Shown here: positions 1 to 64,000 of the stretch, piece by piece | Position numbering within the stretch: the stretch's first letter is position 1 | Layout: each line of letters starts with the position of its first letter | Assembly (NCBI GenBank): GCA_002842515.1 | Contig: PHDC01000001.1 | Location: 1,860,001-1,924,000, forward strand | Origin: Bacteroidetes bacterium HGW-Bacteroidetes-5 | GTDB lineage: Bacteria > Bacteroidota > Bacteroidia > Bacteroidales > UBA932 | DNA: 64,000 bases | Direction of reading: 5' to 3' | Notes under the pieces: generated by a model | Database searches by the model: none | Seen by the model: only the letters and a program-made list of their open reading frames with translations | What the model was told of the DNA's origin: nothing | Position numbers and translations under genes: made by a program

Positions 1-1
1 T

Positions 2-1138
2 ATTGCGGGTATCTTCTCTCACTTGGCATCTGAGGTTGGTTATGTGATTCTGATACCTTTGGGAGCGATGATTTTCCACGCTCTGGGAAGGCACCCTATG
101 GCGGGTTTTGCTGCCGCATTTGCTGGGGTGAGTGCAGGTTTCGGCTCCAACTTCTTAATCGGGTCGGTGGATCCTATTTTGGCTGGGCTCTCAACATCTG
201 CAGCGCAGATTATTGACCCCGAAATGAATATCAACCCTATGGTAAACTACTTCTTTATGTTTGCCAGTGCGGTGATGATTACAATTGTGGGGACCTGGAT
301 TACGGAGAAGATAATAGAACCGAGGCTCGGTGTCTATGGCGGGACAGAAAAACCGCTTGAAATTGAGCAACTTACCAAGGTTGAGAAAAAGGGTTTGCGC
401 TGGGCAGGGTATGGCACCCTGATTTTCATTGCTTTAATGGCGTGGACTATTATTCCGGAAGATGGTCTGCTACGTGACCCGCAGACTGGTGGAATCCTAA
501 GATCTCCTTTCTTTTCGGGAATAGTGGTGGGGCTGCTTCTGCTCTTCTTTATTCCGGGTCTTATTTACGGGATTATTGTAAAAACAATCAAGAACGACAA
601 GGATGTTGTAAAGCATATGACCCACTCTATGAAGGGTTTAGGGGGATATATCGTGTTGGTATTTTTTGCTGCCCAGTTTATCTATTGGTTCAACTACTCA
701 AATCTCGGCCTGGTGCTGGCAATTGACGGCGCTCAGTTCCTGAGCCATATTGGCTTTACGGGAATTCCTCTTATACTTGCATTCCTGTTGTTATCTGCTT
801 TTCTCAATATGTTTATGGGGAGCGCATCTGCAAAATGGGCCATTATGGCACCGGTATTTATTCCGATGTTTATGATTTTGGGTTATCACCCCGGTTTTAC
901 TCAGGCCGCATTTAGGATTGGCGACTCAGTAACCAATGTAATTACCCCGATGATGAGCTATTTTGCTCTTATTGTGACATATGCACAACGCTACGACGAG
1001 AAGAACGGAATCGGCACCATAATTTCACTGATGATTCCTTACACAGTAATCTTTATGATTATCTGGGCAATACTCATAACAGTGTGGATGCTGCTCGGAA
1101 TTCCTGTAGGATTTGACGGGCCGGTATATTTGCCTTAA
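2..1138 (+). CDS. AbgT-family (p-aminobenzoyl-glutamate type) transporter, 5' truncated by window edge
   Basis: Frame open from base 2; multi-TM protein with AbgT-like segments (PMAGFAAAFAGVSAGFGSNFLIGSVDPILAGLS, SASAKWAIMAPVFIPMFM, GDSVTNVITPMMSYFALI). Confidence 0.9.
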   Translation: MAGIFSHLASEVGYVILIPLGAMIFHALGRHPMAGFAAAFAGVSAGFGSNFLIGSVDPILAGLSTSAAQIIDPEMNINPMVNYFFMFASAVMITIVGTWITEKIIEPRLGVYGGTEKPLEIEQLTKVEKKGLRWAGYGTLIFIALMAWTIIPEDGLLRDPQTGGILRSPFFSGIVVGLLLLFFIPGLIYGIIVKTIKNDKDVVKHMTHSMKGLGGYIVLVFFAAQFIYWFNYSNLGLVLAIDGAQFLSHIGFTGIPLILAFLLLSAFLNMFMGSASAKWAIMAPVFIPMFMILGYHPGFTQAAFRIGDSVTNVITPMMSYFALIVTYAQRYDEKNGIGTIISLMIPYTVIFMIIWAILITVWMLLGIPVGFDGPVYLP

Positions 1139-1142
1139 CCGA

Positions 1143-1217
1143 TGCAGATTGTCAATTGAATAAAATGTGCAGTTTGTCTATTGAATAAAATGTGCAGATT
1201 ATTTACTGAATAACGAT
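1143..1217. repeat. 25-bp tandem repeat, 3 imperfect copies, between convergent genes and overlapping the uxuA 3' end
   Basis: TGCAGATTGTCAATTGAATAAAATG / TGCAGTTTGTCTATTGAATAAAATG / TGCAGATTATTTACTGAATAACGAT. Confidence 0.85.
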
Positions 1218-2374
1218 TTTGCAATTCCCATCTCCAACCCCCGGAGTTCTGCTATTCCCCTTAACCGGCCAATGCAGGAGTATCCGGGGTTGCTCTTTTT
1301 TGTGAGATCGTCACAAATCTGGTGTCCGTGATCGGGCCTGAGGGGTATTGAAACCTCTCTCTTTTGCTCTATCTCAAGCAGGGCTTTCATCACCTTGTAC
1401 ATATCCACATCTCCTTCAAGATGGTTGGCTTCGTAGAAGCTGCCATCGTCATCTCTTTTTGTGCTTCTAAAGTGAACAAAATTTATGCGGTTGGAGAATC
1501 TGTGCATAATATCAACCAGATCATTATCTGAGCGAACACCGAATGAGCCGGTACAGAGGCACAACCCATTTGAAACATTGGGAACCTCTTTGAGAAGCTT
1601 TTCAAAATCCTCGGCTGTACTAAGAATTCGGGGTAACCCAAAAATAGGGTAGGGTGGGTCATCGGGGTGAATTACCAGTTTTATCTCAAACTTATCTGCA
1701 ACAGGGGTAATCTCTTTAAGGAACAGAATGAGGTTAGACCTAAGTTTATGGGCATCAATGCCGGAGTATACATTGAGTGCTTGTCTGAACTGCTCTATAG
1801 AAAAGCTCTCTTCCGACCCGGGCAGCCCGGCAATAATATTTTTGGTGATGGTATCTCTCTCTTGTTGTGACATCTGCTTAAACCTCTCCTCTGCTCTAGC
1901 TATCTCTGCCGGGGTGTACTCTGCAAATGCCCCCTCTCTATTGAGCAGAAAGAGATCAAATGCAACAAAAGCATCTCTTTCGAACCTTAGCGCTTTTGAA
2001 CCATCTTCCAATGTATAGGCCAGATCTGTTCGGGTCCAGTCCAGTACCGGCATAAAGTTGTAGGTGACGGTTTTTACTCCGCAATGAGACAGGTTTATGA
2101 GGGTCTGTTTGTAGTTCTCGATATATTTTACAAAATCTCCGCGTCGTGTTTTAATATCTTCGTGGACGGGAACGCTCTCTACAACACTCCAGGTTAACTC
2201 TGCAACTTCAAGCTCTTTTTTCCTCTTCTCAATTTCGGAAACCGGCCATACATCTCCGTTGGGAATATGATGGAGTGCGGTTACCACACCATTTACCCCG
2301 GCCTGTCTTATATCCCATAAAGAGACCGGATCGTTGGGGCCGAACCACCGCCAAGTTTGTTCACACAGATACAT
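1199..2374 (-). CDS. uxuA: Mannonate dehydratase
   Basis: 391 aa; UxuA-like N-terminus ([36 protein letters not shown]) and [27 protein letters not shown] segments. Confidence 0.95.
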
Positions 2375-2391
2375 ATTAAGAGATTATAAGA

Positions 2392-3201
2392 TTAAATTGA
2401 AAATGCATCAAAACCACCGTCAATCACTGTAAGGGTACCGGTTACAAAAGCAGATGCGTCACTGCTCAGCCAGTGAAGGGTGCCAAGAATCTCTTCCGGG
2501 TTTCCGAACCGCCCAAAAGGGGTGTGCGCTATTATGTTTTTTGCCCTTTCGGTGTAAGAGCCATCTTCATTGAGCAGAAGAGCTCTGTTCTGTTCGGTTA
2601 TTATAAAACCCGGAGCAATTGCGTTAACTCTTACCTGTGGCCCGTATTTTATTGCGAACTCGCCGGCAAGATACTTTGTGAGATTTGTAACAGCTGCCTT
2701 TGCAGCTCCATAGCCGACAACTCTGGTAAGTGGCCTTATGGCAGATTCAGATGAGATATTGATAATTATGCCTCTCCTCTTTTCTGCCATTATTTTGGAG
2801 AAGACCAGTGTTGGTAAAAGGGTGCCAAACAGGTTTAGATCTACCACGAACTTCAGAGATTCCATATCGAGGTCGAAGATTGTTTTGTCCGGGGGGATTG
2901 TTGCACCGGGCACATTACCACCGGCGGCATTTATGAGAACATCTATAGTGCCGTAAAGGGATATAATTTGGGCATAGTTCTGCTCAAGCAACTCTCGGTT
3001 CAGCACATCGGTATGTAAAAACAGGGCCTCTTGACCTCTCTCTTTAACGGATCTCTCCAGAGCTTTACCCGCAATTTCGTTTCTATCCAGGATTACCACT
3101 TTACAAGTTTGTGCCGCAAAATAGTCTACCATTTTTGTCCCCAATATGCCGGCTGCACCGGTAATTAGGATCACCTTTCCTTTAATATCAAACAGGTTCA
3201 T
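2392..3201 (-). CDS. SDR-family oxidoreductase, probable D-mannonate (fructuronate) oxidoreductase
   Basis: Rossmann GAAGILG, NAAGGNVPGAT, YGAAKAA; ATG at 3201 preferred (MNLFDIKGK) since the longer ORF overlaps the upstream gene; next to uxuA. Confidence 0.85.
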   Translation of the reverse strand: MNLFDIKGKVILITGAAGILGTKMVDYFAAQTCKVVILDRNEIAGKALERSVKERGQEALFLHTDVLNRELLEQNYAQIISLYGTIDVLINAAGGNVPGATIPPDKTIFDLDMESLKFVVDLNLFGTLLPTLVFSKIMAEKRRGIIINISSESAIRPLTRVVGYGAAKAAVTNLTKYLAGEFAIKYGPQVRVNAIAPGFIITEQNRALLLNEDGSYTERAKNIIAHTPFGRFGNPEEILGTLHWLSSDASAFVTGTLTVIDGGFDAFSI

Positions 3202-3217
3202 AATAAAAGTGTTATAT

Positions 3218-4261
3218 TTAACGAGAGACTCTGCCGCTTCCATCTCCGGAGAGAACTCTCTCTATCTCCTCTAATGTAACCAGGTTAAAGTCTCCGTAAA
3301 TTGTGTGTTTAAGTGAGGAGGCGGCAACTGCAAAATCGAGAGCTTTTTGACCATCATCCGGATGATTCAGCAATCCATAGATAAGGCCACCCATAAATGA
3401 GTCACCGCCACCCACTCTGTCGACAATATGTGTTAAATCATACAATTTAGAGCTATAGAATTTATCTGCAGTGTACATTACTCCTCCCCATAAATTGTGG
3501 TTTGCATTTATGGAGCCCCGGAGCGTGATTACAATCTTAGTTGCTTTTGGAAACTTCAAGGCGATCTCTTTACACACGGGCTCAAAATCTTCTGGAGTGA
3601 TCTCTCCTCCGTTTTTATCCACGTCAAAGTGGGTTGGTTTTATGCCGAATATCTTTTGGGCATCCTCTTCATTACCAAGTATAATATCGCACTCCCTTAC
3701 AAGAGCGGGCATAATCTCAGATGCCTCTTTCCCGTATCTCCACAAATTTTTGCGATAGTTAAGATCTACCGAAATAGTTATACCCATCTCTCTGGCCACC
3801 GAGATCGCCTCAAAACAGGTGTCGGCAGCCCCTTGAGAGAGAGCAGGTGTAATTCCTGTCCAGTGAAACCAGCAGGCATCTTTAAAGATCTCGTGCCAAT
3901 TGACCATCTTAGGGGTAATCTCCGATATGGAAGATCCCGCTCTGTCGTAAACCACTTTACTTGGTCGTGCAATTGCACCGGTCTCAAGAAAGTAGATTCC
4001 CATTCGCTCTCCACCTCTTAGAATATGGGTTGTGCCTACTCCAAATTTTCGAAGATTCATAAGAGCACTATCTGCAATATCGTTTTTAGGCAACCTTGTA
4101 ATAAACTCTGTTGCCATACCCAGATTGGCAAGAGAGACTGCCACATTAGCTTCGCCTCCGCCAAATGTGGCATCAAATTCTCTCGCCTGAGAGAATCTTT
4201 GATACCCGGGAGTGGCCAAACGGAGCATTATCTCTCCAAATGTTATGATCTTTTTATCCAT
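3218..4261 (-). CDS. kdgK: PfkB-family sugar kinase, probable 2-keto-3-deoxygluconate kinase
   Basis: FGEIMLRLATP, GGGEANVAVSLANLG, DRVGGGDSFMGGLIYGLL PfkB signatures; uxuA context. Confidence 0.88.
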   Translation of the reverse strand: MDKKIITFGEIMLRLATPGYQRFSQAREFDATFGGGEANVAVSLANLGMATEFITRLPKNDIADSALMNLRKFGVGTTHILRGGERMGIYFLETGAIARPSKVVYDRAGSSISEITPKMVNWHEIFKDACWFHWTGITPALSQGAADTCFEAISVAREMGITISVDLNYRKNLWRYGKEASEIMPALVRECDIILGNEEDAQKIFGIKPTHFDVDKNGGEITPEDFEPVCKEIALKFPKATKIVITLRGSINANHNLWGGVMYTADKFYSSKLYDLTHIVDRVGGGDSFMGGLIYGLLNHPDDGQKALDFAVAASSLKHTIYGDFNLVTLEEIERVLSGDGSGRVSR

Positions 4262-4285
4262 AGTAACTTAGATGCAGCTCTTTAA

Positions 4286-5053
4286 TCACTTTATTTGTTG
4301 GTAACACATTTGCAAAACCACTGAAGCATACCTCTCTCCAAGAAGCAGTTGACTCTCCCTGTCAAAATGGGGGTCTTTCTCATTTGAGACGGTTTTTGTC
4401 CCCTGTGCAGATATGCAGGCAGAATTAGGGATAACCTCGGATATTCTATTAATAACCGGATTAAAATTTGTGGCATAGGGCAACCACCAGGGGGCTATCT
4501 CTCCGGCAATGAATGGAACATTACAACACCCCAGATCCTCTCTTAGATCCTTCACAAAAGCAGCTAATTTCGTTAAATAGTCACCCGGCTCTTCACTGTT
4601 TCCCTCTCCCTGATGCCAGATTATGGCAATAAGCCGGCCCATTTTAAGAGCAGCTTTTGTTCTCTCTACGGCTTGTGAGTAGTAGTTTTTTTCGGGATTC
4701 TCCCTGGACCACTCCTCCATTGTTGATCCCCCTCTTGCATTTACAACAAGAAGAATCTTGCGACCTGTTTTTTCGAAGATTGTTTTCCCAAAACTGTATG
4801 CAGGCGACATCTGTTGCATTGCAAGATCTTTTCTAATTGTAGAGTATTTGTTAAACGGATTTGATGCGGGTTCTGCACTATTTTCCGGATTAAGCAGATA
4901 TACACCCTCCACAATTGAGTAATCACTTTCGAGAAGTACTCCCCTTCCGGCCATATTAGATTGTCCAATAAGCAGGAAAACATCGTATTCACATTGCGAG
5001 TAAACATTGCAGGCGAATATCGCGAATAGGATTGTAAGCAGATATCTTTTCAT
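4286..5053 (-). CDS. Secreted sialate O-acetylesterase (SASA)-domain carbohydrate esterase
   Basis: Signal peptide; LLIGQSNMAGRG and IIWHQGEGNS motifs; C-terminal DPHFDRES. Confidence 0.85.
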   Translation of the reverse strand: MKRYLLTILFAIFACNVYSQCEYDVFLLIGQSNMAGRGVLLESDYSIVEGVYLLNPENSAEPASNPFNKYSTIRKDLAMQQMSPAYSFGKTIFEKTGRKILLVVNARGGSTMEEWSRENPEKNYYSQAVERTKAALKMGRLIAIIWHQGEGNSEEPGDYLTKLAAFVKDLREDLGCCNVPFIAGEIAPWWLPYATNFNPVINRISEVIPNSACISAQGTKTVSNEKDPHFDRESQLLLGERYASVVLQMCYQQIK

Positions 5054-5062
5054 ATTCCAAAT

Positions 5063-6100
5063 CTATTTAGATTCCCACATAATTTCAAGCCCCCCAAACT
5101 CAAATATATCCAGCCCTCTGAATGTATGGAACTTTTTCGCCTCGGTGAGAATATATTTTAAAGAGATGATTAGGTTGTCCCAACCTTGTGGCTGGAAAGA
5201 TGTAAGCGGGCCGTCATCTCCAAGAGTATTAAGACTAGTTTTTACGGCAACACTCACAGATCTTGGGTACTCTGCAGCAGCTGTCAATACAGGGGTGGCC
5301 ATCTCGATAACCCTTTTAGCCTGATAGTTATATGCCATAACCACAACCTGGTCACAATGTTGTAAAAACTGTTGTGCACCACCCCAGGAGAGTAGGCCGG
5401 TGTCGTATCGCGATTGAAAGAAAAAGCCTAAAGCTTGATTGAGAGTAAGTGAGCCCATCTCTTTTTTTGCCAGAGACATCACCTCAACGGTGCGTTTAAG
5501 CAGTAGGTCATTATCTCCACCAATTCCGTAGTTCTCCTGCCAGGCAAGGGTGAGCCCCTCCGGGCGGCGCGTAGAGTTGATTTTAAGTATATGAGGTTCT
5601 AAATCTGCCGAGATTCCGTCAAACCTCTGGTTTGCATCTACAGAGTTGTTAAACTCTTTTATCCAATCCAGATCCTCCTTGATTGGGTCGTCACTAACAT
5701 AGAGTTTAAGATTGCTTAAGCTCAGAGCGTGTATCGTAATGCCATTTTCGTGAGCCAGTTTGTTGAATGTCAGGTACCAGCTTTTAGGAATATAGAGAGA
5801 TGAAGATGGTTTGTCGTAAGCAATATAGACATCTGTAAACCCAAGCATCACAAGCTTGGCAACCAAATCTTGCGGGTTCTCTATGTATTTTTTTACGGTT
5901 CTCGAAGCGTAGACATAGACGCTTGACCGAAGGTGAGATTCCCCTCCTGTCTCAATAACATTTTTAAAATCATTTGCTCTTGAACGCATTAGAGCGGTAA
6001 CTCCCGGGCTTTGACCCTCTTTTGAACAGGATTGTGCTACCACAATCTGCGGGGTAATTAAAATTAACCCCAATATTAACGCTTTTAATGTATGGCTCAT
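5063..6100 (-). CDS. Secreted TIM-barrel protein, divergent GH18-like
   Basis: Signal peptide; FDGISADLEPH resembles GH18 DGxDxDxE; VVVMAYNY resembles the GH18 MxYD strand. Confidence 0.5.
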   Translation of the reverse strand: MSHTLKALILGLILITPQIVVAQSCSKEGQSPGVTALMRSRANDFKNVIETGGESHLRSSVYVYASRTVKKYIENPQDLVAKLVMLGFTDVYIAYDKPSSSLYIPKSWYLTFNKLAHENGITIHALSLSNLKLYVSDDPIKEDLDWIKEFNNSVDANQRFDGISADLEPHILKINSTRRPEGLTLAWQENYGIGGDNDLLLKRTVEVMSLAKKEMGSLTLNQALGFFFQSRYDTGLLSWGGAQQFLQHCDQVVVMAYNYQAKRVIEMATPVLTAAAEYPRSVSVAVKTSLNTLGDDGPLTSFQPQGWDNLIISLKYILTEAKKFHTFRGLDIFEFGGLEIMWESK

Positions 6101-7671
6101 TTTTTTGTGAGGTTTTGCATTATTGAGTAAATCTTAAACAATTTCTCTGTTCTCAGACCATTTATCTCTACCAACTCCTGATGGTAAAGAAATCCTTTGT
6201 TGAGTGAGATAAATCTCTTATTGATATTTTTTGCCTCTTTAACAAGGGGCTCCAGTTTTTTAATAAACAGGGGTGCAAGCTCTCTGTTAAAAGCAGAAGA
6301 TTCATATTCACTCTCAATCTCCTTGAACATAAGATACTGAACACGAATATCAAACATCAGTTTGAAGTGATCGAACTCCTTTAGGTTGGCTTTTGGGTTT
6401 AAGCTATAAAGTTTAGAACGCAGATTTTTAGTCTCTGCCAGGATTTCCGTTACACCTTTTTTGTTGAGATCTTCTCCTTTAACAAGCACCTCTTGCGGTG
6501 CTGTCAATATCTCCCACAACTGCTCTCCCTCTCCTTTGGTGAGGCCGAATCTCTCCATAGCATAATTAACTACAAACTGTTCTGAGTTAACTGCACCTTC
6601 TGTTTTTAGAGCCTCTCCGTAACAGGCAACAATGATCCGAAATCCCGAGAGCGGGTAGACATAGCGAATAGGATACATCTGGATTACCTCCCAGTTGGTG
6701 TCGTACAAGAAGCCGTAAGTGCCACCATTTGACCAGGAGGTCATTACAATCCCCTGGTAGTTTTTCTCTCTGCAGTATGGAATGAAAACCTCCTGATTTC
6801 TAAAGTGTTTGTTCCACTGTGTTAAATAGAGATTATCCGGATGGCTTCTTATTGCCGGAGATCCCCAGAATGTAACCCCAGCCCGGTAGAGTTTGTTGAT
6901 ATCTCCAAAGTGGTCATTCTTCCAGCCATAGTTCCAGTCAACAAAGATTGCATTCTTTGGAAGCTCCGATACAGCCTCCGGGTATTTTAAGATAACATCT
7001 GCCCATAGAATTGGCTGTTTGCCAAGGTCACTTACTATTTTGCACATAGCTTTTACATAGTCTACAAACAGTTTGGATTTGCCCACCTCGGCAGCTTTTT
7101 GAGCGCAAAGTTTGCAGGAGCCCAGCAGATATGTCTCGTCACCTCCGATATGAAAATATTTTGAGGGGTGTTTAGATGCTACCTCTTTAAAAATCTCAGA
7201 AAAGATCTCTATGCACTCCTCCTCCTTCATAGGACACACCTGAGAGACCTCCTTTCTATCCTCTTTTATATGTGCATACCGGTCGTGGGAGAGGATGTAC
7301 TCTGCGTGGCCGAAGCAGTTTTGCAAAGGGATAACATCTATACCTAAGGTGGTGCAATATTTTATAAATGAGTCTACCTCCTCTTCGCTATATGCATATT
7401 TATTTGAAAGAGTTGCGTGGTTTTTAAAAGGGAATGTAGCCTCCCACTCCATAATAATTGTGTTAATACCAAAGCCGGACAACTCCTTTGCAAAAGATTT
7501 GAGTGCCGGCATAGTCATTATCTGGCACCGGAGATCTATATGAAATCCCTTAACCGCGAATTCAGATCTCTCTGAGGAGAAAGCTTTGGTTGTTGCAGAT
7601 AAGAAGATTAGCAGACTTAAGAGAATAGCAATTTTTGCAATCAAATAGTTATTCGTTACACCTTTTCTCAT
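6097..7671 (-). CDS. GH20-family beta-N-acetylhexosaminidase-like
   Basis: GH20 catalytic motif YFHIGGDETYLLG; ATG at 7671 (MRKGVTN) preferred; 4-bp overlap with downstream gene. Confidence 0.85.
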   Translation of the reverse strand: MRKGVTNNYLIAKIAILLSLLIFLSATTKAFSSERSEFAVKGFHIDLRCQIMTMPALKSFAKELSGFGINTIIMEWEATFPFKNHATLSNKYAYSEEEVDSFIKYCTTLGIDVIPLQNCFGHAEYILSHDRYAHIKEDRKEVSQVCPMKEEECIEIFSEIFKEVASKHPSKYFHIGGDETYLLGSCKLCAQKAAEVGKSKLFVDYVKAMCKIVSDLGKQPILWADVILKYPEAVSELPKNAIFVDWNYGWKNDHFGDINKLYRAGVTFWGSPAIRSHPDNLYLTQWNKHFRNQEVFIPYCREKNYQGIVMTSWSNGGTYGFLYDTNWEVIQMYPIRYVYPLSGFRIIVACYGEALKTEGAVNSEQFVVNYAMERFGLTKGEGEQLWEILTAPQEVLVKGEDLNKKGVTEILAETKNLRSKLYSLNPKANLKEFDHFKLMFDIRVQYLMFKEIESEYESSAFNRELAPLFIKKLEPLVKEAKNINKRFISLNKGFLYHQELVEINGLRTEKLFKIYSIMQNLTKK

Positions 7672-7687
7672 ATCTTCCGGTTTTAAT

Positions 7688-8449
7688 TTATAATAGATAT
7701 TTAGCACTCTCTTTATCGCAATACAATGTAGCAAAATTATGCCTTCTTAAGATTGATGCCGGAGACTCCTCGAGGATTTCTCCATTGATAACAGCGTTTA
7801 TTGCATTTGCTTTGGAAGGAGCAGGCACAATACAAAAGATTCTTCGGGCACTTAATAGAGCAGGAATAGTCATTGTTACTGCGTGGGTCGGAACATCTTC
7901 CAGTTTTGAGAAAAAACCGTCATTCACCTGCTGGTTGCGGCAAGTTAAGTCCAAAGATACAATCTTAACTATCTCCGGGTCGCTAAATAGTGCAACGTGA
8001 GGGTCATTAAAAGCGATGTGAGCATTCTCGCCAATTCCCATAAATACGATGTCTATAGGAGATTTCTTGAGCAGCATAGAGTAATCTTTGCAAATCTGAG
8101 AGGGATCCTCTCCCAAATCGGAAAGATAGTTCACAGATTTCAGGTGGATTTTATCAAAGATTTTTGTTTTGAGAAAATTACCAAACCCCTGAGGGGAGTT
8201 ATGCGGCAAACCAATATACTCATCCATATGGAAAGCATTTACTTTTTGCCACTCAATATCTTGCTCCAGGAGAGAGGATAAAAACTCATTTTGAGAAGGG
8301 GCAGATGCAAATACAATTGAGAGTTCACTCTTGGTTTTTAACTCTTCTCTAATGTAAAGTGCGGCCTCTTGTGCCGCCGTTAAGCCCATCTTCTCTCTTG
8401 TCTCAAAGATTTTAATTTGCAGTCTATCTTTATAGAATTGTTTTCTCAT
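7688..8449 (-). CDS. nagB: Glucosamine-6-phosphate deaminase
   Basis: FHMDEYIGL, IDIVFMGIGENAHIAFNDP, VTMTIPALL motifs; beside nagA. Confidence 0.92.
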   Translation of the reverse strand: MRKQFYKDRLQIKIFETREKMGLTAAQEAALYIREELKTKSELSIVFASAPSQNEFLSSLLEQDIEWQKVNAFHMDEYIGLPHNSPQGFGNFLKTKIFDKIHLKSVNYLSDLGEDPSQICKDYSMLLKKSPIDIVFMGIGENAHIAFNDPHVALFSDPEIVKIVSLDLTCRNQQVNDGFFSKLEDVPTHAVTMTIPALLSARRIFCIVPAPSKANAINAVINGEILEESPASILRRHNFATLYCDKESAKYLL

Positions 8450-8462
8450 TTTAATTTCTTGA

Positions 8463-9635
8463 TTAAATAAATTCACCATCAATGATTGTGCTTTGAATCT
8501 CTATATTGTCGTTAAAAATTACAATATCTGCATCATACCCAACCGCAATCCTCCCTTTTTTATCGCCTATGTTTGCGATACGGGCAGGAGTTGAGGTAGC
8601 CATCCTGACAGCCTCTTTTAAAGAAGTTCCTCCAATGTCTCTTGCGTTTCTAACGAGCAGATCTGCAGTTGCTACGCTTCCCGCAAATGCAGTTCTGTCA
8701 ATAAGTTTAGCCACACCATCTTCAATTATAACACTTTGTCCATTTTTTAAACTTCCTAAAATTGACTCTCCATCCGGCATACCTGCTCCTCTCATAGAGT
8801 CAGTCACTAACGCTATGTTTTCGGCCCCTTTTAATCTATATATTAACTTCATTAATGGTTCCGGTACGTGAATACCATCTGCAATTATCTCTACGGTCAT
8901 CTCATCTATAAGATATCCTGCCTCTATACAACCTGCGTATCTAAATGCATTTCTGCGGGTTATACCATTCATACAGGAGTAGAAGTGGGTTATATGTGTA
9001 AACCCTGCCTTAAAAGCCTCCAGAATCTCTTCATAGATTGCATCTGTATGAGCAATTGAGGGTAGAATACCTCGTTTGGTGAGAGTGTGTGCAAACTCTG
9101 TAGAGCCCGGTAATTCGGGAGCAATACTCCACCTTACAATATCTTTGCTACGCTCTAAAATTGCGTTGTACTCTGTAGGATTCGGGTTTCGTAAATACTT
9201 GGGATCCTGAGCCCCTCTGTGGTTATAGGAGAAGTAGGGCCCCTCAAGATGGATTCCTCCGAATCTTGCCCCTTTGGTAATTAGAGGGAGGGCCTTTTCG
9301 TATGTATCAAAAAATGAGTAGAGCTCCGAATTATCACCGGCAAGAGTGGTGGGGAAAAGCAGTGTTGTCCCGTGTTTTGCGTGCATATTGGCTGCTGTAA
9401 TAAATGCATCTGTGGTGGAGTCCATAAAGTCGCTGCCGCCGCCGCCGTGTGTGTGAAGGTCTATAAACCCTGGGGTTATGTAGTTGTTTTTTGCATCAAC
9501 TTCCGTGTAACCGCTCGCCTCAATATTTCCCCTCTCTACGGCAGTTATCTTGCCGTTTTCTGTTAAAACAGTACCGATTCCCAAATTTTCAAATGGGGTG
9601 ATTATATTGCCGTTAAATATCTTTAGTCTGCTCAT
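8463..9635 (-). CDS. nagA: N-acetylglucosamine-6-phosphate deacetylase
   Basis: PGFIDLHTHGGGGSDFMD, GIHLEGPYF, HITHFYSCMNG, LVTDSMRGAGMPDG. Confidence 0.95.
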   Translation of the reverse strand: MSRLKIFNGNIITPFENLGIGTVLTENGKITAVERGNIEASGYTEVDAKNNYITPGFIDLHTHGGGGSDFMDSTTDAFITAANMHAKHGTTLLFPTTLAGDNSELYSFFDTYEKALPLITKGARFGGIHLEGPYFSYNHRGAQDPKYLRNPNPTEYNAILERSKDIVRWSIAPELPGSTEFAHTLTKRGILPSIAHTDAIYEEILEAFKAGFTHITHFYSCMNGITRRNAFRYAGCIEAGYLIDEMTVEIIADGIHVPEPLMKLIYRLKGAENIALVTDSMRGAGMPDGESILGSLKNGQSVIIEDGVAKLIDRTAFAGSVATADLLVRNARDIGGTSLKEAVRMATSTPARIANIGDKKGRIAVGYDADIVIFNDNIEIQSTIIDGEFI

Positions 9636-10945
9636 AATGCCGGAGATTTTTTCCAGTGCTCAATCTTGTGTCCTTTGAATGCATAGAAGATGAGATAGAG
9701 AAAACAGGGAACCAAAACCCAGTATGAGAGTCTCTCTCCGTATGAATCTGCAAAGGAGCCGTATATTACCGGCAGGAATGCGTTTCCGCATAGTGCCATT
9801 ACCAGTAAAGAGGAGCCCAGGTTTGTAAATTTGCCTAAATTCCGAATTGCAAGCGGCCAGATTCCTGCATAGATAAGGGCATTGGGCATCCCCATTAAAA
9901 CCAGAAACCAAATTGAGATATCTGTTTTATGGGAAAAGAGTTCAATGTTTCCCGAGATATAGATGACTCCGATAGAGAGAATCAACCCAAGAGAGGTGGC
10001 TATCTGCAGTGCCCTCTTTTGACTCAATATCTTTGGGATTAGAACAATGCCGATAAAGTAGCCCACTAATGTACAAGACATTGTATATGAGGGAAAGACT
10101 TTTGCCGCTGTCAGCTCAATACCCATTGTTCCCGCATAGTTGATAATTGTATCTATTGATATCACCTGTGCTCCTACGTGAAAGAAGATGGCAAGAACGC
10201 CTAAGATAAGATATGGGTACTGAAATATTGAAGATCTTTCGTTGCTGGATGCATCTGCACTTTTATTTTGCTCTCTGGTGTTGATCTCCGGAAGAGGGGA
10301 GTATCTTATCAGGAAGCCAAAGATTAGAAGTAGTGCAGATAGAAATGCATAGGGTACCATTACTCTTTGAATCAACTCATCCAAAACCAACTCCCTCTCT
10401 GCTCCCATAATAACTCCATCTTTGAGTTGCTGGAACATCTCACCGTCACTTGCCTGAAGAATCACAGCAGCAAAAATAAGGGGTGAGATAATACCTGCAA
10501 ATTTATTGCAAAGCCCAACTATACTTATTCGTTTCGCGGCACTCTCAATAGGCCCTATTATGGTTACATATGGGTTGGCTGCCGTCTGCAGAATTGCCAG
10601 TCCGGTACCGATACAAAAGAGACCGAAAAGAAAGATTCCGTATGTTCTCGTATAGGCTGCAGGAACAAAAATCAATGTCCCTAAAGACATCATTGCAAGG
10701 CCGATAAGCATCCCTTTTTTAAAACCAAATCTATTAAGAAGCTTAGATGCCGGTATTGCCATCACAAAGTATGCAATATAGAATGCAAACGCCACGAAGT
10801 AGGCCTGTGTATGAGTCAGCTCGCAAGCTATTTTAAAATAGGGTATTAAAATGGCATTTACCCAGGAGACAAATCCAAAAATAAAGAAGAGCGAGCAGAG
10901 TATCACCATAGAGATGATATATGTGGGCTTTTTAAATACACTCAT
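9632..10945 (-). CDS. MFS sugar transporter, FucP/NagP-like
   Basis: 437 aa, 12-TM; FIFGFVSWVNAILIPYFK, LQTAANPYVTIIGP; 4-bp overlap with nagA. Confidence 0.88.
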   Translation of the reverse strand: MSVFKKPTYIISMVILCSLFFIFGFVSWVNAILIPYFKIACELTHTQAYFVAFAFYIAYFVMAIPASKLLNRFGFKKGMLIGLAMMSLGTLIFVPAAYTRTYGIFLFGLFCIGTGLAILQTAANPYVTIIGPIESAAKRISIVGLCNKFAGIISPLIFAAVILQASDGEMFQQLKDGVIMGAERELVLDELIQRVMVPYAFLSALLLIFGFLIRYSPLPEINTREQNKSADASSNERSSIFQYPYLILGVLAIFFHVGAQVISIDTIINYAGTMGIELTAAKVFPSYTMSCTLVGYFIGIVLIPKILSQKRALQIATSLGLILSIGVIYISGNIELFSHKTDISIWFLVLMGMPNALIYAGIWPLAIRNLGKFTNLGSSLLVMALCGNAFLPVIYGSFADSYGERLSYWVLVPCFLYLIFYAFKGHKIEHWKKSPAL

Positions 10946-10952
10946 TATTGTT

Positions 10953-12536
10953 CTATTTAGCGTAATCCGGATAGTATGTGATTCCCTGAGTGTCCCAATA
11001 TCTCTTTAATACATTGAGCGAATTGAGAAAACGGGTGAAATCTTTGTTCTCACTCTTTGTCCAGCCAACCTCTGCATAGGCAGCCACTCTTGGAAATACC
11101 TGACGGTAGAGGTCAGAAACTTTAGGGATATATTCGCTCCACATTTGGCAGCCGGAACCGAGTACATTTTTGGAATATTTAGGATCCAGCCCCTGTGGAA
11201 TGGGAGAGAAGTTGTATGCCTTCTCTAATGGGATTCGGGTGTATGTGTAGTCCAGATATGTGTCCCAATGGTTAGAGTTAACAACATCATACCCCTCTTC
11301 AAGTGCCTGTTTCAACAGAGCAGGCTCTCCTTTCCAGAAGTGAACTATGCTGTTTTTTGAAAGAGTCTGCTGCGAGTTCTCCTCTGCAGACCACTCGTGA
11401 ATGTTTTTACCCATAATCTCATTCCATCCCATCATTCTGTAACCTTTGGTATCGAAGAATTTTGACATTCTGTTCACAAAAAAGACCTGAACATCGGAAG
11501 GGTTTTTAAGTCCCTCTCTGGCCATCAGCTCCTTCACCTCTTTACTGGCATTCCACTCATCGTATTTAACTTCGTCGCCACCAATGTGTATAACTTTAGA
11601 GGGGAAGAGAGCCATAACTTCGGTAATCACATCTGTCAGGAATGTAAACACCTTTTCGTCGGCAACATTGTAGGTAGATTTAAATATTCCGAAATCTCCC
11701 GTCACTTTAATGATATCTCCGCTTGCAGATAGCCAGGGATAGGAGGCAACGGCTGCCGTAGCGTGACCGGGCATCTCAATCTCCGGAACAATCATAATAT
11801 GTCTTTTTGAGGCGTACTCTACAACCTCTGCAATATCTTTCTGAGTGTAGAAACCTCCGTGAGGATAGTCGTAATAGACTCTTGCACTATCTTTTGGGGC
11901 GTATTTCAGTTGTGTCTTCTCTCTCCACGCTCCAACCTGGGTAAGAAGAGGATATTTTTTTATCTCAATTCTCCACCCCTGGTCGTCTGTAAGGTGCCAG
12001 TGAAATACATTCATCTTTAGCAGAGCCATTTGATCCAGCATCTTTTTTACTATCTCTTTACCTTTAAAGTGTCTGGACTCATCCAGCATAAAGGCTCTCC
12101 ATACAAATGCCGGTGAGTCTGCTATTGTACAGGCCGGGATATTATATGAGCCGTCACTCTGTAGTGTTATAAGCTGGCGAAGTGTCTGCAAGGCGTAAAA
12201 ACTGCCCGATTTTGAGCCGGACTCTATCTTTATTCCCCCCTTTTCTACAGTAAGATTATAGGCGCCCTCTTGTAATGTTTTACTCTTTGTGATCTTAATA
12301 TCACCGGATGTAGAGTTAATAAGATTTATGCAGAATTGGTTGTAAAAAAGATCTTTAAAGATTCCGATTTCTGAGGAGAACTCCTTGTCGTAACTTACGG
12401 TGATGCTGTTTTTGAAGTTAAAATTTCCGCTCTGTGCAATCAAAGAGTTGGGGTAGGGTGTAATATTGTACACTGCCTGCGAATAAGCGCCGGAAAAGAT
12501 AATCAGTGCCGTTAAAAGAGAGATTAGTTTTCTCAT
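10953..12536 (-). CDS. Secreted GH20 beta-N-acetylhexosaminidase
   Basis: RAFMLDESRHFKGK, FHWHLTDDQGWRIEIKKYP, VIHIGGDEVKYDEW; signal peptide. Confidence 0.95.
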   Translation of the reverse strand: MRKLISLLTALIIFSGAYSQAVYNITPYPNSLIAQSGNFNFKNSITVSYDKEFSSEIGIFKDLFYNQFCINLINSTSGDIKITKSKTLQEGAYNLTVEKGGIKIESGSKSGSFYALQTLRQLITLQSDGSYNIPACTIADSPAFVWRAFMLDESRHFKGKEIVKKMLDQMALLKMNVFHWHLTDDQGWRIEIKKYPLLTQVGAWREKTQLKYAPKDSARVYYDYPHGGFYTQKDIAEVVEYASKRHIMIVPEIEMPGHATAAVASYPWLSASGDIIKVTGDFGIFKSTYNVADEKVFTFLTDVITEVMALFPSKVIHIGGDEVKYDEWNASKEVKELMAREGLKNPSDVQVFFVNRMSKFFDTKGYRMMGWNEIMGKNIHEWSAEENSQQTLSKNSIVHFWKGEPALLKQALEEGYDVVNSNHWDTYLDYTYTRIPLEKAYNFSPIPQGLDPKYSKNVLGSGCQMWSEYIPKVSDLYRQVFPRVAAYAEVGWTKSENKDFTRFLNSLNVLKRYWDTQGITYYPDYAK

Positions 12537-12548
12537 AGTTATTTGCTG

Positions 12549-14477
12549 TTAGTTATTAACGAAATTTTTATCTGTAAAGAGTTCAAAAGGTTTACTGCTC
12601 TGCTTTCCGAACAGCTTAATCTCTCGCGATTCGCTGTTTTTAAACAGTAAGATACTCTCCTCTCCCCGGGCTGTCTTAATTAACAGGCCTAACCCCTGAG
12701 TGGACTCCTTTTTCTCAATCTTTATCTCAGAGGAGTTTTCGGACTTAGGCAGAATAATAAATACCGACTTAACTGCCCCCTTAGATTTGATTATATAGTT
12801 AACCATCGGAGCTTTAAGATCTGCTCCGTCAAGATAAAAATATTGATCTGTAATCTCAATATTGTGTATTATATCCCTCTCAATAGGTATGATAGAGACA
12901 ATTGAATCATTATAGAGAGTTATCCCCTTTGAGGCTTTGTCAAGTAGCAACTCCACGGGCGGAGTATGGAAAAGAGTCTCATATTTATGCTCTTCACTGC
13001 TTGAAAATGAGTCGTAAATTATTGCAAATTCATCTCTAATGAGGGCAACACTTCTCTCCCATTTAACATTTAGGTTGGTAGGGTCATCTGCCGGTGAGAC
13101 CATTTTACAATATTTGTAATTTGGGTTATCAATCCACTCTGTAATTCTGTTCCCGGTCTCTCTCTTTTTTGCGTACTCAACGTTGGAAGATGACTCTGCA
13201 TCCTGTTCTCCGTCTATAAGGACGGTGTTATGTGCCTTAGATGTTCTGTACCAGCTGTTTTTGATTGGTTTATCGTAGTTGCAGCATCCGGCCTCAATTA
13301 GGACAGGTCTGTTATTAAGCCATAAATATATACCCAGCCTGCCGGCGTGTGAGTGGGAGCCTATTCTTCTGGCAGGATTCAGTAAAAGATACCAGGAGTT
13401 ATTGTTTGTGCCGGGATGGTTGCGCATTACGGCAATCTGAGTGTCGGGGTAGTAGACAGATATTTTTGATTCAGAGGTGATATCTGTTCCGAGAATTCCG
13501 TTTAAAATCTCAATTGATGGAATAATGCCCATAGCATATGAGTCATTCAATGGGGGCATTGTTTGGTTTGGCTGTGCCATTGCAGAGATGTAGTTTGTCA
13601 TCTTGTGCAACATTGGTATTAAGTTTTCGGGGAACTTAATATTGTTGGCACTGCATAAAAGATACATATCCCGGAAGATTGAGGTTTGAAAAGGGAAGTA
13701 GCCGAACATCTGCTCAATGTTCCCTCCATCGTTGTAGTGCGCGTTATCTAAATGGTGGGTAAGAATTCTTATCGCGTTTGAGAGCAACTCTCCGTTTGAG
13801 TCTGTCTGGTTGAAAAGTGTAGATAGGTAGAGCATCGCCAATGCTCCGTGAGATTGATGGTTAAAGTCGTTTAAGGGCTGTTTGGCAAACCAGGATAGGA
13901 GTGCTTGTGAGTGATGGTTCTGGATATCTGAAAACAGCTGCTTTTCTGGGTCGGAAAGAGCCTCCTCTGTAAGGTAGTAGCACCAGCTGAGATGAATAGC
14001 CCTCCAGGCAACCTGCATATCTCTCCAGTTGAAACTCTTTCTCTCAGATCCCGGTATACGCGGGTTATCCTCTATCCACTTTTTAAGGATAGAGACCATA
14101 TCTGTTACATAGCTTTTATTTTTGGTAAGATAGTACATTCTGGCAAATGAGGGGAGAAAATAGAGTCTGTTAATCCAGACACTTGTCTCAAGCTCACTCT
14201 TTTCGTACTTAACCCAATCTATTGGAGTACCAAATTTTTTATTTAAAAGGCCACCCCTTATTTTATGTACGATTATGGCATCGCTCTCTGTATTTAACAG
14301 CTCTACGTGAATAAATTTCCCCCCCTGGTCTTTTGGCATAATCTCACCAAAATCATACTTTTTTGCTAAATCATAAAAGGGAAATTTACCATTTTGTGCG
14401 CAGAGGCTCATCGTTATCAAGAGAAAACCCGCAAACAGAACAGATCGCCTTATTCTATTAACTATCAAATCGCTCAT
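12549..14477 (-). CDS. Heparinase II/III-family polysaccharide lyase
   Basis: 642 aa, signal peptide; SFNWRDMQVAWRA, DGGNIEQMFGYF, GSHSHAGRLGIYLWLNNRPVLIEAGCCNYD, SKAHNTVLIDGEQ. Confidence 0.88.
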   Translation of the reverse strand: MSDLIVNRIRRSVLFAGFLLITMSLCAQNGKFPFYDLAKKYDFGEIMPKDQGGKFIHVELLNTESDAIIVHKIRGGLLNKKFGTPIDWVKYEKSELETSVWINRLYFLPSFARMYYLTKNKSYVTDMVSILKKWIEDNPRIPGSERKSFNWRDMQVAWRAIHLSWCYYLTEEALSDPEKQLFSDIQNHHSQALLSWFAKQPLNDFNHQSHGALAMLYLSTLFNQTDSNGELLSNAIRILTHHLDNAHYNDGGNIEQMFGYFPFQTSIFRDMYLLCSANNIKFPENLIPMLHKMTNYISAMAQPNQTMPPLNDSYAMGIIPSIEILNGILGTDITSESKISVYYPDTQIAVMRNHPGTNNNSWYLLLNPARRIGSHSHAGRLGIYLWLNNRPVLIEAGCCNYDKPIKNSWYRTSKAHNTVLIDGEQDAESSSNVEYAKKRETGNRITEWIDNPNYKYCKMVSPADDPTNLNVKWERSVALIRDEFAIIYDSFSSSEEHKYETLFHTPPVELLLDKASKGITLYNDSIVSIIPIERDIIHNIEITDQYFYLDGADLKAPMVNYIIKSKGAVKSVFIILPKSENSSEIKIEKKESTQGLGLLIKTARGEESILLFKNSESREIKLFGKQSSKPFELFTDKNFVNN

Positions 14478-14496
14478 ATATTTTTATTAAGAGAAG

Positions 14497-14536
14497 TTAA
14501 TTGGGGGATCCTATTTGGAAGAGATCCCCCGATTAA
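14497..14536 (-). promoter_or_regulatory. Intercistronic hairpin between fasciclin lipoprotein and lyase genes
   Basis: ttaattgggggatc (14497-14510) vs gatcccccgattaa (14523-14536): 14-bp arms, 1 mismatch, 12-nt loop, no T-tract following. Confidence 0.65.
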
Positions 14537-14544
14537 AGGTATAA

Positions 14545-15135
14545 TTAAGGTAGATAATACACAACATCCGAAGATACGTGTATAATACCGTTGGTTGGTC
14601 TTATGTTTGAAACAAAAATTACAAACGACTTCTTTGTCCCCTGGTTAACAACAACCTGGAAGTTGCTATTATGTGAAAAGTACAAAGGATTTGTGCCTTC
14701 TGTTTGATACATAATTGGAACATCGTTCTTAATAAACTGAGGATCCTGTGTGTAATAGTACGCTTTTACTATATGATATTTTAAAACATCTGTAAGTGTA
14801 GCAACAGGAACCGCAGAGAGTGAGGCATACTTATTGGTTTTAAGCCAAGCTCTGAAAGCCGGGTTTCTTGGCAGAATAAATGTTCTTGGGCCTGCCTGGC
14901 TATAGAGTGATTGCAATCCTGTGAGTGAGATTGCCTCTTTTATTAAAGAGAGAGAATCCAACGTTCTGGTGCTGTTAATAAAGTCCATTGCAGTTCCGGC
15001 AAACTTCCCGGTTTCAGAGGTTGTCGATGACTCGTAATCGAAACTCTCCTGTATGCAAGAGACCAAAGAGAGTGCTGCAATAACAAAGACTACAGCCTTG
15101 ACTCTCATATTGTGAATTATATCTGTTTTTTTCAT
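14545..15135 (-). CDS. Fasciclin-domain lipoprotein
   Basis: Lipobox LVSCIQ; fasciclin-like RTFILPRNPAFRAWL...LTDVLKYHIV...NGIIHVSSDVVYYLP; directly after susD. Confidence 0.75.
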   Translation of the reverse strand: MKKTDIIHNMRVKAVVFVIAALSLVSCIQESFDYESSTTSETGKFAGTAMDFINSTRTLDSLSLIKEAISLTGLQSLYSQAGPRTFILPRNPAFRAWLKTNKYASLSAVPVATLTDVLKYHIVKAYYYTQDPQFIKNDVPIMYQTEGTNPLYFSHNSNFQVVVNQGTKKSFVIFVSNIRPTNGIIHVSSDVVYYLP

Positions 15136-15146
15136 CTTATTTACTG

Positions 15147-16538
15147 CTATCTGTAAAACTCATTTTGAACTATATTTGGGTTCTTGTCAATTGTATTTGT
15201 ACTAATTGGCCAAACCAGGTTCTTCTCGTTGCTGAGACCATTGATAGGCTGCATAGTAGAGATAGCCTTTCCTGTTCTTACAAGGTCAAACCATCTGTGT
15301 CCCTCAAAGCAAAGTTCAATAGATCTTTCGTGTAAAATTGCATTCTCAACAGAACCATACATAGAGATTGCCTGAGCCTCTGTTAACAGTGCAGGGCTAA
15401 GACCGGCTCTTGTTCGGATAGGAACAAGCAGACTTAATGCTGCGGAGATATTTGCAGATCCTCCCAGTTTTGCAAGGGCCTCTGCTTTAAGAAGCATAAT
15501 ATCTGCAAGACGAATAAGTATAATATTCTGTTTAGAAGGTGTTGCAATTTGGTCACTTACACCTTTCCCGAGATATTTCCACATCGCTTTAGGGTCTGCC
15601 TGTGTTTCGTCATAAATATATGAACGACGAAGATCTCCCGGCTCAAAAGATGCCATAAATTTGTTTGAAGGGGTGTAGTGGGCGTCTGACCCGATTGCAT
15701 AAAGAACTCTTAGTCCGTTTGTCTGAGTATCATTATACCCAACCTCGAAGATACTCTCATTTGAGTAACTGGCAGCGAACATATTTCCCCAGGCGGTCAT
15801 TGTGGTAACAAGTGAATACAGTGGGTTCGCAATGACAAGATTTGCAGTTGTAATTGCCTCGTTGTATTTTTTACGCCACATATAGACCTGAGTAAGCAGC
15901 CCGTTGGCACTCCCCTGGTTGAACATAATACGGTCGTTTGTGGTGTTAAATTTGTCCACGCAGTTTGTTGCAGCAAATTTAAGGTCAGCCTCTATCTGGT
16001 CAAGAACCTTCTCCGAGCTCTCTCTTGAGACAAAAATGTCCTGACCGGTCTCTGTATAAGGCTCCAGAATGAGTGGAACATCTCCCCAAACTCTCACCAG
16101 GTAGAAGTATGCAAGGGCTCTCAATGCTCTGGACTGACCAATAAGTTGATTACCGGTTGGATCGTTCTCCGGGAAAACCTTAGGAATGTTTGCAATTGCA
16201 TAGTTTGCCCTGCTTATTAAGGTATAAAGAGCTGTCCAGTCTGCAGATGAGATTGATGCTGTAAGAGTGTTGTTCTGCAAAAAAGTTGTCTCTCCTGAGT
16301 GTTTGATCTTAACATTATCTGCACGACCCTCTCCCCAAAATGAGAAGTTTGTGTGCATTGCAGATTGCAGTGCGTTGTAAACGCCATAAACGCCGGCTCT
16401 TGCCTGATCTTGTGTGCGATAAAAACTCTCTGCAGAAAAACTGCTGATAGGTTTTTTATCCAGCAAAGCGTCTACACAAGAGGTTATGCTTAAAATAGCC
16501 AACCCCAGTAAAAATATTTTATAATTTATTTTTTTCAT
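15147..16538 (-). CDS. SusD/RagB-family outer-membrane lipoprotein
   Basis: Lipobox SITSCVD, LRALAYFYLVRVWGDVPLIL, LHERSIELCFEGHRWFDLVRTGK. Confidence 0.95.
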   Translation of the reverse strand: MKKINYKIFLLGLAILSITSCVDALLDKKPISSFSAESFYRTQDQARAGVYGVYNALQSAMHTNFSFWGEGRADNVKIKHSGETTFLQNNTLTASISSADWTALYTLISRANYAIANIPKVFPENDPTGNQLIGQSRALRALAYFYLVRVWGDVPLILEPYTETGQDIFVSRESSEKVLDQIEADLKFAATNCVDKFNTTNDRIMFNQGSANGLLTQVYMWRKKYNEAITTANLVIANPLYSLVTTMTAWGNMFAASYSNESIFEVGYNDTQTNGLRVLYAIGSDAHYTPSNKFMASFEPGDLRRSYIYDETQADPKAMWKYLGKGVSDQIATPSKQNIILIRLADIMLLKAEALAKLGGSANISAALSLLVPIRTRAGLSPALLTEAQAISMYGSVENAILHERSIELCFEGHRWFDLVRTGKAISTMQPINGLSNEKNLVWPISTNTIDKNPNIVQNEFYR

Positions 16539-16551
16539 TTTTAACTATGTT

Positions 16552-19500
16552 TTAGAAACCAATATTTAACCCAAACAGGAATGTTCTGCTTTGTGGATAT
16601 GAGCCATAGTCAACACCAAGTCTTAATCCGGAAGATAGTGTATTAACATCGGGATCGTATCCGCTGTAGTTTGTGAAAGTGAGCAGATTACTTCCGGTAA
16701 CATATAGTTTTAAACTTTGGAGTTTAAACTTGGAGACAACATTTTTCGGAAACTCATACGCAAAAGTTGCAGTTTTAACCTTTAGATAGGATCCGTCTTC
16801 AACCCAACGGCTTTGCACTCTGGCCTCATTTTGCATTGGATCGTTTCTAACAACTTTAGGATACTCTGTAACATCACCCTGATTTCTCCAGGCATTGTAG
16901 TAGAACTCTGTGCTTACATTATTATAAGAGAAAATAGAGTTTCTGTAGTAATCTACGTTGTTGTAGATATCATTACCATAGCTGAACTGCATAAATATAT
17001 TCAATGAGAAATTCTTGTATGAGAAGTCGTTTGTAAGACCTCCCACAAAAAGAGGCTGGGCATTACCAATGATTGTCCTATCATTCTGGTCTATATAACC
17101 GTTTTTATCAATGTCTTCCCAGATTACGTCGCCACCTTTGAATATCTTACCGGTACTGTTGAGGTGCCTGAGCTGGTCTACATTATCTGTATCATATGCA
17201 TAGATACCTTTGTATTTGTAGCCAAAGAATGTAGAGATTGGTTCTCCCTCTTTAAGTATATGGAATGAGCCGTTCTGGATGTAGCCGTTAACCAGCACCT
17301 CTTTAGGCAGGCTGACAACCTTATTTTTGTTAAAGCTTATGTTAAAGGTTGTATTCCATTTGAATTTATCTACAAGATTCTTTGAAATTACAGAGAACTC
17401 AAGACCTTTGTTCTGAACCTCTCCAACATTGTTAATTACAGAGGTAAAGCCTGTGGTATTTGGCATTGGAACATCGTACAATAGATCTTTTGTATTCTTG
17501 ATATATGCGTCAAAGATAAAGTCTACTCTACCGTAGAGGAATGAGAGATCCAGACCTAAGTTATACTGAGTTGTTGTCTCCCAGGAGAGGTCTGCATTTG
17601 GCATCTGGTATGGGGCAACACCTGCATTTGTGAGATAGTTCCTCCCTGTTATAAATGTCCCCTGTGCTGTATAGTTGTCGATAGCTTCATTACCTGTTTG
17701 ACCAACACTTAACCTAAGTTTTGCGTCGTTAACAAATTTTATGCTCTTAAACCACTTTTCGTCGGAGAATCGCCACGCTGCAGATGCAGATGGGAAGTAA
17801 CCAAACCGGTTGTTCTTGCCGAATCTTGATGAACCGTCTGCTCTAAGGTTAACCTCAAACAGATATTTTCCCTTGTAGTCATATGCTCCTCTTGCGAAGA
17901 ATGATGCCATTGAGTGGCCATAAGCTACGTTCACCTCTTGCCCGGATATTGTACCTGCTCCGTTGAGAGTTCTGATATCATCACTCACAAATGTAGATCC
18001 GTTGAGACCGGTAACATCTGTTTTCCACTCTTGCTGACTGAATCCCAACAGACCACTCACATTGTGTCCCGAGAATGACTGGTTATATGTAAAGTAGTTT
18101 TCGTTGGCCCAGGTGAAATATTCGGCAACCCTCACAGCTCCTGTGTTGTAACCAACCCTGTAGTCTACTGTAGTTGGGAAGAACTCATCCTCTTTTTGGG
18201 CTTCAAAATCTATACTGAAGCTGGTTTTAAATTTCAACCATTTTGTGAAAGAGATCTCCAGATACTCATTTGCATTTACTCTGTGAGATGTATTGAGGTG
18301 AAGACACTCCTCTGCCAGAGCTATTGGATTTCGTTTTCCGTTAAGATAACCTAAATAAGAACCGTCCGGATAGTTTAGGGCATAAGTAGGCGGTCTTGTT
18401 AAAAGAGCAACCACCATAGACCTGTTACCCATACCGCCGGCAGAGATTCTGTCGTTAGTACTGTATGTATACGCAACATTTGTACCCACCTTTATGTATT
18501 CAGATGCGTCAAATTCAGTATTGGCACGGGTAGTAAATCTTTTGTATTTAGAGTTCCTTATAATACCCTCCTGATCCAGATATGATGTACTCAAAGAGTA
18601 TCTCATCGCTTTAGTACCACCGGAGATATTTACTCCCACCTGTTTTTCATAAGCGGTATTGTACATTAGTGACTGCCAATCTCCATCTCCGCTGTTGACA
18701 GGATTAAGTGAGTCTACAACAGTGTAGTGAACCCCTGTCTCGCTGGCTAATCCCATATGAAGGTCATAGTTTCTGTAACCCTCAAGGATAAACTCCCTCC
18801 ACTGTCTGGAGTTGAGAACGCTTAGTTTTCTTGTAATGTTGCTGATACCAAATGATGAGAATAGATTGATTGTAGCTTTTCCCTCTTTTCCCCTTTTTGT
18901 TGTAATCAATACGACACCATTGGCCGCCCTGGATCCGTAAATAGAGGATGATGCAGCATCTTTTAAAACCTCAATTGATTCGATATCCCCCGGGCTGAGA
19001 TATGAGAGAGGATTTAATCCGTGTTCATCATCTACATTTAGTAATGAAGAGGATGTTGTCTCTATAGGAATTCCATCGACAACATAAAGCGGGCTGTTAC
19101 CCGAGTTAAGTGAAGATGCTCCGCGGACACGAATCTGCATACTTGAGCCTGGTGCTCCGGAGCTCGAGATAATCTGCACACCGGCAACTCTACCCTGCAT
19201 TGCTGTCAATACATCTTTTACAGGAGTAGATTCCATATCCTTACTGCTTATCGAGGCGATTGAACCGGTAAGATCCCTTTTTCTTTTTGTACCGTATCCA
19301 ATAACTACCAACTCATCAAGTACGCTGGCATCATCCTGTAGGACGATATTTCCACCGGTAAGTTCTGCAGCGGGGAGCTCTCTTGTCTTATAGCCAAGGC
19401 AAGAGAAAGATATTACTTTGCTCTTATCTGCCTGAATTGAGAAGAGACCGTTGAGATCTGAAACGACCCCTCTTCTCTCTCCCATTACAGCTATGTTTAC

Positions 19501-19656
19501 TCCCATAATAGGCGCATTATTCACATCGACTACCTTTCCCGAAACAGTAACATTTTGCGCAGAGGCAACAGTTACAAATGGCAGGCAGATAGTAAAGATA
19601 ATGCTTAGACAAAAGCCGATTATCAACTTCTGTTTGTCTAAATTAAAATAATTCAT
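16552..19656 (-). CDS. SusC/RagA-family TonB-dependent transporter (no STN domain)
   Basis: CarboxypepD-like plug start VSGKVVDVNNAPIMG, LDELVVIGYGTKRKRDLTGSI, SIYGSRAANGVVLITTKRGKEG; C-terminal FLFGLNIGF. Confidence 0.97.
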   Translation of the reverse strand: MNYFNLDKQKLIIGFCLSIIFTICLPFVTVASAQNVTVSGKVVDVNNAPIMGVNIAVMGERRGVVSDLNGLFSIQADKSKVISFSCLGYKTRELPAAELTGGNIVLQDDASVLDELVVIGYGTKRKRDLTGSIASISSKDMESTPVKDVLTAMQGRVAGVQIISSSGAPGSSMQIRVRGASSLNSGNSPLYVVDGIPIETTSSSLLNVDDEHGLNPLSYLSPGDIESIEVLKDAASSSIYGSRAANGVVLITTKRGKEGKATINLFSSFGISNITRKLSVLNSRQWREFILEGYRNYDLHMGLASETGVHYTVVDSLNPVNSGDGDWQSLMYNTAYEKQVGVNISGGTKAMRYSLSTSYLDQEGIIRNSKYKRFTTRANTEFDASEYIKVGTNVAYTYSTNDRISAGGMGNRSMVVALLTRPPTYALNYPDGSYLGYLNGKRNPIALAEECLHLNTSHRVNANEYLEISFTKWLKFKTSFSIDFEAQKEDEFFPTTVDYRVGYNTGAVRVAEYFTWANENYFTYNQSFSGHNVSGLLGFSQQEWKTDVTGLNGSTFVSDDIRTLNGAGTISGQEVNVAYGHSMASFFARGAYDYKGKYLFEVNLRADGSSRFGKNNRFGYFPSASAAWRFSDEKWFKSIKFVNDAKLRLSVGQTGNEAIDNYTAQGTFITGRNYLTNAGVAPYQMPNADLSWETTTQYNLGLDLSFLYGRVDFIFDAYIKNTKDLLYDVPMPNTTGFTSVINNVGEVQNKGLEFSVISKNLVDKFKWNTTFNISFNKNKVVSLPKEVLVNGYIQNGSFHILKEGEPISTFFGYKYKGIYAYDTDNVDQLRHLNSTGKIFKGGDVIWEDIDKNGYIDQNDRTIIGNAQPLFVGGLTNDFSYKNFSLNIFMQFSYGNDIYNNVDYYRNSIFSYNNVSTEFYYNAWRNQGDVTEYPKVVRNDPMQNEARVQSRWVEDGSYLKVKTATFAYEFPKNVVSKFKLQSLKLYVTGSNLLTFTNYSGYDPDVNTLSSGLRLGVDYGSYPQSRTFLFGLNIGF

Positions 19657-19777
19657 TACATTAAGTCTTTGTTAGAGGTTTTTAAATTATTATTACAAAT
19701 ACTTCCCGAAATATATTTGTATTACAAAATAAGTTAAAATAAATTTGCATAATTTGTTTAAATGCGCAATTAAATCC

Positions 19778-19785
19778 TATATTTG
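19778..19785 (+). promoter_or_regulatory. Putative -7 box (TATATTTG) upstream of XylR-type regulator
   Basis: Matches TAnnTTTG; TTTG at 19753-19756 gives a 21-bp spacer. Confidence 0.55.
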
Positions 19786-19823
19786 CGTCAATGTTTTCAA
19801 ACTTGTTTCAATTCATAACCTAA

Positions 19824-20981
19824 ATGATTAAAATATTAATATTAACTGATTTTACCAGCACATACAGCAGAAGTTTATTAAGAGGGATAGTAAAATACTC
19901 TCAGGAGGTTGAGGAGTTGAGTTTTTACAGAATGCCACTTTTTTATCGCTCTGCTTATGGCGATAAATATGTAATCAGCTGGGCAAAAAAATGGAAGGCA
20001 GATGCGATAATAGGTCAGTTGCAGGACCTGAATATCTCTCTTTATTCAAAGTTGAATATACCTATAATTATACAAAATTATTACGATAGGGCAAATAATG
20101 TAATTAACCTAACCGGTGACTACATTGGAACAGGTTATCTGGCGGCAGATTTTTTTATGAAACGGGGGTTTAAGAATTTTGCATACTATGGGATTGTAGA
20201 AACAATATGGTCAAGGGAGAGGTATCAAGGTTACAAGGAGAGAGTTGAGGAGAATAGTCTCTCTTTCTACGAATATCTCGAAAACGAGAGGTCAAGAGAG
20301 AGGAGAGCTTTTAACCTGGATAATCTTGCAAAGTGGTTAAAATCACTCCCCAAGCCCATAGCAATCTTTGCTTGTGACGACCAGTATGCTCTCTATATCT
20401 CTGAAACCTGTAAGATTCACGACATCTCCATCCCTAACGAAATTTCACTTATGGGTGTAGATAACGATAATCTCTTTTGCAATATCTCAAACCCACCGCT
20501 CTCGTCAATTTTACTTGATGTTGAGTATGGGGGATATCTTGTAGCAAAAACAATCTGCCAATTGATTAAGGGAGAGATTACTCAACCGGAGGATATCTTT
20601 GTAAGAGCGATTCAGATAGTTAAGAGAGAGTCTACGGAAAAATTTACCATCAGAGATAGATATATTCTAAATGTGGTTGAGCATATTGAGCATAACTTTA
20701 AAAACACAATTTCGGTGGACTCCCTATTAAAGATAGTGCCCCTCTCAAGAAGGGTTCTTGAGAAGAGATTCCGTCAAAATACAGGGAGTTCTATCTATAA
20801 CTATATACTCTCTCTTAGAGTAGAAAATATATGCCACCTATTGATAAATACCGACAGATCAATAGAATATATTGCAACCGAGAGTGGGTTCAAATCTAAC
20901 CAGAATATGTCTAAGCTCTTTTTTCAGTTTAAACAGATGACTCCGTCCGAATACAGAAAAAACTATAGGAACAATAGTTAA
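19824..20981 (+). CDS. XylR-type transcriptional regulator (LacI-like sensor + AraC HTH)
   Basis: Periplasmic-binding-like N-terminus (FACDDQYALYISE, LMGVDNDNLFCNISNPPLSSI) and AraC HTH (SGFKSNQNMSKLFFQFKQMTPSEYRK). Confidence 0.9.
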   Translation: MIKILILTDFTSTYSRSLLRGIVKYSQEVEELSFYRMPLFYRSAYGDKYVISWAKKWKADAIIGQLQDLNISLYSKLNIPIIIQNYYDRANNVINLTGDYIGTGYLAADFFMKRGFKNFAYYGIVETIWSRERYQGYKERVEENSLSFYEYLENERSRERRAFNLDNLAKWLKSLPKPIAIFACDDQYALYISETCKIHDISIPNEISLMGVDNDNLFCNISNPPLSSILLDVEYGGYLVAKTICQLIKGEITQPEDIFVRAIQIVKRESTEKFTIRDRYILNVVEHIEHNFKNTISVDSLLKIVPLSRRVLEKRFRQNTGSSIYNYILSLRVENICHLLINTDRSIEYIATESGFKSNQNMSKLFFQFKQMTPSEYRKNYRNNS

Positions 20982-21042
20982 TATATTTTTATATTTGTAC
21001 CTGCTACATTTGAACCTAAAAAGATTTTTAAAATAAAAGAAT

Positions 21043-21822
21043 ATGAAAAAATTATTATCAATCGCTGCTCTGCTTCTTGTATCTGCCGTAATTTTTGCCC
21101 AGGCCGGCAAAAGACCGGTAATAGGTATCTCCTCTACCTGGGGGGAGGGAACATCTACATCTGCACCACTAACTTATGTTGAGTCGGTAATAAGGGCGGG
21201 GGGGGTTCCCCTGGTTTTGCCCATAACGCTGGATCCTGCAATTATGGCTCAGATGCTGGATCGGGTAGATGGTCTCATTATGACCGGGGGTGAAGATATT
21301 GACCCTCTAAAATGGTTTGGCGAGGAGCCTGTTCCGGGAATGGGGGAGATTGTTCCTGCCAGAGATTCGTTTGATATTGCGCTCATAAGAATGGCTGTGG
21401 GCAGAGGTATGCCGGTTCTTGGTATCTGCAGAGGCCACCAGTTACTCAATGTTGCTTTTGGGGGATCTCTTTTCCAGGATATCCCGTCGCAGGTTAAGGG
21501 CTCAAGTGTTAAACACAGCCAAAAAGCTCCGCGCTATTATGGCACACACACCATCAACATCGAGAAGGGCTCTCTGCTAAATAAGCAGATAGGTCTTCAG
21601 AAGGTTGCGGTTAACTCATATCACCACCAGGCAGTTAAGGATGTGGCCCCCGGGTTTAAAGTTACTGCCCGCTCGGTGGACGGCATTGTTGAGGCAATGG
21701 AGAAGATTGGCAGCACTAAAGTCTTTAGCGTCCAGTTTCACCCCGAAGGATTCACCGCCAGCAACATAGACACCTTCCTCGGAATCTTCCAGCATCTGGT
21801 AAAAGAGGCCGGGAAAAAATAG
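21043..21822 (+). CDS. Exported class I glutamine amidotransferase-like / peptidase C26 family
   Basis: Signal peptide; RPVIGISS, GLIMTGGEDIDP, LGICRGHQLLNV, VQFHPEG. Confidence 0.88.
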   Translation: MKKLLSIAALLLVSAVIFAQAGKRPVIGISSTWGEGTSTSAPLTYVESVIRAGGVPLVLPITLDPAIMAQMLDRVDGLIMTGGEDIDPLKWFGEEPVPGMGEIVPARDSFDIALIRMAVGRGMPVLGICRGHQLLNVAFGGSLFQDIPSQVKGSSVKHSQKAPRYYGTHTINIEKGSLLNKQIGLQKVAVNSYHHQAVKDVAPGFKVTARSVDGIVEAMEKIGSTKVFSVQFHPEGFTASNIDTFLGIFQHLVKEAGKK

Positions 21823-21833
21823 GCTTTGGCAGT

Positions 21834-22517
21834 TCAATCAGTTCGCATTTTGGCAAATGAGAGTATGAGCCCCAAAACTATTGATAGAGATGCTGCGAAA
21901 ATGACTTTATAGGTGTCCGGTAACAGAAATGTGATGGTGTGGGCGGGAATCCAGAAGAGGGGGATGGTTTTACCCACAACAAATTTGAAGAATCCGCTCC
22001 AGTCTATCACAGATATAGCTTGTGAAAAGGAGATCCCTTTACCGGGGTCTCCTTTTTGGTTAACGGAATATCGGGCATCAATCCAGGTGTCGGTTATGCG
22101 GTGGGCGGCCATAAATGCCGGGGCAAAGGTGAGGTTCATAATTGCAGATATGTAGAGGGCTTTGAACAGTTTTGCCGTGAACCCGCCGTCCACGCCTCCT
22201 GTCCAGAGGAGGCCTTTGTTGATTGCGCCGGAGACGCCATCTGCATAAACGGAAAACATCATCACAATTAAAACTCCCAAAACACCCCAGATGAACATTT
22301 TGGGAAGCATTCCGGGAACCATCTGCCATCTCTTTAAAACGATTCTGGTGGCCAGAAATTCGCCCATTGTGGAGAGGATTGCAAATTTTATGAATCCCAT
22401 AATGTAGGGGTGGGAAGATGTTGCCGAGACAAATAGATTGTGGGTGGAGGGTAGGATTAAAAATGCTGCAAATGCAGCTAATATCATCACCCAGATTACT
22501 GTTCCGTATTTTGCCAT
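21834..22517 (-). CDS. Integral membrane protein, Mpv17/PMP22-like
   Basis: Multi-TM; C-terminal FWIPAHTITFLLPDTYKVIFAASLSIVLGLILSF resembles the Mpv17 signature. Confidence 0.5.
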   Translation of the reverse strand: MAKYGTVIWVMILAAFAAFLILPSTHNLFVSATSSHPYIMGFIKFAILSTMGEFLATRIVLKRWQMVPGMLPKMFIWGVLGVLIVMMFSVYADGVSGAINKGLLWTGGVDGGFTAKLFKALYISAIMNLTFAPAFMAAHRITDTWIDARYSVNQKGDPGKGISFSQAISVIDWSGFFKFVVGKTIPLFWIPAHTITFLLPDTYKVIFAASLSIVLGLILSFAKMRTD

Positions 22518-22599
22518 TTTGTACTATCTTTATCTGTTATGAGTGCAAAGATATGAGTAATGTTAAATTATGCATACGGGGTGAATAAATAATATTTTA

Positions 22600-22607
22600 T
22601 AGATTTG
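22600..22607 (+). promoter_or_regulatory. Putative -7 box (TAGATTTG) 7 nt before the sigma GTG start
   Basis: TAnnTTTG match; no clear -33 TTTG seen. Confidence 0.45.
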
Positions 22608-22614
22608 CATCATC

Positions 22615-23178
22615 GTGAGAGAGAACATTTCGTTTATCAATGGGGTAAATTTAAAGAGTAAGAGCTCCTGGGAGGAGCTTTACAGCTACTTCTATGCCGC
22701 ATTGTGTAACTACTCTTCCAAGATAACCAAAGACAAACACGCTTCTGAGGATATTGTCCAGAATATGTTTATTAAGCTGTGGGATTCCAGGATAGTTTTT
22801 AATGACCTCTCCGGTTTGACAGCCTATCTATACAAGGCTGTCTACTCCCGGTCGCTTAACTTTTTAAGGGATAACAAGAAGAGTTTACCTGTTGACCAGG
22901 AGGCTGTTAAAAGCGAATCATCCCTTGAGGAGAGATATATAGAGATGGCTCTGGAAGAGGAGATTATCTCGCAATTTTACAAGGCACTTGAGGAGATGTC
23001 GCCTCAGCAGAGGGAGATTATCCTTATGACGCTCAGGGGAGACAAGGTAGATGATATTTCACGTAAGCTTAATATCAGCCCCAACAGCGTCAAGACACAG
23101 AAGAAGCGGGCCTACAGCTTTTTAAGGGGCAAACTCGGGAGCAGTTTTATGATTGTGAAGCTGCTTCTATTTGCTTAG
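22615..23178 (+). CDS. ECF RNA polymerase sigma factor (subtype A)
   Basis: Sigma70 r2 DIVQNMFIKLWDSR and r4 ISRKLNISPNSVKTQKKRAYSFLRGKL; GTG start. Confidence 0.92.
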   Translation: MRENISFINGVNLKSKSSWEELYSYFYAALCNYSSKITKDKHASEDIVQNMFIKLWDSRIVFNDLSGLTAYLYKAVYSRSLNFLRDNKKSLPVDQEAVKSESSLEERYIEMALEEEIISQFYKALEEMSPQQREIILMTLRGDKVDDISRKLNISPNSVKTQKKRAYSFLRGKLGSSFMIVKLLLFA

Positions 23179-23940
23179 TTCTCGCTCACCATTAACAATT
23201 AGTATGGCCTCCTTCACTTTTTCAAGTGAGCTCTCTTTGTGCAGATAGTCTCCTCCCAAAACCTCCGGCGTGAATGAGAGTGGCGGGCGGTGCAGCGAGG
23301 CAGATGGGATATTTTCCGATGCCGAGAGGTGGATTTCAGATACTCCGGTCTGCTCAATAATAGCGGCGATGTTTGTGGCGTTTACACCGGATCCCGGCAT
23401 AATTATTACCCTTCCTGCGGCCTGTTGATTCATCTTTTTAAGAACCGCAATCGCTTCGGCGGCGGTTTGTGCTCCTCCAGAGGTAAGTATGCGGTCTGCT
23501 CCGAGAGAGATTATAGCTTCTAGTGCCTCGAATATATCTTTTGAAACATCAATTGCCCGGTGAAAGGTAAAGGAGAGCGACAGTGAGCGGGCAAGATGTG
23601 CCAGAGGTTTGCAAAACTCTATATCTACATTGCCGTTTTTGTCAAGTGCACCGAAAACAACTCCCGAGACACCAAGCTGCCCGCACATCTCTATATCCCT
23701 CATCATCACCTCCATCTCCCGTCTGCTGTAGAGAAAATCTCCCTGCCTCGGCCTGATAAGGACATTGATATCAATATCACTCTCTTTTTTGGCAAGTGAG
23801 ATTGCACCAAACGAGGGTGTAATGCCGCCAAGTGAAAGGGCACTGCAGAGTTCAACTCTGTGAGCACCGGCTCTATGGGCAGTGACGCAACTCTCTGCCG
23901 AGCCTGCACAAATTTCTACTTTAATGTTGTTTGATTTCAT
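23167..23940 (-). CDS. cutC: CutC family protein
   Basis: VEICAGSAESCVTAHRAGAHRVELCSALSLGGITPS, IRPRQGDFLYS, FHRAIDV, LTSGG; ATG at 23940 preferred. Confidence 0.95.
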   Translation of the reverse strand: MKSNNIKVEICAGSAESCVTAHRAGAHRVELCSALSLGGITPSFGAISLAKKESDIDINVLIRPRQGDFLYSRREMEVMMRDIEMCGQLGVSGVVFGALDKNGNVDIEFCKPLAHLARSLSLSFTFHRAIDVSKDIFEALEAIISLGADRILTSGGAQTAAEAIAVLKKMNQQAAGRVIIMPGSGVNATNIAAIIEQTGVSEIHLSASENIPSASLHRPPLSFTPEVLGGDYLHKESSLEKVKEAILIVNGERELSK

Positions 23941-23988
23941 TTTAAATTTGATAAGCCTGCCGATGTTTTTAATTATCATTGAGATGTC

Positions 23989-23996
23989 CAAATTTA
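23989..23996 (-). promoter_or_regulatory. Putative minus-strand -7 box for cutC (TAAATTTG on minus strand)
   Basis: CAAATTTA on plus strand about 50 nt upstream of the cutC ATG. Confidence 0.4.
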
Positions 23997-24007
23997 AAAA
24001 AAAATTC

Positions 24008-24015
24008 TAAGTTTG
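24008..24015 (+). promoter_or_regulatory. Putative -7 box (TAAGTTTG) for the transglutaminase-like gene
   Basis: TAnnTTTG match, 39 nt before ATG at 24054. Confidence 0.4.
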
Positions 24016-24053
24016 GTAAATAATTGCAAATCTGCTTAAACCCCTGGAAAAAG

Positions 24054-27032
24054 ATGTTGAAAAGATTGATCTTTGCTCTGCTGGCAATGTTCTTGGTAAG
24101 CGTTGTCATAAAACTGTTTATCCATCGCCCGGAGCCTCCGGTAATCTCTAACCCGGCATATCTGGAGATGGTAGAGGAGGCTTTTGAATTAAAAAAGGTA
24201 TTTATTGACAACGACTCCCTCTTTTCGATCTTTGAAAAATGCAAAGGCAAACGGGAGCGGGAGGCGCTTATGTTTCTATATGCCTATATGCCAATCGGAG
24301 ATATTGCAGATTACAACCCGGATCTTTTTCTGGAGGCGGTAAGGCACTCATTTAAAATGAGAAGGGAGATGCCTTGGGGCAAGAGTATTCCGGAAGATAT
24401 CTTCAGACATTTTGTTTTGCCGCTAAGGGCAAACAATGAGGCACTTGATTCGTCCAGAGTTCTGTTTTACAAAGAATTAAAGGGCAGGGTAAAAAATCTT
24501 TCCCTTTACGATGCCGTGATTGAGGTGAACAGATGGTGTCAGGAGAAGGTGGTTTACACCCCATCCGATGAGAGAACATCTTCACCCCTTGCCACAGTGA
24601 AAACTGCTTATGGGCGTTGCGGGGAGGAGTCGGTCTTTACAGTTGCCGCAATGCGCTCGGTGGGGATTCCTGCCAGGCAGGTCTATACACCTCGCTGGGC
24701 TCATACAGACGACAACCACGCCTGGGTTGAGGTATGGGTTGAGGGAGAGTGGCACTATCTGGGTGCCTGCGAGCCGGAGCCAAAACTTAATGTCGCCTGG
24801 TTTAGCGCAACAGCTCAGAGGGGTTTGCTGATGCACTGCAGGGTGTTCGGCTATTATTCGGGAGATGAAGATATTATCAAAAGAACATATGTTTTTACGG
24901 AGATAAATGTTACTGCAAATTATGCCCCTGTTGCAAAGGTTAAGGTGAGGGTAACCGATTCAGATGGTAATCCGGTTGAGGGGGCGGGTGTAGATTATAA
25001 AATCTACAATTATGCAGAGTTGTACAGTGCAATCTCTTCGGTGACAGGTGCAGATGGTCTTTCGGAGGCGACTCTGGGCAAGGGTGACATAGTGGTTTGG
25101 GCCAATAAAGATGGAATGTTCGGGTTCAAAAAAGTGACTCCGGGCGGGCCAGGTGCCGGGAGAGAGGTTGGGCAAAATGGCGGGCAAGGTACCGGGAGAG
25201 AGGTTGGGCAAAATGGCGGGGCAAATGGCGGGAGAGATTCCGGGCCAGAAGAGGTCGTGCAGATTGTTTTAGACAGAAGAGAGGGGGAGGTATTTGCAGC
25301 CGATCTGGATATTGTCCCACCTGCAGAGGGTAAGGCTTCGGTTGATGTTTCACAAGAGGAGAGAGAGGAGAACAACAGACGAATTGCCTGGGGTGACTCA
25401 CTAAGGCGGGCCTATATTGCAACCTTTGCCGACAGCTCTTATGTTGCGGCTCTTGTCAAAAGACTTGAGGAGAGTGGTAAAATTGTTGCAGATAGTGGCC
25501 AGAGTGCTGCCAAGAGTGATTCAGATAGTGGCCAGAGTGTTGCCAAGAGTGATTCAGATAGTGACAAGAGTGCCAATAGTCTTGATAAAGAGAAAATCGC
25601 GCGGTTTGTATACGCTTCAAGAGGGAATTACCGGGAGATTGCAGATTTTCTGGAGTGGCTGCCGGCAGAGAGTTTCCAAACAGGGCTCAATATGCTGGAG
25701 GTTATAACAGAGAAGGACCTAAGGGACACCCCATCCAAAGTACTCCGGAGCCACATTACAAATCTGCCTAAACAAATCAACGAGCCTGAGGGCGAAATTT
25801 TCAACAAATATGTGCTCAACCCGCGGGTTGGCAAAGAGCAACTGGGTTGCTGGAGGGAATTTCTCTCGAAAGAGTTTGCACAATTTATGAATAAAGCAAA
25901 CTTCAATAATAATCCACAGGCAATAATCGACTTTTGCCGCAAAATAAAGCCGGCATCCAAATACAATCCGCAAAACATACCGGTAACTCCGGTGGGAGTT
26001 TACAAACTGATGGCAGCCGAAAGGGCATCTGCACAAGGGCTCTTTATTGCCATCTGCAGAACTTTTGGAATTCCTGCAAGGTTCGAGGAGGTGACAGGAA
26101 AGCTCCAGTACTACTTGGAGAGCGCCTGGGTTGAAGCAAACATTTTTGATGAAGGGGGGGAGATAATTGGTAATGTCGGTCAGATTGCCGGAGATAAAAA
26201 CACATCTGCAACAGGCTCAGTAACAAATTACGGCCGGCTGATGGTCAATTACCGGGGTAAGGTGGTTGATGATCCTAAGTTTGAGAGCCATTTTACCATT
26301 GCCAGGATTGAAAATGGCGGGATAAATACACTCAATTTCAGAAGTAAAGAGGGTTTTGAGGGGACAAACACCCTTAGAGGGACATTCAAAGAGCCGGTAA
26401 AGCTGGAGGTAGGTTACTATTCACTCACCTGCGGAACCAGGATGGCAAGCGGAAAGGTCTTGAGCAGAGTCTCCTTCTTCAATGTAGAGGCGGGGAAAAC
26501 CACAAATTTAGAACTCATTATGAGAGACGACCCGCAGGATTTGAGGGTAATAGGCAATCTTAACCCCGAAGCCAGATTCTTCAACAACACGGCATCCAAA
26601 GAGCAGTCAATAGTAGAATGCACCGGAAGAGGTTTCTTTGTGCTGGTTTTCCTGAGATCAAATCACGAACCGAGCACACACGCGATAAGGGATATTCTAA
26701 AAAACTCAGACGCCTTTGGCCGCTTAGCCACATCTGCGATACTCCTCTTCAAAGAGAACAAACAGCTTGAAGATATGGCTGCCGTGCGGGATATATCGGA
26801 TAACCTCCCAAAGAGCTTTACGATGGGAGTAGATCCCGGCGGCAAGATATTGTCAGAGGTATCTGCCTCTTTAAAACTTGGAGCCAATCCCGATCTACCT
26901 TTGGTTGTAATTGCAGATACTTTTGGTAGAATTGTTTGGTACACAATGGGGTACAATATCGGAACTGGAGATCAGACACTAAATGCTTTTGCCAGAACGC
27001 AGGGTAAAGTTCCACATACTCTCGCAGATTAA
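24054..27032 (+). CDS. Large exported/membrane-anchored transglutaminase-like protein
   Basis: TGase core AYGRCGEESVFTVAAMRSVGIPARQVYTPRWAHTDDNHAWVEVW; second degenerate core RASAQGLFIAICRTFGIPARFEEV...SAWVEANI; C-terminal thioredoxin-like segment. Confidence 0.85.
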   Translation: MLKRLIFALLAMFLVSVVIKLFIHRPEPPVISNPAYLEMVEEAFELKKVFIDNDSLFSIFEKCKGKREREALMFLYAYMPIGDIADYNPDLFLEAVRHSFKMRREMPWGKSIPEDIFRHFVLPLRANNEALDSSRVLFYKELKGRVKNLSLYDAVIEVNRWCQEKVVYTPSDERTSSPLATVKTAYGRCGEESVFTVAAMRSVGIPARQVYTPRWAHTDDNHAWVEVWVEGEWHYLGACEPEPKLNVAWFSATAQRGLLMHCRVFGYYSGDEDIIKRTYVFTEINVTANYAPVAKVKVRVTDSDGNPVEGAGVDYKIYNYAELYSAISSVTGADGLSEATLGKGDIVVWANKDGMFGFKKVTPGGPGAGREVGQNGGQGTGREVGQNGGANGGRDSGPEEVVQIVLDRREGEVFAADLDIVPPAEGKASVDVSQEEREENNRRIAWGDSLRRAYIATFADSSYVAALVKRLEESGKIVADSGQSAAKSDSDSGQSVAKSDSDSDKSANSLDKEKIARFVYASRGNYREIADFLEWLPAESFQTGLNMLEVITEKDLRDTPSKVLRSHITNLPKQINEPEGEIFNKYVLNPRVGKEQLGCWREFLSKEFAQFMNKANFNNNPQAIIDFCRKIKPASKYNPQNIPVTPVGVYKLMAAERASAQGLFIAICRTFGIPARFEEVTGKLQYYLESAWVEANIFDEGGEIIGNVGQIAGDKNTSATGSVTNYGRLMVNYRGKVVDDPKFESHFTIARIENGGINTLNFRSKEGFEGTNTLRGTFKEPVKLEVGYYSLTCGTRMASGKVLSRVSFFNVEAGKTTNLELIMRDDPQDLRVIGNLNPEARFFNNTASKEQSIVECTGRGFFVLVFLRSNHEPSTHAIRDILKNSDAFGRLATSAILLFKENKQLEDMAAVRDISDNLPKSFTMGVDPGGKILSEVSASLKLGANPDLPLVVIADTFGRIVWYTMGYNIGTGDQTLNAFARTQGKVPHTLAD
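25156..25220 (+). repeat. In-frame tandem repeat, 36-bp period (GREVGQNGG)
   Basis: ccgggagagaggttgggcaaaatggcggg identical at 25156-25184 and 25192-25220. Confidence 0.9.
25489..25590 (+). repeat. In-frame tandem repeat, 33-bp period (DSGQSxAKSDS)
   Basis: cagatagtggccagagtg(c/t)tgccaagagtgatt starting at 25489 and 25522, degenerate third copy at 25555. Confidence 0.9.
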
Positions 27033-27055
27033 AGTTCCCCACATTCTCACAGATT
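27006..27055 (+). repeat. 25-bp tandem duplication spanning the transglutaminase stop codon
   Basis: aaagttccacatactctcgcagatt / aaagttccccacattctcacagatt, 21/25 identical. Confidence 0.85.
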
Positions 27056-27064
27056 GAGAAAAAC

Positions 27065-27137
27065 TTTGCCAGTGTTTGATGTAAGGCTATATCATTCAGC
27101 ATATTACAAATAGAGAGATACATCAAACACTGCCAAA
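27065..27137. repeat. 19-bp inverted repeat in intergenic region
   Basis: TTTGCCAGTGTTTGATGTA (27065-27083) vs TACATCAAACACTGCCAAA (27119-27137), 1 mismatch. Confidence 0.85.
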
Positions 27138-27249
27138 GCAACATCCCACGACCCTTGGCAAGGTTCTCCCCGTTTAGAATAGCTAACACGCAGTTTGCCA
27201 GCAACATCCCACGACCCTTGGCAAGGTTGCCCTGCCACTTGGCAAGGTT
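27138..27249. repeat. Direct repeats GCAACATCCCACGACCCTTGGCAAGGTT x2 plus partial CTTGGCAAGGTT
   Basis: Identical 28-mers at 27138-27165 and 27201-27228; 12-bp partial at 27238-27249. Confidence 0.9.
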
Positions 27250-27308
27250 ATCCCGCCCGTGTCACCCGTTTTGTTTTGATATGTGTTATATAACAAACAC
27301 GTGTAAAA

Positions 27309-28523
27309 ATGAGATGGGAAGAGATACAGGAGAGAGCCGCCAGGATGGTTGGGTTTCTCGTTAAAAAAGAGAGAATTGGCCTTGATGGTAGCATAGAAAA
27401 GCCGGGTAAAGAGGAGCTTTACGGGCTTGAAAAATTTAAAGATTCGAATATAATTTACGAGAATCTCTCTCAAAGAGAGCAGTATGACTATAGGAGAGCG
27501 TTCTTAAAACTTAACAGAAGAAACGCAGTTCGCAAAGTACTCAGATACTCTGCCGCTGCAGCATCTGCCGCAATCTTCATTGGCGGGATTCTGTTTGCCG
27601 GGTACGAATATGTATGGAGCCCTTTGGTAAATGATACTTCGGTTGCAGACTACTCCAACATAAAACCTATTGAAAAGAGAGCTCGCCTTATACTTGCAGA
27701 TGGTATGGAGGTAGATATTAAAGCCGTTGGTGAGGCAGTTGTGGAGCAGAACGGTAAAAAAATAGTCATTGGGGCGCAGGGGGTCAACTACGAGGTAGAT
27801 TCGCAAGGGTCCGGCCAATCTAAAGGGTCCGGCCAATCTAAAGAGTCCGGCATAGTAACAAAAAATATATACAACTCACTTGAGATACCGAGAGGGGGAG
27901 AATATTCGTTAACGCTGGCCGATGGTACCAGGGTGTGGATGAATGCAGATTCTAAACTTAAATACCCGATCTCTTTTGTAGAGGATAGAAGAGTGGTATA
28001 TCTTGAGGGAGAGGCATATTTCGAAGTCGCTAAGAATGCATCAAAACCATTTATAGTGAGTACTCTTTCGGGAGATATAACCGTTTTGGGTACACATTTC
28101 AATGTTAAAAGTTATTCCGATGAGAGCGCCATCTACACAACATTGGTAGAGGGCTCAGTCTCATTTAAAGGGAGTGCCGGGAAGGAGACTATACTCTCTC
28201 CGGGAGAACAACTTGCATTTTATCCGGCAAAGGGGGTACAAGAGCTTAAGCAGGTGAATGTCAATAATTATGTAGGCTGGAAAAACAATCTCTTCCAGTT
28301 TGAAGAGCTTTCGCTGGAAGATATTATGAAGACCCTTGCACGGTGGTATGATGTAACCGTTTCATACGAAAACGAGGAGCTGAAACAACTTGTCTTCTCG
28401 GGGAATCTGGACAAATACAACAACATAGAGTCCTTCTTGAAACTGTTTGAAGTGGGAGCAAAAATAGAGTTTAAGGTAGATAACAGACATATTCATATAA
28501 AGTCAAAAAGAAAAGAGAGCTAG
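27309..28523 (+). CDS. FecR-family anti-sigma factor (subtype A)
   Basis: TM helix; IPRGGEYSLTLADGTRVWMNADSKLKYP, VYLEGEAYFEVAKN, ITVLGTHFNVKSY. Confidence 0.93.
   Translation: MRWEEIQERAARMVGFLVKKERIGLDGSIEKPGKEELYGLEKFKDSNIIYENLSQREQYDYRRAFLKLNRRNAVRKVLRYSAAAASAAIFIGGILFAGYEYVWSPLVNDTSVADYSNIKPIEKRARLILADGMEVDIKAVGEAVVEQNGKKIVIGAQGVNYEVDSQGSGQSKGSGQSKESGIVTKNIYNSLEIPRGGEYSLTLADGTRVWMNADSKLKYPISFVEDRRVVYLEGEAYFEVAKNASKPFIVSTLSGDITVLGTHFNVKSYSDESAIYTTLVEGSVSFKGSAGKETILSPGEQLAFYPAKGVQELKQVNVNNYVGWKNNLFQFEELSLEDIMKTLARWYDVTVSYENEELKQLVFSGNLDKYNNIESFLKLFEVGAKIEFKVDNRHIHIKSKRKES
27807..27851 (+). repeat. In-frame 18-bp tandem repeat in FecR linker (GSGQSK)
   Basis: gggtccggccaatctaaa at 27807-27824 and 27825-27842, partial third copy. 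Confidence 0.9.
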
Positions 28524-28591
28524 TAACCAAGATCTTAACCAAAACAATATATAACAAGCATTAAACTTTACTTAACAAAAAACTATAATTT

Positions 28592-31500
28592 ATGAAACAA
28601 AAATTTCCCTTTAGGCGGGAATGTCCCGTTTCTCAACTAAGAGTATTGCTATTGGCAATTGTCTCTTTCTTGATGCTCGGATCGAATGTGCTTGCAGCAG
28701 GAGTTCTTACTCAGGCGAGGCCCATTACGGTAACAATTAAAAAAACAACACTAAACAATGTTCTTAATCAGATTAAAGATCAATCTGGGGTGAAAATACT
28801 GTTTAATGTAAACAGTGTTAAAAACATTGAATGCGAAGAGATTACTTTTAACAACACCCCTGTAGAGGAGGCCCTTAAAACTGCTTTAAAGGGAACCGGT
28901 TTCGGTTACCAGGAGGTAGACGGGGTTGTTGTGATAAAAGAGGTTCCTCAACCACAGGAGCCGCAAAAGCCCGCAGATGTAAAAGGTAAGGTGATCGATG
29001 CAACCGGTCTTCCTTTACCTGCAACAGCAATTATGATCAAAGGGACAAAAATCGGATTCGTGACAGATGAGAGTGGTAACTTCTCATTCACACTTAGAAA
29101 CCCTAAGGGGGCAATTTTGGTTTTCAGTTTCCTTGGAATGAAAACCCAGGAGATCCCGTACAAAGGAGAGGCATTCCTCAATATTAAGATGGAAGATGAT
29201 CCAAACCTAATTAACGAGGTTGTGGTAACAGGTATCTTCAACAGGGATATCAACACATTTACAGGTTCTTCTACTACCGTAAAGGCCGATGAAATCCAGG
29301 CGTTCGGTAACCGGAACATTCTCACTTCACTCAGAAATATAGACCCTGCTTTCAACATTGTAGAGAGCAATACTTTTGGCTCAGACCCTAACAGACTACC
29401 CGAGATTCAGATCCGCGGTAACTCTAACCTGCCAAATGTAAACCAACTGCAGGATGAGAACAGATTCGGAATGAATACCCCGCTTATTATTCTTGATGGT
29501 TTTCAGTCGACTCTCAGAAAGCTGTTAGACATTAACGAAAACGAGGTTGAGACCATCACCCTTCTTAAAGACGCATCTGCAACAGCAATTTACGGATCAA
29601 GAGGAGCAAACGGTGTTATTGTAATCACTACAAAAACACCAGAAATGGGTAAACTTAAAATACATTATAAAGGAGACGGGAACATTGAGCTTCCGGATCT
29701 TTCGGGCTATAACCGTTTGAATGCCCGTGAGAAACTTGAGCTGGAGAAGATGGTAGGTGTTTATGAGACAGCCCGTGCAGAAAGCGATGTCCCTTTGAAG
29801 AGATATTACAACGATGTTCTCAATGAGGTAAACTCAGGAGTTAATACCGACTGGATGTCAAAACCACTCCGTGCTGGAGTTGGTCAGAGACACAACATCC
29901 GCCTTGAGGGTGGAGATAAGACCTTCAGATACTCTGCATCTGCACAATTAAATAACATTCAGGGAGTAATGAAGGAGTCCAACCGTACGGTATTCAACGG
30001 AACTATTAAACTAAGTTATACATATAACAAAGTAAAGTTCACAAATACCTTAATGGTAGGTATTAGCAACAACTCCAACTCCCCGTACGGTTCTTTCAGT
30101 GAGTACGCCAGGCTTAATCCTTACTGGAGAGCATACGACGAGAACGGAAAGGTATTAAAAACACTAGGCTATTACGGGAATTTTGACTACTCAAGTTATA
30201 TGTCGCCACTCCCGACCAGCCCACTTTACAACGCCACTCTAAACACATTTGACAGAGGTCAGACATCTGAGATTACAAACAATACCTCAATTGAGTGGTC
30301 CATCACAGGAGATCTCATAATGAGAGCAAGATTGGGACTAACCAAGATCAACGGCCAGACTCATAACTTCAAACCGGCAGACCATACCGCTTTTGCAAAC
30401 TACTCCGAGGCAGATATGTTCCGCAAAGGAAACTACAACTTTGGAGTTTCAAACTCCTTCAGCTACGACGGTAGTTTGAACCTAAGTTATTCAAAACTCT
30501 TCAAACAGGTTCACTCAATCTACGCCGGTGTCGATATGAACATCAGCGAGAATCAGAACTCAATTTACGGTATTCTGGCAGAGGGATTTCTTAACCCGAA
30601 CTTCGACTTCCTCTCAATGGCACTTCAGTATGCTAAAGACGGAAAACCAAACGGAAGTGAAAGTTTTAACAGAGCGATCGGCTTTACAGGAAGTTTTAAC
30701 TACACATATGACAGCAAATATAACTTTGAATTTTCGGGAAGAACCGATGGATCTTCTCAATTCGGTTCGAACAAAAGATTTGCTCCATTCTGGTCGGTAG
30801 GTATTGGATGGATTGCGACAAAAGAGGAGTTTCTAAAAAATGTTAAATTCATAGACAGGCTCAAGTTCCGTGCTTCGTTAGGGACTAACGGTCACCAAAA
30901 TTTTGACTCTTACCAGGCACTATCTACATATCGTTACTATACCGCAGACAGATACTATTCGTGGTTAGGCTCATATATGCTTGGTTTAGGTAATCCGGAT
31001 CTTAAGTGGCAACAGAAGATGAACTACAACGCCGGGTTTGAAGCATCCTTCTTTAAGAACAGATTGAGTGTTGTTGCAGATGTATATCTGGAAAAGGTAA
31101 ATGATCTGGTATCATCGGTAGACCTCCCTGCTTCAAACGGATTCCGCAGCTACATTGAGAACATAGGTACTATGGAGAACAGAGGATTTGAGTTCAAGGC
31201 AACAGCCGTAGTTGTAAAGAAGAAGGATCTTACCTGGAGCATTACAGGAGCCATTACACATAACAAGAATACTATTGTAGAGATATCTCAGGCACTAAAA
31301 GATGCTCAGAAATCAATTGAACTGGCAGCGGGAGCAAATCCGAACTTCCTCTACAAAGAGGGGTACTCTACAAATGCAATTTGGGTTGTTCCTTCTCTTG
31401 GTATTGATCCAAGTACCGGTAAAGAGCTCTATCTTAAAAAAGATGGGACTCCTACATTCACCTGGAGCGCTCTTGACCTGCAGGCTGTAGGTATTGCAGA

Positions 31501-31954
31501 GCCAAAATACTACGGAAACCTTAATACCTCGCTTCGCTATAAAGCGCTATCGGTTAACCTTTCGTTCGGTTACAGATTCGGTGGTCAGCAGTATAACCAG
31601 ACTCTCATTAATCTTGTAGAGAATGCAAACTATAAGTGGAATGTTGACCGCAGAGTTTATGACAGCAGATGGCAAAAACCGGGCGATATTGCAGCGTTTA
31701 AAGGTCTGCTAGTAACAACGGCAACCAACAAAACCTCGCGTTTTGTCCAAGATGAGAACACCTTCAACTGCCAGAATATCAATGTAAGATACGATATCAA
31801 ATCTAAGAGACTTCAAAGTATTATGAGAATTGAGATGATATCGCTTGCCGCAAATATGGCCGATATCTTCTACATATCATCTGTTAAAAGGGAGAGAGGA
31901 ACAAACTATCCATTCTCAAGGCAGATATCCTTTACAGTTGGTTTAACCTTTTAA
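28592..31954 (+). CDS. SusC/RagA TonB-dependent transporter with N-terminal STN domain (subtype A)
   Basis: STN-like TVTIKKTTLNNVLNQIKDQSGVKILFNVNSV; plug NEVVVTGIFNRDINTFTGSSTTV; TAIYGSRGANGVIVITTK. Confidence 0.95.
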   Translation: MKQKFPFRRECPVSQLRVLLLAIVSFLMLGSNVLAAGVLTQARPITVTIKKTTLNNVLNQIKDQSGVKILFNVNSVKNIECEEITFNNTPVEEALKTALKGTGFGYQEVDGVVVIKEVPQPQEPQKPADVKGKVIDATGLPLPATAIMIKGTKIGFVTDESGNFSFTLRNPKGAILVFSFLGMKTQEIPYKGEAFLNIKMEDDPNLINEVVVTGIFNRDINTFTGSSTTVKADEIQAFGNRNILTSLRNIDPAFNIVESNTFGSDPNRLPEIQIRGNSNLPNVNQLQDENRFGMNTPLIILDGFQSTLRKLLDINENEVETITLLKDASATAIYGSRGANGVIVITTKTPEMGKLKIHYKGDGNIELPDLSGYNRLNAREKLELEKMVGVYETARAESDVPLKRYYNDVLNEVNSGVNTDWMSKPLRAGVGQRHNIRLEGGDKTFRYSASAQLNNIQGVMKESNRTVFNGTIKLSYTYNKVKFTNTLMVGISNNSNSPYGSFSEYARLNPYWRAYDENGKVLKTLGYYGNFDYSSYMSPLPTSPLYNATLNTFDRGQTSEITNNTSIEWSITGDLIMRARLGLTKINGQTHNFKPADHTAFANYSEADMFRKGNYNFGVSNSFSYDGSLNLSYSKLFKQVHSIYAGVDMNISENQNSIYGILAEGFLNPNFDFLSMALQYAKDGKPNGSESFNRAIGFTGSFNYTYDSKYNFEFSGRTDGSSQFGSNKRFAPFWSVGIGWIATKEEFLKNVKFIDRLKFRASLGTNGHQNFDSYQALSTYRYYTADRYYSWLGSYMLGLGNPDLKWQQKMNYNAGFEASFFKNRLSVVADVYLEKVNDLVSSVDLPASNGFRSYIENIGTMENRGFEFKATAVVVKKKDLTWSITGAITHNKNTIVEISQALKDAQKSIELAAGANPNFLYKEGYSTNAIWVVPSLGIDPSTGKELYLKKDGTPTFTWSALDLQAVGIAEPKYYGNLNTSLRYKALSVNLSFGYRFGGQQYNQTLINLVENANYKWNVDRRVYDSRWQKPGDIAAFKGLLVTTATNKTSRFVQDENTFNCQNINVRYDIKSKRLQSIMRIEMISLAANMADIFYISSVKRERGTNYPFSRQISFTVGLTF

Positions 31955-31966
31955 TTGAATCTTAAA

Positions 31967-33442
31967 ATGAAAAAAATATACAAATTACTCACAGTTTTAT
32001 TTTTGTCATTGTCACTCACATCCTGCTTAAACGAGTGGTTAACGGTTAATCCAAAGACCGATATGACAAGAGATATCCTCTTCAGCACTGAATCGGGATT
32101 TAAAGACGCCCTTACAGGAGTCTATATTCAGCTCAAAAGCGGTAATGGATATGGAGATGCCTTAACAATGACAACAATTGAGCATCTTGTAACCTCCTGG
32201 GATGTAACATCGGCAACAACACAGCAAAGACTGAATCAGTTCCTCTATACCGATGCCGGTGTTGAGACAGCAATGTCATCGATTTTTTCTCAGCAATATT
32301 CCGTAATTGCAAGTATTAACGCAATACTTGACCAAATTGACAACAAGAAGGATATCTTTGTTACCGATAAAATGTATGAGCTTATAAAAGGTGAGGCACT
32401 TGCTTTGAGAGCTTTATGCCACCTTGATATTCTCAGACTTTTTGGACCTATCCCTACAGTCACAAATGCAGATAATATTCTTCCTTATGTTAAAACCCTC
32501 TCAAGAGAGGCTGTCCCACATATTAACTTTGCTGCATTCAAAACGGAGTTGTTAAAAGACCTGAATGATGCCGAACAGCTTCTTAAGGTTGCCGATCCTG
32601 TTCAGAACTACTCAATGCTTGATTTGCGCCGCCCTGGTCCAACCTACACATTTAACCCGACAGACACATACTTTGCATTCAGGCATATTAGAATGAACTA
32701 CTATGCAATCAAGGCACTTAAAGCCAGAGCATATCTGTGGTTTGGAGATAATACAAATGCTTTTGCAAATGCGAAAGAGGTGATAGATGCAAAGAACAGC
32801 GATGGAAGCTCAAAATACACGCTTGGCACATCTGCCGATATGACTGCCGGAAATTTAAATCTTCCAAGTGAACATATATTTGCTGTTTATGAATTCTCAC
32901 TCTTGACAAAGTACAACAATATGTTTGCCAACGGTACAATTAAAAAGGGGAGTGCCGAGACCACCATTAAGAGCCAGTTATACGGCAATACAGGTACCGA
33001 TATCCGTGAAACCTACCTTTGGGAGTTAATTACCCAGGCTAATCAGGCAAAAACCTATATAATTAAGAAATACAAAGTAAATGATGCTCCCACAAATATG
33101 ACTGTAGATTACCGTCAGATACCGCTTATCAGAATTGCCGAGATGTACCTTATTGCAGTTGAGGCAGCACCATCTCTTGCAGAGTCTCAGGCATACTGGA
33201 GTACATTCCGGACAGCCCGTAATATTTCTGTAAGCACTCTGCCTGTCGATCCCGCAATGCTTAAAAATGAGGTTGTTAAAGAGTACAGAAAAGAGTTCTA
33301 TGCCGAGGGACAGGCATTCTACAACTACAAACGGATGAATATGCCAAAAAGCAGTATTCTTTACGCCTCTACATCTGCCACCGTGGTTTTGAACTATGTT
33401 GTTCCTCTCCCAAAAACTGAATTGATTAACACCAATAAATAA
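31967..33442 (+). CDS. SusD/RagB-family lipoprotein
   Basis: Lipobox LTSCLNEW; ALALRALCHLDILRLFGP; ATG at 31967 preferred over TTG. Confidence 0.9.
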   Translation: MKKIYKLLTVLFLSLSLTSCLNEWLTVNPKTDMTRDILFSTESGFKDALTGVYIQLKSGNGYGDALTMTTIEHLVTSWDVTSATTQQRLNQFLYTDAGVETAMSSIFSQQYSVIASINAILDQIDNKKDIFVTDKMYELIKGEALALRALCHLDILRLFGPIPTVTNADNILPYVKTLSREAVPHINFAAFKTELLKDLNDAEQLLKVADPVQNYSMLDLRRPGPTYTFNPTDTYFAFRHIRMNYYAIKALKARAYLWFGDNTNAFANAKEVIDAKNSDGSSKYTLGTSADMTAGNLNLPSEHIFAVYEFSLLTKYNNMFANGTIKKGSAETTIKSQLYGNTGTDIRETYLWELITQANQAKTYIIKKYKVNDAPTNMTVDYRQIPLIRIAEMYLIAVEAAPSLAESQAYWSTFRTARNISVSTLPVDPAMLKNEVVKEYRKEFYAEGQAFYNYKRMNMPKSSILYASTSATVVLNYVVPLPKTELINTNK

Positions 33443-33450
33443 ATCGCAGT

Positions 33451-34221
33451 ATGAAGAATTTAAAATATATTTTAATGGCAACAGTACTCCTGCTACTCTA
33501 TTCGTGCAAGGAGGAGTACTATCTGTACAATGATATCAAAAGGATTCAGTTCGGGCCCGATATCACCCGCATCTATACCCCATCGTACAATCTGGCCGAC
33601 ACCTTGAAGAGTTATACATTCTTCTATGAAAGCACTGCAAAGCAGCAGGACACCCTCTTTTTTGACATCTATGCAATAGGAGGAATCTCAAATACCGATC
33701 GCTCATTCAAACTTGAGCAGGTAGCTGTTCCTGGAGCAGAGAATGCAGTTGCAGGAAAGCATTACAAGGCTTTTAACGACGCATCTCTTACTTCGAAGTA
33801 TGTTATAAAGAGTGGAGCTGTTCACGCCAAGGTTCCGGTTGTAATGCTTCGTGATGCAACTCTTAAAACGACAACTGTAACTTTAAAATTTCAGATTGCA
33901 CAGAATGAGAACTTCTCTACAGGAGAACCTACAAATTTAGGGAGAAAGGCGGTATTTACAGACAGACTTAGCCAGCCACCTTCGTGGGATAATTCTGCTA
34001 CTCTGTACTATTTTGGAAAGTACAGTGTTGTAAAACACAACTTCTTTATCGAGCAGACCGGCCAGAAATGGGATAATGATTTTATCCTTGCCATAAGACC
34101 AGATTATGCATTGTTAACCTACTGGAGAGGTGTGGTTAAGGTGGCCCTGGTAAATTATAATTTACAAAATCCGGGGAAACCGCTTACCGATGAGTTCGGA
34201 GAAATAGTAGTAATACCATAA
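33451..34221 (+). CDS. DUF4843-like lipoprotein
   Basis: Lipobox LYSCKEE; IKRIQFGPD...TFFYES...DTLFFDIYAIGG; position after SusD. Confidence 0.75.
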   Translation: MKNLKYILMATVLLLLYSCKEEYYLYNDIKRIQFGPDITRIYTPSYNLADTLKSYTFFYESTAKQQDTLFFDIYAIGGISNTDRSFKLEQVAVPGAENAVAGKHYKAFNDASLTSKYVIKSGAVHAKVPVVMLRDATLKTTTVTLKFQIAQNENFSTGEPTNLGRKAVFTDRLSQPPSWDNSATLYYFGKYSVVKHNFFIEQTGQKWDNDFILAIRPDYALLTYWRGVVKVALVNYNLQNPGKPLTDEFGEIVVIP

Positions 34222-34232
34222 AGTTTACAGAG

Positions 34233-35750
34233 ATGAAAAATAAATATCTATACATTATATTGATTGCCGGAGTTTTATCGTCGTGTTTCAAGGATAAGGG
34301 TAACTATGTTTACACCGAACACGAAGAGATTACAGTAACCGGAATAGCTGCAAGTTATGATAAGATTTCACTTGTAGATAGAATTACAATTGACCCTGTT
34401 GTTACCTCAAATAAACCGGGTGCAGAGTTTAAATACTGGTGGGGTCTTTATGAGACAAGCGTACAGGGTGCAGTTCCAAAGGTAGACACCCTTCTAAGAA
34501 CAAAAGCTATTGATTATCTGGTTGTTCAGCCTGCTAAGGGTTGGGTTCTGGTTTTTGGAGCCAAAAACATTAAAACCGGTTATACAAAGATAGTAACCTC
34601 AAATATCAATGTAATAACTCAGTTTACACGTGGTTGGTATGTGGCCAAAACAGAGGCCGGAAAAACCGACCTGGACCTATATTTGACTCCTACAAGTGCT
34701 ATCCCCGGGGGTAAAATGGAGAATGTGTTTTCAATGGTTAATGGAAAAAAATTAAACGGGAAAGCACATACCCTTCGTTTTTATCAGGATTACAAGGCCT
34801 TAACAGGAACCAGTTTTCTTAATACCCGTTCGCTATTTGTGGTTACCGACGAAGATGCATCTGTGGTGAATATTGGTACTATAAAGGAGATAAGAGACTT
34901 TAACACCCTGTTTTACAATGCTCCTGCAGTTAAAAAGCCGGATATAGTGACCAATGGATCGGCCGCTTTCTATTTCATCAACAATGGAAAGCTTCACAGT
35001 ATCTACAATATGAGTGCAAACTCAGGGCAATTTGGAGTTCAGCAGATGGTAAATGAGTACAATGCAGATTATAAACTTTCAAAATTCTTCTATTCTGCCG
35101 GCTTCTATGACCCATACTTTTTTGACGAACTGTCAAGCTCATTTTATTCTGCAGGGGGGGCCTCATTACAGTTAACCAGTGTAAATAGTTCGGCAACTTC
35201 AAAAATGCCGGCTAAAAACAACAACAAAAGGCTGTTGTATATGGGATTTAAAACAACTGCACAGACATTTGCGGTATTTCAGGATAAAACCAACCAAAAC
35301 CTTAAGATTTTATCTACAATTACTCCAAGTGTAAGTGCAATGGTTATCTTAAACGACACATTAGCTGCAAGCGAGAAGTTATATAGTGCAACTATGCACA
35401 CACTCTTTAACGGAGATGAGAATATGATGTATTTTGTTGTTGGCAATCAGGTTTGGTCAAGGAATCTTTCAAACAGGTTTGAGCAGCTTCAGTACACAGT
35501 ACCGGTAGATGAGACAATCTCATTTATCCGCCACCTTAAATACGCAGTATCTGCAGACCTAGCCTTTAACTATAACTATGTTGCAATTGCAAGTAAAAAG
35601 GGAGATTCTTACAACATCCGTATGTTCACCAAAACATCCGGCAACCTCAACCCTATTCCTGCATTTACAATTACAGGTAAAGGAGAGGCGGGAGATGTTA
35701 TGTATATATCTCCATCGGTAAGCGGATCGACCTATCCGAATACCTTATAA
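34233..35750 (+). CDS. PKD-like family lipoprotein
   Basis: Lipobox LSSCFKDKGNYVYTEHEEITVTGI; position after SusD and DUF4843-like gene. Confidence 0.75.
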   Translation: MKNKYLYIILIAGVLSSCFKDKGNYVYTEHEEITVTGIAASYDKISLVDRITIDPVVTSNKPGAEFKYWWGLYETSVQGAVPKVDTLLRTKAIDYLVVQPAKGWVLVFGAKNIKTGYTKIVTSNINVITQFTRGWYVAKTEAGKTDLDLYLTPTSAIPGGKMENVFSMVNGKKLNGKAHTLRFYQDYKALTGTSFLNTRSLFVVTDEDASVVNIGTIKEIRDFNTLFYNAPAVKKPDIVTNGSAAFYFINNGKLHSIYNMSANSGQFGVQQMVNEYNADYKLSKFFYSAGFYDPYFFDELSSSFYSAGGASLQLTSVNSSATSKMPAKNNNKRLLYMGFKTTAQTFAVFQDKTNQNLKILSTITPSVSAMVILNDTLAASEKLYSATMHTLFNGDENMMYFVVGNQVWSRNLSNRFEQLQYTVPVDETISFIRHLKYAVSADLAFNYNYVAIASKKGDSYNIRMFTKTSGNLNPIPAFTITGKGEAGDVMYISPSVSGSTYPNTL

Positions 35751-35824
35751 CTCTTCTAAAGTGTAAATCTGCATATAGATGATTTATTAATGAATAAACA
35801 AATATTGAAAAAACGATAATTTAA

Positions 35825-37165
35825 ATGAAAAAAACATTAGCTCTTATTTTTGCCCTTTTATCTCTGAATCTTGTTCTTGCACAGAGCGTGATAATCTCGG
35901 GTAAGGTGACAAGCGAGAAGAGGCCTGCCGATCTCTCTCTTGTGACAATTGTTGACGGAAATACCGCTGTTATTGCAACTGCCGTGCCTTCTGCCGATGG
36001 ATCATTCGGATTTGCTTTTACGCCTGACTATGAGGGTTTCTTTATGATAGGCGGCGCCAAGGAGACGGATGTTCAGTTCCCGGTTTACATTAAGGGGGGT
36101 GAAAATTTTAATGTTGTCATAAATGATAAGGCAATAGTCTATGAGGGGAAGCTCTCTGCGGAGAATAAAATTCTGGCTCAGTGGGTTGCTATGAGCGAAG
36201 TTGTCCGGAATAAATCTCACTACTGGATGACCACTCAGAGCATATTCAAAGATTTCTTCCCTGAACTTGAGGTGCTGGCTGCAAAGGTTCCTGCATTCGT
36301 TGCCGGGATTAACACCAGGAATGTGAAGTTTAATGCTCTTATGAAGGACTATGTGAAGTTCTCTACCGAGTATTATGCAATCAACTTCTTAAGGGTTCCC
36401 AGACAATCTCATCCGGATAAAAATGAGTTGACTAACTATTACAAAACAATAGTGACTCCAAACCACTTCCTGAATGACAATGTCTTGCAGATTCCTTTGA
36501 GCAAGAGGTATATCTCTATGTATGTCTCTTTTGCTTGCAGCGATGACAGAGATACAGATAAACAGCTTCTCCATCTGGTAACAGATAAGCAGAAGGCATT
36601 ACTACTCTCTTATTCTGTGCTTCCATATATCAAAAGCTATGATCTTTATCTGGATTTTGTCGGGAAGTATGGGAAGTATTTTGCAACTCCCGACCAGAAA
36701 AAACTTCTTGACGAGACCGGTGCAAAGCTCTATGAGACCAAAGCCGGTGGTGTAGCAGCCAACTTCACATACCCCGACGCAAGCGGTAAGATGATCTCTC
36801 TCTCCGATTTCAAAGGTAAAGTGGTGCTTGTAGATGTTTGGGCCACCTGGTGCGGCCCCTGCAAGCAGCAGATCCCTTTTATGAAGAAACTCGAGGAGGA
36901 GCTTCACGGGATGGATGTTGTTATCCTGAGTGTCTCGGTTGACGAGGAGAAGGATAAAGAGAAGTGGAAGCAGATGGTTATTGACGAGAAGCTTGGCGGT
37001 GTACATATTTTTGCCAGCGGATGGAGTAAAATCTGCAAAGATTATAAGATCACAGGTATCCCTCGTTTTATGCTCTTTGACAAGAACGGTAATGTAATCT
37101 CTACAGAGGCCCCAAGACCATCGGACCCTGCACTTAAGACTCTAATAATGAAGTATCTTAAATAG
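35825..37165 (+). CDS. Exported TlpA-family thioredoxin-like protein (WCGPC)
   Basis: GKVVLVDVWATWCGPCKQQIPFMKKLEEE; signal peptide. Confidence 0.92.
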   Translation: MKKTLALIFALLSLNLVLAQSVIISGKVTSEKRPADLSLVTIVDGNTAVIATAVPSADGSFGFAFTPDYEGFFMIGGAKETDVQFPVYIKGGENFNVVINDKAIVYEGKLSAENKILAQWVAMSEVVRNKSHYWMTTQSIFKDFFPELEVLAAKVPAFVAGINTRNVKFNALMKDYVKFSTEYYAINFLRVPRQSHPDKNELTNYYKTIVTPNHFLNDNVLQIPLSKRYISMYVSFACSDDRDTDKQLLHLVTDKQKALLLSYSVLPYIKSYDLYLDFVGKYGKYFATPDQKKLLDETGAKLYETKAGGVAANFTYPDASGKMISLSDFKGKVVLVDVWATWCGPCKQQIPFMKKLEEELHGMDVVILSVSVDEEKDKEKWKQMVIDEKLGGVHIFASGWSKICKDYKITGIPRFMLFDKNGNVISTEAPRPSDPALKTLIMKYLK

Positions 37166-37205
37166 ACCGCTCTTTATTTATTGAAATAATTTCCGGGTAA
37201 TTCAT

Positions 37206-37290
37206 TCCGGTCACCGCACACAAAGTTAAGTTGTTAATTGGGTTAATGGTTAGTAGTTTGTATGTGCAGTGGCCGGATTTTTATTTTATA
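37206..37290 (+). terminator. Long-range stem followed by T-rich tract (possible terminator)
   Basis: TCCGGTCACCGCACA (37206-37220) vs TGTGCAGTGGCCGGA (37263-37277), then TTTTTATTTTAT; 42-nt loop. Confidence 0.45.
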
Positions 37291-37317
37291 AAGTTTAACA
37301 CTAATAATTTCTATTAA

Positions 37318-38028
37318 ATGAAAACAAATGTTCTACTATCTGCACTACTAATTATCAACTTTATCTCTCCATTTTACAGCTTTGCAAATGGAATTTCCAC
37401 TCCTGACGCAGACAAAAACAGACCTCTTATCAAGACTATAGACAGTATATCTGTAATTAGTAAAGAGCTTACACTTATTGTGGTTGGTTATGAGGGTTGT
37501 GCTCCTTGCAAAATGCTTAAAAACAGCGACTATTATAAAAAACTTGCCATAGGCAAAACCTATCTGGACATCCTTAACAGCAACGATGAGAAGCTTTTTG
37601 CTCAACTCTTTTTAATAACCGGCTATCCTACATCCATTGTAATGGATAGTGAGTGGAATCTAAAAAGCATTGTTCTTGGCTACCGCAACTACGAAGCCCG
37701 TATGGATTCGGTGCTTAATGCCGGAGCACAACTATACGATATACGGCTTAAAGATATTACGAAAGAGAGGGCGATTGAGATGTTCGGGTATGCACTTAAG
37801 GCTTTGCGTTGCTACTGGAGTGGCGACTATATGCAGATGCAGAGGTTAGCTCTTAAATCGCGTGAAAACGGCGAATATTTTTTCAACAACTATCTGCTTT
37901 ATGTAGCGGCAACAAAGAGGGGAGATTCCGGCGATGCAGCACTCTACAAAAACGAAATTGCCACCAAATTTTCCGACAAAATGCACCGCTCAATCTACGC
38001 CGAAATGTTCACCGAAATGCAGCTCTGA
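37318..38028 (+). CDS. Exported thioredoxin-fold protein with CAPC motif
   Basis: LTLIVVGYEGCAPCKMLKNSDYYKKL...LFLITGYPTSIVMD; signal peptide. Confidence 0.75.
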   Translation: MKTNVLLSALLIINFISPFYSFANGISTPDADKNRPLIKTIDSISVISKELTLIVVGYEGCAPCKMLKNSDYYKKLAIGKTYLDILNSNDEKLFAQLFLITGYPTSIVMDSEWNLKSIVLGYRNYEARMDSVLNAGAQLYDIRLKDITKERAIEMFGYALKALRCYWSGDYMQMQRLALKSRENGEYFFNNYLLYVAATKRGDSGDAALYKNEIATKFSDKMHRSIYAEMFTEMQL

Positions 38029-38157
38029 TGAGGGCGGCATTTCGGCTCTGAAATTTTTTGCTTTTTTCCACATAATCAGTGGTTTAGCCAGTTTTTCGGT
38101 TTTGCCGTAACTCGCTGTACAACAGGCAAAAAGCAAAAAATCTCAGAGCTGCATTTC
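38014..38157. repeat. Nested, mutually exclusive inverted repeats
   Basis: GAAATGCAGCTCTGA (38014-38028) vs TCAGAGCTGCATTTC (38143-38157) perfect; GCTCTGAAATTTTTTGCTTTTT (38045-38066) vs AAAAAGCAAAAAATCTCAGAGC (38128-38149), 21/22. Confidence 0.85.
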
Positions 38158-38216
38158 CCATCCTGCCGCAAACTGATGTGAAAAAGGCCATAAATAGCAA
38201 AGAATCATACAATTAA

Positions 38217-38248
38217 TTTGGAATTTATGCAGTAATTACATAAATTTG
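38217..38248 (+). promoter_or_regulatory. Putative Bacteroidetes promoter TTTG-N20-TAAATTTG
   Basis: TTTG 38217-38220, TAAATTTG 38241-38248, 20-bp spacer. Confidence 0.6.
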
Positions 38249-38477
38249 TTAAGAGATTGAAAAGTTGAAAAACTCAGGGTAAATTTCACGAAAATTTGAG
38301 TCCCGCAAACTTAAAAACCGTTTTGAAATTTACTCAAAGATCAACCCCTGGCAAGGAATATGAACTATTAATGTAAATACAAAACGGCGAACAAAGTTAG
38401 CAAATTCTCGTAGCAATTATCAATTATTGCGGATTGACAAAATCATTTCCAGTTACAAATTTCAAAAACTAATATTT

Positions 38478-38798
38478 ATGAAAAAAACACTTTCAGCAAT
38501 ACTTTTAAGTATTATAATTTTTGTTGCTAACAGCTCATCAACAAAAGCTCAATCTTTACCGGGATCTTGTCCTGATGGATTGGTGTGGGACCCGGATATC
38601 TTTATGTGTGTAACAGGGGATCCGGCAATTATCACCTGCGATTCTGGTTCGAGTGGGTATTGCTTCGAACTTAGATTCGATGATGAAAACAATTTGTATT
38701 GTCCTTGGGACTGTTTCTGGACAGGAAAAGCTAACGATTATTGTAATAGATTTTACGCTGTTCTGTTAAATCTCTGTATATCATTAGGTAGCGATTAG
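38478..38798 (+). CDS. Small exported cysteine-rich protein (8 Cys after predicted signal peptide)
   Basis: MKKTLSAILLSIIIFVANSSSTKAQ signal, then Cys-rich ~80-aa domain; ATG at 38478 preferred over upstream start. Confidence 0.65.
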   Translation: MKKTLSAILLSIIIFVANSSSTKAQSLPGSCPDGLVWDPDIFMCVTGDPAIITCDSGSSGYCFELRFDDENNLYCPWDCFWTGKANDYCNRFYAVLLNLCISLGSD

Positions 38799-38800
38799 TT

Positions 38801-39955
38801 ATGAGAAATAGACAGTACAATTTTTTAATTACACTTTTCACTATTTTATCATCAGTCTCGTGCATAAATGGTGCACGAGATTTTGATAAAGGGAGTAATA
38901 TTATTGGTGTTGATTTAGATACAATTCAATTTCAACCATCAATTAATAACTTATTTGAAAAAGTGGAGATTATTCCGCTTGAGACTAGGAAAGAATCAAT
39001 TATTGAGTCTGCATCAAGGCTTAAGCATCAGGTATATAATGACAAACACTATATTTTGTCTGTAAAACAAAATAAACTTTTTGTTTTTGACCGTAAGGGA
39101 AATTTTGTAAAGACTATTGACAAAATAGGAAATGGTCCCGGTGAGTACAGGATGATTTATGATTTCGAGATTTCCCGTTTCGATGGCAAACTGCATTTGA
39201 TGACTCCATATGGCAGAATGTTAATATATGATAGTGAAGGGGATAAATTTATTGAGAGTTTTCATCTGCCAGACAGTATAAGAGCGGTTCATCAGTTTAA
39301 GATTTTAAATGAAGACATTTATGTATTTAACTCAGATTCAGAAAACAGTGATCTATATTTTTACTCCAAAAGTAAAAACACAATAGTGTTGAGTCTATCA
39401 GTTATGCCAAATTTTCTTACTTCGACTCCGTTTAAGTATGCAAGAACACCCTTCTATTATTACAAAGACTCCTTAAGATATTTTATGGGTTATGACGGTA
39501 CCGTTTTTAATATCAATCCGCAAAACTATTCTCTTGAAAAGAGATATTTTCTTGATTTTGGCAAACGTAACTTTATGTTGGAAAACTTACCTTTAAATGA
39601 GTCTGTAATCTATTATTTTGAACATTATAAAAGCATTTCAAATAAGATAGCTACAGGTTTTGCTATTTACTTTGAAACAGATAAATATCTGATATCGAGA
39701 TATAGTTATAACAACAATCACAACTATCTATTTTATAACAAATCAAATAAAACATTAATGACTGCCTTTAAATTAAAAGAGGGTATTCAATTGAGTTTAA
39801 ATTTTTTGGAAAAGGATACTTTATATAGTTTTATACCAGTTGAATTTGCTCATCTATATGTAAATGATAAAGTTGTAAGCCAGGAGAATTTCAATAGACT
39901 TCAAATGCTTAGTAGTGATTCGAATATGTTCATTATCAAATATGTATTAAAATAA
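38801..39955 (+). CDS. 6-bladed beta-propeller lipoprotein
   Basis: Lipobox SSVSCING; VEIIPLETRKESII...KQNKLFVFDRKGNFVKTIDKIGNGPGEY, typical of the family. Confidence 0.85.
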   Translation: MRNRQYNFLITLFTILSSVSCINGARDFDKGSNIIGVDLDTIQFQPSINNLFEKVEIIPLETRKESIIESASRLKHQVYNDKHYILSVKQNKLFVFDRKGNFVKTIDKIGNGPGEYRMIYDFEISRFDGKLHLMTPYGRMLIYDSEGDKFIESFHLPDSIRAVHQFKILNEDIYVFNSDSENSDLYFYSKSKNTIVLSLSVMPNFLTSTPFKYARTPFYYYKDSLRYFMGYDGTVFNINPQNYSLEKRYFLDFGKRNFMLENLPLNESVIYYFEHYKSISNKIATGFAIYFETDKYLISRYSYNNNHNYLFYNKSNKTLMTAFKLKEGIQLSLNFLEKDTLYSFIPVEFAHLYVNDKVVSQENFNRLQMLSSDSNMFIIKYVLK

Positions 39956-39964
39956 TGAGAGAAG

Positions 39965-40561
39965 ATGAAAATAAGTAAATTAACTGCAACGATTTTATTA
40001 GTATTAAGCATATTAACCAGTGTTTTCGTTTGTCTGATTTATCTGAGTATAAATAAGAGTTTTAGCCCAAGTACAGATAATAAAAGCGATATCACAAAAT
40101 TGATTCTCTTAACACAGGCTCATACATCTGCAGAAAATGATAATTTATACATAGATTCGGACAAAATTTTAGAGTATTGTTCCAGAAACGGGTTATCTGA
40201 CTCACCCGTTTTTGTCATCAACTATTCGTTACTGCACTGTAAATCCTGTATAGACTTTGTTGTAAAGACATTAAAAGAGAAGCTCATTGACTTGGAACAA
40301 CGTAAAAACATTCTTTTTGTTGCTAAGGATTTCAGGGAAGAGAGTAAAAGCAAGTACGGGAACTCTGTATTCTTAAAACCGGGAAAAGCATTGGATATTC
40401 CTGCAGATAATTGCGGAATGCCGTTTGTTTTTGTCTATTACAAGGGTCAGATTTTGCACACTTTCATTCCGGATATTGCCAACAAAAATGTATTTCTTTC
40501 ATACCTCGATGTGATTTTTAAGAGGTATAATATTATCGGGCCAGAATCTTCAATAACTTGA
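39965..40561 (+). CDS. Membrane-anchored thioredoxin-fold-like protein with CKSC motif
   Basis: N-terminal TM; VFVINYSLLHCKSCIDFVVKTL...GMPFVFVYYKGQILHTF. Confidence 0.55.
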   Translation: MKISKLTATILLVLSILTSVFVCLIYLSINKSFSPSTDNKSDITKLILLTQAHTSAENDNLYIDSDKILEYCSRNGLSDSPVFVINYSLLHCKSCIDFVVKTLKEKLIDLEQRKNILFVAKDFREESKSKYGNSVFLKPGKALDIPADNCGMPFVFVYYKGQILHTFIPDIANKNVFLSYLDVIFKRYNIIGPESSIT

Positions 40562-40567
40562 TAAATA

Positions 40568-40960
40568 ATGATTATGACAAAAAAAATTCTTACACTAATT
40601 TTTTCGATGTTCCTTATTGTCTCGCTTACCTATTCACAAGGAGTCACTAAGGAGGAGAGGCAGTTGTATGAAAAGCTATTAAAGCAAGACAGCACACTTA
40701 CAACCCGGGAGCTAGAGCTAAAATACAAAGTATTTGAGCTTTATACCCAGATACATACCGATGGTAAAAAGATCTATACCAACCTAAAGGAGGAGGATTT
40801 CAAAAAGAGAGAGGTCCCGCTTTTCTTTTATGTAGATTTTGTAAAAGGTCTGGAGGGGATGAATAAAATGATAAGCGAAGGCTCCGGCCTTACACCTGCC
40901 CAAGTACACGCGATGGTAAAAAGTATTAAAGAGGGATATAGCAAGATGAGTAAGAAGTAA
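40568..40960 (+). CDS. Small exported protein of unknown function
   Basis: Signal peptide MTKKILTLIFSMFLIVSLTYSQG; no motif recognised. Confidence 0.6.
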   Translation: MIMTKKILTLIFSMFLIVSLTYSQGVTKEERQLYEKLLKQDSTLTTRELELKYKVFELYTQIHTDGKKIYTNLKEEDFKKREVPLFFYVDFVKGLEGMNKMISEGSGLTPAQVHAMVKSIKEGYSKMSKK

Positions 40961-41026
40961 TCTATAAAAGAGTTGTAATTGATTGGTTGCTGGAAGAGAT
41001 TTAGCTTGGTTTCAAACTTGTTTTTT

Positions 41027-41034
41027 TATATTTG
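41027..41034 (+). promoter_or_regulatory. Putative -7 box (TATATTTG) upstream of sigma gene
   Basis: TAnnTTTG, 13 nt before GTG at 41048. Confidence 0.5.
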
Positions 41035-41047
41035 AGAAAATTTTGAA

Positions 41048-41614
41048 GTGGTAGACAATAGTTATAAATTCATTGCACAAGCCATTAAAGAGGGTAATGA
41101 AAAGGTGTTTGCCGCCTTTATGGCTTCTGAATTCAATAACATTGTCCACTTTATAAATCACTTTGTTAAACACTTCGAGGTTGCAAATGATCTGGCTCAA
41201 GAGACATTTATCTCACTGTGGTTTTCAAGAGAAACTATTGACCCGAATCAAAATTTCCGCTCCTATATATTTAGAATTGCTAAAAACAAATCTCTAAACC
41301 AGTTGCGCCAACAATATATGTGGTGTACAGATAGTCTGGAAAAGAAGAATATAGATCTGTCAATAAACACACTAAAGAGTGAGCAGGTTGACACCGAGAT
41401 AATGGCACTTGAATTGGAAGAGCTAATTGAGAGAACCTATTCACAACTCCCCACAACCTATAGGGAGAGTTTTATTTTAAGCAGAAAAATGGGGATGACC
41501 TATGAGGAGATAGCTGAATCAAAAGGTTTGTCAGCTAAGACAATTGAGTACCATATAAGTAAAGCCCTTATATTTTTCAGGAAAAGACTCTCAGGTTATT
41601 TTAAAATATTTTAA
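41048..41614 (+). CDS. ECF RNA polymerase sigma factor (subtype B)
   Basis: DLAQETFISLWFSR; YEEIAESKGLSAKTIEYHISKALIFFRKRL; GTG start. Confidence 0.92.
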   Translation: MVDNSYKFIAQAIKEGNEKVFAAFMASEFNNIVHFINHFVKHFEVANDLAQETFISLWFSRETIDPNQNFRSYIFRIAKNKSLNQLRQQYMWCTDSLEKKNIDLSINTLKSEQVDTEIMALELEELIERTYSQLPTTYRESFILSRKMGMTYEEIAESKGLSAKTIEYHISKALIFFRKRLSGYFKIF

Positions 41615-41657
41615 GGGATAAGGTAAAATTTTGTGTATTGTTATTGTGTATGTAGAA

Positions 41658-42662
41658 ATGAATAAAGAGAGAATTATAAAACATTTGAGGGGATTAACCT
41701 CTGCTTCGGAGAAAGAGGAGCTGCTAAACTGGGTGAATCAGAACGAGGAGAATGCGGCACTTCTCAATACGATAAGATCTGAATTTGTATTTGACAATCT
41801 CCCATACAGGATGATTGACAGGCAAACTCAATCCGAGGTTATGAGGAGGGTTAAAGATAACCACCCATTTAGAGGGAGGATTTTAAGAGCGGCTGCAGTA
41901 GTGTTGATCTCTCTGATGTCTATTGCTGTTTATGAGCTTGTTAACAAGAAGGAGGAGTCGCCATCGCTTTCTACAGTAACTTCAGTTAAGATCATTCCTG
42001 AACAGAGGCAGATAACTACTCTGTACAAGGTAAATCCTGGAGTGAAAGGTCTGGTTAATCTTCCGGACGGGAGCAGTGTTTGGCTCAATAGTAACAGTAC
42101 ACTTGAAGTCCCGGATAAGTTTGATTCTCTTGCCAGAGTCGTAGAGCTAAATGGAGAGGGATACTTTTATGTAGAATCGAACAGTGAGTGGCCAATGTTT
42201 GTAAAGACAAAGAAGGGGATTACCGTTAAAGTTACCGGAACCGAATTCAACCTTCTATCTTATGATAATGATAGGGAATTGAAATTTACACTACTTTCAG
42301 GGCAGGCCAGCCTCATAAGGGAGAGCACAAAAGAAGAATTCAGTGTAAAGGTTATGGAAGAGATTGTTATCCCGGGCAATCCAAAAGTTGCAGGTAAAAG
42401 AGGAGCTGCTCGCGTAAAGCTAAATACCGGCTGGAAAGATGGACTATTGGTTTTTGAAGATACTCCTATGACTGATGTGATTAAGAAGATGGAGAGATGG
42501 TATGGAGTCAGCTTTACCGTAAGCGATAGCAATATCTATTCATACTGCTTTACGGCAACCTTCACCTCGGAATCAGTAACGCAGGTTCTGGAACTACTCA
42601 GAATTACTTCAAACATAGGCTATTCCATAAAAAATAAAAATGTGACTCTACATTTTAAGTAG
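41658..42662 (+). CDS. FecR-family anti-sigma factor (subtype B)
   Basis: NLPDGSSVWLNSNSTLEVP, VELNGEGYFYVESN, VKVTGTEFNLLSY; ATG at 41658 preferred. Confidence 0.92.
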   Translation: MNKERIIKHLRGLTSASEKEELLNWVNQNEENAALLNTIRSEFVFDNLPYRMIDRQTQSEVMRRVKDNHPFRGRILRAAAVVLISLMSIAVYELVNKKEESPSLSTVTSVKIIPEQRQITTLYKVNPGVKGLVNLPDGSSVWLNSNSTLEVPDKFDSLARVVELNGEGYFYVESNSEWPMFVKTKKGITVKVTGTEFNLLSYDNDRELKFTLLSGQASLIRESTKEEFSVKVMEEIVIPGNPKVAGKRGAARVKLNTGWKDGLLVFEDTPMTDVIKKMERWYGVSFTVSDSNIYSYCFTATFTSESVTQVLELLRITSNIGYSIKNKNVTLHFK

Positions 42663-42683
42663 ATTTTTTTAGGGAACATAATT

Positions 42684-42720
42684 TTTTTTGTGTATTAGCG
42701 TTATAACCTAACACAAAAAA
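42684..42720 (+). promoter_or_regulatory. Inverted repeat 2 nt upstream of susC ATG
   Basis: TTTTTTGTGT (42684-42693) vs ACACAAAAAA (42711-42720); extendable with TAG/CTA pairing across a 2-nt bulge. Confidence 0.6.
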
Positions 42721-42722
42721 GT

Positions 42723-45700
42723 ATGAAAAAACTGAAGAGCCTATCAGCTATCAGAAGATTGTCAGGATTTTTATTCTTCCTTCTTCTTTTCCTATCTTTT
42801 TCAGAAAATGTCAGTGCACAAAAGGTCACGATTAATTTGACCAATGTACCTCTGGTAAATGTTCTAAAAGAGATAGAAAGCAAAACTCCCTACACTTTCG
42901 TTTACACCAGCTCTTTGATTGATGTTAAGAAGAGAGTGTCAATTAGTGTTATCAATGAGGAGATTGTTCCTTTGTTAGATAAACTTCTCTCAGGTACAGA
43001 GATCTCGTACAAAATTGTAGATAAACAAATCACGCTCTCCCCCAAAGAGTTCAAGAATGAAAAGCAGAACTCCTCAGTACAACAGCAAACCGGGAGGCGT
43101 ATTTCGGGACTTGTCACTGACGAAACCAAAGAGCTACTGCCGGGCGTTTCTGTACAAAACCTCAACTCAAAAAAGAGGGCATTTTCAGATTCTAAAGGTG
43201 TTTATGAAATTGATGCCAATGACGGAGATCTAATCCGGTTTTATATGATTGGTATGCTTGGGAAGGATGTTATAGTCACTAAAGGGAAAAGCGTTTTCAA
43301 TATTGAGATGCTGACCGATATTGTTCAGTTGGAGGATGTGTTAGTCACAGGATATCAGACTATCTCAAAAGACCGGGCAGCAGGTGCAGTAGGCATTATT
43401 AATGCCGCAGAAATTCAGAACAGACCCTCTGTCGATATTATTTCGGCAATGGACGGAATGTTCGCCGGACTTAGAGTACACGGCGACGGTGGGAGCGAAA
43501 AGCTGACAATAAGAGGTATAAGCACTATGACTATGGGGGTTTCTAATCCTTTGGTAGTTGTAGATGGATTTGCAGTAGAAGATGGACTAGAGAGCATCAA
43601 TCCCAATGATGTTGAAACAATTCACATCCTCAAGGATGCCTCTGCGGCCTCTATCTGGGGTGCCAGATCATCTAACGGAGTCGTTGTAATCACTACAAAA
43701 AAAGCAAAGAAAGGGCTTCACGTAAAATTTAACTCATTTGTCTCTGTACAAGACAAAATTGATATTGAATATGCAAATCCAATCGCATCCTCAAAGGATG
43801 CCCTTAGGTGGGAAAAATACCTTTGGGATAATGACAAAACTTTCTCTTCATTTTCAATCTCCAAGGATGTTGATGGAAACAACAATCCGGCCACTCTGGG
43901 AATCACCCTTATGAATATGAGGGATCTAGGAAGAATTTCTCAAAGCGATTATAATCAACAAATAGCAAGGCTAGAACAGATTGATTATAAGGATGATGTT
44001 TATAAATATCTTTTAGAAAATGCTGTTACTCAAAACTATGATTTCTCCGTTAATGGGGCTTCCGAAAGAAATCAGTATGTGTTTAATGTAAGGTACACAA
44101 AGGATCAATCTGCATTCAAGTACAGTCATAACAGTGAAATTCTCGCCAATTTCAGGAACATATACAGTATCACCCGCTGGCTTGATTTTAACTTTAGTAT
44201 AATGACTAAGTTCTCCAGGAGTAACAATAGCGGAGCCTCACTATCCGATATTAAAAATATATCTCCATATGAGAGGATAATTGACGACAACGGAGGCTAT
44301 ACAAAAATGGTAGGAGCCCATTACCAGGAATTTATTGATGATGTAAACGGCGTGTTCCCAAAGGACTGGAATTATAATCTGCTTCAGGAGATAAAAAGCA
44401 GGGAGTTACTTACCGACAGGAACAGTCTCAGAATGCAGACATCTTTGAATTTTAAACTGTTTAAAGGATTGACCTATGAAACCAAGTTTCAGTATGAACT
44501 ATACAAAACCGAGAACAATAATTACTATAACCAAGATTCTTACTATGTAAGAGACCAGGTAAACAAATGGGTAGATTATAACCCAACAACCAGAAAAGTT
44601 TCTAAACTCTATGTGCCGCTTGGAGGTCAACTTTTAAAGGGATACAGTACTAACCGGGCATATAACTTCGGGAATCAGCTAAAGTATAATCAAACCTTTG
44701 GAAGGCACGAAGTTACAGGAGGTCTCTTTACGGAGATATCTTCAAGCGTAAATAAGTCTTACAGTGCTCCAACCATATTTGGTTACAATCCCGATATGCT
44801 TACCACCCAGACTCCAGAGATTTTTTATCCGATCCATTCATACTGGGGAGCAACAAATTATACATTAAACGGTCTTAGTCCTTCACTATTTTATACAGAC
44901 GAGAGATTCTTCTCAATTCTAGGTAATGCTGCCTATACACTGGATAACAAATACTCACTGACCGGCAGCTTCAGGATTGATGCTTCAAACCTGATTGTTG
45001 AAGATCCGAAATACAGGTATGCACCTTTCTGGTCGGCAGGAGTTAACTGGAAAGCAGACAGAGAGGATTTTATCAAGGAGTTGAGTTTTTTTGATAGACT
45101 AAATATAAGATTCTCTTACGGTCATACCGGTAATGTTGTTACATCAACATCTTTTGTACCACTTGTTACATTGATGGGAGTTTACTCCCCTACGGGCGTG
45201 GAGTATGCAGTCATCAATGACTATGGTAATCCTGCTTTAACCTGGGAGAGAACAAAGAGTACAAACTTTGGTATTGACTTTGCTCTGAAAGGACCTAAGC
45301 TCTACGGAACGATAGAACTATACAATAAGCACGGAATAGACATAGTAGGTGAGATTGACTTGCCGAGGCTGACAGGAACATCGCTTCAAAAATTCAATAC
45401 AGCCGAGATATTGAACAGAGGTGTCGAACTCAACCTTAACTATGAAATCTCTTCACCTTCAATTGATCTTACCTGGCTCACTAAACTCAACTTTAGTTAT
45501 AATCACAGCAAGGTTTTAAGTCTCAAAAGGGTAAGTTATTCTGCTGCAAGTGTAAGAGTTCCGCATTTTGAAGAAGATAGGCCTGTGGGATCAATCTACT
45601 CATATAAATATCTGGGAATGAATGAAAGCAACATTCCATATTTACAAGGTATAGGTGAAAATACCTGGACATTCAATAATGTTGCACCCAGCACCAGCGA

Positions 45701-46250
45701 CCACAGGGATTATATGATATACTCTGGTTCAAACCAGCCAAAAGTGTTACTGGGATGGCAGAATAGCCTTTATTTCAAAGGATTTCATCTCTCTGCCTTT
45801 TTAACCGGAGAGTTTGGACATATATTTAGAAGGCCAACCTTTAACTATCCAATACTGACAAACTCCAAGGAGAGTTCAATTCTCAACAAGGATGTTGTTC
45901 AGGTGCTGGACAACACAGCTACTAATATTCCTAAGATGCCTTTAAACACGGAGACAAACCTTCAGGCGTGGGGAACTCTGGCTCAATTCCTTAATACCAC
46001 TATTGATAAAGCTTCCAGCATAAGACTGCAGGAGGTTAATCTATCCTATAATATACCTTCTTCATTAATATCAGGAACAGGATTATCTAATATCAAGCTC
46101 TACTGTCAGGTGAGCAATGTGGGACTTCTTTGGAGTGCAAGCCGTGACGGAATGGATCCCAGATACATTCTCAACTCTACCTCCAGTGCAGCAACAACAA
46201 TGTTAAAGCCTCCAAGAAAGTACACTTTTGGATTGTCTTTTGAATTTTAG
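42723..46250 (+). CDS. SusC/RagA TonB-dependent transporter with STN domain (subtype B)
   Basis: STN TINLTNVPLVNVLKEIESKTPYTFVYTSSLIDV; LEDVLVTGYQTISKDRAAGA; SIWGARSSNGVVVITTKKAKKG. Confidence 0.95.
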   Translation: MKKLKSLSAIRRLSGFLFFLLLFLSFSENVSAQKVTINLTNVPLVNVLKEIESKTPYTFVYTSSLIDVKKRVSISVINEEIVPLLDKLLSGTEISYKIVDKQITLSPKEFKNEKQNSSVQQQTGRRISGLVTDETKELLPGVSVQNLNSKKRAFSDSKGVYEIDANDGDLIRFYMIGMLGKDVIVTKGKSVFNIEMLTDIVQLEDVLVTGYQTISKDRAAGAVGIINAAEIQNRPSVDIISAMDGMFAGLRVHGDGGSEKLTIRGISTMTMGVSNPLVVVDGFAVEDGLESINPNDVETIHILKDASAASIWGARSSNGVVVITTKKAKKGLHVKFNSFVSVQDKIDIEYANPIASSKDALRWEKYLWDNDKTFSSFSISKDVDGNNNPATLGITLMNMRDLGRISQSDYNQQIARLEQIDYKDDVYKYLLENAVTQNYDFSVNGASERNQYVFNVRYTKDQSAFKYSHNSEILANFRNIYSITRWLDFNFSIMTKFSRSNNSGASLSDIKNISPYERIIDDNGGYTKMVGAHYQEFIDDVNGVFPKDWNYNLLQEIKSRELLTDRNSLRMQTSLNFKLFKGLTYETKFQYELYKTENNNYYNQDSYYVRDQVNKWVDYNPTTRKVSKLYVPLGGQLLKGYSTNRAYNFGNQLKYNQTFGRHEVTGGLFTEISSSVNKSYSAPTIFGYNPDMLTTQTPEIFYPIHSYWGATNYTLNGLSPSLFYTDERFFSILGNAAYTLDNKYSLTGSFRIDASNLIVEDPKYRYAPFWSAGVNWKADREDFIKELSFFDRLNIRFSYGHTGNVVTSTSFVPLVTLMGVYSPTGVEYAVINDYGNPALTWERTKSTNFGIDFALKGPKLYGTIELYNKHGIDIVGEIDLPRLTGTSLQKFNTAEILNRGVELNLNYEISSPSIDLTWLTKLNFSYNHSKVLSLKRVSYSAASVRVPHFEEDRPVGSIYSYKYLGMNESNIPYLQGIGENTWTFNNVAPSTSDHRDYMIYSGSNQPKVLLGWQNSLYFKGFHLSAFLTGEFGHIFRRPTFNYPILTNSKESSILNKDVVQVLDNTATNIPKMPLNTETNLQAWGTLAQFLNTTIDKASSIRLQEVNLSYNIPSSLISGTGLSNIKLYCQVSNVGLLWSASRDGMDPRYILNSTSSAATTMLKPPRKYTFGLSFEF

Positions 46251-46292
46251 CTCTAAAGTCATAGATCTAATTAATAATAAATTACGACAGAT

Positions 46293-47753
46293 ATGAAAAC
46301 ATATATTTTTAAAAGCTTGTTAATATTGTCAATGGCTTTCTTTATAAGTTGTGATGATTTTCTCAGCGAACCACCTGAAAAGAAAAACAATCTTGAGATT
46401 AAATCTATTGAGGCGCTTGATATGCTTCTTAACCATTACAATGTACTATTTGACCGAAGTCGTGAAGTAGTACTTGCGTCAGACAGTTATGGTCTTTACA
46501 AAGGGTATTATCTTGCTCAAAAAAGCAGATTTGACAGCCAGTTACAATATATACTCTGGTTTCCGGAACTTTGTGCCCTCCAGACATACTACTGGGAGCA
46601 GCAGTTTCTTAAAATTGCTTACGCCAATACAGTACTATCTTCAATAGACGATCTTGAAGGTGCTGAGGCCGATAAAAAAAGGATTGTGGAAGATGCTCAT
46701 TTTTTGAGGGCTTATGAATATTTTAATCTAACAACGCTATATTGTCTCCCATACTCCGAAGATAACAAAAGTGCGCTTGGGATGCCTCTAAAGAGAACTC
46801 TTGTTTATGATGAAGATCTTACCAGAAAGAGCCTGGAAGAGACTATGAAGTTTATTGAAGATGAGATGAAGTTAGCCCTTAATACAACGAAGGCACGGGA
46901 TGTCAATAAGCTATTCCGGCTAAGTCTGCCGGCTGTACAGGCATTTGCTGCACGCTACTATCTGTATATCCACAATTATGATAAGGCAGAAGAGTATGCA
47001 AATCTTGCTCTCACATCTCACTCCCAGATGGTAAATTATCAGACCTACTTCTCTCCAACAATGCGAACCTACTCTTCCGGAGGAGGAACATATGTTGCGC
47101 CCAATGCGCCATCTGACTATAAATTCGGGGAGAGCTACTATGCCCGTATGCTTTACAACCATACTCAGAATGCCGTACCTAGTGAAAAGCTGATGAACCT
47201 TTATGACAAGGTTAATGATTACAGATATGATGCATTCTTTGTGGAGAACTACTCCTATAACAGAGCTTCCGTTCCGGGATGGAGTGCATATCAGCAGTTC
47301 GGTTCTATTGGAATTTTACAGGGTCCTACAACCGCAGAGATGTATCTTATAAGAGCAGAGAGCAGAGCAAGGAAGAATGACACTCAGGGTGCTGTTTCTG
47401 ACCTGAACACTGTAAGAACAAACAGATATAAGAGCGGAACTTATGTAAACCTCACATCTGCAAACTTTACTGACAAAAAGAGCCTGGTACAGTTTATAAT
47501 TGATGAAAGACACAGAGAGTTTCCTTTTACCCTTCGCTGGTACGATATCAAGAGAATCAACTCCGATCCACAGAACATAGTGGATAAAATTACAATTACA
47601 CGAGAGTTCTTCGTTTTTGACGGGTTGATAACTGATGTTAATATAAACAAAACTTATACTTTGGCTCCGGGTGATAAGAGATTTGCTTGGCCGTTACCGA
47701 AAATTGACATAGAACTAAGTAAAGGTCAGCTGGTTCAAAACCCATATGATTAA
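46293..47753 (+). CDS. SusD/RagB-family lipoprotein
   Basis: Lipobox FISCDDFL; HFLRAYEYFNLTTLYCLPY; IDERHREFPFTLRWYDIKRIN. Confidence 0.9.
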   Translation: MKTYIFKSLLILSMAFFISCDDFLSEPPEKKNNLEIKSIEALDMLLNHYNVLFDRSREVVLASDSYGLYKGYYLAQKSRFDSQLQYILWFPELCALQTYYWEQQFLKIAYANTVLSSIDDLEGAEADKKRIVEDAHFLRAYEYFNLTTLYCLPYSEDNKSALGMPLKRTLVYDEDLTRKSLEETMKFIEDEMKLALNTTKARDVNKLFRLSLPAVQAFAARYYLYIHNYDKAEEYANLALTSHSQMVNYQTYFSPTMRTYSSGGGTYVAPNAPSDYKFGESYYARMLYNHTQNAVPSEKLMNLYDKVNDYRYDAFFVENYSYNRASVPGWSAYQQFGSIGILQGPTTAEMYLIRAESRARKNDTQGAVSDLNTVRTNRYKSGTYVNLTSANFTDKKSLVQFIIDERHREFPFTLRWYDIKRINSDPQNIVDKITITREFFVFDGLITDVNINKTYTLAPGDKRFAWPLPKIDIELSKGQLVQNPYD

Positions 47754-47802
47754 CCCGGGGGACCTTGCCAATGTTTTGCTTAATCAATTTTAAATCAACG
47801 CT

Positions 47803-49509
47803 ATGAAGATTAAATTTAATGCTGTTTTAATAATTCTGCTGTTTGCGGGAAGCCCTGCGATTACATCGAAGAATCTTAGGAGCATAGATACTGAATTTGG
47901 AGCTATGCCGGTTCGAAATTTGGAAATTAAAGGCTTCCCACAAGGAGCGCAGGTAGTAGAGCTTGGAAATCTCTGCGGAAATACAAAAGATGAACTGATA
48001 CTTGGATGCGACTCAACTGTGTATATCTGCACAATAATTAAAGATTCTGCCCACGTGCTCTTTTCACATAGTTTTGATGAGCCTGTTCTTAAACTCCGTA
48101 CAGGAGATGCAGATAATGACGGGAAAAATGATCTGGTTCTGATAACCGGCTATACGAAATATACGGACTCGGATGTAAAGGTATATATTGTGAAATATTA
48201 TGATAAAGAACCGGGTGTTAGTGGGGGTAAATGGAGTGTTTCTGAGTTGTACACAAAGGCATCTGAAAGACCGCAACCACTATATCTGGAGATTGCCGAC
48301 ATAGACAATGATTATAAAAATGAGATTATTGCCTCTTATTATGAATCCAAGTATATGGTTGAGACAGTTCTGATATCTTTTTCATCAGGAAACTGGAGCA
48401 GCAAAATTTTTCTTACCGAAAGAATGTCTACTGCATTTGATATAGGAAAAATCAATGAGAAGAATCTGTTTCTTGTTGGAAGGGTTTATGGTGACTCTCT
48501 TGGCGACGAAGGTGATGCCTATATCCTGGATGGCAAAGTCAAAACCGGTCTTAGAGTAAGAAGAGGGGTAAAATCGGCAATCAAAATCGGAGATGGAGAT
48601 AATGACGGGAAGAATGAAATTTATGTCGGAGACGGCTGGCATCAGAATTACGGTAAAATTGCACGGGGAAGGTTGGCTGTAATTAGAGATGATTTTACAT
48701 ATAAACTAATAGAAGATGTTAAAGAACAGACTAACTTAGATCAGATAGAGATTGCCGACATAGACTGTGACGGGAAAAATGAAGTGCTTACCTCCGGAAA
48801 CAGATTTTTCAGGATTTATCGTTATACCGGTGACGGTGTTGGTGATTCTGATGGACGTTGGCAGGTATTCAAAGACCCTATTTTCAATTCTGACACACTG
48901 CTCAAGCCGGATCAGTTTGCAATAGGTCACATAAATGAAGATAAGATACCTGATTTGGTTTTCGCAGGAAAACTCAACAGGAGGGATAGGGGTGTAAGGG
49001 TGTTTAATTTCAAAAACCTTGTATACAGCGATAAACTGGATAAAGAGGTTGTTACAAAGGTTGTTAATCCCGATTCGCTATTAAACAAACCCGCCCCCGA
49101 GTTGATAATGAACCGTTGGTGCAACGGGGAATTCCCCGGAATCAGAAAATCACAGGGTAAAGTTATTGTACTTGATTTCTGGGCAACCTGGTGCGTGCCT
49201 TGCAAGAGAATGTTCCCTGCTCTTAGAGAGCTTCAGGAGAAATACCGGAGTCGTGGCCTTATAATTGCCGGCGTAACAAAGGTAGATGCTACCCAGAGTG
49301 TTGCCGTTATTGAGAAATATGTGAAAGAAGAGAAATTCAACTACCTGATGGGAATCTCTGAGGAGACCTTTAATGACCTGGCCTATGGTGTTGGAGCAAT
49401 TCCCCATATGGTGCTGATTGACAAAAAGGGAGTAGTAAGAAAATATATAGTGGGATTTCACGATGTCGAGGCCCTGGAAAAAGAGATATTAAAGCTGATT
49501 GAGGAGTAG
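47803..49509 (+). CDS. FG-GAP/VCBS-like beta-propeller fused to TlpA-like thioredoxin domain (WCVPC)
   Basis: Repeats DADNDGKNDLVL, DIDNDYKNEIIA, DGDNDGKNEIYV, DIDCDGKNEVLT; C-terminal KVIVLDFWATWCVPCKRMFPALRELQ. Confidence 0.88.
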   Translation: MKIKFNAVLIILLFAGSPAITSKNLRSIDTEFGAMPVRNLEIKGFPQGAQVVELGNLCGNTKDELILGCDSTVYICTIIKDSAHVLFSHSFDEPVLKLRTGDADNDGKNDLVLITGYTKYTDSDVKVYIVKYYDKEPGVSGGKWSVSELYTKASERPQPLYLEIADIDNDYKNEIIASYYESKYMVETVLISFSSGNWSSKIFLTERMSTAFDIGKINEKNLFLVGRVYGDSLGDEGDAYILDGKVKTGLRVRRGVKSAIKIGDGDNDGKNEIYVGDGWHQNYGKIARGRLAVIRDDFTYKLIEDVKEQTNLDQIEIADIDCDGKNEVLTSGNRFFRIYRYTGDGVGDSDGRWQVFKDPIFNSDTLLKPDQFAIGHINEDKIPDLVFAGKLNRRDRGVRVFNFKNLVYSDKLDKEVVTKVVNPDSLLNKPAPELIMNRWCNGEFPGIRKSQGKVIVLDFWATWCVPCKRMFPALRELQEKYRSRGLIIAGVTKVDATQSVAVIEKYVKEEKFNYLMGISEETFNDLAYGVGAIPHMVLIDKKGVVRKYIVGFHDVEALEKEILKLIEE

Positions 49510-49564
49510 CTATAATAAAAGCTGCAATCTAAGCGAAACACCTTCGGGTAATCACTCCCTACGG

Positions 49565-49598
49565 CAGGAGCAGACTTCAAGTTTGCTCCTGTTTTTTT
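49565..49598 (+). terminator. Rho-independent terminator
   Basis: CAGGAGCA (49565-49572) / TGCTCCTG (49584-49591), stem extendable inward, followed by T7. Confidence 0.88.
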
Positions 49599-49639
49599 CT
49601 ATAAGAGTGCATTGCAGCTCAGAGTTACAAACTTGTTAC

Positions 49640-49647
49640 TATATTTG
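49640..49647 (+). promoter_or_regulatory. Putative -7 box (TATATTTG) upstream of sigma gene
   Basis: TAnnTTTG, 16 nt before proposed GTG at 49664. Confidence 0.55.
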
Positions 49648-49663
49648 TTTAAAATCATTAGGG

Positions 49664-50254
49664 GTGGCAGATTTTTTTGGCAGCAAGGAGTTTAAATCTG
49701 TTAATGAGCAGTATATAGAGAAGATATATGTTACTCATTACTGGAGGGCTGTCAATTATGCCAATCAGTTTTTAAGAGATAAGGAGCTTTCAAGGGAGAT
49801 GGCTCAGGATGCCTTTATCAGCCTTTGGGAGAAGCGGGAGAGCCTGGATCTGAACAACAATGTTGAGTACTATCTGCTATCTACGGTAAGGAATAAGGTT
49901 TTTAACCATCTGCGACATAAGCAAAGGCGGGCTAAACATATGGGGGAGGAGCTTCCGGTGAGCGAGAGACTGAACTTGATAGGTTTAGAAGATTCGTCGT
50001 CGGAAAAGCTGCTCTACAGTGAGTTATCTGCAATTCTCAAAAAAACTTTAAATGAAATGACACCGAGTATACGGGAGACATTTCTTTTGTGCAGGGAGGA
50101 GGAGCTCTCTTACAAAGAGATTGCAGATAAACTTGGAGTCTCGGTAAAGAGCGTAGAGTACAGAATCTCCAAGGCACTTGCAATATTGAGAGAGGCGTTG
50201 GGCGACTATCTGCCTCTGCTGTTACCGATGATTTTTTTTAGGGATTTAGGTTAG
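49664..50254 (+). CDS. ECF RNA polymerase sigma factor (subtype B)
   Basis: MAQDAFISLWEKRE; YKEIADKLGVSVKSVEYRISKALAILREAL; GTG at 49664 preferred because the longer ORF runs through the terminator and promoter. Confidence 0.9.
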   Translation: MADFFGSKEFKSVNEQYIEKIYVTHYWRAVNYANQFLRDKELSREMAQDAFISLWEKRESLDLNNNVEYYLLSTVRNKVFNHLRHKQRRAKHMGEELPVSERLNLIGLEDSSSEKLLYSELSAILKKTLNEMTPSIRETFLLCREEELSYKEIADKLGVSVKSVEYRISKALAILREALGDYLPLLLPMIFFRDLG

Positions 50255-50256
50255 TT

Positions 50257-51276
50257 ATGGAAAATGGTGTATGTAATTATATGGAAGAGTTAATTATAAA
50301 GTATTTGAAAGGGGAAGCATCTAAAAATGAGATGCTTGAAATAGAGGCCTGGGTTAAAGAGTCTGTCGAAAACAGAAAACTGTTTGCGAAAAAGGTTAAT
50401 CTGTATGCAATATCTGCAAACTTAGAGGGTAAGGCAGATATGTGTGACCTCGATAAAATTGTGAAAGCGATAAGAAGATTAGACAGAAGGAGAAGCGTTA
50501 CGAGATATTTTGCTGCTGCAGCACTTGCAACCGGCCTTATAGTGGGGGCTGCCCTTTACACCTCCTATAAAATCGGCTCCTATAAAAATGATGTGGAGTA
50601 TATATTGGCACAATCCAACACCAATCTGGAGTACTCGACCCCATATGGAGTCAAGAGCAAAATATCCCTTCCCGATAATAGTGTCGTTTGGTTAAATTCA
50701 GGGAGTAGAATTAGCTTCCCGTCTAAATTTGCAGGCAATGAGAGGTTAATCTCATTCTCCGGCGAGGGGTTCTTTGATGTTGCCAAAGACTCACTGCGGC
50801 CTATGAAGATAAATACCCCCGGCGGGGTTACTGTCAATGTGCTGGGAACGAAGTTTAACCTGGATACCTATGCAGAGGACAGATCAATGTCACTTCTGCT
50901 GCTAAGCGGCAGAGTTAATATCCGGATGAAAAATGGCTCTCTCATTGAGAATATAAAACCCTCCGAAAAGATTGTGATAAACAAAATCGACACAAAAGCT
51001 AAGATTAATTCTGTTAAAGACACTCTGCCTACAACCGGATGGAGGGACGGGTGGCTAATCTTTGACGATCTTACCCTCTCGGAGGTGTTTGTAAAGATGA
51101 AGAGATGGTACGGAATTACTATAAAAGTTGAGGATAATTCAATTCTTGAGAAGAGGCTCTCTGCAAAGTTCCGCGAAGAGTCTGCATCACAGGTGCTGGA
51201 CCTAATGCGTAAGACTCAGCTTATTAACTATACAATCGTAGACAGCATTGCATACGTAAAAAATTATTCCTGGTAA
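50257..51276 (+). CDS. FecR-family anti-sigma factor (subtype B)
   Basis: SLPDNSVVWLNSGSRISFP, ISFSGEGFFDVAKD, VNVLGTKFNLDTY; alternative ATG at 50281. Confidence 0.92.
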   Translation: MENGVCNYMEELIIKYLKGEASKNEMLEIEAWVKESVENRKLFAKKVNLYAISANLEGKADMCDLDKIVKAIRRLDRRRSVTRYFAAAALATGLIVGAALYTSYKIGSYKNDVEYILAQSNTNLEYSTPYGVKSKISLPDNSVVWLNSGSRISFPSKFAGNERLISFSGEGFFDVAKDSLRPMKINTPGGVTVNVLGTKFNLDTYAEDRSMSLLLLSGRVNIRMKNGSLIENIKPSEKIVINKIDTKAKINSVKDTLPTTGWRDGWLIFDDLTLSEVFVKMKRWYGITIKVEDNSILEKRLSAKFREESASQVLDLMRKTQLINYTIVDSIAYVKNYSW

Positions 51277-51301
51277 ATTCACCGCTGCATTTAGGGTGGA
51301 G

Positions 51302-51342
51302 ATTAAATTTGGCGTATGTACTTATAGAAAACCAAATTTAAT
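51302..51342 (+). promoter_or_regulatory. Inverted repeat 3 nt upstream of susC ATG, left arm containing a TAAATTTG -7-like box
   Basis: ATTAAATTTGG (51302-51312) vs CCAAATTTAAT (51332-51342), perfect 11 bp. Confidence 0.65.
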
Positions 51343-51345
51343 TCT

Positions 51346-54300
51346 ATGAAAAAAGTATTATTGTTATTTTCGATGATCTTTTTCTCCCTTGTGATTTTCG
51401 CTCAAGATGTGAAGATCACAATCAAGATGGAGAACGAGCCTATAAAATCTATCCTCAATGAGATAGAGAAAAAATCTAACTACACATTTGTCTACTCCTC
51501 AACTCTTATCGACACCAAGAGGAATATCTCCCTGGTGGCAGATAACGAAAAGCTGGAGACAGTTGTTGCAAAGCTTTGTACAATTGCCGGGCTCAACTAC
51601 TCATTTGAGGGTAAACGAGTTGTATTGACCCAGAAACTTACTGCCAAAGAGCCTTCAAAGTTAGAATCGAAACAGGTTCAGATAAAAGGTAAGGTGATTG
51701 ACGACGAAAACCAGCCTTTGGCCGGTGCCTATGTCTTCTTTAAAAACGACATTAATGTATGCGGAATAACCGACCTTGATGGGCATTTTAGCTTCTCTGC
51801 AGATGAAAATTCTGTCAAAGGAGATGCTCTTGTTGTAAAGTATATCGGGATGAAGGGTGTTGAGATCCCTTATATTGGAACAACCGATTATATAATTAAC
51901 CTCGAACAGGATACCAGGTTACTTGAAAATGTGATAGTGACAGGTTATCAAACAATTTCTAAGGAGAGGAGTGCCGGCTCGTTCTCTCTTGTAAAAGGAG
52001 AGGTTGTTCAAGATAAGGCAAATATAAGCGGAAGTCTTATACAGAGTCTTGAAGGCCAGGCTGCCGGTCTAAATGTGAACATTAAATCAAATGGCGATGA
52101 GGAATTTCTCATAAGAGGTCTTACCTCAATAAACTCAAATAAACAACCATTGATTGTTGTGGATGGAGTTGCCGTATCTCAGAGTGTTCTTAATAATATG
52201 ATTAGCAATAACGATATCAGTACAGTTACTTTTTTGAAAGATGCAACTGCTGCATCTATCTGGGGTTCCAGAGCTGCAAACGGGGTTATTGTAATTACGA
52301 CTAAAACAGGAAAGGATACCAACAGAAAAGTTGATGTAAGCTATAATGGCAGCTATACATATAAAGGGATGCCCGACTATAGCTATCAAAATATGATGGA
52401 TCCACAAATGTTTATCAAAACAGCTAAAGAGACTTTTGATCCTGTTGCCTGGCCTTGGGATCAGATTAATAGCGGAATTCTCAACAATGAAAAACCTCAG
52501 GTTTACAGACACGAGAAAATTCTTTATGATTTTAACAGAGGGCTTATAACAGAGAGTCAAATGAATACGGAGCTTGCAAAATTGGCTGCTCTCAATAACA
52601 GAAATCAGTATGAAGACTATTTTATGCAGCCTGCATTTGGTACAACGCATAATGTGTCGCTCACAGGAGGAGGGTCGTTTTACAAGTACTATTTCTCTCT
52701 TGGGTATGAAAATACAGGGTCAAATAGTAGGAGTGCTACAAATAAGTTTATGATTAATTCCAGGCAAGAGTTTAATTTTACATCGTGGCTTAAGGTAGAT
52801 TTGGGGATTAATCTTGGGATGACAACCGGAAGTAACCAGGTTATGCCTACAGGTGGTCTATCTACGATTCCATATATGATGTTTGCAGATGATAATGGGA
52901 ATCCGCTTTCTCATTCCGACCTGCTCTTTATGGATAGTTTTCGTCTAACAAAACAACAGGCCGGTGATATAAATTTAGACTTTATTCCACTCAAAGATGC
53001 TGTTGGGTCATATAACAAATCATTGGTAAATAATTCACGGGTTAATGCCGGGGTGAACATCAAAATAATCAAGGGGCTAACCTTTGATGGCAGATATTAT
53101 TATCAGAGGGGTAATGGTAAAAATGAGAGTTATTTAAGCAGGGATACGTGGGCTGTAAGAAACGAGACTGCCTTTTTTACTCAACCAAAGGCATCTTCAA
53201 CTACTTTACCAACGTTCTATCTGCCAACTAAAGGTGGAAACTATGATGTGATTTATTCTCAAAGTACAGATTGGACAGTTAGGAATCAATTCTCTTACGA
53301 GAATATGTTCGATAACTCAAAACATCAGATTAATGCTTTGGCCGGGATAGAGTTAAGGGCAAGCAGAGATATTAGTACTATTTCCCGGTCAAAAGGATAT
53401 GATCCTCAACTCCTAACATTCCAGCCCTACGATGAAAAGCTGTTGGCTGTAACGGGTATTACAAATCCACTATTAAGAAATACAACCAGCGGAAATAATA
53501 AGCTATTAACTCCATCAACCCAATTTGGAGAGACTGAGGTTAGATATTTATCAATGTACTCTAACGTAGGCTATACATTCAATAATAAATACTCGATTAA
53601 TGCGAGTGTAAGGGTAGATCAGTCCAACCTTTTTGGAACAGATAAAAGTGTTCAGTTTAAGCCTATCTGGTCTACTGGTTTTGTGTGGAACCTGGCAAAT
53701 GAGAATTTTATGAAGGAGCAGAATATGTTCGACAGGCTAATGCTTAGATTCAGCTACGGACTTGCCGGTAACTCTCCCGACCCTGGAAAGGGTGGCCCGT
53801 ATAATGTTATAAGGGTAATTACAGTAGGTAATACTATTTTCAACAATCTTGGCTCCGGGTTTGAGATTGAATATCCGGCAAATACAAGGCTGACTTGGGA
53901 GCAGACCCGTACAATTAACTTTGGAGCCGACTTCTCAATTTTAAACAATAGAGTAAGTGGCAGCCTGGATGTTTATAATAAATATACTACAAACCTACTT
54001 GCCAATCTGGACCTGGCCTCAATTTCCGGATGGAGTACAACTTTTGCTAACACCGGCATAATGTCAAACAAAGGTGTAGAATTAACAGTTAATAGTATAA
54101 ATATCAACAATAAAGATTGGAAATGGAGTACAAATTTCTCCTTCTCATACAATGCCAATAAGATTGTAAAGCTATATGACGCTAATACCTTCTTTACAAT
54201 CTACAAACCAAATTATGAGGGCTTCCCAGCAAATACATTGTGGGCATACAAATTTGCCGGGCTTGACGATATGGGAGATCCACTCACATACAATGCTAAT

Positions 54301-54885
54301 GGAGATTTGGTAAAGGTTTCAACAGCGATTGACCAGAATACCAAACTTGGTGAAAACAAAAGCATTGTTAACGCTGGAGTTATGACACCTCCTTTTTATG
54401 GTGGTCTAACCAACAATATTAAATACAAAGATTTTGAACTCTCTTTTATGTTTATTTACAACTTGGGACACAAGATGTTTAACACATCTTCTAACTTCTC
54501 GGGTAGATTGACAAGAAATATTGACAAAGATTTTGACAAACGGTGGAGGAAGATAGGTGATGATACAAATATTCCTTCCTATGCCCCGAATACTGCTCTT
54601 GAAATAAGACGTAATACCGACTTTTACTTTAGGGGGGATATAAATGTGCTTAATGCCTCATATGTCAAGTTAAGAGACCTGAGTATTGCATATTCGCTTC
54701 CTTCAAATATCTGCAACAAACTTTACACAGATAAGATAAAGGTTAGATTCCAGGTCACCAATCTGCTCACAATTGCTGCTAATAAAAAAGGGTTTGATCC
54801 GGAGGCCCATAATCTAACAAATGGTTCGAGATACAATAAATTTGGTCCTTCTTTTTCAATAGGACTTACCGTAAATTTTAAATAG
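51346..54885 (+). CDS. SusC/RagA TonB-dependent transporter with STN domain (subtype B)
   Basis: STN KITIKMENEPIKSILNEIEKKSNYTFVYSSTLIDT; LENVIVTGYQTISKERSAGS; SIWGSRAANGVIVITTKTGK. Confidence 0.95.
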   Translation: MKKVLLLFSMIFFSLVIFAQDVKITIKMENEPIKSILNEIEKKSNYTFVYSSTLIDTKRNISLVADNEKLETVVAKLCTIAGLNYSFEGKRVVLTQKLTAKEPSKLESKQVQIKGKVIDDENQPLAGAYVFFKNDINVCGITDLDGHFSFSADENSVKGDALVVKYIGMKGVEIPYIGTTDYIINLEQDTRLLENVIVTGYQTISKERSAGSFSLVKGEVVQDKANISGSLIQSLEGQAAGLNVNIKSNGDEEFLIRGLTSINSNKQPLIVVDGVAVSQSVLNNMISNNDISTVTFLKDATAASIWGSRAANGVIVITTKTGKDTNRKVDVSYNGSYTYKGMPDYSYQNMMDPQMFIKTAKETFDPVAWPWDQINSGILNNEKPQVYRHEKILYDFNRGLITESQMNTELAKLAALNNRNQYEDYFMQPAFGTTHNVSLTGGGSFYKYYFSLGYENTGSNSRSATNKFMINSRQEFNFTSWLKVDLGINLGMTTGSNQVMPTGGLSTIPYMMFADDNGNPLSHSDLLFMDSFRLTKQQAGDINLDFIPLKDAVGSYNKSLVNNSRVNAGVNIKIIKGLTFDGRYYYQRGNGKNESYLSRDTWAVRNETAFFTQPKASSTTLPTFYLPTKGGNYDVIYSQSTDWTVRNQFSYENMFDNSKHQINALAGIELRASRDISTISRSKGYDPQLLTFQPYDEKLLAVTGITNPLLRNTTSGNNKLLTPSTQFGETEVRYLSMYSNVGYTFNNKYSINASVRVDQSNLFGTDKSVQFKPIWSTGFVWNLANENFMKEQNMFDRLMLRFSYGLAGNSPDPGKGGPYNVIRVITVGNTIFNNLGSGFEIEYPANTRLTWEQTRTINFGADFSILNNRVSGSLDVYNKYTTNLLANLDLASISGWSTTFANTGIMSNKGVELTVNSININNKDWKWSTNFSFSYNANKIVKLYDANTFFTIYKPNYEGFPANTLWAYKFAGLDDMGDPLTYNANGDLVKVSTAIDQNTKLGENKSIVNAGVMTPPFYGGLTNNIKYKDFELSFMFIYNLGHKMFNTSSNFSGRLTRNIDKDFDKRWRKIGDDTNIPSYAPNTALEIRRNTDFYFRGDINVLNASYVKLRDLSIAYSLPSNICNKLYTDKIKVRFQVTNLLTIAANKKGFDPEAHNLTNGSRYNKFGPSFSIGLTVNFK

Positions 54886-54900
54886 TAAAGAATTTCTGTT

Positions 54901-56415
54901 ATGAAAAATAGAAGAATAATATATTCGTTGTTACTCTTAACGGGTTTAATAGTATCAACTTCGGGTTGCACTAAGTTTCTGGACTTAAAGCCTAAGGGTA
55001 AGGATGTTCCAAGAACATTTGCTCACTTTGACGGTATGCTTAACACTACTAGAATGTTGCAGATGATATGGTCGGCTCCAAATCCAAATGGTCCCGGATA
55101 TAATTTTAGCAGAGGGCTGGATCCGTTCTGGATTTTTATGACTGATGAGCTTATCGCTCCTACACCAACTGAGTTTGATGTATTTGCTAAAGAGCAGAAG
55201 GAGGCTTTTAAATTTGCCGATAATATCTTGATCTATACTACAGAAGAGATGAATACCTGGAGTGGTCTTTACTCTTTTATCTACACAAACAATGTGATTA
55301 TAAACAACGTACCTAACCTTAAAGATGGTTCCGATAGTGATAGGAAGGCACTTATTGCAGAGGCAAAGGTAAACAGAGCTCATTTTCACCATCTGCTTGC
55401 CCAGACCTTTGGTAAACCATACAGAAAGGCATCCGAAGAGACCGACCTGGCCGTTCCTTTGGTTACCGAGGCCTCGATAGGGATTCTTGACTACAAAAGA
55501 GCTACAAATAAAGAGTTGTATGATTATATAATTAATGATTTGAAAGAGAGTATTCCTATGTTAAAAGAGGGCGCCGGCACAAAACTAAGAGTGCACAGGG
55601 CAGCAGGTTATTTTGTTCTAGGTAGAATTCTGTTTGATATGGGTATGTATTCAGAGGCACAGGAGGCGCTCATCAGTTGCCAGACAGAGACGGCTAAAGC
55701 TGTAATTCCGATAGCTCTCTTTGACTATACCGATGATTCTAAATCGTTCTCTTTATGGGGTTACAATCCGGCATCTCCACACGCTTGGAGAACCGGATAC
55801 TTTCTGCCGGAAGATGAGAGAAATACCGAAATCATAAATGCGAATTATTTTACTCAGAATATTATTGTTTACACAGGAACCCAGTTGGCTAACGCCGTGT
55901 TTGTAAAGGATGATTATATGGCTAAATTCTCTGCAAACGACAGACGAAGAAGGTTTTTTGCAGATAGAAGATACACAGGAACTCCTATATGGGGTCGTTT
56001 TAAAAGAATCAACAAATGGCAAACTCCTTATGGAGCAAATCTGCCCGACTTATACCTAATGCTTGCGGAGTGCTACGCCAGAACCGGAAATGATGCCAAA
56101 GCCCGCGAGAGTGTTATGCTTTTGAGAAGTAAGCGGATAGTTGGGGCAACAGAAGCGGCAATACCTACATCGGTAAACAGTAAAGATCTGCTTATTAAAT
56201 TCATTGTTGATGAAAGACTGCGTGAAAATATGATGACAGGAATGCGGTGGTTTGATATCCGTAGACTTTGGAACGATCCTCTCTTTCCGGAGATTAAAAC
56301 AAATTCTGTTCATACACTAGGAACAGAGACCTATACCCTTACTGAAAAGAGGTTGTCACTCAGGATTCCACCTAAAGATTTGAGGATGTGTCCAAGTTTA
56401 ATTAATAATGATTAG
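54901..56415 (+). CDS. SusD/RagB-family lipoprotein
   Basis: Lipobox STSGCTKFLDLKPKGK; AEAKVNRAHFHHLLAQTFGKPY; VDERLRENMMTGMRWFDIRRLWNDP. Confidence 0.88.
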   Translation: MKNRRIIYSLLLLTGLIVSTSGCTKFLDLKPKGKDVPRTFAHFDGMLNTTRMLQMIWSAPNPNGPGYNFSRGLDPFWIFMTDELIAPTPTEFDVFAKEQKEAFKFADNILIYTTEEMNTWSGLYSFIYTNNVIINNVPNLKDGSDSDRKALIAEAKVNRAHFHHLLAQTFGKPYRKASEETDLAVPLVTEASIGILDYKRATNKELYDYIINDLKESIPMLKEGAGTKLRVHRAAGYFVLGRILFDMGMYSEAQEALISCQTETAKAVIPIALFDYTDDSKSFSLWGYNPASPHAWRTGYFLPEDERNTEIINANYFTQNIIVYTGTQLANAVFVKDDYMAKFSANDRRRRFFADRRYTGTPIWGRFKRINKWQTPYGANLPDLYLMLAECYARTGNDAKARESVMLLRSKRIVGATEAAIPTSVNSKDLLIKFIVDERLRENMMTGMRWFDIRRLWNDPLFPEIKTNSVHTLGTETYTLTEKRLSLRIPPKDLRMCPSLINND

Positions 56416-56458
56416 TTCTGTTTGTAGATAATTATAGCATAAAAATTAAGATAAAAAA

Positions 56459-57574
56459 ATGAAGAAAATAGTTTTAGTGTTCTCAATAGCACTGTTTGGT
56501 TTCACTGCACAGGCTCAGATCAATTTTGAGACAGGGAGTTTTAACGATGCCCTTAAAAAAGCATCTGCAGAAGGGAAGATGATATTTATGGACTGTTACA
56601 CAGACTGGTGTATGCCGTGCAAAATTTTGGATCATTTTGTTTTCAAGAGCGTAGAAGGGGGGGAGTATTTCAATAAGATGTTTATCAATTTTAAGATTGA
56701 TATGGAGAAGGGAGAGGGAATTGATCTGCAGAAAAAGTACAAAGTTACCTCTTATCCAACTCTTTTGCTTATAAATCCCGATGGAACAGAGCATAACAGG
56801 CTCACAGGCGCAACCAATAACCCTAAGGAGTTTATTGCAAGGGTAGAAGAGGCTGCAAAGAGGGAGAATAGCCCTGTTTTTCAAAAACAGTTGTATGAGA
56901 ACGATAAATCTAGGGCCAACCAATACTTTTCATTCCTTCTCTCAAGAGGCGAGTACAAAAGCGTCTCAGACCTTATGCAGGAGACATTTAAATTAAGAAC
57001 TCCTCAGGAGAATTATAGCGCAGAGTCTTTTGCACTATACGAAAAGGCTATTCACGATATCTTCAACCCGCTCTATTTTGAGATTCTTTCAGATGGGGAT
57101 AATGCCGTAAAGGTACTTGGAGAGGAGAGGTATACCGGTTTTGTAAACGCTAAATGGTCATCTACATTCACTTCACTTGCCGGCTCAATAATGACGGGCA
57201 ACTTAAATAGTGAGAGTGAGCAGATGAAGAGGTTATCTGAGATGGTTTCAAAATTCCCTATTCTTAATAAGGGTAGTGTGAAATTTCTTTATACTGCACA
57301 GAAGCAGATGATTGCTCAAAATGCTCCGGAGTTGTGTGCTATAGCATATGATTTTATAGAGAAGGGCGATAAATTTGACGAAAACACAATTCCGGGAGCA
57401 ATCTCAATTCTGGTTTTCTATAATAAAGATTATAAACCTGCAATAGAGTTCTTCGAAAAGCTGGCATCTTATACAAAGGATGAAGCCAACCGCACAAAAT
57501 TCCTCAAAAGTGCAGAGGCGTATAAAGAGATTCTAAAAAAACAGGCAGAGAAAGCGGCTAACGCAGCCAAATAA
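56459..57574 (+). CDS. Exported thioredoxin-family protein (WCMPC)
   Basis: KMIFMDCYTDWCMPCKILDHFVF...YKVTSYPTLLLINPDG; signal peptide. Confidence 0.9.
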   Translation: MKKIVLVFSIALFGFTAQAQINFETGSFNDALKKASAEGKMIFMDCYTDWCMPCKILDHFVFKSVEGGEYFNKMFINFKIDMEKGEGIDLQKKYKVTSYPTLLLINPDGTEHNRLTGATNNPKEFIARVEEAAKRENSPVFQKQLYENDKSRANQYFSFLLSRGEYKSVSDLMQETFKLRTPQENYSAESFALYEKAIHDIFNPLYFEILSDGDNAVKVLGEERYTGFVNAKWSSTFTSLAGSIMTGNLNSESEQMKRLSEMVSKFPILNKGSVKFLYTAQKQMIAQNAPELCAIAYDFIEKGDKFDENTIPGAISILVFYNKDYKPAIEFFEKLASYTKDEANRTKFLKSAEAYKEILKKQAEKAANAAK

Positions 57575-57599
57575 CATTTATTGGTTTGAATGTGGGAAG

Positions 57600-57625
57600 G
57601 GCGGCTGATTTCAGTCGCCTTTTTT
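57600..57625 (+). terminator. Rho-independent terminator
   Basis: GGCGGCTG-ATTT-CAGTCGCC stem (one G-U) followed by T6. Confidence 0.85.
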
Positions 57626-57692
57626 ATGTGGGATTAAACCAATGTTAAATATTCCTGTCAAAGGGTGGTATGTCACAAAAGGAATTTGTTAT

Positions 57693-59366
57693 ATGAGTAG
57701 AAAGATAGTTTTGTTGATGCTCCTGGCTGGGCTCTTTTTTAGTTTTAACTGGGCGAGTGGCCAGAATCCGGAGCCTCATTTATTGAAGGGATTTGTAGAT
57801 GATGCAATTCAAAAAGGTTATGCGGCAAGTGTAAGAATCTGCGTTTATGATACCGTAAGGAAAATGAATATCCCATCCTATTTCAGCGGAGTTGTGGTGA
57901 GCAAGGAGGGGCATATTCTCACAGTTGCCCACGGAGTACAGGCCGGTAAAAAATATGTAGCGATTTTCCCCGACGGTAAAGAGGTGCAAACAGTAACTCT
58001 TGGCAGGATGGCTTTGAAAGACTCAAATAGCAGGGAGAGGCACGATTTGGCTATGCTCAAAATAGATGAGCCCGGAGAGTGGCCGGTTGCTCAGATGGGA
58101 TGGTCCTCATCGTTAAAAGTTAATATGCCCTGCATCAGTATCTCATACCCCGCGCTGTTGAACCGCACTCTCCCTACAGTGAGATTCGGGAGGATATTAA
58201 GAGTCTCCAACAGAGAGGGTTTTGTGCACTCTACCTGTAAAATGGAGCCGGGCGACTCCGGCGGGCCGCTCTTTGACTATATGGGAAGAGTAATTGCGCT
58301 ACACAGCAGCTGCGGGAGGCACGAAGATGAAAATTTTGAGGTTCCGATAGACTCATTTCGAAAGTATTGGAGCGTGTTAAACACTCCCGAGGATTACAAA
58401 TCGATTCCTGAACAGGTTGATGAAATAGGGGTAGATCCATTTTCCGAGGGTATAATTTCACTCTCGTATCTGGAAAATCTAAATCAATCGGTTCCACAAC
58501 CAAGCCAAGAGCAGGCCGGCTCGAGTGTCAAAGTGACAAGTCTTGTAAAAGAGAAGCAGGTAAACACTCTGGGTACTCTTTTCCATATAAATTCAAAAAA
58601 CTATGTTGTAAGTAAAAACTCACTGGTTGGTGCAGATGCAAAAATAATATCGGGTGATAATATGATCCTAACCGACATTGTGCATAAAGACGCTGCAAAT
58701 GATTTAGTTATTCTGCAACTAAAAGGTGAGTTACCCGGCGGATTGACCCCGAATCATTTAACGGCTGTGCCGGACAGTATGGAGATAAACTCCTTAGGAA
58801 AATTAATGATATCTCCTTTACCCCAAGGTAAAAAGGTGAGCATAGTGAGTATAAGTCATCTTACTCTCCCCAGACGACTAAGTGCCGGCTATTTTGGTGC
58901 ATCTGCCCAATTCCGCAACGAGAAGATAATCCTAAACAGAGTTGCACCCAAAAGCCCTGCAGATTCGGTAAGATTAAAAATTGGAGACCAAATTACAGGC
59001 ATCAACGGCAGGCCAATAAGCCGCCCCGAGGAGTTCGGGGGAGAGCTCTCCAAATACAACCCGGGAGACAGCATCAGCGTTGAGTGTGTTCGTGCAGATA
59101 GTATCTTCACTGCAAAGCTCTTGCTAACCTTAAGGCCGGTTGGAACCCACGCTGCCGAGAGATTTGACGGGGGAAAAAGCGTAAGAGTGGATGGATTCAA
59201 AAAGCTCTTTGCTCACGATGCCAATATAAAATCGGATGAGTGCGGCGGCCCGGTGTTTGATGCAGAGGGCAATTTCTACGGAATAAACATAGCCCGTTTT
59301 AGCCGCACCACCACCCTGGCAATCCCGGCCGATGTAATTAGGAAGACACTTTCGTTTTTATTTTAA
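57693..59366 (+). CDS. Exported trypsin-like/HtrA-type serine protease with PDZ and second degenerate protease region
   Basis: ILTVAHGV (His), RHDLAMLKI (Asp), MEPGDSGGPLFD (Ser); PDZ VAPKSPADSVRLKIGDQITGINGRPI; C-terminal DECGGPVFDAEGNFYGINIAR. Confidence 0.85.
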   Translation: MSRKIVLLMLLAGLFFSFNWASGQNPEPHLLKGFVDDAIQKGYAASVRICVYDTVRKMNIPSYFSGVVVSKEGHILTVAHGVQAGKKYVAIFPDGKEVQTVTLGRMALKDSNSRERHDLAMLKIDEPGEWPVAQMGWSSSLKVNMPCISISYPALLNRTLPTVRFGRILRVSNREGFVHSTCKMEPGDSGGPLFDYMGRVIALHSSCGRHEDENFEVPIDSFRKYWSVLNTPEDYKSIPEQVDEIGVDPFSEGIISLSYLENLNQSVPQPSQEQAGSSVKVTSLVKEKQVNTLGTLFHINSKNYVVSKNSLVGADAKIISGDNMILTDIVHKDAANDLVILQLKGELPGGLTPNHLTAVPDSMEINSLGKLMISPLPQGKKVSIVSISHLTLPRRLSAGYFGASAQFRNEKIILNRVAPKSPADSVRLKIGDQITGINGRPISRPEEFGGELSKYNPGDSISVECVRADSIFTAKLLLTLRPVGTHAAERFDGGKSVRVDGFKKLFAHDANIKSDECGGPVFDAEGNFYGINIARFSRTTTLAIPADVIRKTLSFLF

Positions 59367-59425
59367 CGGTAAATACCCATTTTCCCGCAGTTCGGTGTCT
59401 AATCTATAACAATGAAAATAATTGT

Positions 59426-59433
59426 TACTTTTG
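59426..59433 (+). promoter_or_regulatory. Putative -7 box (TACTTTTG) 4 nt before sigma ATG
   Basis: TAnnTTTG match directly before ATG at 59438. Confidence 0.45.
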
Positions 59434-59437
59434 GACG

Positions 59438-59986
59438 ATGATTTTTTCTGAAGCAGACATTCCTCTTCTTGCTAAAGGAGACAAGAAGGCATTCCTGTGT
59501 TTATATGAGAGTTTCTTTGTTTCACTCTGTTCATTTATACGGAGCTATGGACTATCTGACGATGAGTCAAAGGATATTGTTCAGGAGCTCTTTTGCAATC
59601 TTTATAAGTCTAAGCTACCCACTAATATAACTGCTTTTAAATCATATATATATAATGCAGTCAGGAATCGGGCATTAAATTTTATAAGGGATGAGAGAAG
59701 AAGACGAAACCACGAAGGGGCCTTCTCCATCCTGCTCGACGAGTCTGTACTGTTTGATAAAATTGTTGAGAATGAGCTTTACAACGAGGTCAGACGGTTA
59801 TTGTGTGAGATGCCGCCACAATGCAAAAATATTTTTACGCGGGTTCTCAATGGCGATACATCAGAAAAAATTGCTGCAGATTTAGATCTCTCGGTTGAAA
59901 CTGTTAAGACCCAACGAAAAAAGGCAAAGAGGCTCATCAGAGAGCGATACTCTCCTATCTACAGATCTTTCCTCCCATTTTTATAG
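59438..59986 (+). CDS. ECF RNA polymerase sigma factor (subtype A)
   Basis: DIVQELFCNLYKSK; IAADLDLSVETVKTQRKKAKRLIRERY. Confidence 0.92.
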   Translation: MIFSEADIPLLAKGDKKAFLCLYESFFVSLCSFIRSYGLSDDESKDIVQELFCNLYKSKLPTNITAFKSYIYNAVRNRALNFIRDERRRRNHEGAFSILLDESVLFDKIVENELYNEVRRLLCEMPPQCKNIFTRVLNGDTSEKIAADLDLSVETVKTQRKKAKRLIRERYSPIYRSFLPFL

Positions 59987-60030
59987 AGTACCCACTTTTT
60001 CTGCGACAGGTGTCTTAAAAGAAAAAGGGG

Positions 60031-61266
60031 ATGTCTAACAAATCTTCAAACATTAATAAAATAGGAAACGATACAGATACCAACTCTTTGGGATCTCCAT
60101 TCCGGATTTCGGAGCTTATTCTTAAATTCATAAAGGGAGAGATTAGCAAAGAGGAGGAGAGCCTGCTCAATAAGTGGATAGAGGGGTCAGAAAAAAACAA
60201 GGAGCTATTCAAGAATTGTGTAGAAAACTCAGCGAACCCTCAATTTATTGAGAGTTATTTCGCCGATCTCGAGTTTATGCCATACTACAGGGAGTGTTGT
60301 GAATTAATTGATTCAGATAATAGGAGTCGGAGAGATAGAGTGGCTAGAGGTATTCTGCCTGCGCTACTCAAAATTGCAGCTGTACTGTTGATCCCACTGC
60401 TGGTATCTGCAATCTTTATAATCAATGGGGGTAAAAATGAGCTTCTATCTTCAAAAGATACCATTTTGCCGGGAAGCTCATCTGCAGTTTTGGTGCTTGC
60501 AGATGGGGAGCAGGTGATGCTGGGTAAAGAGGTGAAGGGGCTTGCCAGAAAGCCGGAAAACATTGTTATCGAAAATGATACAATAAAATATACAAAATCT
60601 GCAAAAAGAGAGAGAGAGTATAACACCATTATTGTTCCCAGGGGAGGAGAGTATGTTATACAACTTTCGGATGGAACAAAGGTCTGGCTTAATGCCGAGA
60701 GTGAACTCAGGTATCCTGTTTCGTTTGGTGATGGGGAGAGAGGAGTCTATCTCACGGGAGAGGCCTATTTTCAGGTGGAGAGAAATGAATCACACCCTTT
60801 TACAGTTACGTCGGGAGACCACCGGATAACGGTACTGGGGACGGAGTTTTGTGTGAGAGCCTATAAAGATGAGAGCAGAATACTAACGACTCTGGAAAAG
60901 GGGAGAGTCTCTGTAAATTCCGGGATGGAGAGCGTGCAGCTTATTCCCGGAGAACAATCAAGTGTAGAGGGGAGTCTAATAAAAGTAGAGAGTGTAGATA
61001 CTCAAATCTACACCGCCTGGCGAAACAAAAAATATATATTTCAGGAGCAGTCTCTTGGAGAGATTCTTAACACGCTCTCCAGATGGTACGATATGCGTGT
61101 AAGCTTTGATGAGGATGAGTTTAAAAACTACAGATTTACAGGAGAGCTTATGAAATATTCAAGCATAAACGATTTCCTCAAAAAACTTGAAGAGCTTGAA
61201 AAGGTTAGCTTCAAGATAGATGGCAGGGTCGTAAATGTCACGCATTACCGGTCTAATTCGCTATAA
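60031..61266 (+). CDS. FecR-family anti-sigma factor (subtype A)
   Basis: VPRGGEYVIQLSDGTKVWLNAESELRYP, VYLTGEAYFQVERN, ITVLGTEFCVRAY. Confidence 0.93.
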   Translation: MSNKSSNINKIGNDTDTNSLGSPFRISELILKFIKGEISKEEESLLNKWIEGSEKNKELFKNCVENSANPQFIESYFADLEFMPYYRECCELIDSDNRSRRDRVARGILPALLKIAAVLLIPLLVSAIFIINGGKNELLSSKDTILPGSSSAVLVLADGEQVMLGKEVKGLARKPENIVIENDTIKYTKSAKREREYNTIIVPRGGEYVIQLSDGTKVWLNAESELRYPVSFGDGERGVYLTGEAYFQVERNESHPFTVTSGDHRITVLGTEFCVRAYKDESRILTTLEKGRVSVNSGMESVQLIPGEQSSVEGSLIKVESVDTQIYTAWRNKKYIFQEQSLGEILNTLSRWYDMRVSFDEDEFKNYRFTGELMKYSSINDFLKKLEELEKVSFKIDGRVVNVTHYRSNSL

Positions 61267-61285
61267 TATTTAACCAATTTTATTT

Positions 61286-64000
61286 ATGAAAAACAATAAA
61301 CATTACTGTTTACTAGTACTGCTGCTGTTGTTGCCATTGCAAAGCCTTCTTTTTGCACAGGGAAAATACAGTGTTGATGTTCGTAAAGAGAGTCTTAAGA
61401 GTGTCCTCACTAAGATCCAGATCCAGGGGGCTTTGAAATTTCTTTACTCAAACGATGACGTGAATCCGATAAATGTAGAGAGTGTGAGCATTAAAAATGC
61501 AGACATCAAAGATGTACTCAATCTTGTACTTAAAGGAAGCGGGCTAACTTTCCAGATTGGAGATGACAATATCATCTACATTAAGAGGGTTAAGATGGAT
61601 CCTGATAAAAAACAGGAGAAAAAAAGCATTAAGATCAAAGGGGTTGTGGTAGATTCAAAAAAACTGCCGCTCCCCGGTGTATCTGTAGTGTTAAAGGGAA
61701 CAACCAGGGGAGTTGCAACAGATACCGATGGAAAATTTGAGCTAAATTCAGACCAACCGGAAAACAGCATATTGCTTTTTTCATTCATAGGGATGAAGAA
61801 GAGAGAGGTGATCTATAAAGGAGAGACAACTCTTCTTGTAGTACTTGAAGATGATGCTCTTGCCCTCAACGAGCTGGTTGTGAATGGTATTGTTACCAGA
61901 AAAAAAGAGAGCTTTACCGGGTCATCCACAACCTTCAATGTAGAAGATTTGAAGATGATAGGTAACCAGAATATTCTGATGAGTTTAAAGACTCTTGACC
62001 CATCATTTGCAATTATCGAAAACAATGAATTTGGCTCAGACCCTAACAGGTTGCCCGATATCGAGATTCGCGGTAAAAGCAGTGTTATTGGACTCACAGA
62101 GTTATACGGTACAGATCCTAACCAGCCACTCTTTATTCTCGATGGTTTCGAATCTACCCTATCCGTAATCAGCGATCTTAGTATGGACCGTGTTCAAAGT
62201 ATCACAATTCTTAAAGATGCTGCAGCAACTGCTATCTACGGATCTAAGGCAGCAAACGGAGTGGTTGTTGTAGAGACAAAGAGACCGGAGTCCGGCAGGT
62301 TGAAAATCAACTATAACGGAAACCTCTCATTCAACTTTGCAGATCTTACAGATTATAATCTTATGAACTCATACGAAAAGCTTGTATATGAAAGGCTTTC
62401 GGGCTACTATGGAACTATAGATGCTCAGGGCAATATTGTGAACGAGGTAAACGAGATCAACTACTTTAACAGAATGAAAGAGGTGAGCAGAGGGGTAGAT
62501 ACCTACTGGATGAACGAGCCACTCCGTTTCGCCACGACTCATAAACACACTCTGTTTGTAGAGGGTGGCGACCAACATATGCGTTACGGTATTGGTACCA
62601 GCTACGGAAAAACAGAGGGTGTAATGAAAGAGTCAGACAGAGAGGTTATTAATGAAAACATTAGACTTATTTACAGAAAAGGTAAACTCTCTTTTACAAA
62701 TACCCTAAATATTGACTACTCACTGGCAAACCGGGAAAGTATACCTTTTTCAAAATTTTCAAGGGCAAATCCCTATTTCAGAAAGTACAACGAAGATGGA
62801 GTCCCGATTATGCAGTTAGACAAGTTTCAGTATATGGATATCAATACACTAAGCATAATTACTTCCAATTTCTATAATCCACTTTACGACTTTGAAAACA
62901 ACAACTTCGATAAAACTTCGACTTTCGGGTTTACTAACAATTTTGAACTTGAGTGGAGTATTAAAGAAGATCTTCGGGTAAGAAGCCGAATAGGACTTGG
63001 TAAAACAGAGTCCAAATCGGAGATATTTCTATCTCCTTTTAACTCTTCGTTTGTTGGAAGTGAGCAACTAAAGAAGGGTACATATTCGGAGTCGGGAACA
63101 AGCAAACTGAATTATGACGGAGATGTTAGCATTACTTATGGAACTCTTATCAATCAGTCTCATATGGTAAATGCCGTTGCAGGATTGAGATTCAGCGAGA
63201 ACTCAGCGGTATATAGCAAATATGATGTTCAGGGGTTTATAGATGACGAATTCTGTAATCCTGCATTTGCAATAGGTTATCCGGAGGGGAAGAAATCGGA
63301 GTATTCGGAGTCTAAAAGGAGAGCATTAAGTTACTATATGAATGCAGGATACTCGTATGAGAGCAGATATCTGCTGGATGCAAACTTTCGCATTGACGGC
63401 TCATCGGTTTTTGGAACAGAGAGAAAGTTCTCTAAGACCTGGTCTGTGGGACTTGGATGGAATCTTCACAATGAGAAATTTTTCAAAGAGATATTTAATG
63501 TAAATATTTTTAAACTGAGAGCCTCTATAGGTAACCCCGGAAATCAGAATTTTGATGATTATATCTCAATGAGAATATACAGTTATAACAATCATAACAG
63601 TAATCCATTCGGGGTAAGCACAATAATCAGTAATCTTGGGAATAAAGATCTTGAGTGGCAAAAGACACTGGACTCTAATATTGGTTTTGACCTTGTTACA
63701 AATAACAATAAACTTAGGGTAAATTTCGACTACTTTTACAAAAAGACCGACCCTCTGCTTGTGTTCATAGGTGTTCCATCATCTCTTGGTACAGTAAGTA
63801 TTCCAAAGAATCTTGGTGAGCAGTTAACTAAGGGGCTCACCCTCTCTATTAGCTACAATGTTATTAAAAACAAGAACTTCAGCTGGCTTGCAAACCTCAA
63901 TTTACGCCATTTGAACTCAAAATATGCAAATATCGATCAGTCGATGGATATCTTCAATAAAACAAACAGAAGCAGAAATCTTATAAGATATTATAACGGG
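61286..64000 (+). CDS. SusC/RagA TonB-dependent transporter with STN domain (subtype A), 3' truncated by window end
   Basis: Open frame from ATG 61286 to window end (absent from ORF track because no stop); STN YSVDVRKESLKSVLTKIQIQGALKFLYSNDD; NELVVNGIVTRKKESFTGSSTTF; TAIYGSKAANGVVVVETK. Confidence 0.93.
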   Translation, partial: MKNNKHYCLLVLLLLLPLQSLLFAQGKYSVDVRKESLKSVLTKIQIQGALKFLYSNDDVNPINVESVSIKNADIKDVLNLVLKGSGLTFQIGDDNIIYIKRVKMDPDKKQEKKSIKIKGVVVDSKKLPLPGVSVVLKGTTRGVATDTDGKFELNSDQPENSILLFSFIGMKKREVIYKGETTLLVVLEDDALALNELVVNGIVTRKKESFTGSSTTFNVEDLKMIGNQNILMSLKTLDPSFAIIENNEFGSDPNRLPDIEIRGKSSVIGLTELYGTDPNQPLFILDGFESTLSVISDLSMDRVQSITILKDAAATAIYGSKAANGVVVVETKRPESGRLKINYNGNLSFNFADLTDYNLMNSYEKLVYERLSGYYGTIDAQGNIVNEVNEINYFNRMKEVSRGVDTYWMNEPLRFATTHKHTLFVEGGDQHMRYGIGTSYGKTEGVMKESDREVINENIRLIYRKGKLSFTNTLNIDYSLANRESIPFSKFSRANPYFRKYNEDGVPIMQLDKFQYMDINTLSIITSNFYNPLYDFENNNFDKTSTFGFTNNFELEWSIKEDLRVRSRIGLGKTESKSEIFLSPFNSSFVGSEQLKKGTYSESGTSKLNYDGDVSITYGTLINQSHMVNAVAGLRFSENSAVYSKYDVQGFIDDEFCNPAFAIGYPEGKKSEYSESKRRALSYYMNAGYSYESRYLLDANFRIDGSSVFGTERKFSKTWSVGLGWNLHNEKFFKEIFNVNIFKLRASIGNPGNQNFDDYISMRIYSYNNHNSNPFGVSTIISNLGNKDLEWQKTLDSNIGFDLVTNNNKLRVNFDYFYKKTDPLLVFIGVPSSLGTVSIPKNLGEQLTKGLTLSISYNVIKNKNFSWLANLNLRHLNSKYANIDQSMDIFNKTNRSRNLIRYYNG

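Follow-up and report, generated by a model that had tools for sequence, protein, structure and literature searches.

Three adjacent genes, encoding an exported Cys-rich peptide, a beta-propeller lipoprotein and a membrane-anchored protein with a CxxC motif, form a unit whose recurrence across Bacteroidota is well supported by the sequence comparisons described here. On balance, we think that the three probably also work as one functional unit, in which an exported disulfide-rich peptide would be accompanied by its own handling proteins. With this recurrence, genes that had looked hypothetical and unrelated become a single system that can be tested.

The triad lies in the window (the whole 64-kb stretch of DNA that was analysed), where 38478-40960 on the + strand hold four consecutive genes separated by 2, 9 and 6 bp. 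The initial annotation had described just such a same-strand cassette with short gaps, and all of its open reading frames are present on that strand. It had also counted the last of them, a small exported protein, as a cassette member, and this did not hold up. The fourth gene has no family match in Pfam or NCBIfam, occurs in just three genomes, all of one genus, and is missing from every other triad. This distribution places it outside the unit and rules it out as a fourth component. The features of the locus are as follows.

38478..38798, + strand: exported Cys-rich peptide precursor (106 aa, ATG start, signal peptide at about residues 1-24)
38801..39955, + strand: six-bladed beta-propeller lipoprotein, DUF5128/DUF4934 (384 aa; Pfam PF17170, 2e-37)
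39965..40561, + strand: membrane-anchored thioredoxin-like protein (198 aa, CKSC at residues 92-95)
40568..40960, + strand: small exported protein with no family match (130 aa; within the block shared with genome G008, outside the conserved triad)
38217..38248, + strand: putative Bacteroidetes-type promoter (TTTG-N20-TAnnTTTG), proposed from a perfect pattern match and its position upstream of the cassette
38265..40963, + strand: block common to the window and G008 (about 2.7 kb, about 97% DNA identity, flanks differ)

The promoter pattern occurs six times in the 64 kb, where chance alone would give 1.9. Scans for sigma-70 promoters and terminators stayed at chance level, Rfam gave no match within 38000-41100, and PADLOC found no defence match in the triad.

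Recurrence of the triad

The genome to which the window belongs contains 24 DUF5128 matches, and most of its propellers have neither a peptide gene nor a CxxC gene beside them, unlike the cassette propellers. An exported ORF with at least four Cys lies upstream of all three propellers that adjoin a CxxC gene, whereas the same rule selects one of the 22 other propellers (where the ORF is a ferredoxin) and one of 130 other genes (p 0.0017 and 1e-5, respectively, by Fisher's test). Peptide, propeller and CxxC protein are thus found together more often than chance would allow. The genome has another cassette outside the window (G000:C1:1358383-1361371; L051:2384-5372), in which two exported peptides with four Cys each precede two propeller lipoproteins and an anchored CKSC protein of 164 aa.

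Profile searches with the CxxC family gave matches in 9 of 395 genomes of the order, 16 of 300 of the family and 11 of 399 of the phylum. Three of the phylum matches (L171-L173) were discarded, since their neighbourhoods show that they lie in no cassette and are ordinary genes of TlpA-like or peroxiredoxin-like type. The full triad is also present in other classes of the phylum (L166, L167, L169 and L170). Every CxxC gene with at least 2 kb of upstream sequence is adjoined by a propeller-like lipoprotein (36 of 36, 34 by HMM), and in 31 of the 36 loci a fixed rule also found an adjoining exported ORF with at least four Cys. At L057 and L123 the exported Cys ORF was recognised by eye, and no obvious peptide was seen at L209, L217 and L220. 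Loci L166-L170, L174 and L202-L221 had been found through the CxxC profile alone, blind to their neighbours. Gene neighbourhoods across the phylum, which the initial annotation had named as a check, bear out the link between peptide, propeller and CxxC genes. Furthermore, propeller similarity and CxxC similarity go together across 35 loci (Mantel rho 0.365, 0 of 2000 permutations), and where the peptide core is of the window type, the propellers and CxxC proteins are also the closest to those of the window (p 1e-5 and 4e-5). The core type was assigned by us from the peptide sequence, and shared vertical descent contributes to the co-inheritance signal. Tandem arrays are also found: L170 (in G523) repeats the peptide/propeller/CxxC unit three times in succession, and at L133 (in G224) each of several NVEALA peptides is accompanied by a lipoprotein of its own.

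The peptide is 99% identical in G008 (L021, a Bacteroidales MAG), the two genes differing at three bases, one of which changes an amino acid. As the 2.7-kb block is about 97% identical between the window and G008 and the flanks are different, the unit was moved or kept as a block. Peptide homologs in G001 and G023 have 43% identity over the core. A propeller gene follows the peptide in all three genomes and the CxxC gene is also present in G001 and G023, although the peptide reading frame of G001 (L057) has neither a start nor a signal sequence. In G008, window positions 40063-40448 are missing (compared with L021:3195-3440), a frameshifting 386-bp deletion that removes the CxxC region; peptide and propeller are intact despite the broken CxxC gene. 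A second CxxC-family gene of G008 stands at a contig end (C37, L219). Because the deletion breaks the first gene, CxxC function may be dispensable in G008 or supplied by the gene at L219.

Two further features of the comparison with G008 deserve mention. A stretch of about 150 bp that precedes the peptide gene (window 38282-38429, L021:2-150) is repeated with 91% identity further upstream in G008, where the copy precedes a gene with two copies of the domain of the fourth protein. Over window 49627-51636 and 51929-56375 (compared with L059), identity to G008 falls from 97% to 80% inside the SusC-type gene 51346-54885, as would be expected of a recombination mosaic.

The peptide and its kinship with NVEALA clusters

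The initial annotation read the first gene as a precursor of about 106 aa with a signal peptide and eight Cys. This was correct: the protein has a Sec-type signal sequence, with the leader ending ..SSSTKA-QSLPG, and Cys at positions 31, 44, 54, 62, 75, 79, 89 and 100, in the pattern given there. The conservation of these residues, which had been named as a check, held in part, as Cys 54, 62, 75, 79, 89 and 100 are kept in same-genus homologs (six of eight) and Cys 31 and 44 are not. The layout is one of a core (54, 62, 79 and 89), a pair (75/100) and a private pair (31/44). Cys 75 and 100 are both missing from the L214 peptide, and Cys 31 and 44 are both missing from the other homologs. Because these residues are lost in pairs, disulfides 75-100 and 31-44 are probable; the four core Cys we infer to be paired among themselves. 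Of 28 cassette peptides, 24 have an even number of Cys in the mature part (p 9e-5), as do 19 of 23 when one peptide per locus is counted (p 0.0013). There are, therefore, strong grounds in the sequences for regarding the window peptide as disulfide-bonded.

Single-sequence searches with the peptide found relatives within the genus only, the weak matches being mostly unrelated ORFs. No relative was found in viral contigs, the PDB gave no sequence match of value, and the AF2 model (pLDDT 49) was too weak for use. A match to the chitin-binding family CBM_14 (17 bits against a cut-off of 22.1) was dropped because it spans only the region of the two non-conserved Cys.

No NVEALA motif had been seen in the window peptide, and the profile searches agree. 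PF14055 has no match in this genome at E up to 1, and none for the peptide at E up to 10; the peptide has no match at the family threshold of 27 bits and no extended leader that ends in N-V-E-A-L-A or a similar motif. The suggested resemblance to NVEALA/propeller clusters was likewise substantiated, both by a triad on a Phocaeicola vulgatus plasmid (pPvulCL10_1 of strain CL10T00C06, M0N98_RS20855-20845) that stands beside, or includes, a gene annotated as NVEALA and by peptides that bridge the two types, combining an NVEALA leader with a window-type core. For example, the L214 and L121 peptides, with leaders judged NVEALA-type by eye, score 36.1 and 22.0 bits against the window core profile, with 0 of 2000 Cys-fixed shuffles as good in either case, and L123 scores 10.9 bits (1 of 2000). 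Against PF14055, L214 scores 13.2 bits, L123 18 bits and L202 23.1 bits, and L121 has no Pfam match. The core that aligns between window-type and NVEALA-leader peptides reads C...C...C-x-[FWY]-[TS]-G-x4-C. Since NVEALA-leader relatives carry its Cys core, the window version is, by this comparison, a divergent branch of the NVEALA/propeller clusters without the NVEALA leader. The NVEALA clusters of Bacteroidales resemble the window cassette in that a small, Cys-rich exported peptide adjoins a propeller of the DUF5128 type, and a member of the same CxxC family is often present too. However, the window cassette has a plain signal peptide, no PF14055 match and no adjoining S26 or Wzy_C gene.

Many NVEALA-type cassettes are larger, with genes for an S26 signal peptidase, a Wzy_C/TPR membrane protein and an F5/8-type C lipoprotein of about 650 aa. 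(A transglutaminase-like identity for the last was rejected, as it matches only the F5/8-type C domain.) S26 genes, often with the other two, are seen at L122, L123, L128, L133, L135, L207, L213, L214 and L218. Among cassettes with a readable peptide, S26 is found near nine (L121, L122, L123, L128, L135, L207, L213, L214 and L218), and all nine peptides have an extended NVEALA-type leader as judged by eye, a regular expression having missed L121 and L218. Conversely, no S26 gene lies near the nine cassettes whose signal peptide is short and classical (the window, L051, L058, L125, L126, L127, L131, L174 and L212). Given the shortness of the contigs and the assignment of leaders by eye, this link between the extended leader and S26 is suggestive only. 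The A-L-A that ends the NVEALA motif would fit a signal-peptidase-like site, and it is possible that S26 is dedicated to cleavage of the leader in these cassettes and that the peptide is glycosylated.

The propeller and the CxxC protein

The second gene was confirmed as a six-bladed beta-propeller lipoprotein, with a PF17170 (DUF5128) match of 129.5 bits against a cut-off of 22.9 and a lipoprotein-type N-terminal Cys. By score it is a full member of the DUF5128/DUF4934 six-bladed propeller lipoproteins (PF17170, PF16288). Surface-export signals of Bacteroidetes are acidic, and no clear signal of this kind was found in the cassette propellers, which have a mean of 0.47 D/E at +2 to +6 after the lipoprotein Cys (the control set in the window being small). 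With so few acidic residues after the Cys, the propeller probably faces the periplasm.

The initial annotation had described the third gene product as a TM-anchored thioredoxin-like protein with CKSC. The anchor, a single N-terminal TM segment, and the motif, at 92-95, are both present, and C92 and C95 are invariant in 17 of 17 homologs of the CxxC family. The thioredoxin-like assignment itself is upheld with reservations: the best PDB fold matches of a low-confidence single-sequence AF2 model (pLDDT 48) are mostly thioredoxins (best E 0.016), whereas no curated Pfam thioredoxin HMM exceeds its cut-off (Thioredoxin_4, 15.4 bits against 23.2). The protein resembles the anchored oxidoreductases of the thioredoxin fold (TlpA/ResA/DsbA-like, MauD) in its N-terminal anchor, its invariant CxxC and a Pro that precedes a strand close to the C-terminus, and the weak model suggests a thioredoxin-like topology as well. 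However, it differs from them in having no Pfam family above threshold and, for the whole CxxC family, no sequence match in the PDB. MauD and MauE serve disulfide biogenesis in methylamine utilisation. The cassette resembles that system in its anchored CxxC protein, and a MauE-type membrane redox protein (4.6e-23) is encoded at L166:8878-9336, inside an array of peptide cassettes. This is the single such case seen, and there is none beside the window cassette. Other CxxC-containing proteins follow SusC/SusD loci within the window (35825-38028, 47803-49509 and 56459-57574), and at least one of them, at 35825-37165, is a clear thioredoxin-family protein.

What the unit may do

In the mechanism that we propose, the peptide would be synthesised with a Sec signal sequence and cleaved near Ala24, a step for which its sequence gives support. 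The inner-membrane-anchored thioredoxin-like CKSC protein would then form or shuffle the disulfides of the peptide in the periplasm, as its status as a near-universal partner gene and the even Cys counts suggest. The propeller lipoprotein, because subtypes are co-inherited, would be the cognate binder of its peptide subtype and might hold, present or neutralise it. Both of these roles had been put forward in the initial annotation, and both fit the data. Finally, the folded peptide would act outside the cell, on other bacteria or kin more likely than as a housekeeping part, since the unit is patchy, mobile and multi-copy and its peptides are very divergent. In the window branch, an ordinary signal peptide would have replaced the long NVEALA leader and its dedicated S26 signal peptidase. 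Counting against this mechanism are the broken CxxC gene of G008, the G001 peptide frame with neither start nor signal sequence, the few CxxC loci at which no obvious peptide was seen, and the weakness of the CxxC model and of its Pfam thioredoxin matches.

How the peptide acts could be read in several ways. It may be bacteriocin-like, killing or inhibiting related bacteria, with the propeller as immunity protein and the CxxC protein folding the toxin. The patchy distribution of the CxxC family (the 16 of 300 family genomes), the tandem arrays of triads or of peptides with their own propellers (L170 and L133), a plasmid-borne copy, the 2.7-kb block recently shared between species and the very divergent peptides with paired Cys all point this way. 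Among known systems, sublancin/Bdb and pediocin/PedC, which are disulfide bacteriocins with their own oxidoreductase, pair a small Cys-containing exported peptide with a thiol oxidoreductase encoded by a linked gene. However, they differ from the window cassette, which has a propeller partner, is found in Gram-negative hosts and has neither a GG leader nor an ABC or C39 exporter gene in itself or its neighbourhood; moreover, we know of no established class of propeller immunity proteins. We regard this account as possible, if somewhat doubtful. A part in the surface or envelope, with a structural or adhesive peptide that is processed and possibly glycosylated in the larger clusters, is unlikely: S26 and Wzy_C genes adjoin many NVEALA-type cassettes, but neither is near the window cassette or others with short signals. 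The peptide could instead be a pheromone, with the propeller as its periplasmic receptor or carrier, and in favour of this there is one co-inherited propeller per peptide subtype and the want of a clear surface-export signal. Such signalling is quite improbable, as no sensor kinase or regulator constantly adjoins the cassette; the ECF sigma/FecR genes downstream of it in the window are part of SusCD loci, and a different sigma gene adjoins it in G008.

Two other explanations would set the proposed unit itself aside. As a CxxC motif alone does not set the direction of electron flow, the anchored protein might be a reductase and the Cys-rich protein its redox or metal-binding substrate, not stably disulfide-bonded. 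This is very unlikely, given that the even Cys counts and the gain and loss of Cys in pairs favour structural disulfides. That the genes are chance neighbours with no shared function is favoured by nothing except that the peptide ORF is small, and it is scarcely credible in view of the specificity within its own genome, the recurrence at 36 loci, the co-inheritance and the presence of the same triad in unrelated genomes.

A functional unit of peptide and handling proteins thus remains our preferred reading, and its constant part throughout the phylum is the peptide, the propeller and the anchored CxxC protein, with the NVEALA leader optional. More tentatively, as a plausible rather than a probable extension, these may make up a phylum-wide Bacteroidota system of a hypervariable disulfide peptide, an anchored thioredoxin-like foldase and a cognate propeller serving as immunity protein or receptor, of which the NVEALA clusters would be one elaborated branch. 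NVEALA peptides and propellers recur in Bacteroidales, gut species included, yet only as Pfam names. The literature searched, which excluded preprints and most subscription journals, contained no mention of NVEALA, and targeted searches of the same scope found no description of the triad; as those sources lay outside the search, this absence speaks only weakly for novelty. Should the peptide turn out to be antagonistic or a signal, dominant gut bacteria would be the source of a new class of secreted disulfide peptides. In the elaborated branch with S26 and the Wzy_C ligase, the peptide is perhaps also specially cleaved and glycosylated. The model organism Bacteroides thetaiotaomicron (VPI-5482) appears to have this larger form at BT0662-BT0669, judging from listed annotations alone: O-antigen ligase family (BT0662), hypothetical (BT0663), propeller (BT0664), signal peptidase I (BT0667) and RND adaptor (BT0669) (PMC10434189).
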